This document shows positions 1-64,000 of a stretch of DNA of 64,000 nt, piece after piece. The position numbers and the translations under genes are program-made. Positions within the stretch are counted from its first letter, which is position 1. Every line of letters begins with the position of its first letter. A model generated the notes under the pieces. That model saw only the letters and a program-made list of their open reading frames with translations, searched no databases and had not been told where the DNA came from. The stretch comes from Nocardioides sp. B-3. GTDB lineage: Bacteria > Actinomycetota > Actinomycetes > Propionibacteriales > Nocardioidaceae. Location of the stretch: NCBI RefSeq assembly GCF_024703895.1, contig NZ_CP087968.1:1054001-1118000 (forward strand), written 5' to 3'.

Positions 1-124
1 GCAACCTGAAGCGAAAACCCCGCCGGTGGAGCGCCTTCCGCAAGAGTTGCTCAGGCTTTGTGTTCTTGCCTCGGATTCCAGACATCATTCGGCTCCGCAC
101 GGCTGGAGTCACGATGTCAGGCAC
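1..124 (-). CDS. vsr: Very short patch repair endonuclease (Vsr), N-terminal part; runs off the window
   Basis: The minus strand from a GTG at 124 reads without a stop to the window edge (41 residues). It contains MMSGIRGKNTKPEQLLRKAL followed by HRRGFRFRL, the typical N-terminus of Vsr-like nicking endonucleases, which repair T:G mismatches left by deamination of 5-methylcytosine. The catalytic part lies outside the window. It starts 9 bp after the stop of the C5-cytosine methyltransferase upstream on the same strand, the usual dcm-vsr partnership, and is probably co-transcribed with it. Family assignment is firm for such a short fragment because the conserved N-terminal motif is complete. 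The exact start could also be the internal ATG pair. Confidence 0.8.
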   Translation of the reverse strand, partial: MPDIVTPAVRSRMMSGIRGKNTKPEQLLRKALHRRGFRFRL

Positions 125-133
125 AGATCGAGA

Positions 134-1259
134 CTAGCCCGCCGCCGCGACCGCGACCTTCTGCGCCGCGAGAGTCTGCCCAACAGCCTTGGCAACTGTC
201 TCGACCACCGGCACGACGACGCTATTTCCGAACTGCTTGTAGGCCTGCGTGTCGCTGACGGGAATCTCAAAGTGCTCAGGGAAACCCATGAGCCGAGCGC
301 ACTCGCGGGGGTGAGGCGGCGCGGAATCAGCCCGTCGCCCCGATGAACGAGGATCTCGGAGCCGTCCTTGTAATAGCGCGCAGAAAGTGTTCTGGCCACG
401 TCGTCTCGTCCGACCAAGCCGAACCCGAACCCGTTGCCAGCGGCGTTGTGCTTGAGTTTGTAATTCTGGAGATACGTCCAGAGCTTAAGGCTAAGCGTGT
501 ACTTGGAGGCAGCCAAGCCATCCGCATCTGTGTAGGGGAACTCAACGGGTCCCGATCCGTCGTCCTTGTGCAGGACCGAGTCCATAGTCGGAAAGAGCTG
601 CGGCAGCTTGACCTTCTCGAAGTCGAACCCGCTGCCATCCGGGAAGGCGTCGGTGTCGAATCCCACCATGAAAATTCGGCGGCGGCCCTGCGGCACGACT
701 GCGCTGGCATCAAGGACACGGGGATGAAACTCGTACCCCAGCTCCGTCTCCGGGCGGTGCCGGATGATGCGGAACGTGTTGCCCTTGTCGTGTGAGATCA
801 AGTTGCGCACGTTCTCCAAGAGGAACGCTCGCGGCCGCTTCTTCTCGATGATGCGCGCGACGTCAAAGAACAAGGTGCCCTGCGTGGGGTCCCGGAATCC
901 GTGCGGGCGACCGAGCGCGTTCTTCTTTGATACGCCAGCAATGCTGAACGGTTGGCAGGGGAAGCCCCCAACCAGCACGTCATGGTCGGGGATGTCTGCC
1001 GCGTCGATGGCGGTGATGTCCCCGCGAAAACGTGCTCACTTCCCTCATCGGACGGAAAATTCGCCTCGTAGGTCACCTTCGCGAACTTGTTCCATTCCGA
1101 GGTGAAGACACACTCACCGCCGGCTCGCTCGAATCCCTCATGACACCCACCGATGCCCGCGAAGAGATCGATGAAACGGAACCCCGCGCGCTCATTGCCG
1201 CCCAGCGGTCGAACTGTTGCACCCACTACGTGCCTCTTCCATTGATGTAGCGACCCCAA
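134..1259 (-). CDS. C5-cytosine DNA methyltransferase (Dcm/HaeIII-like), frameshifted
   Basis: Transfers a methyl group from S-adenosylmethionine to cytosine C5 in DNA. Visible motifs: [10 protein letters not shown] (motif I, SAM binding), [12 protein letters not shown] (motif IV with the catalytic Cys), FLLENVRNL (motif VI), [11 protein letters not shown] (motif VIII) and a C-terminal RRLTP...GNSVVVPV-type motif IX/X that is restored by reading across a shift near 320. A second shift lies near 1015. About 375 residues, normal for the family. The stop is TAG at 134-136. The start is uncertain: TTG at 1259 fits a leaderless transcript from the promoter at 1265-1287, and an ATG at 1242 in another frame is possible. 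vsr follows immediately. It lies 42 bp outside the left end of the Tn7-like element, so it belongs to a neighbouring accessory cluster. A cognate restriction enzyme is not visible. Confidence 0.9.
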
Positions 1260-1264
1260 GCCCC

Positions 1265-1287
1265 GGGTTAGACGGAGCCACCGACAA
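1265..1287 (-). promoter_or_regulatory. PafBC/RecA-NDp-type damage promoter of the methyltransferase-vsr genes
   Basis: On the minus strand: TTGTCGGTG, then 8 bp (GCTCCGTC), then TAACCC. It matches the RecA-independent DNA-damage promoter TTGTCRGTG-N8-TANNNT known from mycobacteria, except for the last base of the -10. Nineteen bases of this site are identical to the site upstream of the divS-like gene at 30495-30513. The -10 ends 6 bp before the possible TTG start at 1259. Promoter function is inferred from the match and position. Confidence 0.55.
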
Positions 1288-1301
1288 TGAGCACGAGGGC
1301 A

Positions 1302-1352
1302 TGTAGGACGACAGTCGGATGACTATGAGGACGACAGGTCGGATGGGACGAC
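1302..1352 (+). repeat. Left end of the Tn7-like element with subterminal direct repeats
   Basis: The terminal repeat occupies 1302-1315. AGGACGACAG followed by TCGGATG occurs at 1305-1321 and again, with one extra G, at 1328-1345, a spacing of 23 bp. A partial third copy (GGGACGACC) follows at 1344-1352. Repeats of this kind are the transposase (TnsB) binding sites in Tn7 relatives. That role is inferred here. Confidence 0.75.
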
Positions 1353-1372
1353 CGATCCCCAGCCGACGCAGG

Positions 1373-2092
1373 CTACTCAGAGCGCTTCTTGACCCAGACG
1401 GTGAACTTCTTGCCCTCCGGCAGGGTCTCGCCTGCCTCCGGCTCTTGCTTCGTCACAATCCATGAGTCGAAGGACATGGGGGCGCGTTCGGCTCCGGTTG
1501 CATCCTCCACGCTGAGGTTCTCGTAAGACACGTAGCCGAGTTTCTCCATGTAACCATCTGCGTCTTCCGGGTTTGTACCGACCAGATCGGGGGCGACTGA
1601 GGCCGACGTGCCCGGCACGACCGGGGTCGTCTCCTCTAGGAACTCGTCGCCACCATCGGTGTCACGGACGCAGGCCTCGGTGGCTTTGACCTGAGAGAAG
1701 AAGCCTCCGGGGAGGTTGGCGGCCAGTTGTGTGTCGTCCCAGTCGGTGGAGCCGTCCATCTGCTCGTCCGGTTCGAGGCCGAGGACCCGCACCCGCCCGT
1801 CGGTGGACATGGCCTTTGTGTAGGCCTCGCAGATTTCCACGGCGATGTGCTGACTGTCCTTGCTGACCTTGAGGTCGGTCTCGATGTCGATCCCGTCAAA
1901 GGATCCGTCGCCCACTTGGGTGATGTGCTTGATCCACTGGGCGTCGCTGTGGTCGTCGAACACTCGCTCGTTGACGTTGGAGACGGGATCGCTGGTGAAC
2001 GACTGCAGCACGTTCGAGCTCGGTCCGCCGCATGCGCTTGCGAGGAGACAGGTGGCCAGCAGGGCGATGGTCGTCGGAATGCGGCGATTCAT
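1373..2092 (-). CDS. Lipoprotein with a C-terminal PASTA-like domain
   Basis: 239 residues, intact. The start at 2092 is chosen because it opens a signal peptide ending in a lipobox (residues 1-25, TCLLASAC), so the protein is expected to be anchored to the outer face of the membrane. Residues about 30-160 are acidic and not recognised. Residues about 165-239 contain APDLVGTNPEDADGYMEKLG and a WIVTKQEPEAGETL segment, the usual start and end of a PASTA repeat (PASTA domains bind peptidoglycan muropeptides or serve as spacers). It is the first gene inside the left transposon end, reads in the same direction as the CBASS operon and could be distal cargo of it. Function unknown. Confidence 0.75.
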   Translation of the reverse strand: MNRRIPTTIALLATCLLASACGGPSSNVLQSFTSDPVSNVNERVFDDHSDAQWIKHITQVGDGSFDGIDIETDLKVSKDSQHIAVEICEAYTKAMSTDGRVRVLGLEPDEQMDGSTDWDDTQLAANLPGGFFSQVKATEACVRDTDGGDEFLEETTPVVPGTSASVAPDLVGTNPEDADGYMEKLGYVSYENLSVEDATGAERAPMSFDSWIVTKQEPEAGETLPEGKKFTVWVKKRSE

Positions 2093-2142
2093 AGCGAGGC
2101 TCCGGATGACGTAGGGGCGATGGACTGATGCGACGGGGCGAA

Positions 2143-2430
2143 TCAGGTGAGTGCGATCAGGAGCAGACCGAGGAAGTACAGCGGTGCGATGAGCAGGAAC
2201 AGGCCTGACCCGAACGTGGTGCGGAAGCCGTGGGCTGTGGTGTCCACTGGTGCGCGGCACTCGTCGTCGCAGCGTGCGCACCAAGCGCTCGGTTGGTGCC
2301 CGTTCCGGGCAGCGCGATTGAGGTCGGCGTTGAAACCAGAGACCATCAGCACAAGGCCCACTGCAATCAGGATCGGGAAGACCCAGACTCCGTAGTCGCC
2401 GTACAGCATGTTCATCGTCATGCGAGGCAT
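2143..2430 (-). CDS. Small two-helix membrane protein
   Basis: 95 residues with hydrophobic segments at about 14-34 (VFPILIAVGLVLMVSG) and 73-94 (GLFLLIAPLYFLGLLLIALT). Between them lies a short loop with CARCDDEC, a possible metal-binding pair of cysteines. It starts 54 bp after the end of the JAB protease gene and precedes the lipoprotein on the same strand. Family not recognised. Its position at the tail of a CBASS operon makes an accessory or second membrane effector conceivable, but the sequence alone does not show this. An ATG a few codons inside (MTMNML) could be the true start. Confidence 0.55.
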   Translation of the reverse strand: MPRMTMNMLYGDYGVWVFPILIAVGLVLMVSGFNADLNRAARNGHQPSAWCARCDDECRAPVDTTAHGFRTTFGSGLFLLIAPLYFLGLLLIALT

Positions 2431-2484
2431 ATCGGACGTCTTGCTCCTTCGCTGCAGGGCAACACCATGCAGGCAGCGGGATCG

Positions 2485-2963
2485 CTATTCGCCGGGTGCG
2501 ATCGTGATGTCGCTGAATTTCCCGAGCAGTCGGTGACTTGCGGGGTGTGGGTCGCTGAGCAGCCCATGGAGGCGTACATGTCGGGTGCCGGGGTTGAGCG
2601 CGGCTACAACGAGGGCGACGGGGTTGCTGTTGCGCATTGCCATGAGTCGCATGGTTCGGCGGTCTCTTGGGCTGGGTGGTTGCGGTAGGGGGTGGGTGTG
2701 CCACTCGCCGACGTATCCGATGAGGGGATCGCTGATGGCGAGGTAGTTCACGAGGATCTGTTGGGCGGGTTTGGCGCGGCGTACGTAGTGGGTGCGGGCT
2801 GCTGTCCCGTCGTCGACGACGAGGGCGTCCTCGATGTGGAGCCCGTTGGGGGTGCGGTAGCCGACGAGGATGCCCCCATGTTCGGTCGTCCCGGGAAGCA
2901 CGGGCTGCGGCGTGTAGCGTCGTGGGCTTGCTGAGAGAGGAGGACTGTGGCGGCGGCTGTCAT
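2485..2963 (-). CDS. cap3: CBASS Cap3-like JAB/JAMM deconjugating protease, frameshifted
   Basis: Zinc isopeptidase that removes the CD-NTase from conjugates made by Cap2 in type II CBASS (established for the family). The JAMM motif is complete: EWHTHP (zinc ligands) and, ten residues on, SPRDRRTM supplying S-x-x-D. About 158 residues. The start is ATG at 2963, in the ATGA overlap with the Cap2 stop, reading MTAAATVLLSQQAHDATRRS. A shift near 2890 joins this to the main frame (LPGTTEHGGILVGYRTPNG). Last recognisable CBASS gene of the operon; the four-base overlap argues for translational coupling with Cap2. Confidence 0.85.
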
Positions 2964-4406
2964 GTGTGGTTGCGGACTTCCCCGGCTGGGCATTCCGGGT
3001 CACCGGTGAGCATCCCGATGACGTGGCGAACGGTCATGGCTGCGGCTTCGGCGACGGCGTGCGGTGGTGTGCGGGAGATGGGCTCGCCGCAGCCTGCCTC
3101 GAACATTTCGAGGCCGTTTGGGGGTTGGTGCACGGTGGGTGGGTGCGGGGTGGCGGCGTCGTAGGGGAGGGACGATGTCCGCGCGTTGGGTGCGGCCCCT
3201 CGTTTTGGAGGCAGGCGGTGATGAAGCGGCGGCCGGTGGCGCGGGCGGCGTCTTCGAGCATGGAGGTGACTGCGCCGTCCGCTGTGGCGTCGACGACGAG
3301 GTCGTAGGCGTCGAGAAGTTCGGCCGCTTCGGCGGGGCTCGCCAAGGGCGCTGGGTTAGCGACGATCACGGCTCGGTTGTAGGGGCGGTTATCGAGGACG
3401 ACCTTCACCAGTGTGGCCTTGTTCGTTCCGCACAGTGACAGCGTGGTGACGAGATGCCGAGTCGTGTTTCCGGGGCTCAGGATGTCGAAGTCGCGGACGG
3501 TCATCCGCCCGATTCCGGCGCGCGAGTCCGTCGCAGATGTGTGATCCCAAGGCTCCGGCACCGACGACGTAGACATGCTTGTTGGCGAGCGCGTCAACGG
3601 CGGACCCAGCACGCAGTCGCATGACGGACTGGTTAGACGAGGCCGACAGCGCGAAGCGAGGGGTGGCGTCCTGTCCCTTGGCGCCCGTGAGGGTGATGGC
3701 GACCGCCCCGTGCTGGTTGCCGCGTTGGTATCGGATGAGGAGGACGTCGATGCGGTCACGTTCGATGGCGGACTGGATGCGCTCCGGCTCGGCGACGTTC
3801 GTGATCAGGTCGTGCCAGTTCAGTGGCGGCGTGGTGAGTTCTGCCCAGGTCAGTCACGTATCCACTCAGGATGCCCTTGGTGCTCTTCTTGGGGACCTTG
3901 CCGGGTCCGATCACGCGGAGCGTGCGCTGGTCGGCGCGGATCTCGATGTAGTCGTCGCTCAGTGTGCTGAGGTCGTCGTACATCACGTACCCGGTGTCGA
4001 TGGGCAGGTCTAGGTATGCCTCGATGTCGAGGGCCGGGGGGTCGTCGGGCCATCCCTGCTCGTTCTTCTCGAACCAGAGGTCAACTCGTGCGAGGAGGGA
4101 GTCAGCGTCACGCCACGGCTGGTTGTCGCGGTCGCGGCTGGCGTAGAGGCAGAGGTCACCGTTGGGCGATTGGTGCCGTGTCCCGGGAACGTCCCCGATG
4201 GCGCGCACGGTGGGCTGTACGTAGGGGAAACCGTCGATTACGCGGATCTCGACGCGGCCATCTTCGAGTTTTGCGTCGCTCGATGAGCCAAGCGATTTGT
4301 CGCGCGTGAGTCGGTAGCCGCGCTCGATGAGTTCGTTGATGAAGTCGTCGCGCTCTTGTGCGATGGCGTCGTTCCAGAGCGTGAGGTCGGCCTTGTTGTC
4401 ATCCAA
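2960..4406 (-). CDS. cap2: CBASS Cap2-like E2-E1 fusion (ubiquitin-transfer-like), frameshifted
   Basis: About 480 residues. The N-terminal E2-like domain (about 1-150) contains GFPYVQP and SPNGDLCLY, where the Cys is the likely E2 nucleophile. A linker (about 150-250) is followed by an E1/ThiF adenylating domain with the nucleotide loop VVGAGALGSHICDGLAR, then DFDILSPGNTTRH and LVVDATADGAVTSML. Cap2 joins the CD-NTase C-terminus to targets and thereby primes signalling. Shifts lie near 3840, 3510 and 3180, and the last leads into EAGCGEPISRTPPHAV and the TGA at 2960-2962. The TTG start at 4406 overlaps the CD-NTase end by 8 bp; the nearby ATGA is in another frame and could be the real start if a shift follows. 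E2-E1 order in one gene identifies type II CBASS. Confidence 0.88.
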
Positions 4407-5397
4407 AGCGCAGGTCTCCTGCGGTGGTGCGCTTGTCGCCCGAGGTCCGACTCTTGGAATCGGACTTCTTGTTGCCGTCCTTGTCGTAGCCCGACGGCAT
4501 GGGGAACACGTTGGTGAAGTCGTCGTTGGAGCCGAGGATGCCCTGCAAAAGCACGGCCGCCTTCCCGGCTTCGTCGTCGCCCATGTCGCACGCGGTGCGG
4601 GCGTCGGCGGCTGCGGTCGTGAACTTGTCCCGTGCGGTGTCGAAGTCGGCGTCCTCGTCGAAGTCGAGCACCTTGCCGTCCATGGAGGGGTCGGGCATCT
4701 CGAAGTCGTCGTCGGCGATGCGGCGGAACACATCGGCGACGCCCTCCATGGCCGAAGCGAAGAACTCGGCCATGGTCTCGCCCGAGACGAGGCCCTCCTC
4801 GCAGGCGGTGTAGAGCGCCATCTCGACTGTGAAGCCGCCGGGTTTGGTCTTTCCGAGGAGGTTGCGGCGTGCCTGTCGGAGCAGTTTCACGCAGGGAACG
4901 TACAACTCGTCGTACTCAGCGTTCTTGTCTTCCTTGAGTTCGGTCATCTTCACCGGGTTGGTCTCGACCCAGCCCTCGTCCTTTGTCGGGATCTCCCACA
5001 CGGCACCCGCTTTCCGGGCGGGCACCACGTCGATGAACAGTCCGTCGGCGTCGGGAACGAGCAGGGTGACCGACCGGTCGTATCGGGTGACGTTCTTCTT
5101 TCCATACTCCTTCACGAGCACGTCGTAGACACGGTCGAGAACGTCTGCAGGCAGCAACTCCTGCCGGGTAGTCGTCGAGTCGGCAGAACATGTCGACGTC
5201 GTATACGCGGGCGGATTGAAACCCGTCGCCCGTACGAGCCGATCAGGATCGGGTTGATCCCCCACGCCTTGAGGTCCTCGTCGGCAGCCAGCACCTTGCC
5301 GACCTCCTCGTGGGCCTCGGGGGCGGTGTCCCAGTCGAACTTGCTGGGTTCGATGTTCCGATTGCGCAGTTGCGAACTGCGAGGTGAGGTCAGCCAT
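4399..5397 (-). CDS. CD-NTase (SMODS) cyclic oligonucleotide synthase of CBASS, frameshifted
   Basis: About 332 residues. Nucleotidyltransferase signature: LIGSYGR, then YDVDMFCRLDD about 10 residues later (the first two acidic ligands), then GLFIDVVPARK (third acidic residue). It is followed by the helical half (CVKLLRQARRNLLG...FTVEMALY) typical of CD-NTases. Upon phage sensing these enzymes make a cyclic di- or trinucleotide that activates the effector. Shifts lie near 5360 and 5200. It ends ...AGDLRFG with TGA at 4399-4401. C-terminal residues are the expected Cap2 conjugation site; the terminal Gly fits that, though the last residue varies among systems. The start ATG at 5397 overlaps the SLATT stop by 8 bp. 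The clade and product cannot be read from sequence by eye. Confidence 0.88.
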   Translation of the reverse strand: MADLTSQFATAQSEHRTQQVRLGHRPRGPRGGRQGAGCRRGPQGVGDQPDPDRLVRATGFNPPAYTTSTCSADSTTTRQELLPADVLDRVYDVLVKEYGKKNVTRYDRSVTLLVPDADGLFIDVVPARKAGAVWEIPTKDEGWVETNPVKMTELKEDKNAEYDELYVPCVKLLRQARRNLLGKTKPGGFTVEMALYTACEEGLVSGETMAEFFASAMEGVADVFRRIADDDFEMPDPSMDGKVLDFDEDADFDTARDKFTTAAADARTACDMGDDEAGKAAVLLQGILGSNDDFTNVFPMPSGYDKDGNKKSDSKSRTSGDKRTTAGDLRFG

Positions 5398-6006
5398 GAG
5401 TGGTCTCCTTGGTGGCCAGCGTGGTGTTGCTGGTGTGGTCGATGGCGAACCGTTGCCCGCCCTTGCGGATGTTCTTGGCCGCCTTCTTGTAGAAGTGCTT
5501 GGCTGGCGCCTCGGCGGTGTGACGGATCTCGGAGTACCGGTCCGTGAGGATGGTGAGTTCCTCTCGTGCATTCTTGAGATCCTGTGCGGCAAGGTCGACG
5601 AGGAGCATCCGTCGAGCGTCTCCTTGGATGTCGTGGAAGGCATTGGCGCATGTGTGTGCTCGTTGCGACCGGCGCTCAGCGCCTAGGACAGTCATGATTG
5701 CCGTGAGCGCCGCAGCACCAAGCGCGGCCGCCCCGACAACCCGGATGGGCAGGCCGTCGCTCACGCCCACGGCCCCGGTGGCCAGCCCAAGCACACTGGC
5801 GGGGGCACCTAGCGCAAGGTTGCAGCCGCGCCAAAACTTGCCCGCCTCGAACTGGTTTTGCGCGGACCACCGAGCGCTCTCTTCGAGTCGGGACAGTTCC
5901 TGACCGATGGGCACCAGTCAACGGGGACGTCGGCCGGTACGGCGTAGTGCTCGCCGGGCTCATCAGGTGGGGTGGACTTGCCCTGCAGTCGAGCGAGGAA
6001 ACCCAT
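5390..6006 (-). CDS. SLATT-domain two-helix membrane protein, likely CBASS effector, frameshifted
   Basis: About 205 residues from ATG 6006 (MGFLARLQGKSTPPDEPGEH), with one shift near 5915 into PIGQELSRLEESARWSAQ. Two adjacent hydrophobic helices (about 60-105: LALGAPASVLGLATGAVGV and VVGAAALGAAALTAIMTVLG) are followed by an amphipathic helical region with a basic end (HFYKKAAKNIRKG). This is the layout of SLATT domains, described as two-helix effectors beside SMODS nucleotidyltransferases. The known model is membrane disruption when the nucleotide signal arises. It is translated upstream of the CD-NTase, an order unlike most described type II CBASS operons where the effector follows or precedes at a distance. 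Family call by pattern only. Confidence 0.75.
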
Positions 6007-6014
6007 ACGGCGCC

Positions 6015-6260
6015 CTACTTCTTGTCGCGGGGCGGGAAGGGGTCGTTGCCCGGCTTGACGGTGTCGGAGTTGCGGATCTTGCCGTCGCGGCCGTGGATGG
6101 CAACCTCGCCACCCCCGGCGTTGTGGACGATCTCCTTGGCTCGGGCCACGGCGTCCTTCTGAGTGTCGGCGTGGGCACTGGCACGGGATGCGCCGGGCTT
6201 CTGGACGTTCCAGCCGCCGTCCTTGTCGGGGACGACGTGGCGTCGGTTGTCGTTACTCAT
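6015..6260 (-). CDS. DUF2188-family small protein heading the CBASS operon
   Basis: 81 residues, intact, soluble. It reads RRHVVPDKDGGWNVQKPGAS then TQKDAVARAKEIVHNAGGGE then VAIHGRDGKIRNSDTV, the compact pattern of DUF2188 proteins, with tryptophan in the first hairpin and a helix before IHGRDGxI. GGGAG lies 7 bp upstream of the ATG at 6260, and a damage-type promoter lies at 6293-6315. Its stop is 8 bp before the SLATT start, so it is the first gene of the operon. DUF2188 proteins are found widely as free-standing small proteins with no established activity. A role in CBASS would be new and is only inferred from synteny. Confidence 0.8.
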   Translation of the reverse strand: MSNDNRRHVVPDKDGGWNVQKPGASRASAHADTQKDAVARAKEIVHNAGGGEVAIHGRDGKIRNSDTVKPGNDPFPPRDKK

Positions 6261-6292
6261 GGCTGACTCCCGGGGTGGTGGTTGGTAGTTGC

Positions 6293-6315
6293 AACGTAAG
6301 GGGGCCCACCGACAG
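6293..6315 (-). promoter_or_regulatory. PafBC/RecA-NDp-type promoter of the CBASS operon
   Basis: Minus strand: CTGTCGGTG, 8 bp (GGCCCCCT), TACGTT. All defined positions of TTGTCRGTG-N8-TANNNT are met except the first T. The predicted transcription start is about 6286, giving a leader of about 26 bases with an SD sequence before the DUF2188 ATG at 6260. In mycobacteria this promoter class is activated by the WYL-domain regulator PafBC during DNA damage. Confidence 0.6.
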
Positions 6316-6316
6316 T

Positions 6317-6698
6317 GGTCCTGCTATGCATCGGCAGGTTGCCGTCGGCGACGCACGGCGTGTCCCCGTGCGCGCACTGGTTGCTGTCGCTACCGTGCGT
6401 GTCACCGCCGGTCGGGCGGGGTCCGGTGTTCCGGGCATGCAGGGCTCCCCGGTGTTGGCGCGGGGGAAGGTACGCCTGCTGTGGCGACGCGGTTGCGCCG
6501 TCACCTTCTAAGAGAGCATTTCCGTGCCCGTCATTTGGCAGGGCGCGCCGAACGATGGTCACGTTCCCAGCCTCTTCTCCACGACTGGCCGTGGTCGGCT
6601 GGCGGATGGTTCGCATGATGCGGATGCAGATCGACCGCTTGCCACACCGTGACCGCTGCACGCGGCGGTCCTGTGAGTGGCAGGCCGCTGGGATCTGT
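6317..6698. other. Intergenic stretch between the CBASS promoter and hsdR 3' end
   Basis: About 380 bp. Short open frames run through it on both strands (for example on the minus strand from about 6620 to 6257), but none has a convincing SD sequence or family resemblance. I see no repeat or RNA structure I can name. It may hold the degraded end of a former gene. Confidence 0.4.
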
Positions 6699-9600
6699 TC
6701 AGTAGTTCTGTCGCACGTAGGCGTAAACCCGGTCGAAGAGGTCTCCGGTGACGGGCAGCCCGTACTTCTTGAGGGAGGAACGGATTTCGCGTTTGACGGC
6801 GCGGTCGCCCTTCTCGTTCTTGGCCCAGCCGGTGTAGGCGACGTCCACGACGATGGAGTCGACCGTGTGCACGAAGTCGGGAACGATCTTGTGGAGCCCT
6901 TCGGGGGTGTTCTCGGTGACGATGGCCGACAGGGCACCGGTTTTGGGGTCGTAGAGGTTGGTGTCGTCGACACACGGGTGTTGTTCCGCTGCACGGTCGG
7001 CTGCGACGACGTCACGGGCGACGTTGAGGCAGTCTTCGAGGAAGGCGATGGAGTCGTCGACGGTGCTGATGGCTCGTTGGCGGAGTTTCTCGATGCGGTC
7101 GGCCAGTGATTTGTAGACGGCGGTGTTGGTGCCTTCGAGGCGTCGTTTGAGGCGGGCTTCGATGGAGTCGACCACGTCCTTGTAGACGTCGCCGGGATTC
7201 TTGGGGTCTTGGTTGGGGTCGGGGAGGGCCAGTTGTTCGGCGATGCGCTTGACGAGTTCAAGCCCGGCGGCGTCTAGGCGGACCGTTCGCCCCGGGGCAA
7301 CGGTGATGTTGTCCATGTGGCCGTGGACGAGGGCGAGCGTTTTGGCGCCGTACTTTTCCCAGAGGATGGCTTGGGACTTGTCGGTGGGGCTGATGTAGTC
7401 GAACACCTTGGCGAGCCACCGGTAGTCGCCCTTGTATGGGTCGAGCATCGGGTTTTGGGTGTTGTTGGCGTAGAGGAACTCCCAGACACCTTGGAGGGCA
7501 ACGAAGTCGGCGATGAACTTGTCCCCGGTGGGGGTGCCTTCGGGGATGCGGGCTTCGGCTTCCGTGAGGGAGTGGAAGTCGGCTTCAGTTTTGTCGATGC
7601 CTGCGAAGACGGATTGGACGCCGGTCAGGTCGGTGAGGAACTTGACGGTCAACTGGTTGATGTCGATGACGTCGATGGGGGTGGGTTCGTCGTCTTCGTC
7701 GTCCACCTTGGGTCCGGCGACAGCCAGCCCGATTTGTTTGGCGAGGCCGATGTAGTCGACGACTCGACCGAACACTTTCCGTTGGCCGGTGAGGGGGTTC
7801 TTCCGGGGGCGGTTGGGGCGGGTGATGGTCTGGAAGAGGTTGGCAGCCTTGAGGGGCTTGTCGAGGTAGAGAACACCCTCGATGGGGGCGTTGAACCCGA
7901 CCATCCATTTGGCGGTGACGACCACGAAGGTGAGCGGGTCACTGACGTTCTTGAACCGTCGTTTGAGCGCTTCCTCTTGGTCGTCGGTGAGGGCGTACTT
8001 GAGGTAGTTCTTGGGGGTGTCCTTGGAGATGGGCACCGACATGACGACCGCAACTTCGAGCGGCTTCGCTGTCTCGCTGCCGTCGCCGCCCTTGATGGTC
8101 ATGACGGCACCACGCTCGGACAGGATCCGTTGGAGTGTCTCGGCGTACGCAACGACGAGCCGTTGGTTGAACGCCACCACTTGGGCCTTCTGGCCGAGCG
8201 GGAACACGTTGCTCAGGTAGTGGGCGACCATGTCTTCGCAGACGGCTGTCATGCGGTCCGGGTTCGACAAGATGGTTTCGGTGTGGGACGCCTTCCCTGA
8301 CAGGAACTCTTTCGTTTCGTCATCCGGGTCCTCGTCGTCGGCGAGGTCGTCGAATGCCTTGTCGAGGTCGTCCCTGTCGAGGTCGAACCCGACCTTGCGG
8401 GCTTCCACCACGATGGGCTTGGTGTACCCGTCTGCGATGGACCGTTCAGGGGTGTAACGGGACATGATGAAGTTGGGATCGTCGGGGTCCCCGAACAGCC
8501 TGAACGTGTCCCGGTCGCCTTGCTTGACAGCGGTACCTGTCATCCCGAAGAACGTGGCGTTGGGAACAGCGGCGCGCCACGCCTTCCCCGAAGTCGCCCT
8601 CTTGGGAGTCGTGTGCCTCGTCCACGATGACGATGATGTTGTCCCGGTCGGACAAGTGCCCGGCTTCAGCGAACTTGTGGACGGTGGTGACGATGACACC
8701 CCGATGGTTCTTCACTGCCTTCCACAGGTCCCGCTTCGACGCCGGGACAGACACCCGGGGCATGCCAGTTGTCTCGAACAACTCGGCTGCCTGCCGCACC
8801 AACTGCTTGCGGTGTGCAATGAGGATGACGGTCGGGTTCCCCACTGCCGGATCACGCAAAAGCCGACTTGATGCGAACGCACCCAGTTCAGTCTTCCCGG
8901 ACCCTTGGTGCTGCCAGATGAGGCCACCACCCTTGCCGACCCGTTTCCCGGTCCGCACCTTCGCGTGAATCGCCTCCGCTGCCTCCAACTGGGCATACCG
9001 GGGCAACACCTTCACAGCGGGTTCCATAGATGAACCAGCCCGGTACATCGCATAGTCGTGGAGCATCCCCAGGACAGTTGCAGGGGTCAGCAGCAACTCG
9101 ACAGACCGGGCAACCCGTTCCGCCTGCGTCTGCTTCAGATCATCCGTCGTTGAACCCCACGGTCCCCAACCTTCGTCCTCATTGACGTCGCCGGACGGTT
9201 CAGTTCGGACGGGTGCGAGACGCAGTTGACGTCCATCGGTGGCAACACTGAAGACGTTCGGTGCGAAGAAATGCGGGTACTCCACCTCATAGGTACCCCA
9301 AATGTCTTTGGCACCGTTGACCCACGACTTGCCCTTGTCGACAGGCGACTTCGTCTCGGCAACAACGAGCGGGAACCCGTTCACGTAGTACACGACGTCC
9401 ATGCGTCGGGTATCAGGTCCACCCTTGATCGTCACCTCATCAGAGACGACAAACCGGTTGTTCTCAAGGTCCTCGAAGTCGATGAACCGGCGAGGGACGT
9501 GCTTCCCCACGAGGGTCTTGAACGCATGCTCTCCACGGAGCATCACCGTCAACTTCTCGTTCGCCGCAACCAGCCCGTCCTGTGCCAACAACACCGCACG

Positions 9601-9816
9601 GCTGACCTCAGCCAACACTGCGTCGGTGTTCTCCGGATCGCCCACAAGATCTGGGTTCAACGACAACAGGGCCTCACGAGCCCACCCGTCAACAACTACA
9701 TCAGTGAGTTCAGGCAGGCGCGGTAGCAGGCTCCCCGCGATGTGCTCCCAACCACCGTCCTCAGCCCAACCAACCAACGCAGCCCGGATCGTGTTCGACT
9801 CATTCATCCCCACCAT
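6699..9816 (-). CDS. hsdR: Type I restriction enzyme, R subunit, frameshifted
   Basis: About 1038 residues. The N-terminal nuclease domain has RRMDVVYYVNGFPLVVAETK (the D...E-x-K core). The translocase has LIWQHQGSGKTELGAF (Walker A), TVILIAHRKQLVRQ, IIVIVDEAHDSQ (DEAH box) and ILIVTAKW-type helicase motifs further on (TFVVVTAKWMVGFNAP, QTITRPNRP). A long helical C-terminus binds the methyltransferase core. One shift near 8590, just after the DEAH box, splits it into two open frames. Its ATG overlaps the hsdS stop (TGATG). It forms with HsdM and HsdS the complex that cuts unmethylated DNA at a distance after translocation. Stop at 6699-6701. Confidence 0.95.
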
Positions 9817-11030
9817 CAGGCAGCACCCTCAACGAAACAGTCAACGGTCTTATCAAGAGCAATCGCCTGCGATAGCAGTGCGGTGACGAGCCCCCGGCGA
9901 AGTCGTACGAGACTTGCCAGTTGGATTCGAAGACCATCGGAATTCTCATGAGCATCGAGCACCATTCGGGCGACTTGACGCTGGCTGGCCAAATCGGGAA
10001 CCGGGATGGGTGTCTCATGAATCTTCGCCTGACTGATGTTGAACATCGAGGCGCTCGTTCCCGTTGCAGCGCCAGTGAGGTGCTTCCGTGTTTCAGCTAG
10101 ACCCATGGCAACCACTAAATAGTCAGGATCGAGACCCTCGCTCGGAACCATTCGAAGCGTTTTGTCGCACAGGAAGAGCCCCTTCCGAACATCTGCAGGG
10201 ACACGGCAAACCGCACCTACCCGCGCGGGGGTGTTCGCCCGTGTGATCAGCACGTCTCCTCCACGCACGATTGCCACGTCCGGCATCACTGTGTCAGGCA
10301 GAAGCGCCTTTGCTTCCTCTGGAACAAAGCGATGTGGAGTGACTGCACTGACCTTGAGGACCCCCTGCTCCAGCAGTGAAGGTGGCGTCCCGGTCGTCAT
10401 CGGACTACGCCCTCCCTCGATGCGATGGAGGTACGTTCCAAGTTCGAAGCGCGGTTGAGTAGCGAGGGCGTCTTCAATGAGTGTCTTCATGACGTCTTCA
10501 AGCGAGTCGGCCTCGTGGGCGAGAGCGCCGATCTGGCAGTCCACCGCATCCAGCACCGATACGATTCGACGCTGCTCAATCAGCGAAGGCAACATGATTG
10601 GGATGGCCCTGACCTTCTTGCCACTGATCTCAGGGAAAGTGCTGCCGGTGGCCCGACCCTCGAACTCGCTTCGGTTCGCCTGAACCCAGTACAAGAGGAA
10701 CTTCGGCAGCACACTGTCCCCTGCAACGAGCGATTGGAAGCCTTGGTTCGTTGCCATGGGCTGGCCAGCGAGGCCAACTGCCCCGACTGTCGCACGCGAG
10801 GTGAGCAGCACTGCGTCTTTCGGGAGCAACTTGGCAGATGAAGCGGCGAGACCGGCAGCGCTAATCGTTCGGTCGGTTGAGGTGATCACCTCGCCTTCCC
10901 GTTTGGTCAGTTCGCCGGGCGTTAGCCAGAGGACTTCGCCGCCCCAATAGTTCGCCTGCTTAGTGCTGGGAGTCCCGCCGCCTACAACATCGGCGATGTC
11001 GCCAAGCGTGGTCTCAACCCACTCAGTCAT
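9816..11030 (-). CDS. hsdS: Type I restriction-modification specificity subunit
   Basis: 404 residues, intact. Two target recognition domains in tandem: the first opens WVETTLGDIADVVGGGTPST and ends IPIMLPSLIEQRRIVSVLDA, and the second ends IPVPDLASQRQVARMVLDA. Each is followed by a coiled-coil spacer helix. The two TRDs define the halves of the bipartite target sequence, which cannot be predicted here. I prefer ATG 11030 (MTEWVETTLGD) over the upstream ATG 11042 because it gives an 8-bp overlap with the hsdM stop, matching the tight packing of the operon. Confidence 0.95.
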   Translation of the reverse strand: MTEWVETTLGDIADVVGGGTPSTKQANYWGGEVLWLTPGELTKREGEVITSTDRTISAAGLAASSAKLLPKDAVLLTSRATVGAVGLAGQPMATNQGFQSLVAGDSVLPKFLLYWVQANRSEFEGRATGSTFPEISGKKVRAIPIMLPSLIEQRRIVSVLDAVDCQIGALAHEADSLEDVMKTLIEDALATQPRFELGTYLHRIEGGRSPMTTGTPPSLLEQGVLKVSAVTPHRFVPEEAKALLPDTVMPDVAIVRGGDVLITRANTPARVGAVCRVPADVRKGLFLCDKTLRMVPSEGLDPDYLVVAMGLAETRKHLTGAATGTSASMFNISQAKIHETPIPVPDLASQRQVARMVLDAHENSDGLRIQLASLVRLRRGLVTALLSQAIALDKTVDCFVEGAA

Positions 11031-12534
11031 CGAAGCCCTCAATGCCTGCAGCGGTGAGGACAGCGTTCATGTGGGCTTCGGCAGCCACGCGGACGGTCTT
11101 GGCTTCTTGGTAAGCCACGATGAGGGTGCCGAGATCGGCTTGCTCTTCGGCAGCAACCTTGATGTAGCGCCCGATGTTGAGGTCGAACCCGTTGGTTTTG
11201 ATTTCGTCGAACGGTACGAGTCGGACGTTGGCCCCGAAGTCGGGTCCATCAGGGTCATCACCTGTCTTGTACGCCTCGGTGAGGACCGTGATGTCGTCGT
11301 CACTCATCGAGTTCATGTTGCGACCCTTGGCGAACCGGGCGGACCCGTCCACGAACAGGACGTGGTTTTTCCGCTCAGCCCGCTTGGAGCCTTCGGCTCG
11401 GAAGATGAGCAAGCATGCGGGGATGCTGGTCGAGTAGAACAGGTTGGGTGGGAGTCCGATGACGGCTTCGAGAAGGTCCTTCTCGACCGGGCACTGGCGA
11501 ATGCGGCCCTCTTCGCCTCCACGGAACAACACACCGTGCGGCATGACGACACCGACGCGCCCGGTGACGGGCTTCATCGACGTGATCATGTGCTGAACGA
11601 ACGCGTAGTCGCCCTTAGTCGCTGGTGGCACACCACAGAATGCGCGCGGGTCGGCAGGCCACTTTTCGGCACCCCAGCCGGAGAGAGAGAACGGCGGGTT
11701 GGCCGGGACGGTGTCGAACTGGGTGAGCGTGCCGTCTGGGTTGCGGAACTTCGGGTCCCTGAGGGTGTCGCCGCGTTTGATGTCGAACGTTTCCGGGTCG
11801 TGAAGGAAGAGGTTCATCTTGGCGATCGACGCGGTGGTCAGGTTGACCTCTTGCCCGAACACGCGGAGGGTGCGGGCGTCCTTGCCGTTGGCGCGGAGAT
11901 GGTTGATTGCCGTGACGAGCATGCCACCGGAACCGGAGGTGGGATCGTAGAGCGATTCACCCGGTTCAGGTTCGAGGATGTTGACGAGGAGGTTCACCAC
12001 TGCTCGTGGGGTGAAGAACTCGCCTGCCTTCTTGCCTGATTCGTCAGCGAAGTTCTTGAGCAGGTACTCATAACCCCGGCCGAGAAGATCGGTTGTGACA
12101 GTCGTCGGGTTGAGAGTGATCTCGTTGAACTTGTTGATCACGCCAACGAGCGCAGGTTCCGGCAGGCGTTCCTTGTTTGCCCGGGCAGCGTCACCGAAGA
12201 TCCCAGACAAGTAGGTCGGGTTGGCCTGCTCGATCCGGGTGAGCGCCTTCTGGATGTTGGCACCGAGGTTGCCGGTGGTGTCATTGGTGACGTCATCCCA
12301 TCGGGTGCCGTCGGGGAGGATGAAGTCGTGGAACTCGGCTTCCACTTCGGCAGTGAGGTCGTCTCCGTACTCCTCGACCGCTTCGGCGTGCTCGTGGAGC
12401 CATGTGTCGGAGAGCCACTTCCAGAACAGCATGGGGAACACGTAGGTCTTGAAGTCTGCCGGGTCCACCGGGCCACGGAGTGCGTTGGCGGCGCCCCAGA
12501 GTCGGCTTTCAAGTTCCTGCAATGTGACTGACAC
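11023..12534 (-). CDS. hsdM: Type I restriction-modification N6-adenine methyltransferase subunit
   Basis: 503 residues, intact, with a GTG start at 12534 preceded by GAGGGAAG. N-terminal helical domain (LQELESRLWGAANALRG...FPMLFWKWLSD), then SAM-binding motif I as LYDPTSGSGGMLVTAI and catalytic motif IV as ANPPF. HsdM2-HsdS protects host DNA by adenine methylation, and with HsdR it restricts. First gene of hsdM-hsdS-hsdR with overlapping junctions. The 178-bp upstream gap shows no LexA or PafBC-type site, unlike the CBASS operon, so this system is probably expressed independently. Confidence 0.97.
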   Translation of the reverse strand: MSVTLQELESRLWGAANALRGPVDPADFKTYVFPMLFWKWLSDTWLHEHAEAVEEYGDDLTAEVEAEFHDFILPDGTRWDDVTNDTTGNLGANIQKALTRIEQANPTYLSGIFGDAARANKERLPEPALVGVINKFNEITLNPTTVTTDLLGRGYEYLLKNFADESGKKAGEFFTPRAVVNLLVNILEPEPGESLYDPTSGSGGMLVTAINHLRANGKDARTLRVFGQEVNLTTASIAKMNLFLHDPETFDIKRGDTLRDPKFRNPDGTLTQFDTVPANPPFSLSGWGAEKWPADPRAFCGVPPATKGDYAFVQHMITSMKPVTGRVGVVMPHGVLFRGGEEGRIRQCPVEKDLLEAVIGLPPNLFYSTSIPACLLIFRAEGSKRAERKNHVLFVDGSARFAKGRNMNSMSDDDITVLTEAYKTGDDPDGPDFGANVRLVPFDEIKTNGFDLNIGRYIKVAAEEQADLGTLIVAYQEAKTVRVAAEAHMNAVLTAAGIEGFDD

Positions 12535-12712
12535 TGGTTCGCTGCTTCCCTCGTTTTGGTCGCTTCTCGCTCCTGCTTATCGGCAAACCCGTGGGAGTGC
12601 CGTACCCCATCCCCCATGAGCAGAAGCGCGTTGTCACCTTAGACATTGAGTTGGCCGCGTGAGCGCTGAACCAGTCGAACTGGTCCCGCCGAACAAGTCG
12701 ATTCTCTACTGG

Positions 12713-13222
12713 TCATGGCCGGGGTAGATCGGTGACTGCTTGCGCCATTGAACGGATGGCTCGATTGAGCGCTGCTTGTGCCGCCGCCGAGTTCCCGAGG
12801 TGGGCGGCACTCTCGAAGTCGCGTGCGGCAGCGGCCAGCGTGTTTGCATCGACGTAGAGCCTCGCGAGTTGGGCGTGGGTGATGACGTAGTCACCCATCG
12901 GTGTGCGTTGCCCTGAGCGTTTACGCTGGCGTGCTTTGCGGTCGGCTTCGTGGGCTCGTTGGTGGTTGGCGCAGCGTGCCTGCTGGCCTTCGTCGGTGGT
13001 GTTGCAGTAGTCGCAGTTTTCGCACCAGTAGAAGTAGGCGCTGTCGGGGGCGAGGCGCTGGTGGCTGCGGCGGGCGACGGCGACTTTGCGGCGTGGTCGG
13101 CGACTGGACGTTCCGGGCGCTGGTTGTGGGTCCCGGTTGGGGCGGGCGTTGGGCTCGATGTCGTCGAGCGTGGTGTGCCAAGAGCCTTGGGTAGGGAGTC
13201 GGTACACCTGTTGTCGGGTCAT
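12713..13222 (-). CDS. Hypothetical protein with a CxxC pair
   Basis: 169 residues from ATG 13222. A longer reading to 13339 is possible, but its extra N-terminus is rich in Arg/His/Pro and looks non-coding. A basic segment (RRPRRKVAVARRSHQRL) is followed by YFYWCENCDYCNTTDE, which could bind zinc, another basic stretch (RKARQRKRSGQR) and a helical C-terminus ending AQAVTDLPRP. A nucleic-acid-binding role is plausible. No family recognised. It is divergent from the transposition operon across a 482-bp regulatory gap and precedes hsdM on the same strand. Confidence 0.55.
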   Translation of the reverse strand: MTRQQVYRLPTQGSWHTTLDDIEPNARPNRDPQPAPGTSSRRPRRKVAVARRSHQRLAPDSAYFYWCENCDYCNTTDEGQQARCANHQRAHEADRKARQRKRSGQRTPMGDYVITHAQLARLYVDANTLAAAARDFESAAHLGNSAAAQAALNRAIRSMAQAVTDLPRP

Positions 13223-13704
13223 CGCAGGCCACCAAGGTGGCGGGTGCGGTGCTCGATGATGGTGAACCTCCACGGCGGGGCTTGCGCCTTTGTATACCCG
13301 CCCGGTGGGGGCGCCGTCGCGTGAGCGCGACCGGTCCATCCAAAGCGGGCCCGGCCGTCCGGAACCGGGTTTGCGTCCCGGACCTGTCCCGGACCTCGCA
13401 AGGTTGATGTCCCCGACCTGTCCCGAACCTCAGCCTGACGGCACTTTGGACGGCGTCTGGACGGTCTGATTGCCGATCCGGGGGCTCTCGCGGTCGACCG
13501 ATCTCCTTGGCATGAGCGACAACGAGATCCCCAACGGGGCACCCAACGTGACCACACCACCGCGAGTGGACGTGGTGGCGCACCAGCGCCGCCGGTTCGG
13601 ACATGGATCAGTCCAGGGCTTCCCGGGGGCGAGGCGATCGTGCTTCAGTTCCCCTCACGGACTCGAACAACTGTTCGATCCATTGTTGGGAAGGAGGACA
13701 CCGC
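13223..13704. other. Divergent control region upstream of the transposition operon, with a 20-bp direct repeat
   Basis: Between the divergent gene start at 13222 and the tnsA-like start at 13705. It holds two near-identical 20-bp direct repeats, CCCGGACCTGTCCCGGACCT at 13377-13396 and CCCCGACCTGTCCCGAACCT at 13411-13430 (start to start 34 bp), which look like binding sites for an element-encoded regulator such as the XRE protein. It also holds the LexA box at 13663-13678 and the SD AAGGAGG at 13691-13697. No gene is supported in it. Confidence 0.5.
13663..13678. promoter_or_regulatory. LexA (SOS) box of the transposition operon
   Basis: TCGAACAACTGTTCGA, a perfect dyad matching the actinobacterial SOS box TCGAAC-N4-GTTCGA. 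It lies 26 bp before the ATG at 13705 and 12 bp before its SD, so LexA binding would block transcription initiation or early elongation. It resembles the boxes beside lexA at 30592-30647 in this window. It implies that tnsABC is repressed until SOS induction. Confidence 0.75.
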
Positions 13705-14416
13705 ATGCGCCATCGGCACAGACGACCGCTCGTCGTCCTCCCGTGCTAGCACGGGCGCCGACCAACCACGCGCTGACACCCGCCGCCCTAAGCGAGTCAA
13801 GCGTGGCCCGAACCCCATTGGTGTCATCATGCCTTCACTCGCCCTACCCAAGGAACTGTCCGGCTACCGCCCCCAAGACGTGGGGCTGGTAACCCACGCG
13901 GCCATCGCCATCTTGGCGCCCGCCCTCCCGGGCCTTGACCCGGTCACGCTCCCGGAGCGGGTCCTCGACATCACCGGTGCGCTCGTCAACGGCGACAACC
14001 ACAACCGTCGCCGAGTTCTGATGCTGACCGCTGCCGGGCATGTCTGCACCTACCTGCGCCGCTTCGCGCCGACCGCACCGTGGGAACTCCTCGGCTGCGA
14101 GTTCGACACCGGCGGTGGCCGCACCGACGTGGCGTGGCGTCACACCGAGACCGGGGTGGTGTTCTTCGACGAGATCAAGACCCACAACCGGTCGATCTCC
14201 CAGATCTCCGACCGGGTCATCGCGCAAGCCAACCGGCAGGCAGTCGGTGGCATGGAGCAGTTCGGTGACCTGTTCGCCGGTGTCCGCATCCTCCCGTTCG
14301 GCGCCCTGCACTTGGTGACGTTGGCTCACCCAGCCAGCAAGCGCATCCTGCTGTCTCCGACCCAAGCAGAACCCCTACGTCAATCCGACGCTTCGACCCA
14401 CGGGTCGTCGTCATGA
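13705..14416 (+). CDS. TnsA-like transposon-end nuclease (PD-(D/E)XK), frameshifted near the start
   Basis: About 236 residues. Start chosen at ATG 13705 because AAGGAGG lies 7 bp upstream. A shift near 13735 is then needed to join the main frame; alternative in-frame starts are ATG 13829 (196 residues, no SD) and 13640. The core reads PWELLGCEFD, GGGRTDVAWRH and VVFFDEIKTHN, with D about 18 residues before E-x-K, the PD-(D/E)XK nuclease pattern. In Tn7, TnsA cuts the 5' ends at each transposon terminus so the element moves by cut-and-paste. Overall similarity to TnsA is not obvious by eye; the call rests on fold motif plus position directly before tnsB. The stop overlaps the next ORF as ATGA. 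Confidence 0.7.
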
Positions 14417-14595
14417 ACGCCACACCCTCGAACGTGCCCGTTGAGTCATCCCCGGCGGTACACCCGGCTGCATCCCCAGAAACGGTGGAGTTTGCTGCGG
14501 TATCCCCGGCGGAGACGGCGGTGTCACATGAGAGCGGTCGCGATCAGACGACTCACCCTTGCGGTTCAGACAAGCCGAGGGTGGTGGCGCGATGA
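14413..14595 (+). CDS. 60-residue ORF between tnsA-like and tnsB
   Basis: Begins in the ATGA overlap with the tnsA-like stop and ends in an ATGA overlap with a possible tnsB start at 14592. The product is rich in Pro, Ser, Val and Glu (VPVESSPAVHPAASPETVEF), with no hydrophobic segment or motif. It could be a separate small protein, or simply the N-terminus of TnsB if a frameshift is missing. The double overlap supports a real coding unit, but the composition is low in information. Confidence 0.4.
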   Translation: MNATPSNVPVESSPAVHPAASPETVEFAAVSPAETAVSHESGRDQTTHPCGSDKPRVVAR

Positions 14596-16304
14596 CAGGC
14601 GTGGTTCTGGCGCCCGCGCTCCAACGACGGCAGCCAAGGCCTTGGCTGCGCAACGTAGGCAGGCGCTGACACACCTTGCGCTGGTCCGTACACAGAACGG
14701 ACACGTGCCGGGCCCAGTCATGACGGAGGTGGCCTCGCGGCTGGAAGTTCACCCCGAGCACCTCAGCAAGATGCTGCGGGAGTTCTGCCGCACCGCGAGG
14801 GTGGCGGAGCGGCCGGGCAGCACCTACAAGAAGTGCGTCCCGGACGAGTGGCAAGCCAAGGTCCAGTTCTTCCTGAACAAGGGGGTGGCCAGCAAGGCCC
14901 ACAAGGCGCTCGCAACTGCTGGCCAACTCCCCGAAGGGATGAGCCTACGGGCGTTCCAGCGGCGGGTGAAGGAATGGGACCCGGCACTGGTTGCCTGCGC
15001 CAAGGGCGGCTACCGGGCGATGGTCAAGCACCAGTTCTTCAACATCGAGCACATCCCCCACCGGGCCTACGCGTACGGAACCGATCACACGAAACTGCCG
15101 ATCATGGTGATCCCCGAACGGGGCATGAAGCCGATCTGGCCGTGGCTGACCACGCTGATCGACCTCAAGACCCGGTTGGTGTTGGCGTACCTTCTCACCG
15201 ACCGTGTCCCCAACACCGCCGACAGCATCGACACTCTCCTTGAAGGTGTCCGTGGCTGGTACACCGCCGACGGAGTGTTCGTGGGCGGGAAGCCCAAGTT
15301 CCTGCGTTCGGACCGGGGCGGCGACTACATCTCGGACGCGTTGGCCATGAACCTCATGGACCTCGACATCGGGCGACAGTTCACCGAGCCGTACTCGTCA
15401 TGGCAGAACGGACGTGTTGAGGCCTTCAACGGCACCATCGACCGGGGACTTCGCACCCAGCATGCCGGGATTCCACCCCGGCGGCGAAGAGGAATACACC
15501 CGCCGGGTTCTCAAGACCCCCATCCCGGTGACGTCGCTGGTGACGTTGGAGGTTCTCGACCGCAGGTTGGGCGACTTCTTCGGCGACTACAACAACCGCG
15601 TCCACTCGGCTCTCAACGGTCTGAGCCCTTTGCAGGCATGGGCCGACGACGACCACCAACCCGAACTCGCAAACAGCGAAACGGTCATGAACGCCATGTC
15701 GTACAAGGAGTCCCGTCGGCTCAACCACTACGGCATCGAGATCCGCAACGCCCACTACAGCCACCCGACGCTGGCCGGGCTGCGCAAGGAGAACGTCACA
15801 CACGTCGAGGTCCGCTTCCATGCCCACGACCGGCACCACATCGAGGTGTTCGTCGACGGCGTCTGGGAATGCACCGCCACCAAGACGACCGTCCAGCCCG
15901 AGCACCACCGCCTCGGTGTCTTGTCGGTCCGTTCCGGCCAGCGCCGCGAGGTCGAGCGCCTCATTCGGACGGCCGACTACGAGCGCGTCCTCGCCGAGCA
16001 AGCCCGTCTGCGTGAGGAAGGCATCGACGAGTCCGAGATGCCCCTCCTGCCGCCCCACCCCGACGAGGACACCGAACCCGGAGCGCCTGCGATGCCCGAT
16101 CTGCCGGACCTCGTCGATGACTTGGGCGGCGTCATCGACACCGCCACGGCCCGGTCGGGCTCGCTCGGCGCCACCTTGTCTGGCAGCACCATCGACACGC
16201 TGAACAGGGCGCTATCTGACTCGCCCCTCCTCGACCCGGACGAGTCCACCGTTCTACCCACCATCCCCGACCTGATCTCCCCCACCGAGGAGGGCGCAGC
16301 ATGA
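14592..16304 (+). CDS. tnsB: TnsB/Mu-type DDE transposase, frameshifted
   Basis: About 570 residues. N-terminal helix-turn-helix-like region (VASRLEVHPEHLSKMLREFC), then an integrase-fold catalytic core. First Asp in YAYGTDHTKLPIMV, second Asp in FLRSDRGGDYISDA, Glu in SSWQNGRVEAFNG, in order and spacing for DDE. After the core come FFGDYNNRVHSALNGLSPLQAW and a Mu-transposase C-terminal beta-barrel region (HRLGVLSVRSGQRREVERLI). The C-terminal 90 residues are acidic and probably contact the ATPase. TnsB binds the end repeats and joins 3' ends to the target. Shifts lie near 14620 and 15475. The start at 14592 is an ATGA overlap; the stop at 16302-16304 overlaps tnsC. Confidence 0.88.
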
Positions 16305-17093
16305 CCACCACCGCGACTACCGCCACAGCCACCTACCTGTCCCAGAGCGCGGCCTTGCCAGCCCGGACTGCCGCTACGTGCCCACGTCACTGATCGACGG
16401 GGTCAGCCCGGCCGTGAAGGTTGCTGTTCGTACGGGCGGATGCTGCCTCATCGACGGTCCCGTCGGCGTCGGCAAAACCACGGCCGTCGTCGAGGCAGCC
16501 CACGCGAACTCGACTGCAACGCCGTCTACATCAACATGTTCGGCACCTCGACACCCCGCGACCAGATGGACGCCATCTGGACCGGGATGACAGGCACCCG
16601 GGGTGTTGGCACCGCCGCGCAGATCCGCGACGACATCCTCGACACCCTCAGCCGCAAGCGGATGACGCTTCTCATCGACGACGCCCACCACGTTGGCCTC
16701 AAGGGTCTCTCGCCCATCCCGGCCATCTGGAACCGCCTCCACACCGCACGCGGCACCGGCACCCCCATCGTGTTGTGCGGCAACAGCCCGGAACGGCACC
16801 TCAAGTCGACCTTGCCCGAACTGCTGTCCAGGTCCTCGACTCGCTACGTCGCGAACCCGCTCGCCGGGAAGCAACTCGTCGCAGCCGTCATGGCCATGGA
16901 ACCGCTCATCGCCGGGACCGCCGAGGACACCATCCGCCACATCGACGCCCGCCACTTCCGAGGCGAAATCCGCCGCTGGGACCAGTTCCTCGACATGGTC
17001 CTCCTCTTCCGGGGCGCCAACACGGACCCGCACCCGCTCACCGACGATGAGGCCAAGACGGTCCTCTCGATCATGCCCGGCGGTAACCAGTGA
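16301..17093 (+). CDS. tnsC: TnsC/TniB-type AAA+ ATPase, frameshifted
   Basis: About 263 residues. Walker A GPVGVGKTTAVVEAAHAN, Walker B MTLLIDDAHHVGLKG, sensor-1-like PIVLCGNSPE, and a lid segment ending in a predicted helical tail. Target-complex regulator that activates TnsB and links it to a target-selection protein in Tn7 relatives. The start ATG at 16301 overlaps the tnsB stop. Shifts lie near 16370 and 16510, and the first 25 residues are Thr/Ala rich. The stop overlaps a GTG start of the next gene. Short for TnsC but within the TniB/MuB range. Confidence 0.88.
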
Positions 17094-18317
17094 CCCTCGC
17101 CCTCCACCACCCCGTCATGGTGACCGAGGCACCCGCTGATGTGCCTGTCACCGAACTGGGTCGACTTGCCGTCCACGACCTCTCGACCGCTGTGTTCGTG
17201 CCCACCGACAGCGGGCACGGCAAAGCAGGCATCGCGACGGATGCCCTCAACGCGCTCGGCAAACGCGACGACGTGACCGGCAAGCCCCGCAACGACACCG
17301 GGGTCGCCGAAGTCGTCCCGTTGTGGCTAACCGCGCACCGCACCCGCCTGCTTGTCGTCGCCGCTTGCCAACGCACCCCCGTCGCCACACTGCTGCACCT
17401 CGTCGAGATGACACAGGCAACGCCCACCTCGCTGCTGTTCGCCACCGACCACGGTCACGCGGCTGGACTGCACCGTGCCCTCGCAGCCGCCGCCCCGGCG
17501 CTGGTTGCGTGGCCGGACCTGCCCGACACGCACCCGTCCCACGACCCCGATGCGACCGCGACCAGCGGTCAGTGGGATGCCCGGGAACCGGTCCTCCCGG
17601 CAGTCGAGTACTGGACCTTCTATGCGACAGCGAAGCGACTGCTGAGCCCGGACCGCTTCAAGCCTGTCCACGATCTCTACTGCGACACCATGAACCGGCT
17701 CACCGACTGGCTCGCCACCCTCGACGCTGCCGGGGCCTCGCTGACTGTCGATCTTGCACACGCGTCCATCAAGACCCTCATCGAGGAACAGACCACCTTC
17801 GACAAGGTCACCGTCGTCACCCGAGCCGCCCAAGCCGCCTACCACCGCCACGGCTGGTTCCTCGACGTCGACGAACGCGAACTGCGCAACGGGCTCATCC
17901 GATTCCCACCCTCGAAGACCACCCCCGACCTGTACGACCGGCTCCGCGCCTACTACGAACCCAGCCGCGCAGGCACCGTCGCGCTCTACCTCGCCGGGGC
18001 CACACCCGACGCCATCCGCGCCACCACCGTGGACGACCTCGCCCACTGGCACCACGACCCCACCCACTGGTCGCCAACCAGCCGGTCCCCGACGAGGCCG
18101 CCCCCTACCTTCGTGCCGTCCTACTCGCCCGTGGGGTGGACGGCGCCCAACCAGTGACCCGGCGTTCCCCGGTCACGAGCGTCGCGTCCTTCTCGACCTT
18201 CGACAGGCCGCCACCGACCTCGACCTCAACATCGGCGAAGCCGTCCTCAACCAGACCCACTCGATCGCCACCCGACGCGTCCCCACCAGCATCGTGAAAC
18301 TGGAGCGCCTCACATGA
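17090..18317 (+). CDS. Unrecognised 408-residue protein in the TniQ/TnsD position, frameshifted
   Basis: Starts at GTG 17090 in a GTGA overlap with tnsC. Shifts near 18065 and 18160 are needed to reach the stop at 18315-18317, where it overlaps the XRE gene (ATGA). N-terminal half is Ala/Thr/His rich with VPLWLTAHRTRLLVVAACQR. The C-terminal half has AVEYWTFYATAKRLLSPDRF, a VVTRAAQAAYHRHGWFLDVD segment and a tail RQAATDLDLNIGEAV. It lacks the CxxC/HxxxH zinc motifs and the N-terminal signature of TniQ. Its place right after tnsC is where Tn7 relatives encode target selection, so it is a candidate for recognising the nrdJ 3' end. That is inference from position only. Confidence 0.6.
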
Positions 18318-19027
18318 GCACCCGCATCGACCGGGAACGGCTCATCGCCCTCCGCATGAACCGGGGACTCGCCGTCCGGCAACTGGCCCACGACTGCGGC
18401 ATCGAGATCGCCGTCCTCAACCGCCTCGAAACGAGCGACGACCCCAGTCTCAGCACCCTGTCCGTTGCAGCGCTCACCCGGCTCGCGGACCGGCTACAGG
18501 TCCCCGTCGGGCACCTCTTCACCGACGGCACCCAGCCCCCTGCGGACGCTGCTTGCCGGGACGGTGGAAGCGACTCCGTCGCCGATGCTGCGTCGCTCGG
18601 AGCGCTCGTCACCGCGCTCGATCACGGCACCTCAATCGTCGCCCTCGCTGACGGCCTCGGCTGGACCACCGACCGAGTCCACAACGCCGCCGACGCCCTC
18701 GACCGAGCCCTTCGCACTGTCGGCATGACCGTGTTCAGGAAGTCCGGGCTCCTGTCCATCCGACCCATCGACGACACCCACGCCACCGCCGAACTCGCCG
18801 TGCGTCGACATCCCCGAGCCCACAACACCCAACGCCTCGCCAGCCCAGCCCGAACCAAGATCCTCTACCGCGCCGCCCACACCCCGATCAGCCCCCACAG
18901 CCTCGCCGAGAAGGACCGCGTCAACATCGCGACCCTCCTCAAGGCCGGAGTGCTCATCGAGAACAACGACCGCTGCTTCGTCCCCTCGCCCGACGTCCTC
19001 GCCAGCCTCCACCCCGAAGGCATGTGA
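18314..19027 (+). CDS. XRE-family helix-turn-helix regulator
   Basis: 237 residues, intact. Residues 1-70 form an XRE domain: LIALRMNRGLAVRQLAHDCG, IEIAVLNRLETSDDP, VAALTRLADRLQVPVGHLF. The remainder has a second possible winged-helix segment (LADGLGWTTDRVHNAADALD) and a C-terminal helical part with SHSLAEKDR-like and VNIATLLKAGVLIENN segments. Could repress the transposition operon or its tail; the 20-bp repeats at 13377-13430 are candidate sites. Overlaps the preceding gene by ATGA, and the next gene starts 4 bp after its stop, so it is part of the same transcript. Confidence 0.8.
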   Translation: MSTRIDRERLIALRMNRGLAVRQLAHDCGIEIAVLNRLETSDDPSLSTLSVAALTRLADRLQVPVGHLFTDGTQPPADAACRDGGSDSVADAASLGALVTALDHGTSIVALADGLGWTTDRVHNAADALDRALRTVGMTVFRKSGLLSIRPIDDTHATAELAVRRHPRAHNTQRLASPARTKILYRAAHTPISPHSLAEKDRVNIATLLKAGVLIENNDRCFVPSPDVLASLHPEGM

Positions 19028-19031
19028 CGAC

Positions 19032-19408
19032 ATGGGAAATCGACTCGCCGATCTGGTCGGACCGTTCTACGACACCGAGGGCGCCTCCACACTCCTTGGC
19101 ATCAGCGAGCAAGCGGTCGCCGAACTCCGCGACTCCGGCGACCTCCTCGGCATGCAAACCAGCGACGACGACTGGGTCTACCCGACGTTCCAGTTCACAG
19201 GCCATCAGGTGAATCCCGCACTCCTGCCAGCCCTGCGCGTCCTTCACGGCCAGCCCGCCCGGTCCATCGGAGTCTGGTTCGTCGCCCCTGACGAGAACCT
19301 CAACAACCTCTCCCCATCGAATGGGCCGAGGCCGGAAACCCGCCGAATGCCATGGTCACGGCCGCTCGCCGAACCGCAGCCCGGTGGAAGGGATTCATCT
19401 GGCCGTAA
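19032..19408 (+). CDS. Small DNA-binding-like protein resembling Xre/MbcA/ParS antitoxins, frameshifted
   Basis: About 125 residues. DTEGASTLLGISEQAVAELR looks like the recognition part of a helix-turn-helix. It is followed by a short strand pair (LLGMQTSDDDWVYPTFQF), LLPALRVLHG, and, after a shift near 19312, PIEWAEAGNPPNAMVTAARR. This order (HTH, small sheet, then a P-x-E-W-x-x-x-G segment) resembles the antitoxin half of RES-Xre/MbcTA modules. No RES-type toxin follows, so a toxin-antitoxin role is not supported; a regulator or site-recognition role within the element is as likely. Stop TAA at 19406-19408. Confidence 0.5.
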
Positions 19409-19461
19409 AGCCGCAACCGCTCATCACCGCACCCACCCAAGACCACGCTGAGGAGACACCC

Positions 19462-20080
19462 ATGGCCGACACAGACATCTACGAACCCGTCCCCCTGAGC
19501 AACCCGGTCAGGGGCACCCTCACCCTTCACTTCGCCGGGGCGACCGTCGAGCGACGCATGAGCCTCGCGGAGGCCCGGAACGATCAACGCCATCAACGAC
19601 GACAAGCAGAGCGGCGCCCAACTCGACTGGTCCGACCTGCGCTGGTTTCAATACGCATCCGAGAAGGTCCTCGCGTGCGAGTTCACCCCTGACGAAGACC
19701 TCGGCTACGGCCTCACCACCGACGACCGCGCCGCCCTCACCAAGCATGGACACCCGCACGGCATCCTCCGCACCCTTGTTGATCACTGGCGTACGCGGGG
19801 GACTGAGCCGTCGTACAGCCCTCTCGCCATCGTTCACCTATCCAAGTTCGCCATCGAAGGCACCAGCCGCGACGACCTGACCAGTCTCATCCATGCCCTC
19901 GAAGGAGACACCGGTCGCAAACTCCTCCAAGACCCCATCACCCAAACCCAAGACACCTCGACCCGGGCAGCGCACACGTCGAGCAATGACCAGCCCACGG
20001 GCACGCACGAATCCGATGCCGCCACATCACACGACGATGGAGCCGTCAGGGAGACCGGTCCCGACAAGGACCTCGAATGA
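19462..20080 (+). CDS. Hypothetical protein of the transposon tail, frameshifted
   Basis: About 205 residues from ATG 19462 (MADTDIYEPVPLSNPVRGTL), preceded by GAGGAGA. A shift near 19578 leads into INAINDDKQSGAQLDWSDLR and YASEKVLACEFTPDEDLGYG. The last 45 residues are Thr/Ser/Asp rich and probably disordered. No known family. Its stop overlaps the next start as ATGA, so both are translated together. Conserved transposon tail genes like this may be structural partners of the transposition proteins, but nothing in the sequence says so. Confidence 0.5.
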
Positions 20081-20588
20081 CGAAGCCAATGAGGCCGACC
20101 TACGCCGACGAGCAGGCACGCCAATGGAACGTCGCCCTCACCGAACTCATGAACATCGGTATGACCTGCGCCGACGCGAGCCTGTGGGCGACCCACCGTC
20201 GAGCATGGAAGAACGAACTCCTCTGCGACCGTGTACGCGGTTACCTCGATGCCGGATTCACCCCACGCGAAGGCCTGTCGTGGTGGAGAGTCCGGGTTCG
20301 CGCCTCGATTGCCGTCGACTGGGCCAACGCCGGATGGACCCCACTGCAGGTCGAAGAGTTGTTCCGACTCCTCCACCCACTCGGTCGTCTCCCCGGCTTC
20401 ACTGGACCCGACCGCGCAACGTGGATCGCGCTGAATGACTGGCGTGACACCGGCATCCCAGCGACCCGGTGCCTCGCCTACGTCCGAGCAGGAACCAGCC
20501 CCGAAGGGGCAAGCAAATCGAAGCCCGCCGACAGGCCGGAGCGCCCGTCGACGACGCGATCGAGGTCCTCACGCGCCTACGCGCTTGA
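20077..20588 (+). CDS. Hypothetical helical-repeat protein of the transposon tail, frameshifted
   Basis: About 170 residues. Contains recurring short helical units with Trp and a small-residue turn: YLDAGFTPREGLSWW, WANAGWTPLQVEEL, WRDTGIPATRCLAYV, RAGTSPEGA, then after a shift near 20510 RQAGAPVDDAIEVLTRLRA and TGA at 20586-20588. The repeated (A/T)G-x-(T/S/P)-P-x-x-A/G-x pattern suggests an alpha-solenoid-like scaffold. Without the shift the frame runs on to 20658 in Pro/Arg/Ser-rich, non-coding-looking sequence. Family not recognised. Confidence 0.5.
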
Positions 20589-20733
20589 CCCCGGACCGAG
20601 GGCACCGCCGCAAAACAGCAAACAGAATGCCATTCCCAGCACGACCTACCGGGGCTAACGTGCACCTTGCTCCAGCCACTCGGCGGGGAGCACCAGCACA
20701 ACGGGTCGTCACGGCCCGGGAAGGCGGCCCCCA

Positions 20734-21051
20734 ATGGCCCCCACCTCATCTCGCATCGCTGCTCCCGGACCCTTTGAGGTCCTGTGGTTCCCCGACCAGC
20801 CCGACGAGATTCACCTCGTAACCACCGATGCGACCTTCACCGACTCCAACGGTCAGCGTCCCGGCTTCTGGATCACGTTCTCCCGCAACCCCAAGAGCGC
20901 TAACTGGCACCCGGCCTACTGGAACCGTTGCGTCCGCGCCCTCAAGAACGATGGTCAGCCCGCGCCCGACGAAGTTGAGGAGCACAATCGTCGCCTCGAC
21001 AAGCGCGGCAAGCACATCGTTGATTGGAACAAGACCCACGACAAGGACTGA
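20734..21051 (+). CDS. Small hypothetical protein, last gene before the right transposon end
   Basis: 105 residues, intact. Reads GPFEVLWFPDQPDEIHLVTT, then SNGQRPGFWITFSRNPKSAN, and ends RGKHIVDWNKTHDKD. Looks like a small mixed alpha/beta soluble protein with several Trp residues. Start ATG 20734 has a weak purine stretch (GGGAAGG) 9 bp upstream. It is separated by 145 bp from the previous gene, so it may have its own promoter. No family recognised. Confidence 0.5.
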   Translation: MAPTSSRIAAPGPFEVLWFPDQPDEIHLVTTDATFTDSNGQRPGFWITFSRNPKSANWHPAYWNRCVRALKNDGQPAPDEVEEHNRRLDKRGKHIVDWNKTHDKD

Positions 21052-21401
21052 ACCCGGCAAGGCGACAACTCCCGACCGTCTCGCCGACCCGCACGGCTCC
21101 TGACACGCCTGTGGCCCGAGTTGCCTACCACCGCAACTCGGGCCACACCGCCGGGCAATCTGGTCCGCCTGCAACCGCGTACCGGATCAACCGTCTAGTC
21201 GACAGTATTGATCGCCCAACCGAGAAGCGGAAGGCAGTGCGCCCGCGAACGTCCCGATGCCGTAGTTCCGGGGATGAGATCGCTCGTGGCCCTCGCTCGC
21301 ATTCCGCCACACCTCTAATCCACAGAACCCCCGAGGAGTTTCCCTCGGGGGTTCTGCATTCGGCTCAAGCGGAGCGAGGATCGCGGTGACTCACGGGAGA
21401 A
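21052..21401. other. Non-coding stretch inside the right end, with a perfect 13-bp hairpin
   Basis: No gene is supported here. The only structure I see is an inverted repeat, AGAACCCCCGAGG at 21324-21336 and its exact complement at 21343-21355 with a 6-base loop. It is a candidate terminator that would stop tns-operon transcription before the transposon end, although no T-run follows on the plus strand. The rest, between the last small gene and the end repeats, shows nothing I can name. Confidence 0.5.
21324..21355. terminator. Perfect 13-bp stem-loop near the right transposon end
   Basis: AGAACCCCCGAGG pairs with CCTCGGGGGTTCT around the loop AGTTTC. GC-rich stem downstream of the last element gene and upstream of the right-end repeats; typical of actinobacterial terminators lacking a strong U-tract. 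It may insulate nrdJ on the opposite strand as well. Confidence 0.6.
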
Positions 21402-21477
21402 AGCACTTGTCGCAGCACATGTCGCAGCACATGTCGCAGCACTTGTCGTTCCGACAGCAATTCACTGTCGTCCTACA
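21402..21477 (-). repeat. Right end of the Tn7-like element with four tandem 12-bp repeats
   Basis: Terminal repeat ACTGTCGTCCTACA at 21464-21477. Inside it, 12-bp units AGCAC(A/T)TGTCG(C/T) stand head to tail at 21402, 21414, 21426 and 21438, and a further related unit (CCGACAGCAA) follows at 21451. Left and right ends share only the terminal 14 bp, an asymmetry seen in Tn7, where the right end carries more, closer-packed TnsB sites than the left. TnsB binding is inferred. Confidence 0.7.
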
Positions 21478-21516
21478 GGCAGCGGCGCGTCGCAGCCGCT
21501 GCCCTCGTTGCCCAGT

Positions 21517-24416
21517 TCAGCTACAGCCGCTGGTGCTTCCGCAGCCTTCGCACACGTAGCACGAGCCAGCGGGGCGCATCTTCGTTCCGCAGGTCATGCA
21601 GAGCGGGCTGTCGACCGCCGTACCCGTGAGCTTCTCGAAGAGCTCGGCGGAGGTGTGGACGCCGGCAGGGGGCGTCCTTGACCTCTGCGGTTTCGTGGCG
21701 GCCGCGAGCGGCCTCCTCAACCTCCGAGGCCAGCGGCGCGTCCGCGTCGGAGGAATCCGAGACGACCTCGACGTCGACCGGGGAGAGCAGCTCGGAGGCC
21801 GAGCCCGTCTCCTCGACGATCGGCTCGTAGGAACCGGTCTCGAGCTGACGCTGACGCTCCTCGGCGGAGTAGATGCCGAGAGCCGAGCGCTCCTCGAAGG
21901 TCATGTAGTCGAGGGCCGGGCGGCGCCAGACGTAGTCCATCAGCGACTGCGCCATACGGACGTCCGGGTCGTCGGTGAGACCGGCAGGCTCGAAGCGCAG
22001 GTTGGTGAACTTCGAGACGTAGGTCTCGAGGGGGACGCCGTACTGCAGGCCGATCGACGTGGCGATCGAGAACGCGTCCATCACGCCGGCCGGGGGTCGA
22101 GCCCTGCTTGCCGAGCTTGAGGAACACCTCGCCGAGCGAACCGTCCTCGTGCGCACCGGAGGTCATGTAGCCCTCGGCGCCGCCGACCGTGAACGACGTC
22201 GTGCGCGAGACGCGCGACTTCGGCAGGCGCTTGCGGGTCGGGGCGTAGACGACCTTCTCGATGACCTTGGTCTCGACGACGTCGTCGCCTTCGACGTGCT
22301 GGCCCCGGTCGCGCTTGGCCCGGGTCCGACTTGCCGTCGGAGAGCGGCTGACCGACCTTGCAGGAATCGCGGTAGATCGCGGTCGCCTTGAGACCGAGCT
22401 TCCGGGACTGCATGTAGACGTCCTCGACCTCTTCGACCGTAGCGGTCTCAGGGCAGGTTCACCGTCTTGGAGATGGCGCCGGAGAGGAACGGCTGGCAGG
22501 CCGCCATCATCCGCACGTGGCCCATCGGCTTGAGCGAGCGGGCGCCCATCGCGGTGTCGAAGACCTCGTAGTGCTCCTGCTTGAGGCCGGGCGCGTCGAT
22601 GACGTGACCGTTCTCGCCGATGAAGGCGACGATCGCCTCGACCTGCTCGGGCTGGTAGCCCATCTTCTCGAGCGCACGCGGGATCGTCTGGTTGACGATC
22701 TGCATCGAGCCGCCGCCGACGAGCTTCTTGAACTTCACCAGCGAGAAGTCGGGCTCGATGCCGGTGGTGTCGCAGTCCATCATGAAGCCGATGGTGCCGG
22801 TCGGCGCGAGCACGGAGGCCTGCGCGTTGCGGAATCCGTTGGTCTCACCGGTCGCGATGACGTCGGCCCCGGGCCTGCGTCGCGAGCTTGAGCACGCGGC
22901 TGTCCTCGGTGTGCAGCACGCGCACCACGTCGTTGGCGGCCCGGTGCTTGCGCATGACCCGCTTGTGAGCCTCCGCGTTGCGCTGGTAGCCGGCGTAGGG
23001 ACCGACGATCCCGGCGAGCTCGGCGCTGCGCTTGTACGACGTGCCCGTCATCAGCGAGGTGATGGCAGCCGCCATCGAGCGACCGCCCTCGGAGTCGTAG
23101 CCCGGGCCCATGGCCATGAGCAGGGCGCCGAGGTTGGCGTAGCCGATGCCCAGCTGGCGGTAGTCGCGAGTGGTCTGCGCGATCGGCTCGGTCGGGAAGT
23201 CGGCGAAGCAGATCGAGATGTCCATCGCGGTGATGATGAACTCGACGGCCTTCGCGAAGAGGGCGGCGTCGAACGTGTCGTCCTCCTTCAGGAACTTCAG
23301 GAGGTTGAGCGAGGCCGAGTTGCACGACGAGTTGTCGAGCGACATGTATTCCGAGCACGGGTTGGACGCGGTGATGCGGCCCGTCTCCGGGTTGGTGTGC
23401 CAGTCGTTGATCGTGTCGTCGTACTGCAGACCCGGGTCGGCGCAGGCCCGGGCGGCCTCGCTGATCTTGGTGAAGAGCTCACGGGCGTCGACGCGCTCGA
23501 TGACCTCGCCGGTGCCGCGGGCACGCAGGCCGAAGTCGGTGCCGTCCTCGACCGCACGCATGAACTCGTCGGTCACGCGGACCGAGTTGTTGGCGTTCTG
23601 GTACTGGACCGACGTGATGTCCTTGCCGCCGAGGTCCATGTCGAAGCCGGCGTCGCGCAGGGCGCGGATCTTGTCCTCTTCGTTCTTCTTGGTCTCGACG
23701 AACTCCTCGATGTCGGGGTGGTCGACGTCGAGCACGACCATCTTCGCGGCACGACGCGTGGCGCCGCCCGACTTGATGGTGCCCGCGGAGGCATCGGCAC
23801 CGCGCATGAAGGAGACCGGGCCACTCGCCGTACCGCCGCTCGAGAGCAGCTCCTTGGACGAGCGGATGCGGGAGAGGTTGAGGCCGGCACCGGAGCCGCC
23901 CTTGAAGATGAAGCCCTCTTCCTTGTACCAGTTCAGGATCGAGTCCATCGAGTCATCCACCGAGAGGATGAAGCACGCGGAGACCTGCTGCGGCGAAGGA
24001 GTGCCGACGTTGAACCAGACCGGGGAGTTGAAGGAGAAGTACTGGTTGACCAGCAGCCGGGTGAGCTCGTGCTCGAAGACCTCGGCGTCGTCGGTCGACT
24101 TGAAGTAGCCGTTGTCGATGCCGGCCTTCGTGTAGGTCTTCACGACCCGGTCGATGAGCTGCTTGAGGCTCCACTCGCGCACGTCGGTGCCGACCGCGCC
24201 ACGGAAGTACTTCGTGGTGACGATGGTCGAGGCGTTGACGGACCAGAAGTCGGGGAACTCGACACCGCGCTGCTCGAAGACGGTCTCGCCGGTCTTCCAG
24301 TTGGTCTGGACGACGTCGCGGCGCTCCCAGTTGATCGCGTCGTAGGGGTGCGTGCCCTCAGTGCTGAAGACTCGCTCCAACGTGAGGCCTGCGCCGGTGA
24401 CAGGCGTCTCGGTCAT
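21517..24416 (-). CDS. nrdJ: Vitamin B12-dependent (class II) ribonucleotide reductase, frameshifted
   Basis: About 966 residues. Reduces ribonucleotides to deoxyribonucleotides using adenosylcobalamin. Visible: [30 protein letters not shown] (redox Cys), [35 protein letters not shown] (the N-x-C-x-E active-site loop), [19 protein letters not shown], and the C-terminal Cys-rich tail [20 protein letters not shown] that re-reduces the active site. Shifts lie near 22870, 22440, 22330, 22100 and 21670. Start ATG 24416 ([20 protein letters not shown]); an upstream ATG at 24491 is less likely. Second gene after nrdR. Its 3' end, 39 bp from the transposon, is the probable attachment-site anchor. Confidence 0.95.
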
Positions 24417-24524
24417 GGGTTCTCCTTCGAATCCGTCTGGATGGTTCATTGGTTCTTCTTCTTCTACTTCTCGGAACTGGTCGCCCGGCACGCGGCTTCC
24501 CCACCACGTGCCGGGCAGTCTGTG

Positions 24525-24999
24525 TCAGCCAGTCGTGACTGGCTGGGTGAGGCGGCGCTCCGTGCGGAGCATCTCGATCTCTGCTTCGAAGTCCTCCGCG
24601 GACTGGAAGGCTCGGTAGACGCTGGCGAAGCGGAGGTAGGCGACCTCGTCGAGCTCGCGCAGCGGGCTCAGGATCGCGAGGCCGACCTCGTTGGCGTTGA
24701 TCTCGGCCTCGGCCGGACAGCCGCAGCGCGTCCTCGACCGCCCGGCCGAGGCAGGCGAGCTGGTCCTCGGTGACCGGGCGGCCCTTGCAGGCCTTGCGGA
24801 CGCCGGCGATCGCCTTGTCGCGGGTGAAGGGCTCGCTCGCGCCACTGCGCTTGAGCACCATCAGCTGCATCTGCTCGACGGTGGTGAAGCGCTTCTCGCA
24901 GCTCGCGCACACCCGGCGGCGGCGGATCGAGGACCCGTCGTCGGCCACGCGGGAGTCGAGGACCCGGGTGTCGGTCTTGCGGCAGTAGGGACAGTGCAT
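24525..24999 (-). CDS. nrdR: Transcriptional repressor NrdR, frameshifted
   Basis: About 157 residues. N-terminal zinc ribbon [17 protein letters not shown] with the second pair in [14 protein letters not shown], then an ATP-cone ([20 protein letters not shown] ... [10 protein letters not shown] region). It senses dATP/ATP and represses ribonucleotide reductase genes. One shift near 24720. Perfect SD (GGAAGGAGGT) 7 bp before ATG 24999. Lies 108 bp upstream of nrdJ on the same strand, so it probably autoregulates the operon through the boxes at 25120-25165. Confidence 0.95.
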
Positions 25000-25119
25000 C
25001 GCGAGACCTCCTTCCGGGCGCGACGAAAACACCCTCCATAGGGTGTCAACGCATGTGGATCAGTGGATGTTTCCTGTGGAGAACTCGTCCCGGGCTGTGC
25101 AGTCGAGCCCTGCTCTTGT

Positions 25120-25165
25120 GAACTAGATGTGGAAAACCACAACGGTGTAACTACTAGATGTAGTG
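25120..25165 (-). promoter_or_regulatory. Candidate pair of NrdR boxes upstream of nrdR-nrdJ
   Basis: ACTAGATGT occurs at 25122-25130 and again at 25153-25161, start to start 31 bp, each inside an imperfect dyad (the second reads CTACTAGATGTAG). NrdR boxes come in pairs about three helical turns apart, which fits. They lie 120-165 bp upstream of nrdR. The rest of the 364-bp gap (25000-25363) shows nothing else I can name. Confidence 0.5.
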
Positions 25166-25363
25166 GTAACCGTACGTCGGGGGCGCAGGCGTTGGCAAGT
25201 GACCCGAAAGGGCTACTTCTCGGTGGCCGTTGCGGCGGGGTAAAACCGCAGGTCAGTGCCTCACACCACCCGTGGGAACGGTCCGGACAGCGGCGTGTCG
25301 GAGCAGGTCTCGCCGTTCGCCGTACCCGCGAAGTCGCCACGCGATTGGGCCCCATCAGCCACA

Positions 25364-25721
25364 ATGACCCGGTGGCAACGGGTAAGCGCTGGTTCGCGCC
25401 GGGGAGCGAAGCAGGCGTCGTCGTTCAACCTGCCCGCCCTCGCGTTGGCGCTCGCAATCACGGCCTGCCTGATCGCGTGGGGCTACCTCGTCTATCTCGC
25501 CATCGACTTCGGTACGTCGGCGCGTGCCGGTGAATCGGGGAGCGTGGGCCTTCCTCGCGCTGGCCTCGCTGGGCGCCGTGGCATGTCTCTTCGCGGGCCT
25601 GCTGTTCGTGTCCCGACTGCTGCGGGCGCTGGGAATCACGAAGGATCTCCCCGACTCGTCCGAGACGGCGCCCGCCCCCGTCGCCGCCCGTGCACCCGGC
25701 GGTCGTCGCGCGGCCCGTTAG
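25364..25721 (+). CDS. Small two-helix membrane protein, frameshifted
   Basis: About 118 residues from ATG 25364 (MTRWQRVSAGSRRGAKQASS). Hydrophobic helices LALALAITACLIAWGYLVYL and, after a shift near 25535, AWAFLALASLGAVACLFAGL. Basic Ala/Arg-rich tail ending PGGRRAAR. A GTG at 25372 in another frame is an alternative start. No known family; typical of small actinobacterial envelope proteins. Its stop overlaps the end of the convergent CAP-domain gene by 3 bp. Confidence 0.55.
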
Positions 25722-26685
25722 CGGCTGCGGAAGAACTTCACGACGTAGGTCGTCTCCCCGGTCGGGGATCCCGTCGATGGTGATGCCCTCGACCGTCACC
25801 ACCGCCTTGCCGACCGGCGCCCGCGGCCAGCTTGCGGGCATCTCCCAGACCGGGGTCGGCATGCCCGGAGCGCCCTCGGGAGGGTGGACCTCGATGCCCT
25901 CGACCGGCGCTCCGTCGAGGGTGACATGGACCGTGGCATCGGTGAAGTCGGCGCCCTCGTCGCCGCTCGAGAGCGACCAGCGGCCGCGCGGGGTCGAGCC
26001 GGTTGGGGAACCAGCCCGCCGACGGCCAGCTGACCCACTCGGGGTTGGGCGCCGAGTCGTTGAAGGGACGGCCGAACAAGTAGGACACGTTCGCGGTCGC
26101 CGTACCCCCGAGACCGATCGCGGTGAGGGGCGGGTAGAGGAACCAGCGCCGGTGCCCGACGGCGAAGTTGATGTCGCCCCAGTCATCGAGGTAGTTCTCG
26201 ATCTTGTCGGCATTGGTCTCGCTGCGGATTCCCCGGTAGAGGTTGGACATCCCGGCGGCGTCGTAGCCCGCTTGCGTCCAGCACGGCCACGACTTCGGCG
26301 GGTAGTGGTTGACCGCGTTCTGCGCCGTCATCATGATCGCCGCCGCCTGCGCCTTGGGCACGGAGGCAACGTCCGGGCCCACCGGCTTCAGGCCTGCCAG
26401 CCGGCGGGCGAAGTTGATCGCTCCGAGCTGCTTGCTCGTCGACCCGTTGGCGAGCCGGCCCGTGGCACAGCTCTTGACGTCGCCGCCCACCCACCTCGGT
26501 CGGCGCTCGTCGGCAGCTCGCCACATCTCCTTGTACGCCGACCGCACCGCGCTGCGACTGTCCGTGTCGATCGCCTCGGCGGACCGTGGGGTGATGTCGT
26601 CCCGTTCGATCGCGCTCGCGCCGGGCGTCAGGCCAGCGGCGAGGGTCAACGCGACCGCTGCCGCGGCGAGGTGGCGTAGGCGCAC
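25718..26685 (-). CDS. Secreted CAP (SCP/PR1)-domain protein, frameshifted
   Basis: About 322 residues. Signal peptide MRLRHLAAAAVALTLAAGLT...ASA. The CAP core reads GAINFARRLAGLKPVG, AAAIMMTAQNAVNHYPPKSW, GMSNLYRG, YLDDWGDINFAVGHRRWFLY, which has the helix-His-Glu/Asp pattern of CAP proteins with a conserved GHRRW motif. C-terminal half is beta-rich (VHVTLDGAPVEGIEVHPPEG). Shifts near 26000 and 25760; the stop becomes TAA at 25718-25720 after ETTYVVKFF. CAP proteins bind lipids or cell-wall material; the role here is unknown. Confidence 0.75.
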
Positions 26686-26701
26686 GGGGGGACGCTATCG
26701 C

Positions 26702-27508
26702 TCACTGCTGGTTGGGGTCGGTCACCAGCTGCGGTGTCGCCTCCGGGATCTCGAGAACGACGGATCCACCCGCGACCGTCACGGTCTCGTCGATGTCCTC
26801 CCGGGCGCCGCCGTTCACGCGGAACCTGCCGGAGTAGACCGTGTCCACGCTCGGAGCGACCGCGTCGAGGTCGGTGTAGGTGTGGACCACGTCCCGGTCG
26901 GGGTACGGGTGTCCGGCGCTGCTCGTCGTGGCGGTCGTCTCGTCGCCGTAGTGCCGGGTGTAGGACGTCGGCGTCGCCTCGATCTCGACCGTCTGGCCGA
27001 GCAAGGTCAACGTCTTGATCGTCGGTTTGTTGTTGGTCGTGTAGAAGATCGTCTCGAAGTTCACGAGCGTCTGCCCACCCACCGGCTGGATCTTCGGCTT
27101 CGACTGGGGCCAGTCAAGGCTCTTGAATCGCTTGGCCACGATGGCGGCGATCGGTGGTGTGAAGACCTTTTCCTCCGCGGCCGTCAGGCATGCGGTGCCG
27201 ATGTAGACGCCGTTGCGCAGGACGGCGTAGATCGAGCCGGTCTCCTCGCCGACCGTGCAGGCTCTGGGGTTGCTGCAGAGCTCGGGCTCGGTCGACTCTC
27301 CGCGCCAACAGGCCCGGAAGACTTCGTAGACGGCTTCGGTGTCCGCGCTGGCCTTCTGCCTCAGCTCATCGCCGGTGAACTCGCATGTAACCGAAGCCGT
27401 CAGCAGATCCGCCGACTCGACGCAAACGGCGGCAGCTCGGGCTTCCGTGAACATGACCAGCGCCGAGGAGACAAGCACTAGTGCAACCCACTTCGCTGCG
27501 GCCTTCAT
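26702..27508 (-). CDS. Secreted protein, paralogue of the product of 28781-29692
   Basis: 268 residues, intact. Signal peptide MKAAAKWVALVLVSSALVMF-TEARA. Middle part has paired cysteines. The C-terminal domain reads PVGGQTLVNFETIFYTTNNK, VEIEATPTSYTRHYGDE and ends EATPQLVTDPNQQ. The same signature (GGETLVNFKTIL ... REATPQLVTDPN) ends the protein at 28781-29692. The start at 27508 is in an ATGA overlap with the lipoprotein upstream, once a shift in the latter is allowed for. Function unknown; beta-rich, extracellular, likely acting with its lipoprotein partner. Confidence 0.7.
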   Translation of the reverse strand: MKAAAKWVALVLVSSALVMFTEARAAAVCVESADLLTASVTCEFTGDELRQKASADTEAVYEVFRACWRGESTEPELCSNPRACTVGEETGSIYAVLRNGVYIGTACLTAAEEKVFTPPIAAIVAKRFKSLDWPQSKPKIQPVGGQTLVNFETIFYTTNNKPTIKTLTLLGQTVEIEATPTSYTRHYGDETTATTSSAGHPYPDRDVVHTYTDLDAVAPSVDTVYSGRFRVNGGAREDIDETVTVAGGSVVLEIPEATPQLVTDPNQQ

Positions 27509-28030
27509 TGGGACAACTGCACTAGGTCTGAGATGAGCCAGGGAATCCTCATCACTGACGAGCGAGGCTCGATAGACGACGTTGCCACCCTCAAGGACTT
27601 GCACCTCCGCTGCCTTCGATTCCTTGTAGCGAGTCACCGGCGTCACCACTTCGACCCGATAGTCGGACCCCTGCTCCGTGTCTTGGTCGTGCCGAACACG
27701 CACAATCTTCCAGCCGGCCCACTTCACGTACCCGCCGTTCGCGTAAAAGCTCTCGACCCGTTCCGCGGTCTCCGAGCAAGGGCGGCATTCCCGGGTGAGT
27801 AAAAGGAACGCGGTCGTCTCGCCCGTCGCCTGCATTTCTGCATTCGCCTCGTTGAAACGCCGGATGAACTCCTCCGGCGTCTCAGGCGCGGCGGTCGACG
27901 TCGACTCAGTCGGACTCGGCACCGACGTCGTCGGGTCAGGAATCTGTGGGACCGGCTCGTCTTCCGAACACGCACTGAGCAGCGCGAGCGAAACCGGGAG
28001 CGCGGCAGCGAGCGCGCGGCGTAGGGACAT
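27505..28030 (-). CDS. Lipoprotein, paralogue of the product of 28240-28784, frameshifted near its end
   Basis: About 175 residues. Signal and lipobox LPVSLALLSACSEDE, then EPVPQIPDPTTS, a sequence nearly identical to its divergent paralogue (DEPVPQIPDPTTSSP). A domain follows with C-x-x-C (RECRPCSETAERVESFYANG), VKWAGWKIVRVRHDQD. As sequenced, it fuses in frame to the next gene; a shift in the last 25 codons would give a TGA at 27505-27507 in the same ATGA arrangement as the paralogous pair. Probably a membrane-anchored solute- or wall-binding protein. Confidence 0.7.
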
Positions 28031-28239
28031 GACGGGTCCTTCCCCGAGAAGATTCGTCGCCCTGAACTTACCGCTGCGCGCCCTGCTTCGGCACTCTGCG
28101 CGGCAGGTTGTGGACAAGGCCGGCAGTTGGCTCGTTTGTCTCCACAGGTTGGACTTCAGGACTCGCCTTGGCGTCGCCCGTCATTTAGCGTGTTCGTCGT
28201 CCGGCTGGGGCCGGACTCTCTCGGGGAAGAAGGCTTGCA

Positions 28240-28784
28240 TGTCTTATTCGTTTGTACGTCGCGTCGCGATCGCCGCCGCCGCGATGCCGTTGCTGCTTGC
28301 TGGGTGCACCGACGACGAGCCGGTGCCGCAGATCCCGGACCCGACCACGTCGTCGCCGACGGCCTCGGAGACCACTGCCGCCCCCGAGCCCCGGGAGGAG
28401 CAGACCGAGGACGGAGCGATCGCGTTCGCGAGGCACTGGATCGATCTCCTGAACGATGCGCGGCTCGAGTTCGAGACGGAACCACTCGCGAACGCGAGTA
28501 CGCCCGAGTGCGCGACGTGCAGCAACTACGTGAGCCTGATCGACGAGTGGCAATCCGACGGCACCACGTACGTCAGCAAGCCATGGAGGATTGAGCAGGT
28601 CGGGGTCATCTCAAGCGAAGCGGACGCCGTCGAACTCGGACTACGCATCTTCAGACCGGTCGAAGAAATCACGAGCCCGGTCGGTGAGGTCGAGAAGAAC
28701 CGCGGAACACGGGCGACTTACGCCGCAACATTCCACTGGGGTGACAGTGGCTGGCGCATGCACGAATTGGTGATTCCGGAATGA
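28240..28784 (+). CDS. Lipoprotein, divergent paralogue of the product of 27505-28030
   Basis: 181 residues, intact from ATG 28240 (MSYSFVRRVAIAAAAMPLLL-AGC). Lipobox LLAGC, then DDEPVPQIPDPTTSSP. Domain with PECATCSNYVSLIDEWQSDG (C-x-x-C followed by a Ser/Tyr helix), WRIEQVGVISSEADAVELGL and a C-terminal TFHWGDSGWRMHELVIPE. It resembles DUF6318-like actinobacterial lipoproteins in pattern (low certainty). Divergently transcribed from its paralogue across 209 bp. Its stop overlaps the next start (ATGA at 28781-28784). Confidence 0.75.
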
Positions 28785-29692
28785 ACGGCCGGCTCTGGCC
28801 CTGCCACTGGCTCTGTTGATCGCGTGCATCTCCCTCTCCCCCGGCGCAGGCGGGGGACAAGGACGGCACCGACGTGAGCGATGGACCCACGACGTTCGAT
28901 GTGCAGAACAGCGAGAACGAGGGAGTCCGAGGACGAACCCGGGGAAATCCACCCCCGGCGCGCAGGCCACGCCAGCAAACAACTCTGGCCCAACTGGACC
29001 CCAGCCAGTGGTGAAATACGTTGCCCTCTGCGTACACGGAGACGCCAGCCGGGGAAGGAAGCGCCTTCGGATGCCCCTCCGGCGAGCAACTGGGTTGCGG
29101 TGAAGGTGGGTTCCTATTCAAGGTCTACGTGACCTTCCCGGGACAGCCGACAGAAACCTCGACCGAGTGCATCGAGCCCGGCGATCCACCGCCCCCCACC
29201 GAGACGGCGCCCGTCGACATCCCGAGCGAGGTACTGAAGGCCTTCGAGAAGGTGCCGCTCCCTGCGTCCTCGATCAGCATCCAGCCACCCGGAGGCGAGA
29301 CGCTCGTGAACTTCAAGACGATCCTGTCGACACCGGCCGCACAGCACCGGGTCACGGTCCACCTCGACAAGGTCAAGATCGACGTCGTGCTCGAGCTGAC
29401 GCCGAGTCACTTCTTGTGGAAGCACGGCGATGATTCGGTTCAGGAATCGTCCAACGCCGGTGCCGTGTGGACCGAGGGCGCGGAGGTCGACGGCGAGGGC
29501 TTCATCACCCACGTCTACACGCAGAAGCTCAAGGCCGCTCAGGTCAGCGTCGACACCACCCGGTCCGCCCGATTCAGGGGTCCCGGCGACAAGGAGTGGC
29601 GAAACGTCGACGGAACCGTCACCAAGGTAGGCGCGCCCGTCTCGCTGGCCGTTCGGGAAGCAACACCCCAGCTCGTCACCGACCCGAACTGA
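28781..29692 (+). CDS. Secreted protein, paralogue of the product of 26702-27508, frameshifted
   Basis: About 300 residues. Starts in the ATGA overlap (MNGRLWP), then after shifts near 28805 and 28850 reads a signal sequence (ALLIACISLSP) and later GEGSAFGCPSGEQLGCGEGG, VYVTFPGQPTETSTECIEPG. C-terminal domain QPPGGETLVNFKTILSTPAA, ELTPSHFLWKHGDDS, ending REATPQLVTDPN. The last 160 residues are in one clean frame. Paired with the lipoprotein upstream exactly as its paralogue is. Function unknown. Confidence 0.65.
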
Positions 29693-29923
29693 CCAAGTCG
29701 GCACCTCACCCGCGCGGTCAGGGGCCACAAATCCGGGAATCGTCGGGACACGCCGTACGGCGAAAGCGACACGCGGCAGGCAGATGCACTCGCCCTCTCG
29801 AAGTGGCCCCGGCCGTCGCACCCGCCGACAATGGTGGCGGCACCTCGCAGTCCGAGGCCCCACATCCACGCCATCTGCCGCCCACCCCCAGAGCGAAGCG
29901 GGCCAGCCGCGAGAAGGCGGCGA

Positions 29924-29974
29924 GCTTCAGTGTGGACTTGGTGTCACCAGGTGACACCAAGTCCACACCGAAGC
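29924..29974. repeat. Palindromic repeat, copy 1
   Basis: Core at 29931-29967: arm TGTGGACTTGGTGTCACC, centre A, then its exact complement; outer bases (GCTTCAG/CCGAAGC) extend the dyad with one mismatch. It lies between two convergent genes (ends 29692 and 30088), so a bidirectional terminator role is plausible. The same repeat recurs at 49498-49542 and 50570-50606. The rest of the 395-bp gap 29693-30087 shows nothing I can name. Confidence 0.8.
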
Positions 29975-30087
29975 GTCTCAACGAAGCACCTGCAAATGCC
30001 GCGAGGGGCGGACCACCGTGGTGGCCCGCCCCTCGTCTTCCCCGGCCCGCCAGCCGGGGTCGAGTCGGCTGGCGGAGGCTTGGTGGG

Positions 30088-30445
30088 TCAGTCGTCGCTG
30101 ACCGGCACGCGGAGCCTCTGGCCCGCGGAGAGCGCGGCGGACTCGAGGGCGTTGAGCCGCTCGATCTCGTGCATGGTGGAACGGATGTCGCCGTCGACGT
30201 TGAGCTCGGCGGCGATGCCCCACAGGGTGTCGCCGGTGCCGACCATGACGATCTCGGTCGGCTCGGCCTTGCCGGGCGTCTCGGAGCCAACGGCCACGGA
30301 GCCCGGGAAGAAGGCGGCGATGAGCAGCAGCGTCAGCGCCGCGAGGAACACGACGACGCGACCGCGGCGCGTGAGGCGCACCGAGCTGGTCGGACGGGCG
30401 ACGCGCGGGGGCGGAGAAAGTGGGGGAAATGCTGAGGGTGCTCAT
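30088..30445 (-). CDS. LysM-domain protein divergent from lexA, likely SOS cell-division inhibitor (DivS/ChiZ/YneA-like), frameshifted
   Basis: About 119 residues. Starts MSTLSISPTFSAP (ATG 30445, SD GGGAGG). A shift near 30405 joins VARPTSSVRLTRRGRV and a single membrane helix (VVVFLAALTLLLIAAFFPGS). It ends with a LysM domain: VMVGTGDTLWGIAAELNVDG ... HEIERLNALESAALSAGQRL. Membrane-anchored LysM proteins divergent from lexA (YneA in Bacillus, DivS in Corynebacterium, ChiZ/Rv2719c in Mycobacterium) delay division during DNA damage. The gene has a PafBC-type promoter and shares the LexA boxes with lexA, which fits that role. Confidence 0.8.
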
Positions 30446-30490
30446 GTTGGCCTCCCGGGGGAAGATCAGCCGGTCGTGGGGTCGAGGGAA

Positions 30491-30513
30491 TGTCTAGACG
30501 GAGCCACCGACAA
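30491..30513 (-). promoter_or_regulatory. PafBC/RecA-NDp-type promoter of the divS-like gene
   Basis: Minus strand TTGTCGGTG, 8 bp (GCTCCGTC), TAGACA, followed by T. Nineteen bases are identical with the site at 1269-1287. The -10 ends 46 bp before the ATG, giving a leader of about 39 bases. LexA boxes lie just upstream, suggesting dual control as described for the mycobacterial homologue. Confidence 0.6.
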
Positions 30514-30539
30514 CGGCGGTGGGTCGAAGAGACGTTCGA

Positions 30540-30647
30540 TCGAACATGTGTACGACGGTAGAGCATGTGTTCGAACGACGCAAGCACTCGGACGAACATT
30601 TGTTCGATGGATCAGAACCTCCGACACGCCTTCGAACAAATGTTTGA
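30540..30647. promoter_or_regulatory. Cluster of LexA boxes between the divS-like gene and lexA
   Basis: TCGAACATGTGTACGA (30540-30555, one mismatch), a half-site GTTCGA at 30569-30574 followed by TCGAAC, ACGAACATTTGTTCGA (30592-30607) and TCGAACAAATGTTTGA (30632-30647). All fit TCGAAC-N4-GTTCGA with at most one or two changes. The last is 55 bp from the lexA ATG, suited to autoregulation; the first lie nearer the divS-like promoter. Confidence 0.85.
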
Positions 30648-30702
30648 ACAACCGCTCGGCTGTGACTACGGTGAGACCAATCGATCCGCAGGAGGCGCCG
30701 CC

Positions 30703-31432
30703 ATGGCGAAGAAGGAAACACCGGACGCACAGGTCCTGCCCATGCCCGACGGACCGCCCGACGCCACGGGCCTCACTCCTCGCCAGCAGCGGGTGCTCGC
30801 GACCATCAAGGACGCCATCGAGACCCGGGGCTATCCACCGAGCATGCGTGAGATCGGCGCCGCCGTTGGCCTCACCAGCTCCTCCAGCGTCGCCCACCAG
30901 CTCAAGACGCTCGAGGAGAAGGGGTTCCTGCGACGCGACCCCAACCGGCCGCGTGCGTTGGAGGTCTTCCTGCCCGAGCTGATGGCGGCACGTCGCTCCA
31001 TCTCGAGCGCCGACGAGTCGACGTACGACGAGACAGACATCGGCAACACCGCTCCCCCGGCGACCTACGTCCCCATGGTCGGGCGGATCGCCGCCGGTGG
31101 GCCGATCCCGGCCGAGGAGCGGATCGAAGAGGTCTTCCCGCTGCCCAAGTCGCTGGTCGGCGACGGCACCCTGTTCATGCTCGAGGTCTCCGGCGACTCG
31201 ATGATCGACGCGGCCATCTGCAGCGGCGACTACGTCGTGATCCGCCGGGGAGCAGACCGCGGAGAACGGCGACATCGTCGCGGCGCTGATCGACGGCGAG
31301 GCGACGGTCAAGACGTTCCAGCGCAAGGACGGCCACGTCTGGCTGATGCCGCACAACGTCAACTACGACCCCATCGACGGCACCAACGCCACGATCCCGG
31401 GCAAGGTGACCGCGGTCCTGCGCCGCATGTGA
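30703..31432 (+). CDS. lexA: LexA repressor, frameshifted
   Basis: About 243 residues. Winged helix-turn-helix [40 protein letters not shown]. Autocleavage site in [14 protein letters not shown] (Ala-Gly), Ser-Lys dyad: [19 protein letters not shown], and K in [16 protein letters not shown]. One shift near 31255 between GDYVVIRR and [17 protein letters not shown] 30703 with SD AGGAGG. RecA-stimulated self-cleavage derepresses the SOS genes; targets in this window should include lexA itself, the divS-like gene and the tns operon. Confidence 0.95.
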
Positions 31433-31610
31433 GGCTCGTCGATTGACCCAAATGCGGGCATGCGTCCGGGCGCACCCCTCCCGCACGCTTGACGGACCTC
31501 ATCCTTGGCCGGCAGCCGCGGGCGGCCCCGGACATCCCTGATCTGATCCCCGGGGTCGACCGGGGACAAGCCCGATGCCGGTCAACCGTCAGCCGGGCTT
31601 GGGTAGAACA

Positions 31611-32396
31611 GTGACGATCCTCGCTCCACGCCCCACGGCGTCCGACACTCCGATTTCAGCGCGCAGCAGCCGCCGCGGCCTGCGCGAGCTCGGCTTCATC
31701 GCGCTTCTCTACATCGCGTACGCCGCCTCGCGGGTCTTCGCAGACGACGCGCTCGCGCCGGCGCGGACCGGGCGTGGCGCATCGTCGACATCGAGGGCTC
31801 CCTGTTCGTCGACGTCGAACGCGACGTCGTCGCGTGGTTCGTCGAGCACGACGTGGTCGGGCTGCTGGCGGCGTACTACTACGCGACCGCCCACTACGTC
31901 GTCACGGCCGTCGTCCTCGGCTGGCTCTACCGGCGCCGCGCCTCGCTCTATCCTCGGGCCCGGCAGATCCTGATCGGCAGCACGCTGGTCGCGCTGGTCG
32001 CCTACCTGTTGATGCCGACCGCGCCGCCGCGGCTGGTCGGGTTCCCCGACCTGATGGCGATGCACGCCGACAGCGGCTGGTGGGGCGAGGCCGCGTCGGC
32101 GCCGCAGGGCGTGGGCTGGATGACCAACCAGCTCGCCGCCTTCCCGAGCATGCACGCCGGCTGGTCGCTGTGGGTCGCCCTCGCGGTCACCGCCGCGACC
32201 ACCCACCGCGCGCTGCGCGCGGCCGCCCGGGGCACACGTGGTCCTGACCGCGATCGTCGTCGTCGGCACCGGCAACCACTGGCTGCTCGACGTCCTCGTC
32301 GGCTGGGGCATCGTCCTCCCGGCGTGGCGAACAACGGGTGAACGTCTCGAGCCCGGGCGTGATCTCCCGCCCGCTGCGTCGTTGTCCGGTGCGTGA
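31611..32396 (+). CDS. PAP2/Aur1-family membrane phosphatase or inositolphosphotransferase, frameshifted
   Basis: About 261 residues (an in-frame ATG at 31575 is the alternative start; GTG 31611 begins VTILAPRPTAS). Several membrane helices: LGFIALLYIAYAASRVFADD, LLAAYYYATAHYVVTAVVLG, ILIGSTLVALVAYLLMPTAP. PAP2 motifs: FPSMHAGWSLWVALA (SGH-type) and, after a shift near 32230, VVVGTGNHWLLDVLVGW (the His-Asp pair). Another shift lies near 31775. These enzymes dephosphorylate or exchange head groups of phospholipids. The stop overlaps the PhoD start as GTGA, so the two are coupled. Confidence 0.8.
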
Positions 32397-34097
32397 CCTC
32401 GACTCCACGCACCCTCCCCCGGCGAACCGTCCTCGCCTCCGCCACCGCTGCCACCGCTGCGACTGCCGCCACCGGACTGTCCGGGACCCCAGCGGGCGCC
32501 GCACCTGACAGCACCTTCTTCCGGCACGGCGTCGCCTCCGGTGATCCGCTGCCCGACCGGGTCGTGCTCTGGACCCGCGTCACACCGACGAAGGACTCCA
32601 CGCCCGGTTCCGGGACGGGACCCCGGGTCACCGTCGAGTGGGAGGTCGCCACGGACCGACGCTTCCGCACGGTCATCAGCAGCGGGAAGGTCGCGACCCA
32701 CAGCGGACGCGACCACACCGTCAAGGTCGACGCCACCGGCCTGCGGTCGGCCACCCGGTACTACTACCGCTTCACCCTGCGCGGCCGGCACAGCCCGGTC
32801 GGTCGCACCCGGACCGCGCCGGCGCTTGACGCCACACCCGCCAACCTGCGGTTCGGCGTGGTCTCGTGCGCCAACCTGCAGGCGGGCTGGTTCTCGGCGT
32901 ACAGGCACTGGCCCGACGCGACGACCTGCACGCAGTCCTGCACCCGGGCGACTACCTCTACGAGTACGGCCCCGGACAGTACGGCTACGGCCGGGCCGAC
33001 GTGGACGTCCGCGCCCACGTACCCGCCCACGAGATGGTGCGACTGGCCGACTACCGCCAGCGGCACGCGCAGTACAAGCTCGACCCCGACCTCCGGGCGC
33101 TGCACGCGCGCTATCCCTTCATCGTCACGTGGGACGACCACGAGGTCACCAACGACCAGTTCAAGGACGGCGCCGAGAACCACCAGCCGGACGAAGGCGA
33201 CTACCTCGTACGGCGCCAGCGGGCCCATCGCGCGTACGACGAATGGATGCCCGTGCGACTCGAGGGCACGGCCGAGGTCGGAGACGGGACCCAGTTGTTC
33301 CGCGAGCTCACCTTCGGCAAGCTGGCCCAGCTGAGCATGCTCGACCTGCGCACCTACACGCGACGAGCAGGTTGCCACGACTGCGCCGACGCCGGTGCCG
33401 AGCCTCGAGGCGAAGGTGAGCGATCCCGATCGCACGATCACCGGCCGCGAGCAGCTCGACTGGCTCACGTCGTCGCTGCGCCGGGCCCGGCCGCAGTGGA
33501 AGATCGTCGGCAACCCGGTGATGATCGCGCCGGTCACCTTCGCGCAGCTGCCGACCCAGCTCATCGACCCGCTCAACGACGTCACCGGGATCCTGCCGCG
33601 CGACGGTGCGCCGTACAACGTGGACCAGTGGGACGGCTACACCGACGACCGGCGCGAGCTCTTCACCGCGATCCGCGACCGTCGGCTGCGCGACGTCGTC
33701 TTCCTCACCGGCGACATCCACTCAGCGTGGGCCTGCGACCTGCCCTACGACGTCGCCACCTATCCGGTCGGCGAGTCGGCGGGCGTCGAGTTCGTCTGCA
33801 CGTCGGTGACCTCGAACAACCTCAAGGACATCACCGGCACGCCCGCGCGCACGACCAGCCTCGCGGTCGAGGCGACCATCCGAGGCCAACAACCGGCACG
33901 TGAAGTACCTCAACTTCGACGATCACGGCTTCTCCGTCTTCGACCTGACGCCGGCTCGCGCGCAGATGGACTACTTCGTCATCGGCGACCGCAGGGATCC
34001 CGGGGCCGGGGTGTCGTGGTCCGCGTCGTGGGCCACGCTCTCGGGCACCAACAAGGTCGTCCCGGTCTCCGCGCCGGTCGGAGGCAGCGATGTGTGA
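32393..34097 (+). CDS. phoD: Alkaline phosphatase D (PhoD-like), Tat-exported, frameshifted
   Basis: About 567 residues. GTG start 32393 in overlap with the PAP2 gene. Tat signal LPRRTVLASATAATAA (twin Arg). Fn3-like N-terminal domain (FFRHGVASGDPLPDRVVLWT), then the metal site: LHPGDYLYEYG, VTWDDHEVTND, VFLTGDIHSAWACDL. C-terminal RHVKYLNFDDHGFSVFDLTP and YFVIGDR. Shifts near 32920, 33365 and 33890. Calcium/iron-dependent phosphodiesterase/phosphatase acting on phosphate esters outside the cell. Confidence 0.9.
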
Positions 34098-35382
34098 GTC
34101 ACGGTCCACGGCGTTCGGCGACGGGCTCGCCGAGATCCGCGCCGGTCGGCGCACCCTGCTCGCGGCGGGCGGAGCAACGCTGCTCTCGACGCTGGTGGGC
34201 TTCGACCCGGCGTTCGCCTCCAAGTCCGCCAAGCGCGCCTACGTGCTCGTCCTCGACGGCTGTCGCCCCGACGAGATCACGCCCGGCCTCATGCCGCGCA
34301 CCAGCGCGCTGCGCGACGCCGGACTCAACCACCCCTACGCGTCGTCGGTCCCGATCATGGAGACCATCCCCAACCACGTGATGATGATGACCGGGGTGCG
34401 GCCCGACCGCAGCGGTGTCCCGGCCAACTCGATCTTCGACCGCACACTCGGCGCCGTACGCGAGATGGATCGTCCGACGGACATCAAGGTGCGCACGGTC
34501 ATCGAGCGCCTGAACAAGGCGGGCCTGAGCACCGGCACGGTCCTGTCCAAGGAATACCTGTACGGCGTGTTCGGCGGCCGCGCCACGCACCGCTGGGAGC
34601 CGGCCCCGATCGTGCCGGTGTCCGGGCACGCGCCCGACGTCTTCACCATGCAGGCGGCCCCGGCGATGCTGGCCGAGCACGACCCGCACCTGATGTTCGT
34701 CAACCTCGGCGACATCGACCGCTTCGGCCACAGCGACCTCACCGGACCGCTCGGGCTCAAGGTCCTGCGCCAGACCGCCCTCGCCACGACGGACGTGCAG
34801 GTGGGCCGGTTCGTCGACGCGCTCAAGACGGCCGGTCGCTGGGACGAGTCCATCGTGATCGTGCTCGCCGACCACTCGATGGACTGGTCGCGACCGGACG
34901 CGGTGATCTCCCCGGCTCCCGTGCTCGAGGCGGATCCACTGCTCGCCGGGAAGGTCCAGATCGCCGACAACGGCGGCGCCGACCTGCTCTACTTCACCGG
35001 CCCGGTCGCGGAGCGCGATGCCGCCGTGGCCCGGATGGTGGCACTGGCGACCTCCGTCGAGGGCGTGCTCTCGGCCCACGACCCACGGCGCACGACCCGG
35101 CTGCGCACGGGTCCGCTCGGCGGTGACGTCGTCGTGTTCTGCAGGGCCGGCTGGCGCTTCAGCGACCCGTCGCTCACCTCGAACCCGATCCCGGGCAACC
35201 ACGGGCACCCGGCCACCAAGTCGATCCCGTTCTTCATCGGCGGTAGACACCCCCGGGTGCCGCGCGGTGTGTCGCGCTCGGCGGAGGCACGCACGATCGA
35301 CGTGGCGCCGACGCTCGCCGACTTCTTCGGCGTCGGCGGACCGCGCGGCGGCTACGACGGTCGGTCGCGGCTGCCGCGCTGA
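34090..35382 (+). CDS. Alkaline phosphatase superfamily phosphodiesterase/nucleotide pyrophosphatase, exported
   Basis: 430 residues, intact; overlaps the PhoD 3' end by 8 bp. N-terminal Tat-like sequence RAGRRTLLAAGGATLLSTLV. Metal sites: VLVLDGCRPDEI (first Asp), ETIPNHVMMMTGVRPDRSGV (catalytic Thr region), NLGDIDRFGHSDL, VLADHSMDWSRP, GNHGHPATKSIPFFIGG. This order identifies the nucleotide pyrophosphatase/phosphodiesterase branch. With PAP2 and PhoD it forms a three-gene phosphate-scavenging or lipid-processing unit. Whether phosphate controls it cannot be told; no Pho box is obvious. Confidence 0.85.
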   Translation: MCESRSTAFGDGLAEIRAGRRTLLAAGGATLLSTLVGFDPAFASKSAKRAYVLVLDGCRPDEITPGLMPRTSALRDAGLNHPYASSVPIMETIPNHVMMMTGVRPDRSGVPANSIFDRTLGAVREMDRPTDIKVRTVIERLNKAGLSTGTVLSKEYLYGVFGGRATHRWEPAPIVPVSGHAPDVFTMQAAPAMLAEHDPHLMFVNLGDIDRFGHSDLTGPLGLKVLRQTALATTDVQVGRFVDALKTAGRWDESIVIVLADHSMDWSRPDAVISPAPVLEADPLLAGKVQIADNGGADLLYFTGPVAERDAAVARMVALATSVEGVLSAHDPRRTTRLRTGPLGGDVVVFCRAGWRFSDPSLTSNPIPGNHGHPATKSIPFFIGGRHPRVPRGVSRSAEARTIDVAPTLADFFGVGGPRGGYDGRSRLPR

Positions 35383-35397
35383 CGTCTGCCGGGGCGC

Positions 35398-37379
35398 TCA
35401 GCCCTCGGCGAGCCGGGCCAGCGCCTTGCGCACGAGCGCGGGGTCGGTGGTGGTCCACATCGGCGGCAGGGAGGCCTTGAGGAACGAGCCGTAGCGAGCG
35501 GTCGCGAGCCCGGGGATCGAGTACGGCGACGACGCCGCGATCGGAGGTCGTGCGGATCAGCCGCCCGGCGCCCCTGGGCCAGCAGCAGCGCGGCATGGGT
35601 GGCGGCGACCTGCATGAAACCGTTGCCGCCAGCCTTGTCGGCGGCCTTCTGGCGCGCGGACATCAGCGGGTCGTCGGGGCGCGGGAAGGGGATGCGGTCG
35701 ATCAGCACCAGCTGGCAGGTCTCCCCCGGCACGTCGAGCCCCTGCCACAGCGACAGCGTGCCGAACAGGCAGGTGTGCGGGTCCTCGACGAACTGCTTGG
35801 CGAGCTCGGGCAGCTGCGCGTCGCCCCCGGGCGAGCGTCGTCAGGTACGGGAGGCGCTCGCGCACGACCTCGGCCGCGGTCTCGGCCGCCCGGCGTGACG
35901 AGAACAGCCCGAGGGTGCGACCACCCGCGGCGTCCACCAGCTCGCAGATCTCGTCGAGCTGGGACTTCACGAGGCCGTCGCGGCCGGGAGGCGGCAGGTG
36001 GCGGGCGACGTACAAGATCGCCTGCTGGCCGTAGTCGAACGGTGAGCCGACGTCGATCCCCCGCCGGGCAGCACCTCGCCGGAGCGTGACGGGGCCTCGC
36101 GCTCGGTCGGCTTGAGGCCGAGCGAGGTGGCGACGGCGTTGAAGTCGCCGCCGAGCATCAGCGTCGCACTCGTGAAGACGACGGTCTTGTCGGTCAGCAG
36201 CTTGTCGCGCATCGGCCCCCACACGGAGCGGCGCGACGTGCAGCCGCGCCGGGATGCGGTCGCGCGCCTCGTTGAGCCACAGCACGTCGCTCTCGAGGTT
36301 GGCGGCCATCCGCTCGGCGTTGACGAAGACGTCCTGAACCATGCCCTTGGCACGGGTGCGGCCGGCGTCGCCGCCGTCGCCGCCCGACGTCTCCTTGGGG
36401 AAGGCCGAGAGGCACGTGCGGGCGGCGTCGCGCACGAGCGCCAGCGCCTCGCCCAGCTGGTCGGAGAGTCGCTCGATCCGGCCCGGCGTGGTCGCCTCGA
36501 TCGCCTCGGCCAGCGAGTCGGCGGCCTCGCCGAGCGCGTCGGCCGACTCGTCCTCCACCCAGCGCTGGGAGCGCCGCGACGCGCGCTCGATGTCGTTGAC
36601 CGCGAGCTCGTCGGTCGCCGCCTGCGTCACGCGGGCGGTCAGCTCGTGGGCCTCGTCGATGACCACCGCGTCGTAGTCGGGGATCATCGGCACCCCCTCG
36701 ATCGCGTCGATGGCAAGCAGCGAGTGGTTGGTGATGATCAGGTGCGAGCGCTGCGCCTTCTCCTTCGCGCGCTCGGCGAAGCACTCCGCGGCGAAGGGGC
36801 ACTTGGTGGCGCCGAGGCACTCGCGGTGGCTGACGCTGACCCGGCGCCACTCGCGGTCGGTGTGGCGCGGCGCGTTGTCGCGCTCGCCGGTGCCGGAGTC
36901 CTCGGACTCCTTCTCGGCCCACGCGCGGAGCTCGAGCACCTTCTCCGCCATCGATCCGGTGGGGACGTCGACGAGCGCGCCCTGCTCGTCGGGCACTCCT
37001 TCACGGATGCGGTGCAGGCACGCGTAGTTGCCCCGGCCCTTGAGCACGGCGTACGTCGCATCGACTCGGTCGCCGATGGCCTCGACCAGCCTCGGGATGT
37101 CCCGCTCGACGAGCTGGTGCTGCAGGGCGAGGGTCGCGGTGGCGACCACGACGCGGTCGTGGTGGAGCAGCGCCGGGACGAGGTAGGCCAGCGACTTGCC
37201 GGTGCCGGTGCCGGCCCTGGACGAGCAGGTGCTTGCCGTCCACGAGGGCCCGGGGAGACCCGGGTGGCCATCTCGATCTGGCCGGCCCGCTCCTGCCCGC
37301 CGAGGGCCGTCACCGCAGCGCCGAGCACCCCGGTGACATCTGGGGTCCTGCGCGCGGGTGGGGCTTGGGTGTCAGGCAC
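35398..37379 (-). CDS. dinG: DinG/XPD-type ATP-dependent DNA helicase, frameshifted
   Basis: About 660 residues. MPDTQAPPARRTPDVTGVLG at the start, Walker A restored across a shift near 37215 (HLLVQ, GTGTGKS), Fe-S cluster cysteines in NYACLHRI, SHRECLGATKC and FAAECFAE, DEAH box DAVVIDEAHELTARV, later TLGLFSSRRAAETAAEVVRE. Shifts also near 36230, 36070, 35835 and 35560; the end VRKALARLAEG gives TGA at 35398-35400. 5'-3' helicase that resolves R-loops and structured DNA. The promoter at 37386-37408 places the transcription start at or next to ATG 37379, so the mRNA is predicted to be leaderless. Confidence 0.88.
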
Positions 37380-37385
37380 CCGAGA

Positions 37386-37408
37386 ACCCTACGGGCGAGC
37401 ACCGACAG
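37386..37408 (-). promoter_or_regulatory. PafBC/RecA-NDp-type promoter of dinG
   Basis: Minus strand CTGTCGGTG, 8 bp (CTCGCCCG), TAGGGT. The -10 is the exact mycobacterial consensus TAGGGT. It ends 7 bp from the dinG ATG, so transcription should begin at the start codon. This is the best match of the four such sites in the window and serves as an internal control for the motif, since dinG is a DNA-repair gene. Confidence 0.75.
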
Positions 37409-37425
37409 TGCGGCGTACGCACAGG

Positions 37426-39710
37426 TCAGATGACGGCGCCGGAGTCGTCCGGCGTGCGCACGACCTTCTCGCGCTTGGTCCGACCCATCGGCCACTTCTC
37501 CCGGAAGTAGGTGAGCATCGGGGTGGCGGTGAAGACGGAGGAGTAGGTGCCGACGATCAGACCCACGAGCAGGGCGATGGCGAAGTCGCGCAGCGAGTCG
37601 CCGCCGAGGACGGCCAGCGCGGCGAGGATGAACATCGTGCCGAGACCGGTGTTCACCGTTCGCGGCATCGTCTCGATGGCGGCGCGGTTGGCCATGGCCG
37701 AGAAGCTGTCCTCCGGCCGGGACGCGAACCAGCGCTCACGGATGCGGTCGAAGACGACCACCGTGTCGTTGACGGACAGACCGATGATGGTCATCGCGGC
37801 CGCCGGGAAGATGCCGTCGATCGGCTTCTCCAGCCGAGGCGAAGAGACCCACCACCAGCACCACGTCGTGGGCCATCGCGACGACGGCGGAGACACCGAA
37901 CGTCCACTTGAAGCGGATGGCGAGATAGAGCAGCTGAGCCAACAGCGCGATGCCGAAGGCGATCAGCGCCTTGTCTCGCAGCTCCCGGCCGAGGGAGGCA
38001 CCGATCGTCTGGTCGTCGATCTTCTCGACGTCGCCGCCGATGGCGCTGAGGGCGTCCTCGATCTGCTGCTCTTCGTCGTTGCTGATCTCACTCGTGCGCA
38101 CGGTGAAGTCGGCCGTGTCAGCGCCCCGGACGACGGCCTCGGGGAAGCCGGCGTCCGCGATCGCTGCGCGGGCGTCGTCGACCGTGACGTCCTTGGAGAC
38201 CGAGTAGTCGAGCTGGCGGCCGCCGGTGAACTCGACGCCGAGGTTGAGGCCCTGCGTCACGATGCCGGTCACGGCCAGCACCAGCGCAGCACCGGAGATG
38301 CCGAGCCACATGCGGCGCTTGCCCATGATGTCGAAGTCGGACCTGTCGAGCCACTCGCGCACCTTGCCGATGTTGCCCGGGCCGCTGATGGCGGGGCGGC
38401 TCTCGACGGCCTTGGTGGAGACGCTCATCTCGGAGAGCACGCGGGCGATGATCAGCGCCGAGACCATGGACGCGATGACACCGATGGAGAGGGTGACACC
38501 GAAGCCCTTGATCGGGCCGGAGCCGAGGATGAACAGCAGCGCGGCGGCGAGCAGGGTCGTGACGTTGGAGTCGATGATGGCCGACCACGCCTTGTTGAAG
38601 CCGACCGCCGGGGCACGACGAAGACCGGCCGAGGGGTATTCGGCGTACTCCTCGCGGGCGCGCTCGAAGACCAGCACGTTGGCGTCGATCGCCATGCCGA
38701 TGGCGAGCACGAAACCGGCGAGGCCGGGCAGGGTCAGGGTCGAGCCGAGCGCGAGCAGCATGGCGTAGGCGAGCAGGGCGTAGGACGTGAGCGCCAGCGT
38801 CGCCATCGCGCCGACGAGGCGGTAGACGACCATGATGAAGATGCCGGTCAGGAGCAGACCGATGATGCCGGCCTCGATCGAGGCGTCGATCGCCTCGGCG
38901 CCGAGGGTCGGGCCGACGAGGCGGTCGGAGATCAGCTCGAGCTCGAGCGGCAGCGCGCCGCCCTCGATCAGCGCCGCCGGTCGCTGGCCTCGGTCTGGGA
39001 GAAGTCGCCCGAGATCTCGGTGCTGTTGCTGATGTTGCCGCCGCAGGGGACGTTGACGGACGGGCTGGAGATGGAGGTGCCGTCGAGCACCATCGCGATC
39101 CGGTTGGCGTCGCCGGTGGCGCAGGCCGCGGTGGCCGACAGCTTGCCGAAGGCGTCCGATCCCTTGCTGCTGAAGTCGACGTTGACGACGAAACCGACAC
39201 CGTTCTGCGGCGTGGCCGCGTTGGCGTCAGTGATGTCCTCACCCTCGAGCGCGGTGGGACCGACCTCGATGAAGGAGCCGCCCTCGTCGGGGACGACCGG
39301 GGTTGCCCTTCTTGGACGGCTTCGCGTCCGCGCTGGCGACGGTCGCCACGACCGGGTGGACGGTGAGTCGCGCGGTCTGGCCGATCCGCTCCTCGGCCGC
39401 CCGGGCCTCCTCGTCGTTGGTGACGCCGGGCAGCTCGACCGGGGATGCGGTCGTCGCCCCGGCGAGCGAGCGTCGACTCGGCGACACCCAGAGCGTCCAC
39501 GCGTCCGCGCAGCACCTCGACGGTCTTGTCGACGTTCTCGGCGGTCGCCTCGGTCGACTCGGTCCCCGTCGCCCGGAAGACGAACTGCGCGCCACCCCGC
39601 AGATCCGGGCCCGGGTTGGGCTTCTGGTTCAGCGTGAGGGCCGGGCAGCCGCCGAGGAGACCGAGGACGAGCAGGAAACGAACGAGGGCGCCGCGTGACA
39701 TGCGCGACAT
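37426..39710 (-). CDS. secDF: SecD-SecF fusion protein-export component, frameshifted
   Basis: About 760 residues. SecD half: PGPDLRGGAQFVFRATGTES, VDKTVEVLRGRVDALGV, then a six-helix domain (LAGFVLAIGMAIDANVLVFE, GPIKGFGVTLSIGVIASMVS). SecF half in the same frame: GLNLGVEFTGGRQLDYSVS, LYLAIRFKWTFGVSAVVAMA, MTIIGLSVNDTVVVFDRIRE, LLVGLIVGTYSSVFTATPML. Couples proton flow to late steps of translocation through SecYEG. Shifts near 39440, 39300, 38985 and 37840. The halves are joined by about 40 residues (STKAVESRPAISGPGNIGKV). No yajC is adjacent, so it may be an extra copy. Starts at ATG 39710 or 39701. Confidence 0.9.
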
Positions 39711-39748
39711 CCTCCCTCAGGGGTCCCGGCGCACTGCAATCGGGGAGG

Positions 39749-41240
39749 TCAGACCGGATAGGCCGCGAGATCGCTCGCGAGGTCGGCGTTGGCCCGGCCC
39801 CGGACGAGCGTGCCGTCGCCGGTGTGCTCGAGGTGCTCGATCTCGCCCTTCTGGTGCAGCCGGTTGAGCAGGTCGCCACGCTCGTAGGGCAGCAGCGCCT
39901 CGAACTGCACGGTCGGGCGCGGCAGCTCCGACTCGATGGCGGCCGGGGCCTTGTCGATGCCCTCGCCGGTCTTGGCGCTGACCACGACGCTGTGCGGCTC
40001 ACGCGCCAGCAGCCGGGCGATCACCATCGGGTCGGCGACATCGGCCTTGTTGATCAGGACCAGCTCGGGGACCTTCGAGGCATGGATCTCGGCGAACACC
40101 TCGCGCACCGCGGCCAGCTGGCCCTCGGGGTCGGGGTGCGAGCCGTCGACGACGTGCAGGATCAGGTCGGAGTCGGCCACCTCCTCGAGGGTGGAGCGGA
40201 ACGCCTCGACCAGCTGGTGCGGCAGGTGTCGCACGAACCCGACGGTGTCGGACATCGTGTAGACACGTCCATCGCGGGTGGTCGTACGGCGCGTGGTCGG
40301 GTCGAGAGTCGCGAAGAGCGAGTCGTCGACGAGCACCCCGGCATCGGTGAGCCGGTTGAGGATCGAGGACTTGCCGGCGTTGGTGTAGCCCGCGATCGAG
40401 ACACTCGGGATGTGGTTGCGCGAGCGCTCCCGGCGCATGGTCGCGCGGGTGCCCTTGAGCTCCTTGAGCTCTTTGCGGAGCTTGGCGATCTTGCTGTTGA
40501 TGCGGCGCCGGTCGGTCTCGATCTTCGTCTCACCGGGACCACGGCCACCGATGCCCTCGCCGCCGGCAACGCGGCCACCGGCCCTGGCGGGAGAGGTTGC
40601 CACCCCAGCCACGCAGCCGCTGTTTCATGTATTGCAGCTGTGCGAGCTCGACCTGCGCCTGACCTTCCTTGGACTTCGCGTGCTGGGCGAAGATGTCGAG
40701 GATCAGCCCGGTCCGGTCGATCGCCTTGACCTTGAGCTTGTCCTCGAGGTTGCGCAGCTGGCTGGGCGCGAGGTCGCCGTCGAGGATCACGGTGTCGGCG
40801 CCGGAGGCCTGCACGATCTCGAACAGCCCCTCGACCTTGCCACGGCCGATGAAGGTGGCCGGGTCGGGCGTCTGCCGCCGCTGGTAGATCGCGTCGAGCA
40901 CCTCGGAGCCGGCCGTCTCGGCCAGCAGGGCGAGCTCTGCCATGGAGTTCTCGGCGTCCTCGACGGTGCCGGAGGTCCAGACGCCGACGAGGATGACCTT
41001 CTCCAGCCGGAGCTGGCGGTACTCGACCTCGGTGATGTCCCGGAGCTCCGTGCGGAGCCCGTCCACGCGGCGCAGCAGGTGTCGCTCGGCCGGGTCCTGC
41101 TCGCCGGTGGTGAGCTCGAGGTCCTCGGGGTCGGGCCCGTCGGGCGAGACCGGGTCGTCGGCATAGCCGGACTCGAAGTCGTCCCAGTCGTCGGTCGCGT
41201 TGAGGGCGGCGTCGAGGTTGAAGTCAGGTGCGTTCGTCAT
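39749..41240 (-). CDS. hflX: Ribosome-associated GTPase HflX, frameshifted
   Basis: About 496 residues. N-terminal HflX domain: ILVGVWTSGTVEDAENSMAE, PDPATFIGRGKVEGL, TVILDGDLAPSQLRNLEDKL, HAKSKEGQAQVELAQLQYMK; Gly-rich loop near the single shift at 40590 (GGRVAGGEGIGGRGPGETKI). G domain: SIAGYTNAGKSSILNRL (G1), SDTVGFVRHLPHQL (G3), LVLINKAD (G4). Splits stalled ribosomes under stress. The N-terminal 40 residues are acidic and extra. Confidence 0.93.
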
Positions 41241-41286
41241 ATGGCCTCAAGAGTAGGCCGGGGCTCGACGGACCGCGAACAATTAG

Positions 41287-42558
41287 TCAGCGACGGCGCA
41301 CGGTCACCTTGCGTGACTTCGCGGCTGCACAGTCCCCGACCCCGGCAATCGTCCCGGCCGAGACCTTGGCATAGAACTTTCCGGTACGCCGCCCGAGCTT
41401 GGTCTTGAACCGGCCGGACGAGCCGGTGCGGGCGCGATCGATGCGCCGGTCCTTGCCCTTCTCGGCCTGCCACACCGTGGCACGTTGACAGGCCTCGCAG
41501 CCGGCCACGTCGGCGGAGAGGTTCCCCGACCAGCACCCGCGACTTCTGCTTGAGCTTCAGGGTCCGCTCGACCTTCGGGCAACCGCTCGAGCTCGACGAT
41601 CCTGCCGGGGGGCAGCGGTCAACGGTGTCGGCCTTGCCGTCGGCGTCGTCGTCGGGGGTCGCAGGCGTTGCCGGCCCGGTCGCCATCGGAATCGAGCTGG
41701 TCGGCGTTGGCGACCGTCGGACAGTTGTCCGGGCCGACGACACCGTCCCCGTCCGTGTCGCTGTCACACGGGTCACCCGATCCGTCACCGTCCGAGTCCA
41801 CCCCGGTCGGGGTTGGCCGGGGTCAGGCAGTTGTCGGAGTTGTTGACCACGCCGTCACCGTCGAGGTCGTCGTCGCAGGGGTTGCCCACCCCGTCGCCGT
41901 CCGGGTCGATCTGGTCGGGGTTGGAAAGCCCGACACAGTTGTCGACGGCGCGGTCCTCCGCGCCGTCCGCATCGTCGTCGCACGTGGAGAAGGTGATGGT
42001 CACCGACCGGGAATTGAGCGTGCCAGCGATCGTCTTGGAGAGGTTGTAGAGGTGGATCTTCCAGGTGCCGGTGGCCGGTGTGCCGGCGTGCTTCGCATTC
42101 AGCGGCGCATGAGGCTGGTAGCTCCCGGCGATGGAAGTTGCCGCGTATCTCGTCGGCGCCTCGGTCGTCCCAGGTCAGTGGTGCGACCCGGGCGCCACTT
42201 CCCGGCAACCTTGCCTGAAGCACGTTGCGTTGTGTGACGACGGGCGCCGGGGAGGTCGTAGGACAAGAAGGAGGCGTCGGCATGGGTGGCGTTGACCATC
42301 ACGTTGATGTCGACGACAGTTCCCGTGTAGCCGCCCGGCCGCGTGACGGAGAGGCTGCTCGGGCTCAACTTCACCGCATCCGTCGTGGTCACGGCGATGG
42401 CGGCTGGCGGCCCCGTGTACGTCTGGACACACAGAACCCGCACCGGGGCGGTTGGGGTCGCGGTCGCCGGCGCCGTACCACCGAAGGCGACGAGCAGGCC
42501 CGACACCAGCGCGAGAGCTGTGGCGCCCGCCAGCGAACGCGCTCCCCGAGAACTTCAC
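41287..42558 (-). CDS. Secreted protein with a P-domain-like region and thrombospondin type 3 repeats, frameshifted
   Basis: About 423 residues from GTG 42558. Signal sequence [20 protein letters not shown], then a beta-sandwich like the proprotein-convertase P domain ([40 protein letters not shown]). Calcium-binding TSP3 repeats follow: [52 protein letters not shown]. Basic C-terminus with four cysteines ([20 protein letters not shown] ... GVGDCAAAK). At least five shifts, near 42535, 42240, 42110, 41820 and 41655, with a further one near 41530. Calcium-stabilised extracellular protein; an enzymatic domain is not seen. Confidence 0.7.
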
Positions 42559-42622
42559 GACGGAATGGTACGCCGGACGGCGCCCGTCGTGAGGTTCTGC
42601 CCGGCCACTCCAAACCTGCGGA

Positions 42623-43401
42623 CTACTTCGGCGGCATCCGGATGCCGCCGTCGACACGGATGGTCTCGCCGTTCATGTAGGAGTTGGTGATGCACTCGAC
42701 GACCATGCTCGCCAGCTCCTCGGCGTGGCCGAGGCGCTTGGGGAACAGCACGTTCTGGCCGAGGTTGGCCTTGAACTCATCCGGGTTGGGGAACGCGTCG
42801 TAGATCGGGGGTGTCGATCAGGCCGGGCGCCACCGTGTTGAGGCGGATGCCGGCGGCCGACAGGTCGCGGGCGATCGGCAGCGTCATGCCGACCACGCCG
42901 CCCTTGGAGGCGGAGTAGGACGACTGGCCGATCTGGCCGTCGAACGCCGCGACGGACGCCGAGGTTGACGATCGCACCGCGCTGACCGTCGGCGTCGGGC
43001 TCGTTGCGGCTCATCACGGTCGCAGCCCGGCGGGTCATGTCGAAGGTGCCGATCAGGTTGATCTCGACCACCTTGCGGAACGCACCGAGGTCGTGGGCGG
43101 AGGCGAGCTCACCGTCGCGACCGATGGTGCGCTGCGCCCAGCCGATGCCGGCGGAGTTGACGCACGCGCGCAGCGGAGCGATCTCCGCGGCGGCCTCGAC
43201 GGCGGCCGCGATCTGCTCGGTGTCGGTCACGTCGACGCGGGCGAAGACGCCCTTGATCTCGGCCGCGAGGGCCTCGCCCAGCTCGGTGTTGATGTCAGCG
43301 ACGACGACGATCGCGCCGCGAGCGGCGAGGGCGCGGGCGGCCGCGGCACCGATGCCGCTGGCTCCGCCGGTGACGATGGCTGAGGCTCCGGAGATGTCCA
43401 T
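42623..43401 (-). CDS. Short-chain dehydrogenase/reductase, 3-hydroxyacyl-CoA dehydrogenase type 2-like, frameshifted
   Basis: About 258 residues. NAD-binding [20 protein letters not shown], acidic VVADIN (prefers NAD), [11 protein letters not shown], catalytic YSASKGG (Tyr and Lys) in [20 protein letters not shown], then [15 protein letters not shown] and end DGGIRMPPK. Shifts near 42960 and 42810. Close in pattern to HSD17B10-like enzymes of fatty-acid/branched-chain oxidation. Confidence 0.85.
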
Positions 43402-43485
43402 GCGCGGATCCTAGGTGTACCCGTTGTCCACAGATGGTCCGGACCCCATGGTGCGTGGCACAGTGGCTGCCTAGGGTCGGATGTC

Positions 43486-43785
43486 ATGACGATGACACCC
43501 GCGCAGATCGAGCGGAAGGTGCGGCAGTTGGACAATGATGTGCAGTCCATCTACGACCTCCTCGGCACTATCTCGGCTTCCCAGCACAACATGGCGGCGA
43601 CTCTGGCTCGCCGGGGCAACCGCCTTGACGAATTGGCCGCCGCTCTTGAGGTGCACGATCAACGCTTCGACGGGGTCGATCAACGCTTCGACGGGGTCGA
43701 TCAACGCTTCGACGGGGTCGATCAACGCTTCGACGGGATAGACGCCAAGCTCGAAGAGATCCTCACTCTCGTGCGAGCGCGCTGA
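43486..43785 (+). CDS. Small coiled-coil protein with DQRFDGV heptad repeats
   Basis: 99 residues, intact. N-terminal helix AQIERKVRQLDNDVQSIYDL, then four exact copies of the heptad DQRFDG(V/I) encoded by 21-bp tandem repeats at 43657-43740, then AKLEEILTLVRAR. The heptads with Phe at a fixed place predict an oligomeric coiled coil. Such proteins vary in repeat number between strains. No enzymatic motif; function unknown. Convergent with dapF, 3 bp apart. Confidence 0.75.
   Translation: MTMTPAQIERKVRQLDNDVQSIYDLLGTISASQHNMAATLARRGNRLDELAAALEVHDQRFDGVDQRFDGVDQRFDGVDQRFDGIDAKLEEILTLVRAR
43657..43740 (+). repeat. Four tandem 21-bp repeats within the coiled-coil gene
   Basis: Unit GATCAACGCTTCGACGGGG plus TC at 43657, 43678, 43699 and 43720; the first three are identical and the fourth ends ATA. 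A multiple of three, so copy-number change keeps the frame and adds or removes one heptad. Confidence 0.95.
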
Positions 43786-43788
43786 GCG

Positions 43789-44575
43789 TCAGAGGTCGCT
43801 GGTGCCCTCGGCGACCAGCACGGCCGGCCCCGTCATCAGGATCCGGTCGTCGGTGGTCCAGGGTGATCCGAAGGCTGCCGCCGGGGACGTCGACGGTGTA
43901 CGCCGTCTCGCGAGGTGCGTCGTCAGCCAGCGCTGCGGCGACCATCACCGCGCAGGCGCCGGTGCCGCAGGAGCGGGTCTCTCCGGAACCGCGCTCGTGC
44001 ACGCGCATCGCGACGTGGTGTGCGCTGCGGCGTACGACGAACTCGACGTTGACCCCGTCGGGATAGACGGCCCGGTCGAAGCCGGGCTCGACGAGCAGGC
44101 TGCCGGCCTCGTCGAGCGAGTCGACGAAGGTCACGGCGTGCGGGTTGCCCATGGAGACGTGCAGGGCCTCGTGGGTGACGCCGTCGACGCTCACCTTGGT
44201 GCTCGCGAAGACCTCCGGCGCGCCCATGTCGACGGTGACGTCGTCGCCGTCGAGCGTGACGGTCTTGATGCCGGCGCGGGTGTCGATCTCGAGCGGCGTG
44301 GTGGCGCCCTCGTGGTCGAGGAGGTAGCGGGCGAAGACGCGGATGCCGTTGCCGCACATCTCGCTGATCGAACCGTCGGAGTTGCGGTAGTCCATGAACC
44401 AGCGCTCGCCCTCGCGCACGGCCCGCAGCACTCCGTCGCCACCGATGCCGGCGCGGCGGTCGCACAGGGCGCGGACCCGGTCGGCGCTCAGGTCACCGTG
44501 GATCGTGCCGTCGGGGTCGGGCAGGAGCACGAAGTCGTTCTCCGTGCCATGGCCCTTGAGGAAGCGGTAGCTCAC
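43789..44575 (-). CDS. dapF: Diaminopimelate epimerase, frameshifted near its end
   Basis: About 262 residues. Interconverts LL- and meso-diaminopimelate for lysine and peptidoglycan. Start MSYRFLKGHGTENDFVLLPD; catalytic cysteines in NSDGSISEMCGNGIRVFARY and GETRSCGTGACAVMVAA; SMGNPHAVTFVD. One shift near 43865, after which MTGPAVLVAEGTSDL and TGA at 43789-43791. In many actinobacteria it lies beside miaA and hflX; here those genes are close by, with accessory genes between. Confidence 0.95.
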
Positions 44576-44587
44576 CCCCTCATTGTG

Positions 44588-45128
44588 TCAGGCGCGCGCA
44601 GGACCGACGGAATAGCGAGCGCACGCGAAGGCCTTGTTCTGCTCGAGCTCGAGGAGCACGAGGTCGCGACGGCGCGGGAAGAGCGGGGCGACCCGCGCCG
44701 AGGGTGACGGGTGCGATGTAGAGGGATGAGCTCGTCGAGGAGCCCCGCGTCCGCGAACTGGCCGGCCGGGTCACCACCGCCCACCACCCACACGTCCTTG
44801 CCGCCTGCCGCGGTCACCATCTCCTCGTGGACGTCCTGCACGTCGTTCGCGGTGAAGGTGATGCCTTCGTGCGGCGCGAACTCACGGTGGGTGAACACAC
44901 CCACGACGGCTGCTCGTACGCCCACTCCTCGCCGGTGCGGGCGTTGTGGTCGAGAACCCACTGGTAGGTCGTCGCGCCCATGCAGATGGCGCCCACGTCC
45001 TTGATGAAGTCGCCGTAGTTGAGCGGGCCACTCTCGTCCCGGTCCCGGACGAAGAGCCAGTCGAGCGAGTCGTGCTCGTCGGCGATGAAGCCGTCGAGGG
45101 TGGTCGCGCTGTAGAAGACGGTTCTCAT
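44588..45128 (-). CDS. Dihydrofolate reductase/RibD C-terminal family protein, frameshifted
   Basis: About 179 residues. Starts MRTVFYSATTLDGFIADEHD (the S-x-D-G-F/Y-I signature of RibD_C reductases), GAICMGATTYQWVLDHN, VFTHREFAPHEGITFT, DVWVVGGGDPAGQFADAGLL (nucleotide-binding GGG), DELI. Shifts near 44910 and 44735, ending FACARYSVGPARA. NADPH-binding reductase of unknown substrate, not a true DHFR. The start is 9 bp from the ggt stop on the same strand. Confidence 0.8.
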
Positions 45129-45137
45129 GGCATCTTC

Positions 45138-46957
45138 CTACTCCTTCTGCACCACCTTCGCCGATCCACCACCACGACGGACCGGCTCCGCGACCGCGGT
45201 CATCCGGCCACCGGGTCCGAACTCGATCGCCGTCGCCGCACCGATCTGTGCCCGGCTCGTGAACGCGTCGCCCGCGGGGACGAACGTGTGGCCGAGGGCG
45301 GTCAGCGCGGCGCCGTACGCCGTGATGAACTCGGGCTCGGAGGTCACGCTGGCCGTGTTGCGCGGGCTCGATCGCGGCGCCGCAATGGCCTCCTCGATGG
45401 TCATGCCCGTGTCGATCCGGTTGACGAGCATCTGCAGCACCGTGGTGATGATCGTGGAGCCGCCGGGCGAGCCGAGGGCCAGGGAACGGCTTGCCGTCCT
45501 TGAGCACGATCGTCGGGCTCATCGACGAGCGCGGGCGCTTGCCCGGCTGGATGCGGTTGGGGTCGGCGGCGTCGTAGACGGTCGAGAAGTCGGTCAGCTC
45601 GTTGTTGAGGATGAAGCCGTGGCCGGGCACGACCATCCCGGAGCCGCCGGTCTGCTCGATCGTGAGGGTGTACTCCACGACGTTGCCCCACTTGTCCGCG
45701 ACCGTCAGGTTGGTGGTGGAGATGTTCTCGGTGTCGGTGCCGGTCGTCCCGCTCGCGGCAGGCGTCGGGCAGATCCCGTCGTACGCCGCGGCGTCACCCG
45801 CCGCGACCGGCTTCGTCGCCGCCTTGACCGGATTGATGGCGCAGGCGCGCTCGGCGGCGAACTTGTCGCTGAGCAGCGTCGGCAGGGGTACGTCGACGAA
45901 TCGCGGGTCGCCGAGGTACTTCGCGCGGTCGGCGAAGGCGAGGGCACCGGCCTCGAGGTAGGTGTGCAGCACCTGCTCGGGGGGCTTCCCGGTGAAGTCG
46001 GTGCGCTCGAGGATGTTCAGCGCCTCGCCCACGGTGGAGCCGCCGCTCGACGAGGGGGCCATGCCGTAGACGTCGTAGCCGCGGTAGGTGACCTTGGTCG
46101 GCGCCCGGCCGAGCACCTTGTAGTCCTTGAGGTCGCTGCGGGACAGATAGCCCCTCGGCACCGGCAGGTCGGTGCCCTTGGTGGTGCGCGGCTTGCGCAC
46201 GATGTCGACCATCAGCTTCGCGAGGTCGCCACGGTAGAAGGCCCCGGTGCCGCGTTCGGCGATGTCGGCATAGGTCGCGGCCAGCTCGGGGTTGGTGAAG
46301 ATCGAGCCGACCTTGGGCGCGTCGCCCTTCGGCAGGAACAGCTTCTTGGTCGCGCGGAAGGCGCGGAAGCGCTCCTCGTTGTCGAGCGTCTGCTCTGCGG
46401 AACGTCTCGTCGACCACGAAGCCGCGGGTCGCGACCTTGATGGCGGGCTTGAGCGCGTCGGCCATCGTGAGGGTGCCGAACTTCTTCAGCGCGCGCTCCC
46501 GGGTCGCCGGCGTGCCGGGCGTGCCGACGCTGACGCCGCTGGTGACGAGGTCGGGCGTGAAGGGGTAGGGCTTGCCGGTGGCCGGGTCGATGAATGCGTC
46601 GTTGGGCATCTTCTTCGGCGCGGTCTCGCGGCCGTCGATGGTGCTGACCTTGCCCGTCTCGGCGTCGTAGAAGACGAAGTAGCCACCGCCGCCGATGCCC
46701 GCGCTGTAGGGCTCGGTGACGCCGAGGGTGGCAGCGGCAGCGACGGCCGCATCGGCCGCGTTGCCGCCCTGCTTGAGCACCTTGAGGGCGGCCGCACTGG
46801 CCTCCGGATCGACCGTGGAGACGGCACCGCCCTTGCCGACGGCGGTCGGGCTCTTGCCGGTCGGTCGGTCTGCAGGGGTGTCGGCCGGGGCCGGTGGCGC
46901 GGCCACCGGGAGGCCGGCAACGAGGGCGGACGTCGCCGGGGCAGGGGTGAGACGCAT
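45138..46957 (-). CDS. ggt: Gamma-glutamyltransferase, exported, frameshifted
   Basis: About 605 residues. Signal sequence ([17 protein letters not shown]), large chain with [49 protein letters not shown]; the autoprocessing site opens the small chain at [17 protein letters not shown] (catalytic Thr), [19 protein letters not shown], and [17 protein letters not shown]. Cleaves glutathione and other gamma-glutamyl compounds outside the cytoplasm. Shifts near 46400, 45485 and 45365. ATG 46957 with SD GGGAGGT, 2 bp after the miaA stop. Confidence 0.93.
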
Positions 46958-46959
46958 GG

Positions 46960-47896
46960 TTACCTCCCGAGAGTTGAGATCCCCCCACCTTGCTCCGTGG
47001 TCGCCGATCTGTCGAGAGCCGCGAGTGCCTTCTCGAGCCTGTCTTCGTCGTCGAACCGCACCCAGACGACGCGCGGGTCCTTGCAGGAACCAGCCGTCCT
47101 GTCGGCGCGCGAAACGTCGAGTTGCTGCCTGTGTGCGTTCCACTGCCTCGTCGCGGGTGATCTCCCCGCGAAGGAAGGCCGTGGCCTCGCGGTAGCCGAT
47201 CGCGCGCCTCGCCGTCTGGCCCCGCTCGAGCCCCTCGTCGAGCAGCCGCTCGACCTCCTCGACCAGCCCCTCGTCGTACATCTGGCGAACCCGCGTCTCG
47301 ATGCGCGCGTCGAGGGTGGGCCGGTCGATGTCGACGCCGATCTGCAGGCTGTGCGGGTCGGCGTAGGTCGGAGTGGGAAGGCTGGCGGAGTAGGGGCGGC
47401 CGGTGAGCGCGATGACCTCGAGGGCGCGCACGATGCGACGGCCGTTGTCGGGGCCGATCTTCGCAGCGGCCTCGGCATCGAGTCGCTCGAGGCGCTCGTG
47501 CAGCGTGTTCGCTCCCACGAGCTCGAGCTCCCCCTCGAGCTCGCGGCGCACGGACTCGTCGGTGCCGGGGAACTCGAAGCGGTCCAGGGATGGCGCGGGT
47601 GTAGAGCGCACTGCCGCCGACCAGCACGGGCACCTTGCCCCGGCCACGGATCTCGGCGATCTCGTCGCGCGCCCAGCCCCGGAAGTCGTGCACCGTCGCC
47701 GTCTGTGTCACGTCGAGCCGGTCGAGCAGGTGGTGCGGGATCCCGCGGCGCTGCGACGGGGGAGCTTCGCCGTACCGACATCCATGCCGCGGTAGAGCTG
47801 CATCGCATCGGTGTTGACGATCTCGCCGCCGAGCTCCGTCGCCGTGTCGAGGCTCAGACCCGTCTTGCCCGATGCCGTCGCCCCGACGATTGCCAC
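46960..47896 (-). CDS. miaA: tRNA dimethylallyltransferase MiaA, frameshifted
   Basis: About 311 residues. P-loop [115 protein letters not shown]. Adds dimethylallyl to A37 of tRNAs reading U-starting codons; its product is the substrate of MiaB, encoded at 50625. Shifts near 47770, 47600 and 47090. GTG start 47896 ([10 protein letters not shown]); a few upstream residues may be missing because of another shift. Confidence 0.93.
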
Positions 47897-47989
47897 GATC
47901 GGGAGGGGTGCGCATCCGTGGACATGCTGGCTAGTGTTTCAAACCGTGAGCGGTCTCAACGGGGGCCGCACCGAGCATCGGAGAAGCAC

Positions 47990-48193
47990 ATGGGATTCCT
48001 CGACGACGCCAAGGACAAGCTCACCGACGCGGTCGACAGCCGGGGCGACAAGATCGCCGCTGGCCTCGACAAGGCCGGTGACTTCGTCGACGACAAGACC
48101 GGCGGCAAGTTCTCGGACAAGATCGACGCCGGCACCGACAAGGCGGCCGACGCCCTCGACTCGCTCGACGGCCAGAACGACGACATCAAGTAA
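47990..48193 (+). CDS. MT0933-like antitoxin-family small protein, copy 1
   Basis: 67 residues: MGFLDDAKDKLTDAVDSRGD, KIAAGLDKAGDFVDDKTGGK, then FSDKIDAGTDKAADALD. This charged amphipathic pattern is that of the MT0933 (Rv0909-like) antitoxin family. No toxin gene is adjacent, so an antitoxin activity is not shown here. A near-copy lies 125 bp downstream. Followed by a strong hairpin terminator. Confidence 0.75.
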   Translation: MGFLDDAKDKLTDAVDSRGDKIAAGLDKAGDFVDDKTGGKFSDKIDAGTDKAADALDSLDGQNDDIK

Positions 48194-48210
48194 TCCGTCT
48201 GCTCGCTCTG

Positions 48211-48239
48211 GGCCGTCCACCCCTCACGGGTGGACGGCC
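48211..48239 (+). terminator. Rho-independent-type hairpin after the first MT0933-like gene
   Basis: GGCCGTCCACCC (48211-48222) pairs perfectly with GGGTGGACGGCC (48228-48239) around the loop CTCAC, followed by TGTTGCATTT. Ends transcription of the 47990-48193 gene. Confidence 0.85.
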
Positions 48240-48317
48240 TGTTGCATTTGCTCACGTGGTCTGCCTTGACTGGACCCGGGCCGGGACAGCCCCGGCCATG
48301 ACTTCTCGGGAGTTGTG

Positions 48318-48675
48318 ATGAGCACCAACAGCGGACTCGGCGACGCCGTCGACAAGTACGGCGAGCAGATCGACAGCGCACTGGAGAAGGCCGGCGACTT
48401 CGTCGACGACAAGACCGGCGGGAAGTACTCCGAGCAGATCCGGGCGGGTGTCGACAAGGCCGCCGACGCCCTCGACGGGCTGGACGGTCAGAACGACGAC
48501 CTCGGCACGCCCCCCGAGGCGCCCGACACCGAGGCGCCAGCCGACACAGAGGCTCCGCCCGCGCCGGGCGTCCCGACCGAACCCACCGAACCCACCGCCC
48601 CCGACCGAGCCGGCTCCGCCGACGATTCCCACCGAGCCGACCGAGCCGACCGAGCCCGTCACTCCCGCGCCGTAG
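48318..48675 (+). CDS. MT0933-like antitoxin-family protein, copy 2, with a Pro/Glu/Thr tail, frameshifted
   Basis: About 118 residues. MSTNSGLGDAVDKYGEQIDS, ALEKAGDFVDDKTGGKYSEQ, IRAGVDKAADALDGLDGQND: clearly paralogous to the protein at 47990-48193. It then extends into a low-complexity tail of Pro, Glu, Thr and Ala, which after a shift near 48605 continues TEPTEPTEPVTPAP to a TAG at 48673-48675. The tail is probably disordered and may vary between strains. Confidence 0.7.
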
Positions 48676-48716
48676 CCGTGGCCGAGCTGTCGGTCGCGCC
48701 GACTAGGTTGAAACGC

Positions 48717-49193
48717 GTGACCGACAGCTTTGTGGTGGTGCCTGCCTCCTACGTCTATCTGCTTCGCGACGGTGCCGGCGAGCCGGAGGTGCTGCTGCAG
48801 CTGCGTCAGGGCACGCCCTACATGGACGGCCACTGGGCCGCTGCCGCAGCCGGACACGTCGAGCGGGGCGAGACGGCGTACGCCGCAGCCCAGCGCGAGG
48901 CAACCGAGGAGCTCGGCATCAGCGCGGTCGACCTGCGCTTCGAGTTCACGATGCAGCGCACCCGGGGAGGCGAGCCGATCGACGAACGCGTCGACTTCTT
49001 CTTCACCGCACGCTCTCGGTCCGGCGATCCCCGGATCGTGGAGCCGGACAAGGCCGGCGAGCTGCGCTGGTGCCCGCTGTCAGACCTGCCGTCGCCGATG
49101 GTGCCCCATGAGGCCTTCGCCCTCAGCCAGCTCGGCACCGACCAGCGTTACCTCAGCCACGGATTCGACACCGACAATGGAGGACAGCGATGA
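48717..49193 (+). CDS. Nudix hydrolase
   Basis: 158 residues, intact, GTG start. The Nudix box is complete: GHVERGETAYAA then AQREATEELGI (G-x5-E-x7-R-E-x2-E-E-x-G). Start VTDSFVVVPASYVYLLRDGA; YMDGHWAAAAAGHVE and VDFFFTARSRSGDPRIVEPD resemble the branch hydrolysing nucleoside diphosphate derivatives. Hydrolyses a nucleoside diphosphate linked to X. Coupled by ATGA to the next small gene. Confidence 0.9.
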   Translation: MTDSFVVVPASYVYLLRDGAGEPEVLLQLRQGTPYMDGHWAAAAAGHVERGETAYAAAQREATEELGISAVDLRFEFTMQRTRGGEPIDERVDFFFTARSRSGDPRIVEPDKAGELRWCPLSDLPSPMVPHEAFALSQLGTDQRYLSHGFDTDNGGQR

Positions 49194-49484
49194 ACGACGC
49201 AGATCTCGGCCCGAAGCCCGACCCGGTCGTCGAGGAGAAGGAACCCAACCCCGGCGGCGCTGACGCACTCCCCGACGACAGCGACGACGAAGGGCTTGCG
49301 CGCGACCCGGATCCCTCGGCCAACCCGGCCGTCGACGAGATCATGCCTCCCGAGATCACCGCGCCGGACACCGAGAAGACCCAGTCTCCCGACGGGGATG
49401 CAGCCGACGCCGAGACCGGCGAGGAGACGGACCCCGAGGCAGGCCAGGGAGGCCGAGGACGGGTCGGTCGAGCCGCCGGCCTGA
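49190..49484 (+). CDS. Acidic low-complexity small protein, frameshifted
   Basis: About 97 residues rich in Asp, Glu and Pro (DADLGPKPDPVVEEKEPNPG; DALPDDSDDEGLARDPDPSA). After a shift near 49445 it ends EAEDGSVEPPA. Likely disordered. The start ATG 49190 overlaps the Nudix stop. No family recognised. Palindromic repeat copy 2 follows 13 bp after the stop. Confidence 0.55.
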
Positions 49485-49497
49485 CGCTGCTTCCCGC

Positions 49498-49542
49498 TGA
49501 GTGTGGACTCGGTGTCACCGGGTGACACCGAGTCCACACTCA
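49498..49542. repeat. Palindromic repeat, copy 2
   Basis: Perfect 45-bp dyad: TGAG, then arm TGTGGACTCGGTGTCACC, centre G, then the exact complement and CTCA. Between the end of the acidic gene (49484) and the start of the AbiEi-like gene (49605). It can form a very stable hairpin in either direction. Confidence 0.85.
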
Positions 49543-49604
49543 ACGTTTTCCACAGCCGCCACCTGACACGACTGACGTGCGTCCGCCGCGGGGAAGCTCT
49601 CGCC

Positions 49605-50593
49605 ATGAGCGAGACGAGCAGGGCATGGCCCGACGACTGGGGAATCGACGACTTCCTCGACGACCAAGCCGGGGTCATCTCGCGCGTCCAGCTCCCGGGC
49701 GGCCGGAGAGACGGCTCCGAGCATCCGGCGCATGGTGCGCAGACGCGAGCTCGCGATCATCCATCCCGGGGTCTACCACAACCACACGGGCGATCCGACG
49801 TGGCTGGAGCGAGCCCTGGGCCGGTGTGCTCCACGCCCGGCCGGCTGCGCTGTCCGGGCAGTCCGCGCTCCGTGCTCATGAGGGGCCCGGCAAGACCAGC
49901 CGCGACCTCACCACCATCGAGGTGGCCATCGATCAGGCCCGGACCGTCGTTGCTCCGGCCGGAGTTCGGGTACGCCGCATCGATCGCCTCTCCGAGCGCG
50001 CTGTGGAACACCGGACCCCCGCGGCTGCGCTACGAGGACGCCGGCATCGACGTTGCGGCCCACGCCCTCACGGACATGGCGGCCTTGTCAGCCCTCGCCG
50101 ACATGGTGCAGTCGCGTCGCTCGACCGCGGCCCGGCTCGCCGCCGAGGTCGCATCGCGGATGCGCATTCCCCGTCGGGAGTGGATGAGCAGCGTCCTCAC
50201 CGACATCGCGGACGGCACCTGCTCGGTGCTCGAGCACGGCTACCTCGATCGCGTCGTCCGACCGCACGGGCTGCCCATGGGCGAGCGTCAGGTGCGCAGC
50301 AGCGACGGCACCCGTGTGGTCTACCGCGACACCGAGCACGACAACGGTCAGATCGTCGGAGCTCGACGGCCGGCTCTTCCACGACAGCGCCACGCAGCGC
50401 GACGCCGATCTCGAGCGAGACCTCGACGCGGCGGTCGACGGCAAGGGCACGGTTCTGCCCGGGTTGGGGCCGGGTGTTCGACCGGACCTGCGAGACGGCC
50501 GGCAAGGTGGCCGCACTGCACCGTGCGCGTGGCTGGCTCGGAGTGCCGACTTCGTGCGGACTGCCTGACTGTGGACTTGATGTCGCTGGGTGA
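49605..50593 (+). CDS. AbiEi/DUF559-type protein (Vsr-like fold), frameshifted
   Basis: About 328 residues. N-terminal winged-helix-like segment ([11 protein letters not shown] ... [20 protein letters not shown]), middle [40 protein letters not shown], then a C-terminal nuclease-like domain [20 protein letters not shown] and [14 protein letters not shown]. This architecture is common in actinobacteria and annotated as type IV antitoxin AbiEi-domain or DUF559 proteins. Shifts near 49700, 49835, 50010, 50360 and 50470. No AbiEii toxin is adjacent. Flanked on both sides by the palindromic repeat, and its stop lies inside copy 3. Confidence 0.7.
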
Positions 50594-50606
50594 CACCGAG
50601 TCCACA
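50570..50606. repeat. Palindromic repeat, copy 3
   Basis: TGTGGACTTGATGTCGCT, centre G, GGTGACACCGAGTCCACA: same 37-bp core as copies 1 and 2, with three mismatched pairs. Lies at the convergent ends of the AbiEi-like gene and miaB (stop at 50625), consistent with a bidirectional terminator. Confidence 0.8.
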
Positions 50607-50624
50607 GTGAAGCGGTGGACGAGC

Positions 50625-52138
50625 TCAGCCGCAGGCGGGAGCGGGCGGCAACGCGGCCGGCACGCCGAGCGTCGGCATCCCGAGGCCGACCCCCGAGGCG
50701 GCGGGCGACTCGGACGGGGCAGCGTTGCGGCGGTCCCGGGCGTCGCCGGCCCGCGTGCGGCGTACGGAGAGAACCGGGCCGTCGGCGACGAGGTGGTGAG
50801 GAGCAGCCTTGGTGATCTCGACGATCACCATGTCGCCGGGTCGCACCCCGTCGGCCCCGACCTGCGAGAAGTCCGCCGCGAAGTGCACCAGCCGGTTGTC
50901 CGGACCGCGGCCGGAGAGCCGGTGCGTGGCGGCGTCCTTGCGGCCCTCGCCCTCGGAGACCATCAGCTCGACGGAGCGGCCGACGAGCGCCTTGGCCTCG
51001 TCCCACGCGACCTCGTTGACGACGTCGACGAGACGCAGGTAGCGATCCTTCACGACCTCGGGCGGCACCTGCGACTCCATGGTGGCGGCGGGGGTGCCGG
51101 GGGCGAGGTGAGTACTGGAACGTGAAGGCATTCATGAAGCGCGACTCGCGCACGGCGTCGAGCGTCGCGAGGAAGTCCTCCTCGGTCTCGCCGGGGAAGC
51201 CCACGATGATGTCGGTGGTGATCGCCGCGTCGGGCATGGCCTCACGCACGCGCGAGATGATCCCGAGGAACTTCGAGGAGCGGTAGGACCGGCGCATCGC
51301 CTTGAGGACGCGGTCGGAGCCCGATTGCAGCGGCATGTGCAGCTGGTGCATCACGTTGGGCGTCTCGGTCATGGCGGCGATGACGTCGTCGGTGAACTCG
51401 GCCGGGTGCGGCGAGGTGAAGCGCACGCGCTCGAGGCCCTCGATCGCACCGCACGAGCGCAGCAGCTTGGAGAAGGCCTGACGGTCGCCGAACTCCACGC
51501 CGTAGGCGTTGACGTTCTGGCCGAGCAGGGTGATCTCGGTGACGCCCTCGGCGACCAGCGCCTCGATCTCGGCCGGGATCTCGCCGGGCCGGCGGTCCTT
51601 CTCCCTTGCCGCGCAGCGCGGGGACGATGCAGAACGTGCAGGTGTTGTTGCACCCCACGGAGATGGAGACCCACGCGGCGTACGCCGAGTCTCGCTTCGT
51701 CGGCAGCGTCGAGGGGAAGACCGACAGTGACTCGAGGATCTCGACCTGCGCCTCCTCCTGCGAGCGGGCGCGATCGAGCAGGGCGGGCAGGGAGCCGATG
51801 TTGTGCGTGCCGAAGACGACATCGACGTACGGCGCCTTGCTGATGATCGTGTCGCGGTCCTTCTGCGCCATGCAACCGCCGACGGCGATCTGCATGCCGG
51901 GGTTGAGCGCCTTGACCGGGGCGAGGTGGGACAGGTTGCCGTAGAGCTTGTTGTCGGCGTTCTCGCGAACCGCGCAGGTGTTGAAGACGACGACGTCGGC
52001 CTGCTCACCCTCGGGGGTCGCGACATAGCCCGCGTCCTCCAGCAGCCCGGTCAGGCGCTCGGAGTCGTGGACGTTCATCTGGCACCCGTAGGTCTTGACC
52101 TCGTAGGTGCGCGGCTGGCTCTCGATGGCGGTGCTCAT
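50625..52138 (-). CDS. miaB: tRNA-2-methylthio-N6-dimethylallyladenosine synthase MiaB, frameshifted
   Basis: About 504 residues. N-terminal MTTase domain with Cys in [38 protein letters not shown] and [11 protein letters not shown]; radical-SAM motif [19 protein letters not shown] (C-x3-C-x2-C); [55 protein letters not shown]-terminal TRAM domain ([20 protein letters not shown]). Adds methylthio to i6A37. Shifts near 51605 and 51105. Extra Ala/Pro-rich tail at the C-terminus. Partner of MiaA upstream in the window. Confidence 0.95.
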
Positions 52139-52189
52139 GACCCGCCAAGGGTACGGCGAGCCGCACCGGCCACCCGAATCGAAAGGGCG

Positions 52190-52357
52190 CTAGTGACCGC
52201 GCGCCTTCTTCACCCGGGCCTTGGCCTTCCCGGCCGCCTCCTTGGCGGCGATCTTGCCGACGTCCTTGAAGAAGATGGCGGCGCCCTTCGGGTCCTCCTT
52301 GGCACCCTTGGCCATGTCCTTGAGCATGTCGAGCCTGCTCTTGCTGCCTTCGCTCAT
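52190..52357 (-). CDS. Small basic helical protein
   Basis: 55 residues from ATG 52357 (SD GGGAGGA): MSEGSKSRLDMLKDMAKGAK, EDPKGAAIFFKDVGKIAAKE, then AAGKAKARVKKARGH. Highly charged and Ala/Lys rich, helical, with a basic tail that could bind nucleic acid or the membrane. No family recognised. It lies between miaB and gluA and is divergent from the latter. Confidence 0.6.
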   Translation of the reverse strand: MSEGSKSRLDMLKDMAKGAKEDPKGAAIFFKDVGKIAAKEAAGKAKARVKKARGH

Positions 52358-52521
52358 GTGGTCCTCCCGGTTGGGGTGTTGCATCGATTCAAACACCGCC
52401 GGACCCCGCTGGGAACGGGTCAGGCGCACCGACTCAACGGTCGGGACACGGTCCGGTCACGTTTGGTCGGTCACGCCCCCGCCTGTGGCCCCGGACACAC
52501 TGATCGCTATAGGTTGCCGAC

Positions 52522-53299
52522 ATGACCGCGTTGGAGCAGGAGCCCCGCTCGGCGGGGCGAGGTGAACCACTCGTCGTACTCACTGGGGTGCAGAAGCACT
52601 TCGGGTCGCTGCACGCGCTCAAGGACATCGAGCTGACCGTGACCCGCGGCGAGGTGGTCGTCGTCATCGGCCCGTCCGGCTCCGGCAAGTCGACGTTGTG
52701 CCGCGCGATCAACCGGCTCGAGACCATCGACGAGGGTTCGATCACCCTCGACGGCACGCCGCTTCCGGCGGAGGGCAAGGCGCTGGCCAAGCTCCGTGCC
52801 GAGGTCGGCATGGTCTTCCAGAGCTTCAACCTCTTCGCGCACAAGACGATCCCGGAGAACGTCACGCTCGGCCCCATCAAGGTGCGCGGGCTGAGCAAGT
52901 CCGCTGCCGAGACCAAGGCCCGCGAGCTGCTCGACCGGGTCGGCGTCGGCCACCGTGGCCGAGAAGTACCCCGCACAGCTCTCCGGCGGCCAGCAGCAGC
53001 GCGTCGCCATCGCCCGGGCCCCGGCGATGGAGCCGAAGGTGATGCTCTTCGACGAGCCCACCTCCGCGCTCGACCCGGAGATGATCAAGGAGGTCCTCGA
53101 CGTCATGGTCGACCTCGCCCAGCAGGGCATGACGATGATCGTGGTCACCCACGAGATGGGCTTCGCGCGGACGGCGGCCGACCGGGTCGTCTTCATGGCG
53201 GACGGCGGGATCATCGAGGAGAACACCCCCGAGGAGTTCTTCACCCATCCGAAGTCGGATCGGGCCAAGGACTTCCTCGGCAAGATCCTCAAGCACTAG
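52522..53299 (+). CDS. gluA: Glutamate-type ABC transporter ATPase, frameshifted
   Basis: About 258 residues. Walker [20 protein letters not shown]-loop [19 protein letters not shown], signature [17 protein letters not shown], Walker [18 protein letters not shown]-loop VVTHEMGFA. One shift near 52955 (an extra C in GGCCACCGTGGCC). First gene of a polar amino-acid uptake operon followed by binding protein and two permeases. Confidence 0.95.
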
Positions 53300-53347
53300 C
53301 GCCACTCGGGCTCCACCCAAATGTTCACCACATCAAGGGAGATGCAG

Positions 53348-54234
53348 ATGCGATTCATCCGTACCAAGGCCGTCGTGGCCGGTCTGGGCTCGCGCTCAGC
53401 CTCGCCGCCTGCGGCGACGCCGGCACCGACAACGAGGGCGTGGAGGTCGAGGCGTCGGAGGACGCCAGCTTCGAGGCCGGCACCCGCATGGCCGAGCTCG
53501 CTGAGGCGGGCACGATCAACGTCGGCGTGAAGTACGACCAGCCGGGCCTCGGCTTCAACGAGACCGGCTCGGACATGCCGACCGGCTTCGACGTCGACAT
53601 CGCCAAGATCCCGGTCGCCTCCCCGGGCATCGACCCCGAGGACACGTCCAAGGTGAAGTACGTCGAGACGATCTCCGACAACCGCGAGCCCTTCCTCGTG
53701 GACGGCAAGGTCGATCTCGTCCTCGCGTCCTACTCGATCACCGACGAGCGTCGTGCGGTCGTCGGTCAGGCGGGCCCCTACATGATCACCGGCCAGCAGC
53801 TGCTGGTCCCCGAGGACTCCGAGGCCGCCGGCCCCGAGGACCTGCAGGGCAAGGAAGTCTGCTCCGTCACCGGCTCGACGTCGCTCGACAACGCCAAGGC
53901 GCAGGGCATGAAGCCGGTCGGCTTCGACACCTACAGCCAGTGCGTCGACAAGGTGCTCGACGGCACGGTCGAGGCGATGACGACCGACGGCACGATCCTC
54001 GCCGGCTACGCCGCGCAGAACGAGGGCACCCTGAAGGTCGTCGGCGAGCCCTTCTCCGAGGAGCGCATCGGGGTCGGCTACTCGCAGGACTACCCGGAGA
54101 TGTGCCAGTGGATCAACGACACGCTGGAAGCCGCCAACGAGGCCGGCACTCGGGCGGAGGCCTTCGAGGCCAACCTCGGCGCCTCCGGTGTCGAGACGCC
54201 GGAGTTCCCCGAGCTCGACGCCTGCGAGTCCTGA
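53348..54234 (+). CDS. gluB: Glutamate/polar amino-acid binding lipoprotein, frameshifted in the signal
   Basis: About 295 residues. Start MRFIRTKAVVAGLG (SD GGGAG), lipobox LSLAACGDAG after a shift near 53390. Periplasmic-binding type 3 family: GTINVGVKYDQPGLGFNETG, MPTGFDVDIAKI, VKYVETISDNREPFLVDGKV, DLVLASYSITDERRAVVGQA, EDLQGKEVCSVTGSTSLDNA, EAMTTDGTILAGYA. Anchored binding protein feeding the permeases that follow. Confidence 0.93.
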
Positions 54235-54323
54235 GCACCTAGCTCGAGCCGAGTCCGGGCCCGCTGCACGGCGGGCCCGGACTCCGGTCCGGAGCACGAT
54301 CCCGTCCCCACGAGAGGAGCGGC

Positions 54324-55008
54324 GTGGAAGCCTTCATCAACGAGTTCCCCGAGGTCCTGCAGGCCTTCGGCTACACCGTCCTGCTCTTCTTGTTCTCAGG
54401 GGTGCTGTCGCTCATCGGCGGGACGTTCCCCGTCGCCATGCGGGTCGGCCCGATCGCGGTCCTCAACAAGGCCGCCGCCACCTACGTCACGCTGGTGCGC
54501 AACACCCCGTTGCTGATGGTCTTCTTCTTCTTCCAGTTCGCCGCCCCCAAGATCGGCATCAACTTCAACTGGGTCGACGTCCACATCGGTGACTTCGACT
54601 TCACCTCGTTCTTCTCCACGGCCGTCGTCGCCCTGACGCTCTACACGTCCACCTTCGTCTGCGAGGCCATCCGGTCGGGCGTCAACGCCGTCCCCTTGGG
54701 CCGGAGCCGAAGCCGCCCGGGCGATCGGACTCCCGTTCAGCGGGGTGATGCGTGAGATCGTCCTCCCCCGGGCGATCCGCGCCTCGGTGCCGCCCGTGGC
54801 CAGCACCCTGATCGCGCTGCTCAAGAACACGTCGGTCGCCGCCGTGTTCGGAGTCCCGGAGGCGGCCGCCCAGATGAAGATCATGAGCAACAACCACGCG
54901 GACGAGCGCTGGGGCATCTTCTTCGGCATCGCGCTGATGTACGTCGTCCCGGTCGAGCTGGTCTCGCTCGTCGCCATCTCGCTCGAGCGTCGCTGGAGGA
55001 TCGCCTGA
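54324..55008 (+). CDS. gluC: Amino-acid ABC transporter permease 1, frameshifted
   Basis: About 228 residues. Helices AFGYTVLLFLFSGVLSLIGG, LLMVFFFFQFAAPK; HEAA-type amino-acid permease motif: TYVTLVRNTPLLM, TLYTSTFVCEAIRSGVNAVP, then across a shift near 54710 AARAIGLPFSGVMREIVLPR (EAA loop). The stop overlaps the gluD start by one base. Confidence 0.93.
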
Positions 55009-55869
55009 TGGCCGCCGGAGTTCTCTTCGATGCACCGGGACCCAAGACGGTTGCCCGACACCGGATCTACACGATCATCTCCCCGGTCGTGATCATCGCT
55101 GCGATCGCCTACGCCCTGAAGCGGCTGGCCGACGCCGGTCAGTTCGAGTACGCCCTGTGGGAGCCGTTCGTCACCCCGCAGTACCTCAACGCGCTCCCCG
55201 GAGGCATGGCGAGACACCATCATCATGGCCGTGCTGTCGGTGCTCGGCGCCGTCGTGTTCGGAATGGTCTTCGGCGTCAGCAAGCTCTCCGAGCACCGGC
55301 CGGTGCGTTGGGCGTCATGGCTGGTCGTCGAGTTCTTCCGCGCCGTGCCGGTCATCATGCTGATGATCTTCTGCTTCTACGCCGTCTTCGGCGACATGCC
55401 CATCGCCCGTGGCGCGTTCTGGTCCGTGGTGCTCGCCCTCACCCTCTACAACGGCGCCGTGCTGGCCGAGGTGTTCCGGGCCGGCGTGAACGCCGTACCT
55501 CGCGGGCAGGCAGAGGCGGCGTACGCCATCGGCATGCGCAAGACGCAGGTGATGAACGTCGTGCTGCTTCCCCGGGCCGTGAAGATCATGATCCCGGCGA
55601 TCATCAGCCAGTGCGTGGTGGCGCTCAAGGACACCAGCCTGATCCTGATCGTCTTCGGGATCGGCCTGACCAAGATCGCCAAGCAGCTGCCGCTGTCCTT
55701 CAACAACATCGTGCCGACGACCATCGTGGTGGCCGGCTGCTACATCATCACCAACTTGGCGCTGACATTGCTGGCCAACTACGTGCAGCGCAAGTTCGTC
55801 GGCGAGAAGAAGGTGCTCCAGGTGTCGATGGTCGCCGACGTCGCCGCCGACCGCGGTGGAGTGGTCTGA
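55008..55869 (+). CDS. gluD: Amino-acid ABC transporter permease 2, frameshifted
   Basis: About 286 residues. N-terminal helix IYTIISPVVIIAAIAYALKR; after a shift near 55207, MAVLSVLGAVVFGMVFGVSK, VEFFRAVPVIMLMIFCFYAV, LTLYNGAVLAEVFRAGVNAV, EAA loop EAAYAIGMRKTQVMNVVLLP, IISQCVVALKDTSLILIVFG. Forms the membrane channel with GluC. Ends 3 bp before the convergent thioesterase gene. Confidence 0.93.
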
Positions 55870-55872
55870 GCC

Positions 55873-56344
55873 CTACTTCGCAGGCTTGTCGCTCACGTAC
55901 AGCTTGATCACGCCCTCGATCACCACGGTCCCGTCCTCGCGCTCGCCGCGGACACGGACGTGGAGCTCGGGCTCGTCGCTGGTCCACTGCTCGGGGTCGG
56001 TCTCGGCGATGCAGGTGATGTCGCTGGTGGCCTTGGCGGTGTAGGCGACGTCCATGCCCCAGGGGGATCCAGCGTCGGTGGCTCGGGATCGTCACCTCCG
56101 CCAGCGCGCCCATGGCGGCCTCGAGCCCGTTGCACAGCGCGATCGCGTGCACGGTGCCCGGGTGGTTGTGCACGCCGCGCCGCTTGGGAATGACGAGCTC
56201 GACGTGGTCGGGCTCGACCACCGTGAAGCGCGGGCGGATCGTGGCGAAGTAGGGCGCCTTCTGCGAGAACGCGATCGAGAAGGCGCGCTTGCCGACGACG
56301 GGGACGGCGGAAGCGGAGCTCCACAACTTCTGTACCTGACTCAT
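55873..56344 (-). CDS. Hotdog-fold thioesterase-like protein (DUF4442), frameshifted
   Basis: About 157 residues. GKRAFSIAFSQKAPYFATIR, FTVVEPDHVELVIPKRRGVH, NHPGTVHAIALCNGLEAAMG (helix of the hotdog fold), then across a shift near 56060 DVAYTAKATSDITCIAETDP and VVIEGVIKLYVSDKP. Acyl-CoA thioesterase-like. Divergent from a TetR gene, with an operator-like dyad between, so probably regulated by it. Confidence 0.8.
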
Positions 56345-56352
56345 GTACCCAT

Positions 56353-56368
56353 GTTACCAGTGGGTAAC
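56353..56368. promoter_or_regulatory. Operator-like dyad between thioesterase and TetR genes
   Basis: GTTACC-AGTG-GGTAAC, perfect 6-bp arms, centred in the 39-bp gap between the two divergent starts (56344 and 56384). TetR repressors commonly bind such a dyad to control both genes. Arms containing TTAC...GTAA are also seen for fatty-acid-related TetR regulators. Confidence 0.65.
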
Positions 56369-56383
56369 TGGCAGGATCTGCGC

Positions 56384-57007
56384 ATGGCGACGAAGAAGCG
56401 GATGACCGGGGCCGAGCGGCGCGAGCAGCTGATCGGCGTTGCGCGCGCAACGTTCGCCGAGCGCGGGTTCGAGGGGACCGCCATCGAAGAGGTCGCGGCC
56501 CCGCGCGGAAGTCTCCAAGCCGGTCGTCTACGAGCACTTCGGCGGCAAGGAGGGCCTCTATGCCGTGGTGGTCGATCGCGAGGTGCAGACCCTGCTCACG
56601 TCGATGCGACGCGCGCTCGCCGTGCCCGCAGACTCCTCACGAACGGTGCTGGAGCAGGCTGCCCCGGCGCTGCTCGAGTACGTCGACGAGCACCCTGACG
56701 GCTTCCGGATCCCGGTCCGGGACAGCCCGACGAACTCCCCCACCATGAAGACGATCATGGGCGACATCGCCTCGCGCGTCGAAGGGCTGATCAGCGAGGG
56801 CTTCAAGCGCTCCGGTCTGGATCCGAAGAACTCCCCGATGTACTCACAGATGCTGGTCGGCATGATCGCCCACCTCGGCCTGTGGTGGCTCGACACCCGC
56901 AAGCCGGCCCGCGAGGTCGTCGCCGGCCACGTGGTCAACATGGCTCGGAACGGTCTGAGCGGGCTCACCGGGTCCCCGCGCCGATCAGCAAGATGCCCGA
57001 GGCCTGA
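56384..57007 (+). CDS. TetR-family transcriptional regulator, frameshifted
   Basis: About 207 residues. Helix-turn-helix RREQLIGVARATFAERGFEG, then across a shift near 56505 VSKPVVYEHFGGKEGLYAVV. Ligand-binding helices include APALLEYVDEHPDGFRIPVR and MIAHLGLWWLDTRKPAREVV. A second shift near 56975 gives the end ISKMPEA. ATG 56384. Likely senses an acyl-CoA or lipid, given the divergent thioesterase (inference). Confidence 0.88.
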
Positions 57008-57060
57008 CCGCTCCATCTCTCGACGTCAAGATTCTCGACGCGTCTGGCACACTGATCGAC

Positions 57061-57559
57061 ATGCGCGACGAAGTGGACAGCCCTGGTCGAGGCCCGGGCA
57101 CGCGAGCGCAGCGACTCGGACCTCGGTCCGGTCGAGGTGTTCAGCCGGATCAGCCGCCCGGCCCGCCACCTCGACCTCGCGCGGCGCGATGCCTTCACGG
57201 CCCACGAGATCGAGTCGTGGGAGTTCGATGTGCTCGCGGCGCTGCGGCGCGCGGGTTCGCCGTACGAGCTGTCGCCCGGACGCCTGCTGCGAGAGACGCT
57301 CGTGACCAGCGGCACCATGACCAACCGCGTCGACCGGCTCGCCGCCCGCAACCTTGTCGAGCGACTGCCGGACCCGCGCGACCGTCGTGGGGTGCTGGTG
57401 CGGCTCACGCCCGAGGGCAAGGCCGCCGTCGACGGGGCCTTCGGGGCGCTGCTCGCGGCCGAGGCGGAGCTGATCGCAGCACTGCCGAGCGACGCCCGGG
57501 GCACGCTCGCATCGCTGCTGCGCACGCTGCTCGCGCCGTTCAGCCCACCCGAGGACTGA
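57061..57559 (+). CDS. MarR-family transcriptional regulator, frameshifted near the start
   Basis: About 165 residues. MRDEVDS then, after a shift near 57090, VEARARERSDSDLGPVEVFS, EFDVLAALRRAGSPYELSPG, LLRETLVTSGTMTNRVDRLA (recognition helix), ARNLVERLPDPRDRRGVLVR (wing), LTPEGKAAVDGAF. Standalone regulator; its target is not visible. Lies 53 bp after the TetR gene and converges on the ABC-F gene. Confidence 0.88.
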
Positions 57560-57563
57560 GCTG

Positions 57564-59361
<1,798 letters not shown>

Positions 59362-59362
<1 letters not shown>

Positions 59363-60289
59363 CAGGGGCGCTCCGGGAGATGTGCGCCGGCGACAGGGCC
59401 GTTCGCGATGAGTACGACGTCGTGCCCCGCACCCTGCAGGCCCGCCACGACGGCGTGGGCGCCGTCGAGCGAGTCGCACAGGAAGATGCAGGTCGGGCCC
59501 GAGCCGGAGACCGGGCCGCGCAGGGCGCCTTCGCTCTCGCCACGGTCGATCAGGGTGCCGAGCTCGGGGCGCAGGTCAAGGGCAGGCGCCTGCAGGTCGT
59601 TGTGCAGGGCGCGCGCCGGGCGCAGCGCCTCGCCGCTGGCCGGGGCCGACAGCAGATCGGCCGGTTCGGCGGGCTCGGCCAGTGCGTGGGGGAAGAGCTT
59701 GTCGAAGTGCGCGTAGACCTCGGGCGTCGACAGACCGGTCGTCGACAGGGACGGCCACCCACCACCGGGAGCCACGGTCGTCGAGCGGTTGCACGACCTC
59801 GCCACGGCCACGGCCCCGCGCCGTACCCCCGACGAGGGAGAAGGGGACGTCGCTGCCGAGCTCGGCCGCGATCTCGAGCAGCGCGGCGTCGGGCAGGTCG
59901 GCGTGGTGCAGCCGGTCGTAGGCCAGCAGGGTCGCGGCGGCGTCGGCCGAGCCACCGGCCATGCCGCCCGCCACGGGGATCGACTTCAGGACCTCGACGC
60001 TCTCCGTGCCGGCACCACCGCTGCGGGCCCGGATCAGCTCGAGCGCGCGGAAGACGATGTTGCTCTGGCCCATCGGGATGTCGGAGGCGTCGATGTAGTC
60101 GGCACACTCCAGCGCGAGCGAGGGAGTGCCCGCGGAGGCGAGCGTGACGTCGTCGTACAAGCTGATCGCCCGGTAGACGGTGTCGAGCGGGTGGAAGCCG
60201 TCGTCGCGGAGGGCGCCGACGCCGAGGTGCAGGTTGATCTTCGCGGCCGCGCGGACGGAGACGGAGCGCGGCAGTTCGACCACGCTCAC
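59362..60289 (-). CDS. ispE: 4-diphosphocytidyl-2-C-methyl-D-erythritol kinase, frameshifted
   Basis: About 309 residues. GHMP kinase of the MEP isoprenoid pathway. [42 protein letters not shown] loop [40 protein letters not shown], and near the end [20 protein letters not shown]. Shift near 59740. GTG start 60289 overlaps the rsmA stop (GTGA). Confidence 0.95.
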
Positions 60290-61149
60290 CACGGCATGCC
60301 CTCGGCGATCCGCGCGAAGTCCGCAACGGTCAGCACCTCGCCACGCGCCATCGGGTCGATGCCGGCCTGCTCGAGCGCGTGCTCGGCGGCCTCGCTCGAA
60401 CCGGCGAGGGGGCGCAGGGCCGCCCGGATCTGCTTGCGGCGAGTGGCGAAGGCTGCGTCGATGACGGTGAAGACCTGCTCGCGGGTGGCCGTGGTGTCCG
60501 GCGGGTCGCAACGGGTCCGGGCCACGAGGCCCGAGTCGACGTTGGGCATCGGCCAGAAGATGTTGCGCCCGATCGAGCCCGGCGCGACGCACGTCCGCGA
60601 ACCACGCGGCCTTCACGGACGGCACGCCGTAGATCTTGGAGCCCGGCCCGGCGGCCAGTCGGTCGGCGACCTCGGCCTGCACCATCACCAGACCGCGCTC
60701 GAGCGACGGGAGCAGTGTGAGCATGTGGATCAGCACCGGCACCGAGACGTTGTAGGGCAGGTTGGCGACGAGCGCGGTCGGCGGCGGACCGGGGATCTGC
60801 TCGATCCGCATGGCGTCGCCGAGCACGACCTCGAAGGCGTCGACGTGGTCAGGGGCGCGGTCCGCGATCGTGGCCGGCAGCCGGTCGGCCAGCAGCGGGT
60901 CGATCTCGACGGCCACCACACGCTTGGCGACCTCGAGCAGCCCGAGGGTCAGCGAGCCGAGGCCGGGGCCGACCTCGACCACCACGTCGTCGGGACCGAT
61001 GCCGGAGTCGCGGACGATGCGCCGGACCGTGTTGGCGTCGATGACGAAGTTCTGGCCACGCTGCTTGGTGGGGCGCAGGTCGAGCTCGGCGGCCAGCGAC
61101 ACACTTCCGCCGGCCCGAGGAGTCTCGGGCCGGCGGAAGGGGATGTCAT
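60286..61149 (-). CDS. rsmA: 16S rRNA dimethyladenosine transferase RsmA/KsgA, frameshifted
   Basis: About 288 residues. I start it at ATG 61149 ([16 protein letters not shown]) because L-L-G-P-A-E-V/I before [18 protein letters not shown] is the normal actinobacterial N-terminus; a shift near 61100 joins them. GTG 61102 would give a shorter form. SAM motif [31 protein letters not shown], catalytic [20 protein letters not shown]-type end replaced by [17 protein letters not shown] after a shift near 60600. Dimethylates two adjacent adenines in helix 45. The 5' coding part contains a perfect 16-bp inverted repeat (61104-61139). Confidence 0.93.
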
Positions 61150-61195
61150 ACGCAGAGCCTAGATGTCGACCGCGCGATCAGCGCGATCAGCGCGA

Positions 61196-62344
<1,149 letters not shown>

Positions 62345-62580
62345 CTATCCGGGCCTCGGGGCGTCAGCGCGTCCGCGTGCAGCCGTGACCACCTGGTGCG
62401 GTGGGGCGAGATGCGAGCGGGGGACTCGCGGAGAGGGCTCAAACCCCCTCCGGGCGCTGGCGAATCGTTCCCGATCCCGGCCAACAATCACAAGACGATA
62501 ACGGTCACCTCTCATGACGCCAATTCGATCAGGTGAATTTCGGGCGTTTGTGGCCAGCGTCTCGGTGGTGGTGACGGCGG

Positions 62581-63456
62581 TCACCACGGCCCTCCGAAGG
62601 CGATCTCGGTGTTGTCGTCGATGGCCGCACAGAGGGTTTCGAGGTCGTCGCCACGGACCTCCGCCATCGCCCGGACGGTGTGCGGGACGAGGTAGGACGC
62701 GTTGGGCCGGCCCCGGAACGGACTCGGCGTGAGGTACGGCGCATCGGTCTCGACCAGGATCCGGTCGATCGGCGCCGCGGCCAGCGCGACCCGCAGGTGA
62801 GCGGCGTTCTTGAACGTGACGGTGCCGGCGAAGCTCAGGTGCGCACCCCGGTCCGGGCAGGCACGCGCGAAGTCGACGTCGCCGGAGAAGCAGTGCATGA
62901 CCCAGCGCTCGGGCGCGCCCTCCTCCTCGAGGACCCGGAGCACCTCGGCGTGCGCGTCCCGGTCGTGGATGACCAGCGTCTTGTCGAGCCGCTTGGCCGG
63001 GTCGATGTGCCGACGGAAGCTCTCCACCTGCACCGCACGCCCGTCGTCGCCCGTCCGGAAGTGGTCGAGCCCGGTCTCCCCCACGGCTCGCACCTTGTCG
63101 TGCGCGCCGGCGAGTGCCTCGATCTCGGCCATGGCGGCGTCGAGGTCCTCGACACGGGGGCCTCGTTGGGGTGCAGCGCGACCCCGGCGATCAGCTCGGG
63201 GTGCTCGGCGGCGGCAGCGACGGCCCAGCGGGCGCCCTGGCAGGTCGCAGCCGATCTGAACGATGCGGGTGACGTTGACCGACGCGGCCGGGTCGATGGC
63301 TCCGCAGGGTGTCGAGCCACTCGCCGTCCGCGATGTCGAGGTGGCAGTGGTTGTCGACGACGGGCAGCGGCAGCGGCTCGGGAGCAGTCGGTCGCTCGCG
63401 GTCGCGCTTCGCTCCGGACTTCTCCTCGGTGGCGGCGCGGGCGCGCGTTGGCTCAC
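62581..63456 (-). CDS. tatD: TatD-family metal-dependent DNase, frameshifted
   Basis: About 291 residues. Metal motifs: PVVDNHCHLDIADGEWLDTL, VRAVGETGLDHFR, LVIHDRDAHAEVLRVL, WVMHCFSGD, ILVETDAPYLTPSPFRG. Shifts near 63390, 63300 and 63150. Start ambiguous: GTG 63456 overlaps the rsmI stop as GTGA but needs a shift, and TTG 63466 is in frame. A 254-bp gap separates it from rpfB; I see no riboswitch or other feature there that I can name. Confidence 0.9.
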   Translation of the reverse strand: MSQRAPAPPPRRSPERSATASDRLLPSRCRCPSSTTTATSTSRTASGSTPCGAIDPAASVNVTRIVQIGCDLPGRPLGRRCRRRAPRADRRGRAAPQRGPRVEDLDAAMAEIEALAGAHDKVRAVGETGLDHFRTGDDGRAVQVESFRRHIDPAKRLDKTLVIHDRDAHAEVLRVLEEEGAPERWVMHCFSGDVDFARACPDRGAHLSFAGTVTFKNAAHLRVALAAAPIDRILVETDAPYLTPSPFRGRPNASYLVPHTVRAMAEVRGDDLETLCAAIDDNTEIAFGGPW

Positions 63457-64000
63457 TTGTGGACAAGGTCGTACACCTCCCGTTTCCGGGACGCCGGCCC
63501 GGCGAGCCACGTCGGCGATCGCCTCCTTGCGGGTCGCGCCCGCGGCCTCCTCCTCGGCGACGGCGGCGCGCAACGACTCGGCGTCGGTGTCGACCTCGGC
63601 CAGCGCAGGCGCGCCCTCGACGACGATGGTCACCTCTCCGCGAACCCCTTCCGCGGCCCATGCGACGAGCTCGGCGAGCGGCCCTCGACGTACCTCCTCG
63701 TGGGTCTTGGTCAGCTCGCGGCACACGGCCCCGGCGCGCTCGCCACCGAAGGCGTCGGCCATCGCGGCGAGCGCCGCCTCGGTGCGGTGCGGCGCCTCGA
63801 AGAAGACCATCGTCCTCTCCTCGCGTGCGAGGCCGGTCAGCCGACGACTCCGCTCCCCGGCCTTGCGCGGCAGGAAGCCCTCGAAGCAGAAGCGATCGAC
63901 GGGCAATCCGCTCACGGCCAGAGCAGTGAGTACGGCGCTGGGGCCGGGCACGGCAGTGACGTGGACGTCGTTCTCGACCGCCGCGACGACGAGCCGATAA
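63453..64000 (-). CDS. rsmI: 16S rRNA 2'-O-ribose methyltransferase RsmI, C-terminal part; runs off the window, frameshifted
   Basis: The last about 182 residues. VHVTAVPGPSAVLTALAVSG, RFCFEGFLPRKAGERSRRL, RTMVFFEAPHRTEAALAAMA, AVCRELTKTHEEVRRGPLAE, GEVTIVVEGAP are the family signatures. After a shift near 63488 it ends RKREVYDLVHK and TGA at 63453-63455. Tetrapyrrole-methylase fold; methylates C1402 of 16S rRNA. The N-terminus lies beyond 64000. Confidence 0.92.

Follow-up and report, generated by a model that had tools for sequence, protein, structure and literature searches.

A PafBC-type damage promoter motif precedes a CBASS operon in Nocardioides sp. B-3 and recurs at CBASS loci of other Actinomycetes

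A five-gene CBASS operon on the minus strand

The window, i.e. the whole stretch of 64,000 nucleotides of Nocardioides sp. B-3 DNA analyzed here, carries on its minus strand an operon of five genes for a DUF2188 protein, a SLATT (2TM) effector, a CD-NTase, an E2-E1 fusion and a JAB protein, which were identified with Pfam and PADLOC. A type I restriction system was assigned by PADLOC directly upstream of the operon. The promoter motif and the genes behind it are as follows.

6293..6315, minus strand: PafBC/RecA-NDp-type promoter with CTGTCGGTG, the 8-nt spacer GGCCCCCT and the -10 element TACGTT
6015..6260, minus strand: first gene, DUF2188 protein of 81 aa, PADLOC candidate PDC-S16 (PF09954, E 6.7e-24; PDC-S16, E 1.8e-27)
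5390..6006, minus strand: SLATT/2TM CBASS effector, frameshift near 5912 (PADLOC Effector 2TM PDLC00710, E 3.6e-65 on 5390-5914)
4399..5397, minus strand: CD-NTase (CBASS oligonucleotide cyclase), frameshift in the first third (PADLOC Cyclase PDLC00810, E 9.1e-88, and SMODS, E 1.6e-7, on 4399-5211)
2965..4406, minus strand: E2-E1 (Cap2-like) ThiF fusion, frameshifted, limits approximate (PADLOC E1-E2 PDLC00844, E 1.3e-43 and 1.2e-35 in two pieces; ThiF, E 1.8e-9)
2485..3003, minus strand: JAB (Cap3-like) isopeptidase (Prok-JAB, E 2.1e-7)

With a PDLC00810 cyclase, a PDLC00710 2TM effector and matches to PDLC00844, ThiF and Prok-JAB, the operon meets the definition of a type II-like CBASS; its activity is inferred. 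The ATG of the SLATT gene at 6006 lies 8 nt past the DUF2188 stop, and the N-terminal piece of the CD-NTase was located at contig positions 1059208-1059360. In the assembly (4.48 Mb, single contig, 61% complete), several operon genes are frameshifted, and so is pafB; since these frames are broken alike, sequencing error is the likely cause, and real decay is not excluded.

A damage promoter motif upstream of the first gene

The minus-strand sequence at 6315-6293 reads CTGTCGGTGGGCCCCCTTACGTT in full. The consensus published for the RecA-independent damage promoter is tTGTCRgtg - 8 nt - TannnT (according to the accessible part of PMC5656591), and the site departs from it only at the weakly conserved first base. 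Its -10 hexamer ends at 6293, and 32 nt including a GGGAG stretch separate it from the ATG at 6260 on the same strand. The preliminary description had noted a match to the mycobacterial RecA-independent damage promoter at the right distance from the operon, and both the fit to the consensus and the spacing to the ATG confirm this match; the pattern used there has its sole zero-mismatch match in the 64-kb window at 6315-6293 (minus strand). RNA structure prediction for the leader together with the DUF2188 gene gave nothing unusual (z -0.26).

When TGTCRGTG-N8-TANNNT was used as the pattern, one further exact site was found in the window, at 37408-37386 on the minus strand. This site, a one-mismatch site and the neighboring lexA frame are located as follows.

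37386..37408, minus strand: further exact TGTCRGTG-N8-TANNNT site, ahead of the frame of a DinG/YoaA-like helicase (35557-37149)
30491..30513, minus strand: one-mismatch PafBC-type site, TTGTCGGTGGCTCCGTCTAGACA, before a short gene divergent from lexA ('divS-like')
30565-31446, plus strand: lexA frame (LexA_DNA_bind, E 5.4e-27)

The helicase frame matched the DinG chain 6fwr (E 4.4e-10) and the YoaA model (E 1.4e-50), the latter under its curated cut-off. It had been claimed that the motif also stands before dinG and a divS-like gene of this window: this holds with an exact TGTCRGTG-N8-TANNNT site for the DinG/YoaA-like frame, and for the second gene only with a mismatch in the last -10 base. 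That gene presumably encodes a LysM domain, as read by eye, and its submitted frame gave no match to Pfam and NCBIfam.

The PafBC regulon of the host

Throughout the genome, 26 sites match TGTCRGTG-N8-TANNNT exactly, versus one for the reversed pattern. Apart from the site before the CBASS operon, 14 of the remaining 25 precede what we take to be recA, uvrA, uvrB, radA, the gene for polymerase III gamma/tau (dnaX), dnaB, sbcD, genes for a DEDDh exonuclease and a RecB-like nuclease, clpP, dinG and three HNH/DUF222 genes; the frames behind the other 11 sites were not recognised as repair genes. The names were given to the first open frames by eye, and only dinG was checked. A listed start lies 6-7 nt past the -10 element in 12 of the 25 cases.

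PafBC is described as an ssDNA-activated factor that redirects the sigma-A polymerase to promoters bearing the motif (PMC11804915, as far as its text was available). The host encodes both proteins that membership in this class requires: pafC (HTH_PafC, PF19187) with WYL and WCX domains, adjoining pafA (Pup ligase), a proteasome alpha gene and tatC, and pafB, which was identified by eye, has a WYL match and is frameshifted in the assembly. In its core sequence, spacing and -10 element, in the presence of PafC and in the company of the presumed recA, uvrA, uvrB and radA genes (read by eye here), the site resembles the mycobacterial PafBC/RecA-NDp (P1) promoter. It differs in that its target is a CBASS, whereas the regulon is described, in the portion of PMC8223512 that we could consult, as one of DNA repair and oxidative stress genes.

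Recurrence of the motif at CBASS cyclase loci

The exact motif was taken from the literature before CBASS cyclase loci were surveyed. In the first round, the cyclase family was matched in 30 of 293 genomes of the order, including that of the window. Among the ten strong homologues, the motif was exact in four (L063, L064, L069, L071; 64-100 nt before the cyclase), had one mismatch in three (L065, L068, L070; at -48 to -109) and two mismatches in one (L072; at -163); no motif was present near the operon in the other two of these ten closest homologues (L066, L067). Of 22 weaker matches 20 were fetched, and eight of them had an exact site ahead of the cyclase or of the gene preceding it. In the second round, named genomes were scanned with the ten cyclases; of the 54 loci obtained, six repeated the first round. 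Up to 2.5 kb upstream of these loci, 6 exact and 13 one-mismatch sites were found on the sense strand; the antisense strand had no exact and two one-mismatch sites, and the downstream and reversed counts were zero. As a lone query, the broken cyclase of the window detected no relative in the named genomes; the alignment of ten sequences did find relatives. The third set was built on SMODS domain matches, which 41 of the 394 genomes of the class contained, and the exact motif was present in five of the 40 loci fetched; the related loci L177-L180 have a common site with the -10 element CATACT in a similar place.

After removal of repeats, the combined set comprised 119 CBASS cyclase loci, the window counted. 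Left out were six named loci overlapping ones already in the set (L096, L097, L115, L140, L142, L146), two of the 22 weak first-round matches that adjoined another match (G080, G188) and five of 45 SMODS places already included. Less than 1.5 kb of upstream sequence was at hand in three of the 119 loci (L116, L132, L139). Weak matches that may not be CBASS (e.g., L087, L089, L091) were kept, which lowers the motif rate.

The exact motif was found upstream in sense orientation at 22 of the 119 loci, in each case within 1.5 kb, and at none in antisense or reversed orientation; 300 permutations of the 8-mer over the same loci gave a mean of 0.013 and a maximum of 1. Thus, the motif does precede many homologous actinobacterial CBASS operons, the check put forward in the preliminary description. 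In loci from whole genomes, 18 of 71 had an exact site versus 0.54 expected from the site density of the Nocardioides sp. B-3 genome. If C or T was permitted at the first -10 base, the count rose to 34/119 (antisense 1; permuted mean 0.15, maximum 6), and inclusion of TGTCG(G/T)A(C/G/T)CC forms gave 46/119 (antisense 1, reversed 0), the variant forms behind this last value being defined post hoc, after the loci had been seen. A matrix built from the 25 other genome sites scored at least one hit at a threshold of 14 in 42/119 sense versus 10/238 control sequences, and so was less discriminating between the two than the exact motif. No form tested was present at 73 of the 119 loci, and the exact motif was absent from 97, so that the predicted wiring to PafBC is common, not universal. 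A pafC gene was found in all 61 CBASS genomes searched (of 66 with a match).

In the 25 motif-bearing loci whose first gene was located, the distance from the motif end to the first gene start was 2-91 nt by a simple longest-frame rule. Behind the exact motif, the effectors were of the HNH-SAVED (L073), patatin (L078, L081, L084), 2TM (L144, L181) and 1TM (L194) classes, or the cyclase came first and was followed by a 4TM effector (L199) or an E2 gene (L085, L086). Relaxed or variant motifs were followed by 2TM (L177, L178) and HNH-SAVED (L184) effectors. The effector family of the window, PDLC00710, was found behind an exact motif in Knoellia (L144). With this many effector classes behind the motif, the link is not tied to one effector or cyclase clade.

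Lineage variants, plasmids and other taxa

The number of exact sites per genome ranged from zero (G302) to 53 (G027, G029); G302 contains pafC and a CBASS-like locus, yet has no exact motif genome-wide. In eight genomes of family f21, the variant TGTCGGACC-N7-TANNNT occurs at 4-14 sites per genome, with control counts of 0-1. The 14 sites in one of them (G416) stand before genes that we assume, from reading by eye, to be recA, a DnaQ-like exonuclease gene, ligA, radA, recQ, exoA and a dnaE-like gene, among others. The variant was exact in two of the ten f21 survey loci (L191 in G346, L184 in G566) and one base off in another (L189 in G416); it lies 7 nt before the first gene in all three, and that gene encodes an HNH-SAVED effector in L184. 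The other seven f21 loci lacked any form, several of them being weak SMODS matches. With three loci behind it, the match of the CBASS promoter to the host variant is suggestive only. Outside f21, the TGTCGGACC variant was also found before CBASS in L094, L120, L122, L132 and on Rhodococcus plasmids. One G416 site of the variant (L283) lies before a frame that resembles a C5 cytosine methylase.

Among the 48 named loci, some form was present in 18 of 33 from Actinomycetes, four of them exact (the variant pattern here also permits A at the fifth base), in none of 11 from Chloroflexota, Dormibacterota or Acidimicrobiia, and in none of four of uncertain taxon. All six CBASS loci on Rhodococcus and Tsukamurella plasmids (five from Rhodococcus, two of these nearly identical, and one from Tsukamurella) had a form 52-85 nt before the cyclase, i.e. 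two exact motifs, two TGTCGGACC, one TGTCAGACC and one relaxed -10 element. No motif form was found at the two CBASS loci from Pseudomonadota (Polaromonas, Rhizobium), near both of which ImmA plus helix-turn-helix pairs are annotated. The Tsukamurella plasmid CBASS has an ImmA/XRE pair together with the relaxed motif, so that the two controls are not necessarily mutually exclusive.

Control loci

Control loci were limited to those of the best matches (30 for hsdM, 30 for OLD, 29 for DUF2188) and do not cover all listed places. The exact motif was present within 1.5 kb at one of the best 30 hsdM loci (L248) and at one of the best 29 DUF2188 loci (L220). No form was seen at the best 30 OLD nuclease loci, a weak control since only 18 of the 30 reach an in-frame stop more than 200 nt inside the stretch. 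The exact rate at CBASS loci exceeded that at hsdM loci with a one-sided p of 0.028, and that at the hsdM and DUF2188 best matches together with p 0.003; both values are rough because kin loci are not independent.

The exact motif of L248, GTGTCAGTGGCACCCGATAGCGT, is situated at -606 relative to the N6_Mtase match, a short distance before a type I hsdM gene. As this site seems to be a true one, the promoter also occurs outside CBASS, and PafBC may control some restriction systems too. In L220 (G010), an exact PafBC-type motif lies 79 nt upstream of the DUF2188 match, which is followed by a 295-aa frame and then an OLD-like gene (TOPRIM match G010:C1:926196). This is a second DUF2188-first operon with defence-like content.

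Comparison with dedicated CBASS regulators

To our knowledge, the known CBASS controls are operon-encoded repressors. WYL proteins at the loci were sought with PF13280 (among the matches listed) and with phmmer. At 118 loci phmmer retrieved a single one, at the motif-negative L082; as a positive control, it recovered all 20 known WYL genes drawn from the upper PF13280 matches, and a profile built from these 20 again found only L082. The earlier proposal that the host's own WYL regulator may take the place of a dedicated one fits this near absence of WYL genes beside CBASS. L082 itself (G188) is CBASS-like, with the WYL gene less than 1 kb away on the opposite strand, and may be an actinobacterial case of a CapW-like arrangement.

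The gene for CapW lies upstream of the CBASS operon under its control, and the protein counts among the WYL repressors (PMC10693628 and PMC9122588, both available in part). The window operon has no WYL gene at its side; all five WYL matches of the genome lie outside the window, and here a global activator encoded elsewhere would act instead. With CapH/CapP control, it has in common that CBASS is tied to ssDNA and DNA damage. That system consists of a repressor and an ssDNA-activated cleaving protein, encoded upstream of CBASS (from the accessible sections of PMC10693628), whereas no such pair is among the genes identified in the window operon, a statement without a profile search behind it; pairs resembling CapH/CapP are annotated near the CBASS of Polaromonas, Rhizobium and Tsukamurella. 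SiwR of M. smegmatis is likewise a WYL activator answering genotoxic stress in an actinobacterium; unlike the regulator proposed here, it controls the dinS operon, and according to its authors (2023) regulation of phage defence by a WYL factor had not been described in Actinobacteria (both from the part of PMC10693628 at our disposal).

No published PafBC control of CBASS was found in a search of titles and the beginnings of abstracts; most subscription journals lay outside this search, and absence in print is not proven. The individual parts are known, and the PafBC-CBASS link, its breadth over effector classes and the variants appear to be new.

Proposed control of the operon and alternative explanations

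Comparative genomics supports the interpretation of a PafBC-type damage promoter on CBASS. We consider it highly probable that the DUF2188-SLATT-CD-NTase-E2/E1-JAB operon is transcribed from a PafBC-dependent promoter at 6315-6293 upon damage or ssDNA accumulation, and that the same wiring exists in many Actinomycetes CBASS of different effector classes. The motif, its position and conservation, the host regulon and the presence of pafC are established at the level of the DNA sequence; in the absence of transcription data, PafBC binding at this site, low basal activity, inducibility, pafBC dependence, the phage signal and the benefit are inferred. With induction and PafBC dependence inferred in the same way, the survey suggests that a substantial share of Actinomycetes have CBASS wired to the PafBC damage response of the host.

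In an undamaged cell, the promoter would be weak because it has no good -35 element. Single-stranded DNA would build up upon DNA damage, or when phage DNA is copied, attacked by nucleases or restricted; PafBC would then bind it, join the sigma-A RNA polymerase and switch the promoter on. More cyclase and effector would thereby be made before or during an infection, to be at hand when the infection is sensed. The type I restriction system upstream could be one source of the signal through its DNA breaks, which is speculation.

The promoter might be real and have ClgR as its main activator, which shares the P1 motif, in which case another stress rather than ssDNA would be the trigger. Recognition of the P1 region by ClgR and impaired damage induction in a clgR deletion have been reported (a study cited in PMC5656591, itself available in part), and against this a later review assigns the motif to PafBC (PMC8223512), for which sigma adaptation and activation by ssDNA are described (PMC11804915), as far as the accessible parts of these two papers go. 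As the genes read by eye as recA, uvrA and uvrB also bear the motif in this genome, we regard ClgR as an unlikely main activator. The site could instead be an ordinary sigma-A promoter, resembling the motif by chance or constitutive and without damage control. The -10 pattern TANNNT is common and there are no expression data to rule this out; the complete sense bias of the 22 exact sites, their excess over the permuted mean and the sharing of the motif with host damage genes make this explanation highly improbable.

The motif could also serve the DUF2188 gene alone, with a separate CBASS promoter further down. DUF2188 is indeed the first gene, and the DUF2188 gene of L220 has an exact motif as well. 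This explanation was tested and is not favored: only that one locus among the best 29 for DUF2188 carries the motif within 1.5 kb, the SLATT gene follows after 8 nt, and elsewhere the motif directly precedes CBASS operons whose first gene encodes the effector or the cyclase, all of which renders it very unlikely. Control by LexA as part of the SOS response comes to mind since the window contains lexA and, close to it, SOS-box-like sites. A search between 4084 and 7951 gave no match to TCGAACNNNNGTTCGA within two mismatches; there is hence no SOS box at the CBASS promoter, and SOS control of the operon is scarcely credible.

CBASS can kill its own cell, so the timing of its switch-on matters. 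If the PafBC link is true and conserved, ssDNA sensing would provide CBASS with a host-wide alarm, and CBASS RNA is predicted to rise with mitomycin C or phage and to fall in a pafBC deletion. It is also relevant to the question whether immune cell death is primed or triggered by drugs that damage DNA. More tentatively, and as a possibility that we would not rate as probable, PafBC may, beyond regulating repair, be a general anti-phage alarm in Actinomycetes, by which ssDNA from phage replication or restriction would induce CBASS across many effector classes, probably together with some restriction and OLD-type systems. The promoter would be kept or regained, partly as the host variant, when CBASS moves between lineages, hence often without a regulator of its own.

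Further sites in the window

A stretch of 19 identical bases, TTGTCGGTGGCTCCGTCTA, occurs at 1286 (minus strand) before a C5 cytosine methylase gene and at 30512 (minus strand) before the gene divergent from lexA; both sites have a mismatch in the last -10 base. At 13663-13678, a perfect SOS box, TCGAACAACTGTTCGA, lies upstream of a transposition-like gene set with an integrase core in frame 14441-16015 and an AAA domain in 16440-17093, which suggests a damage-induced mobile element.
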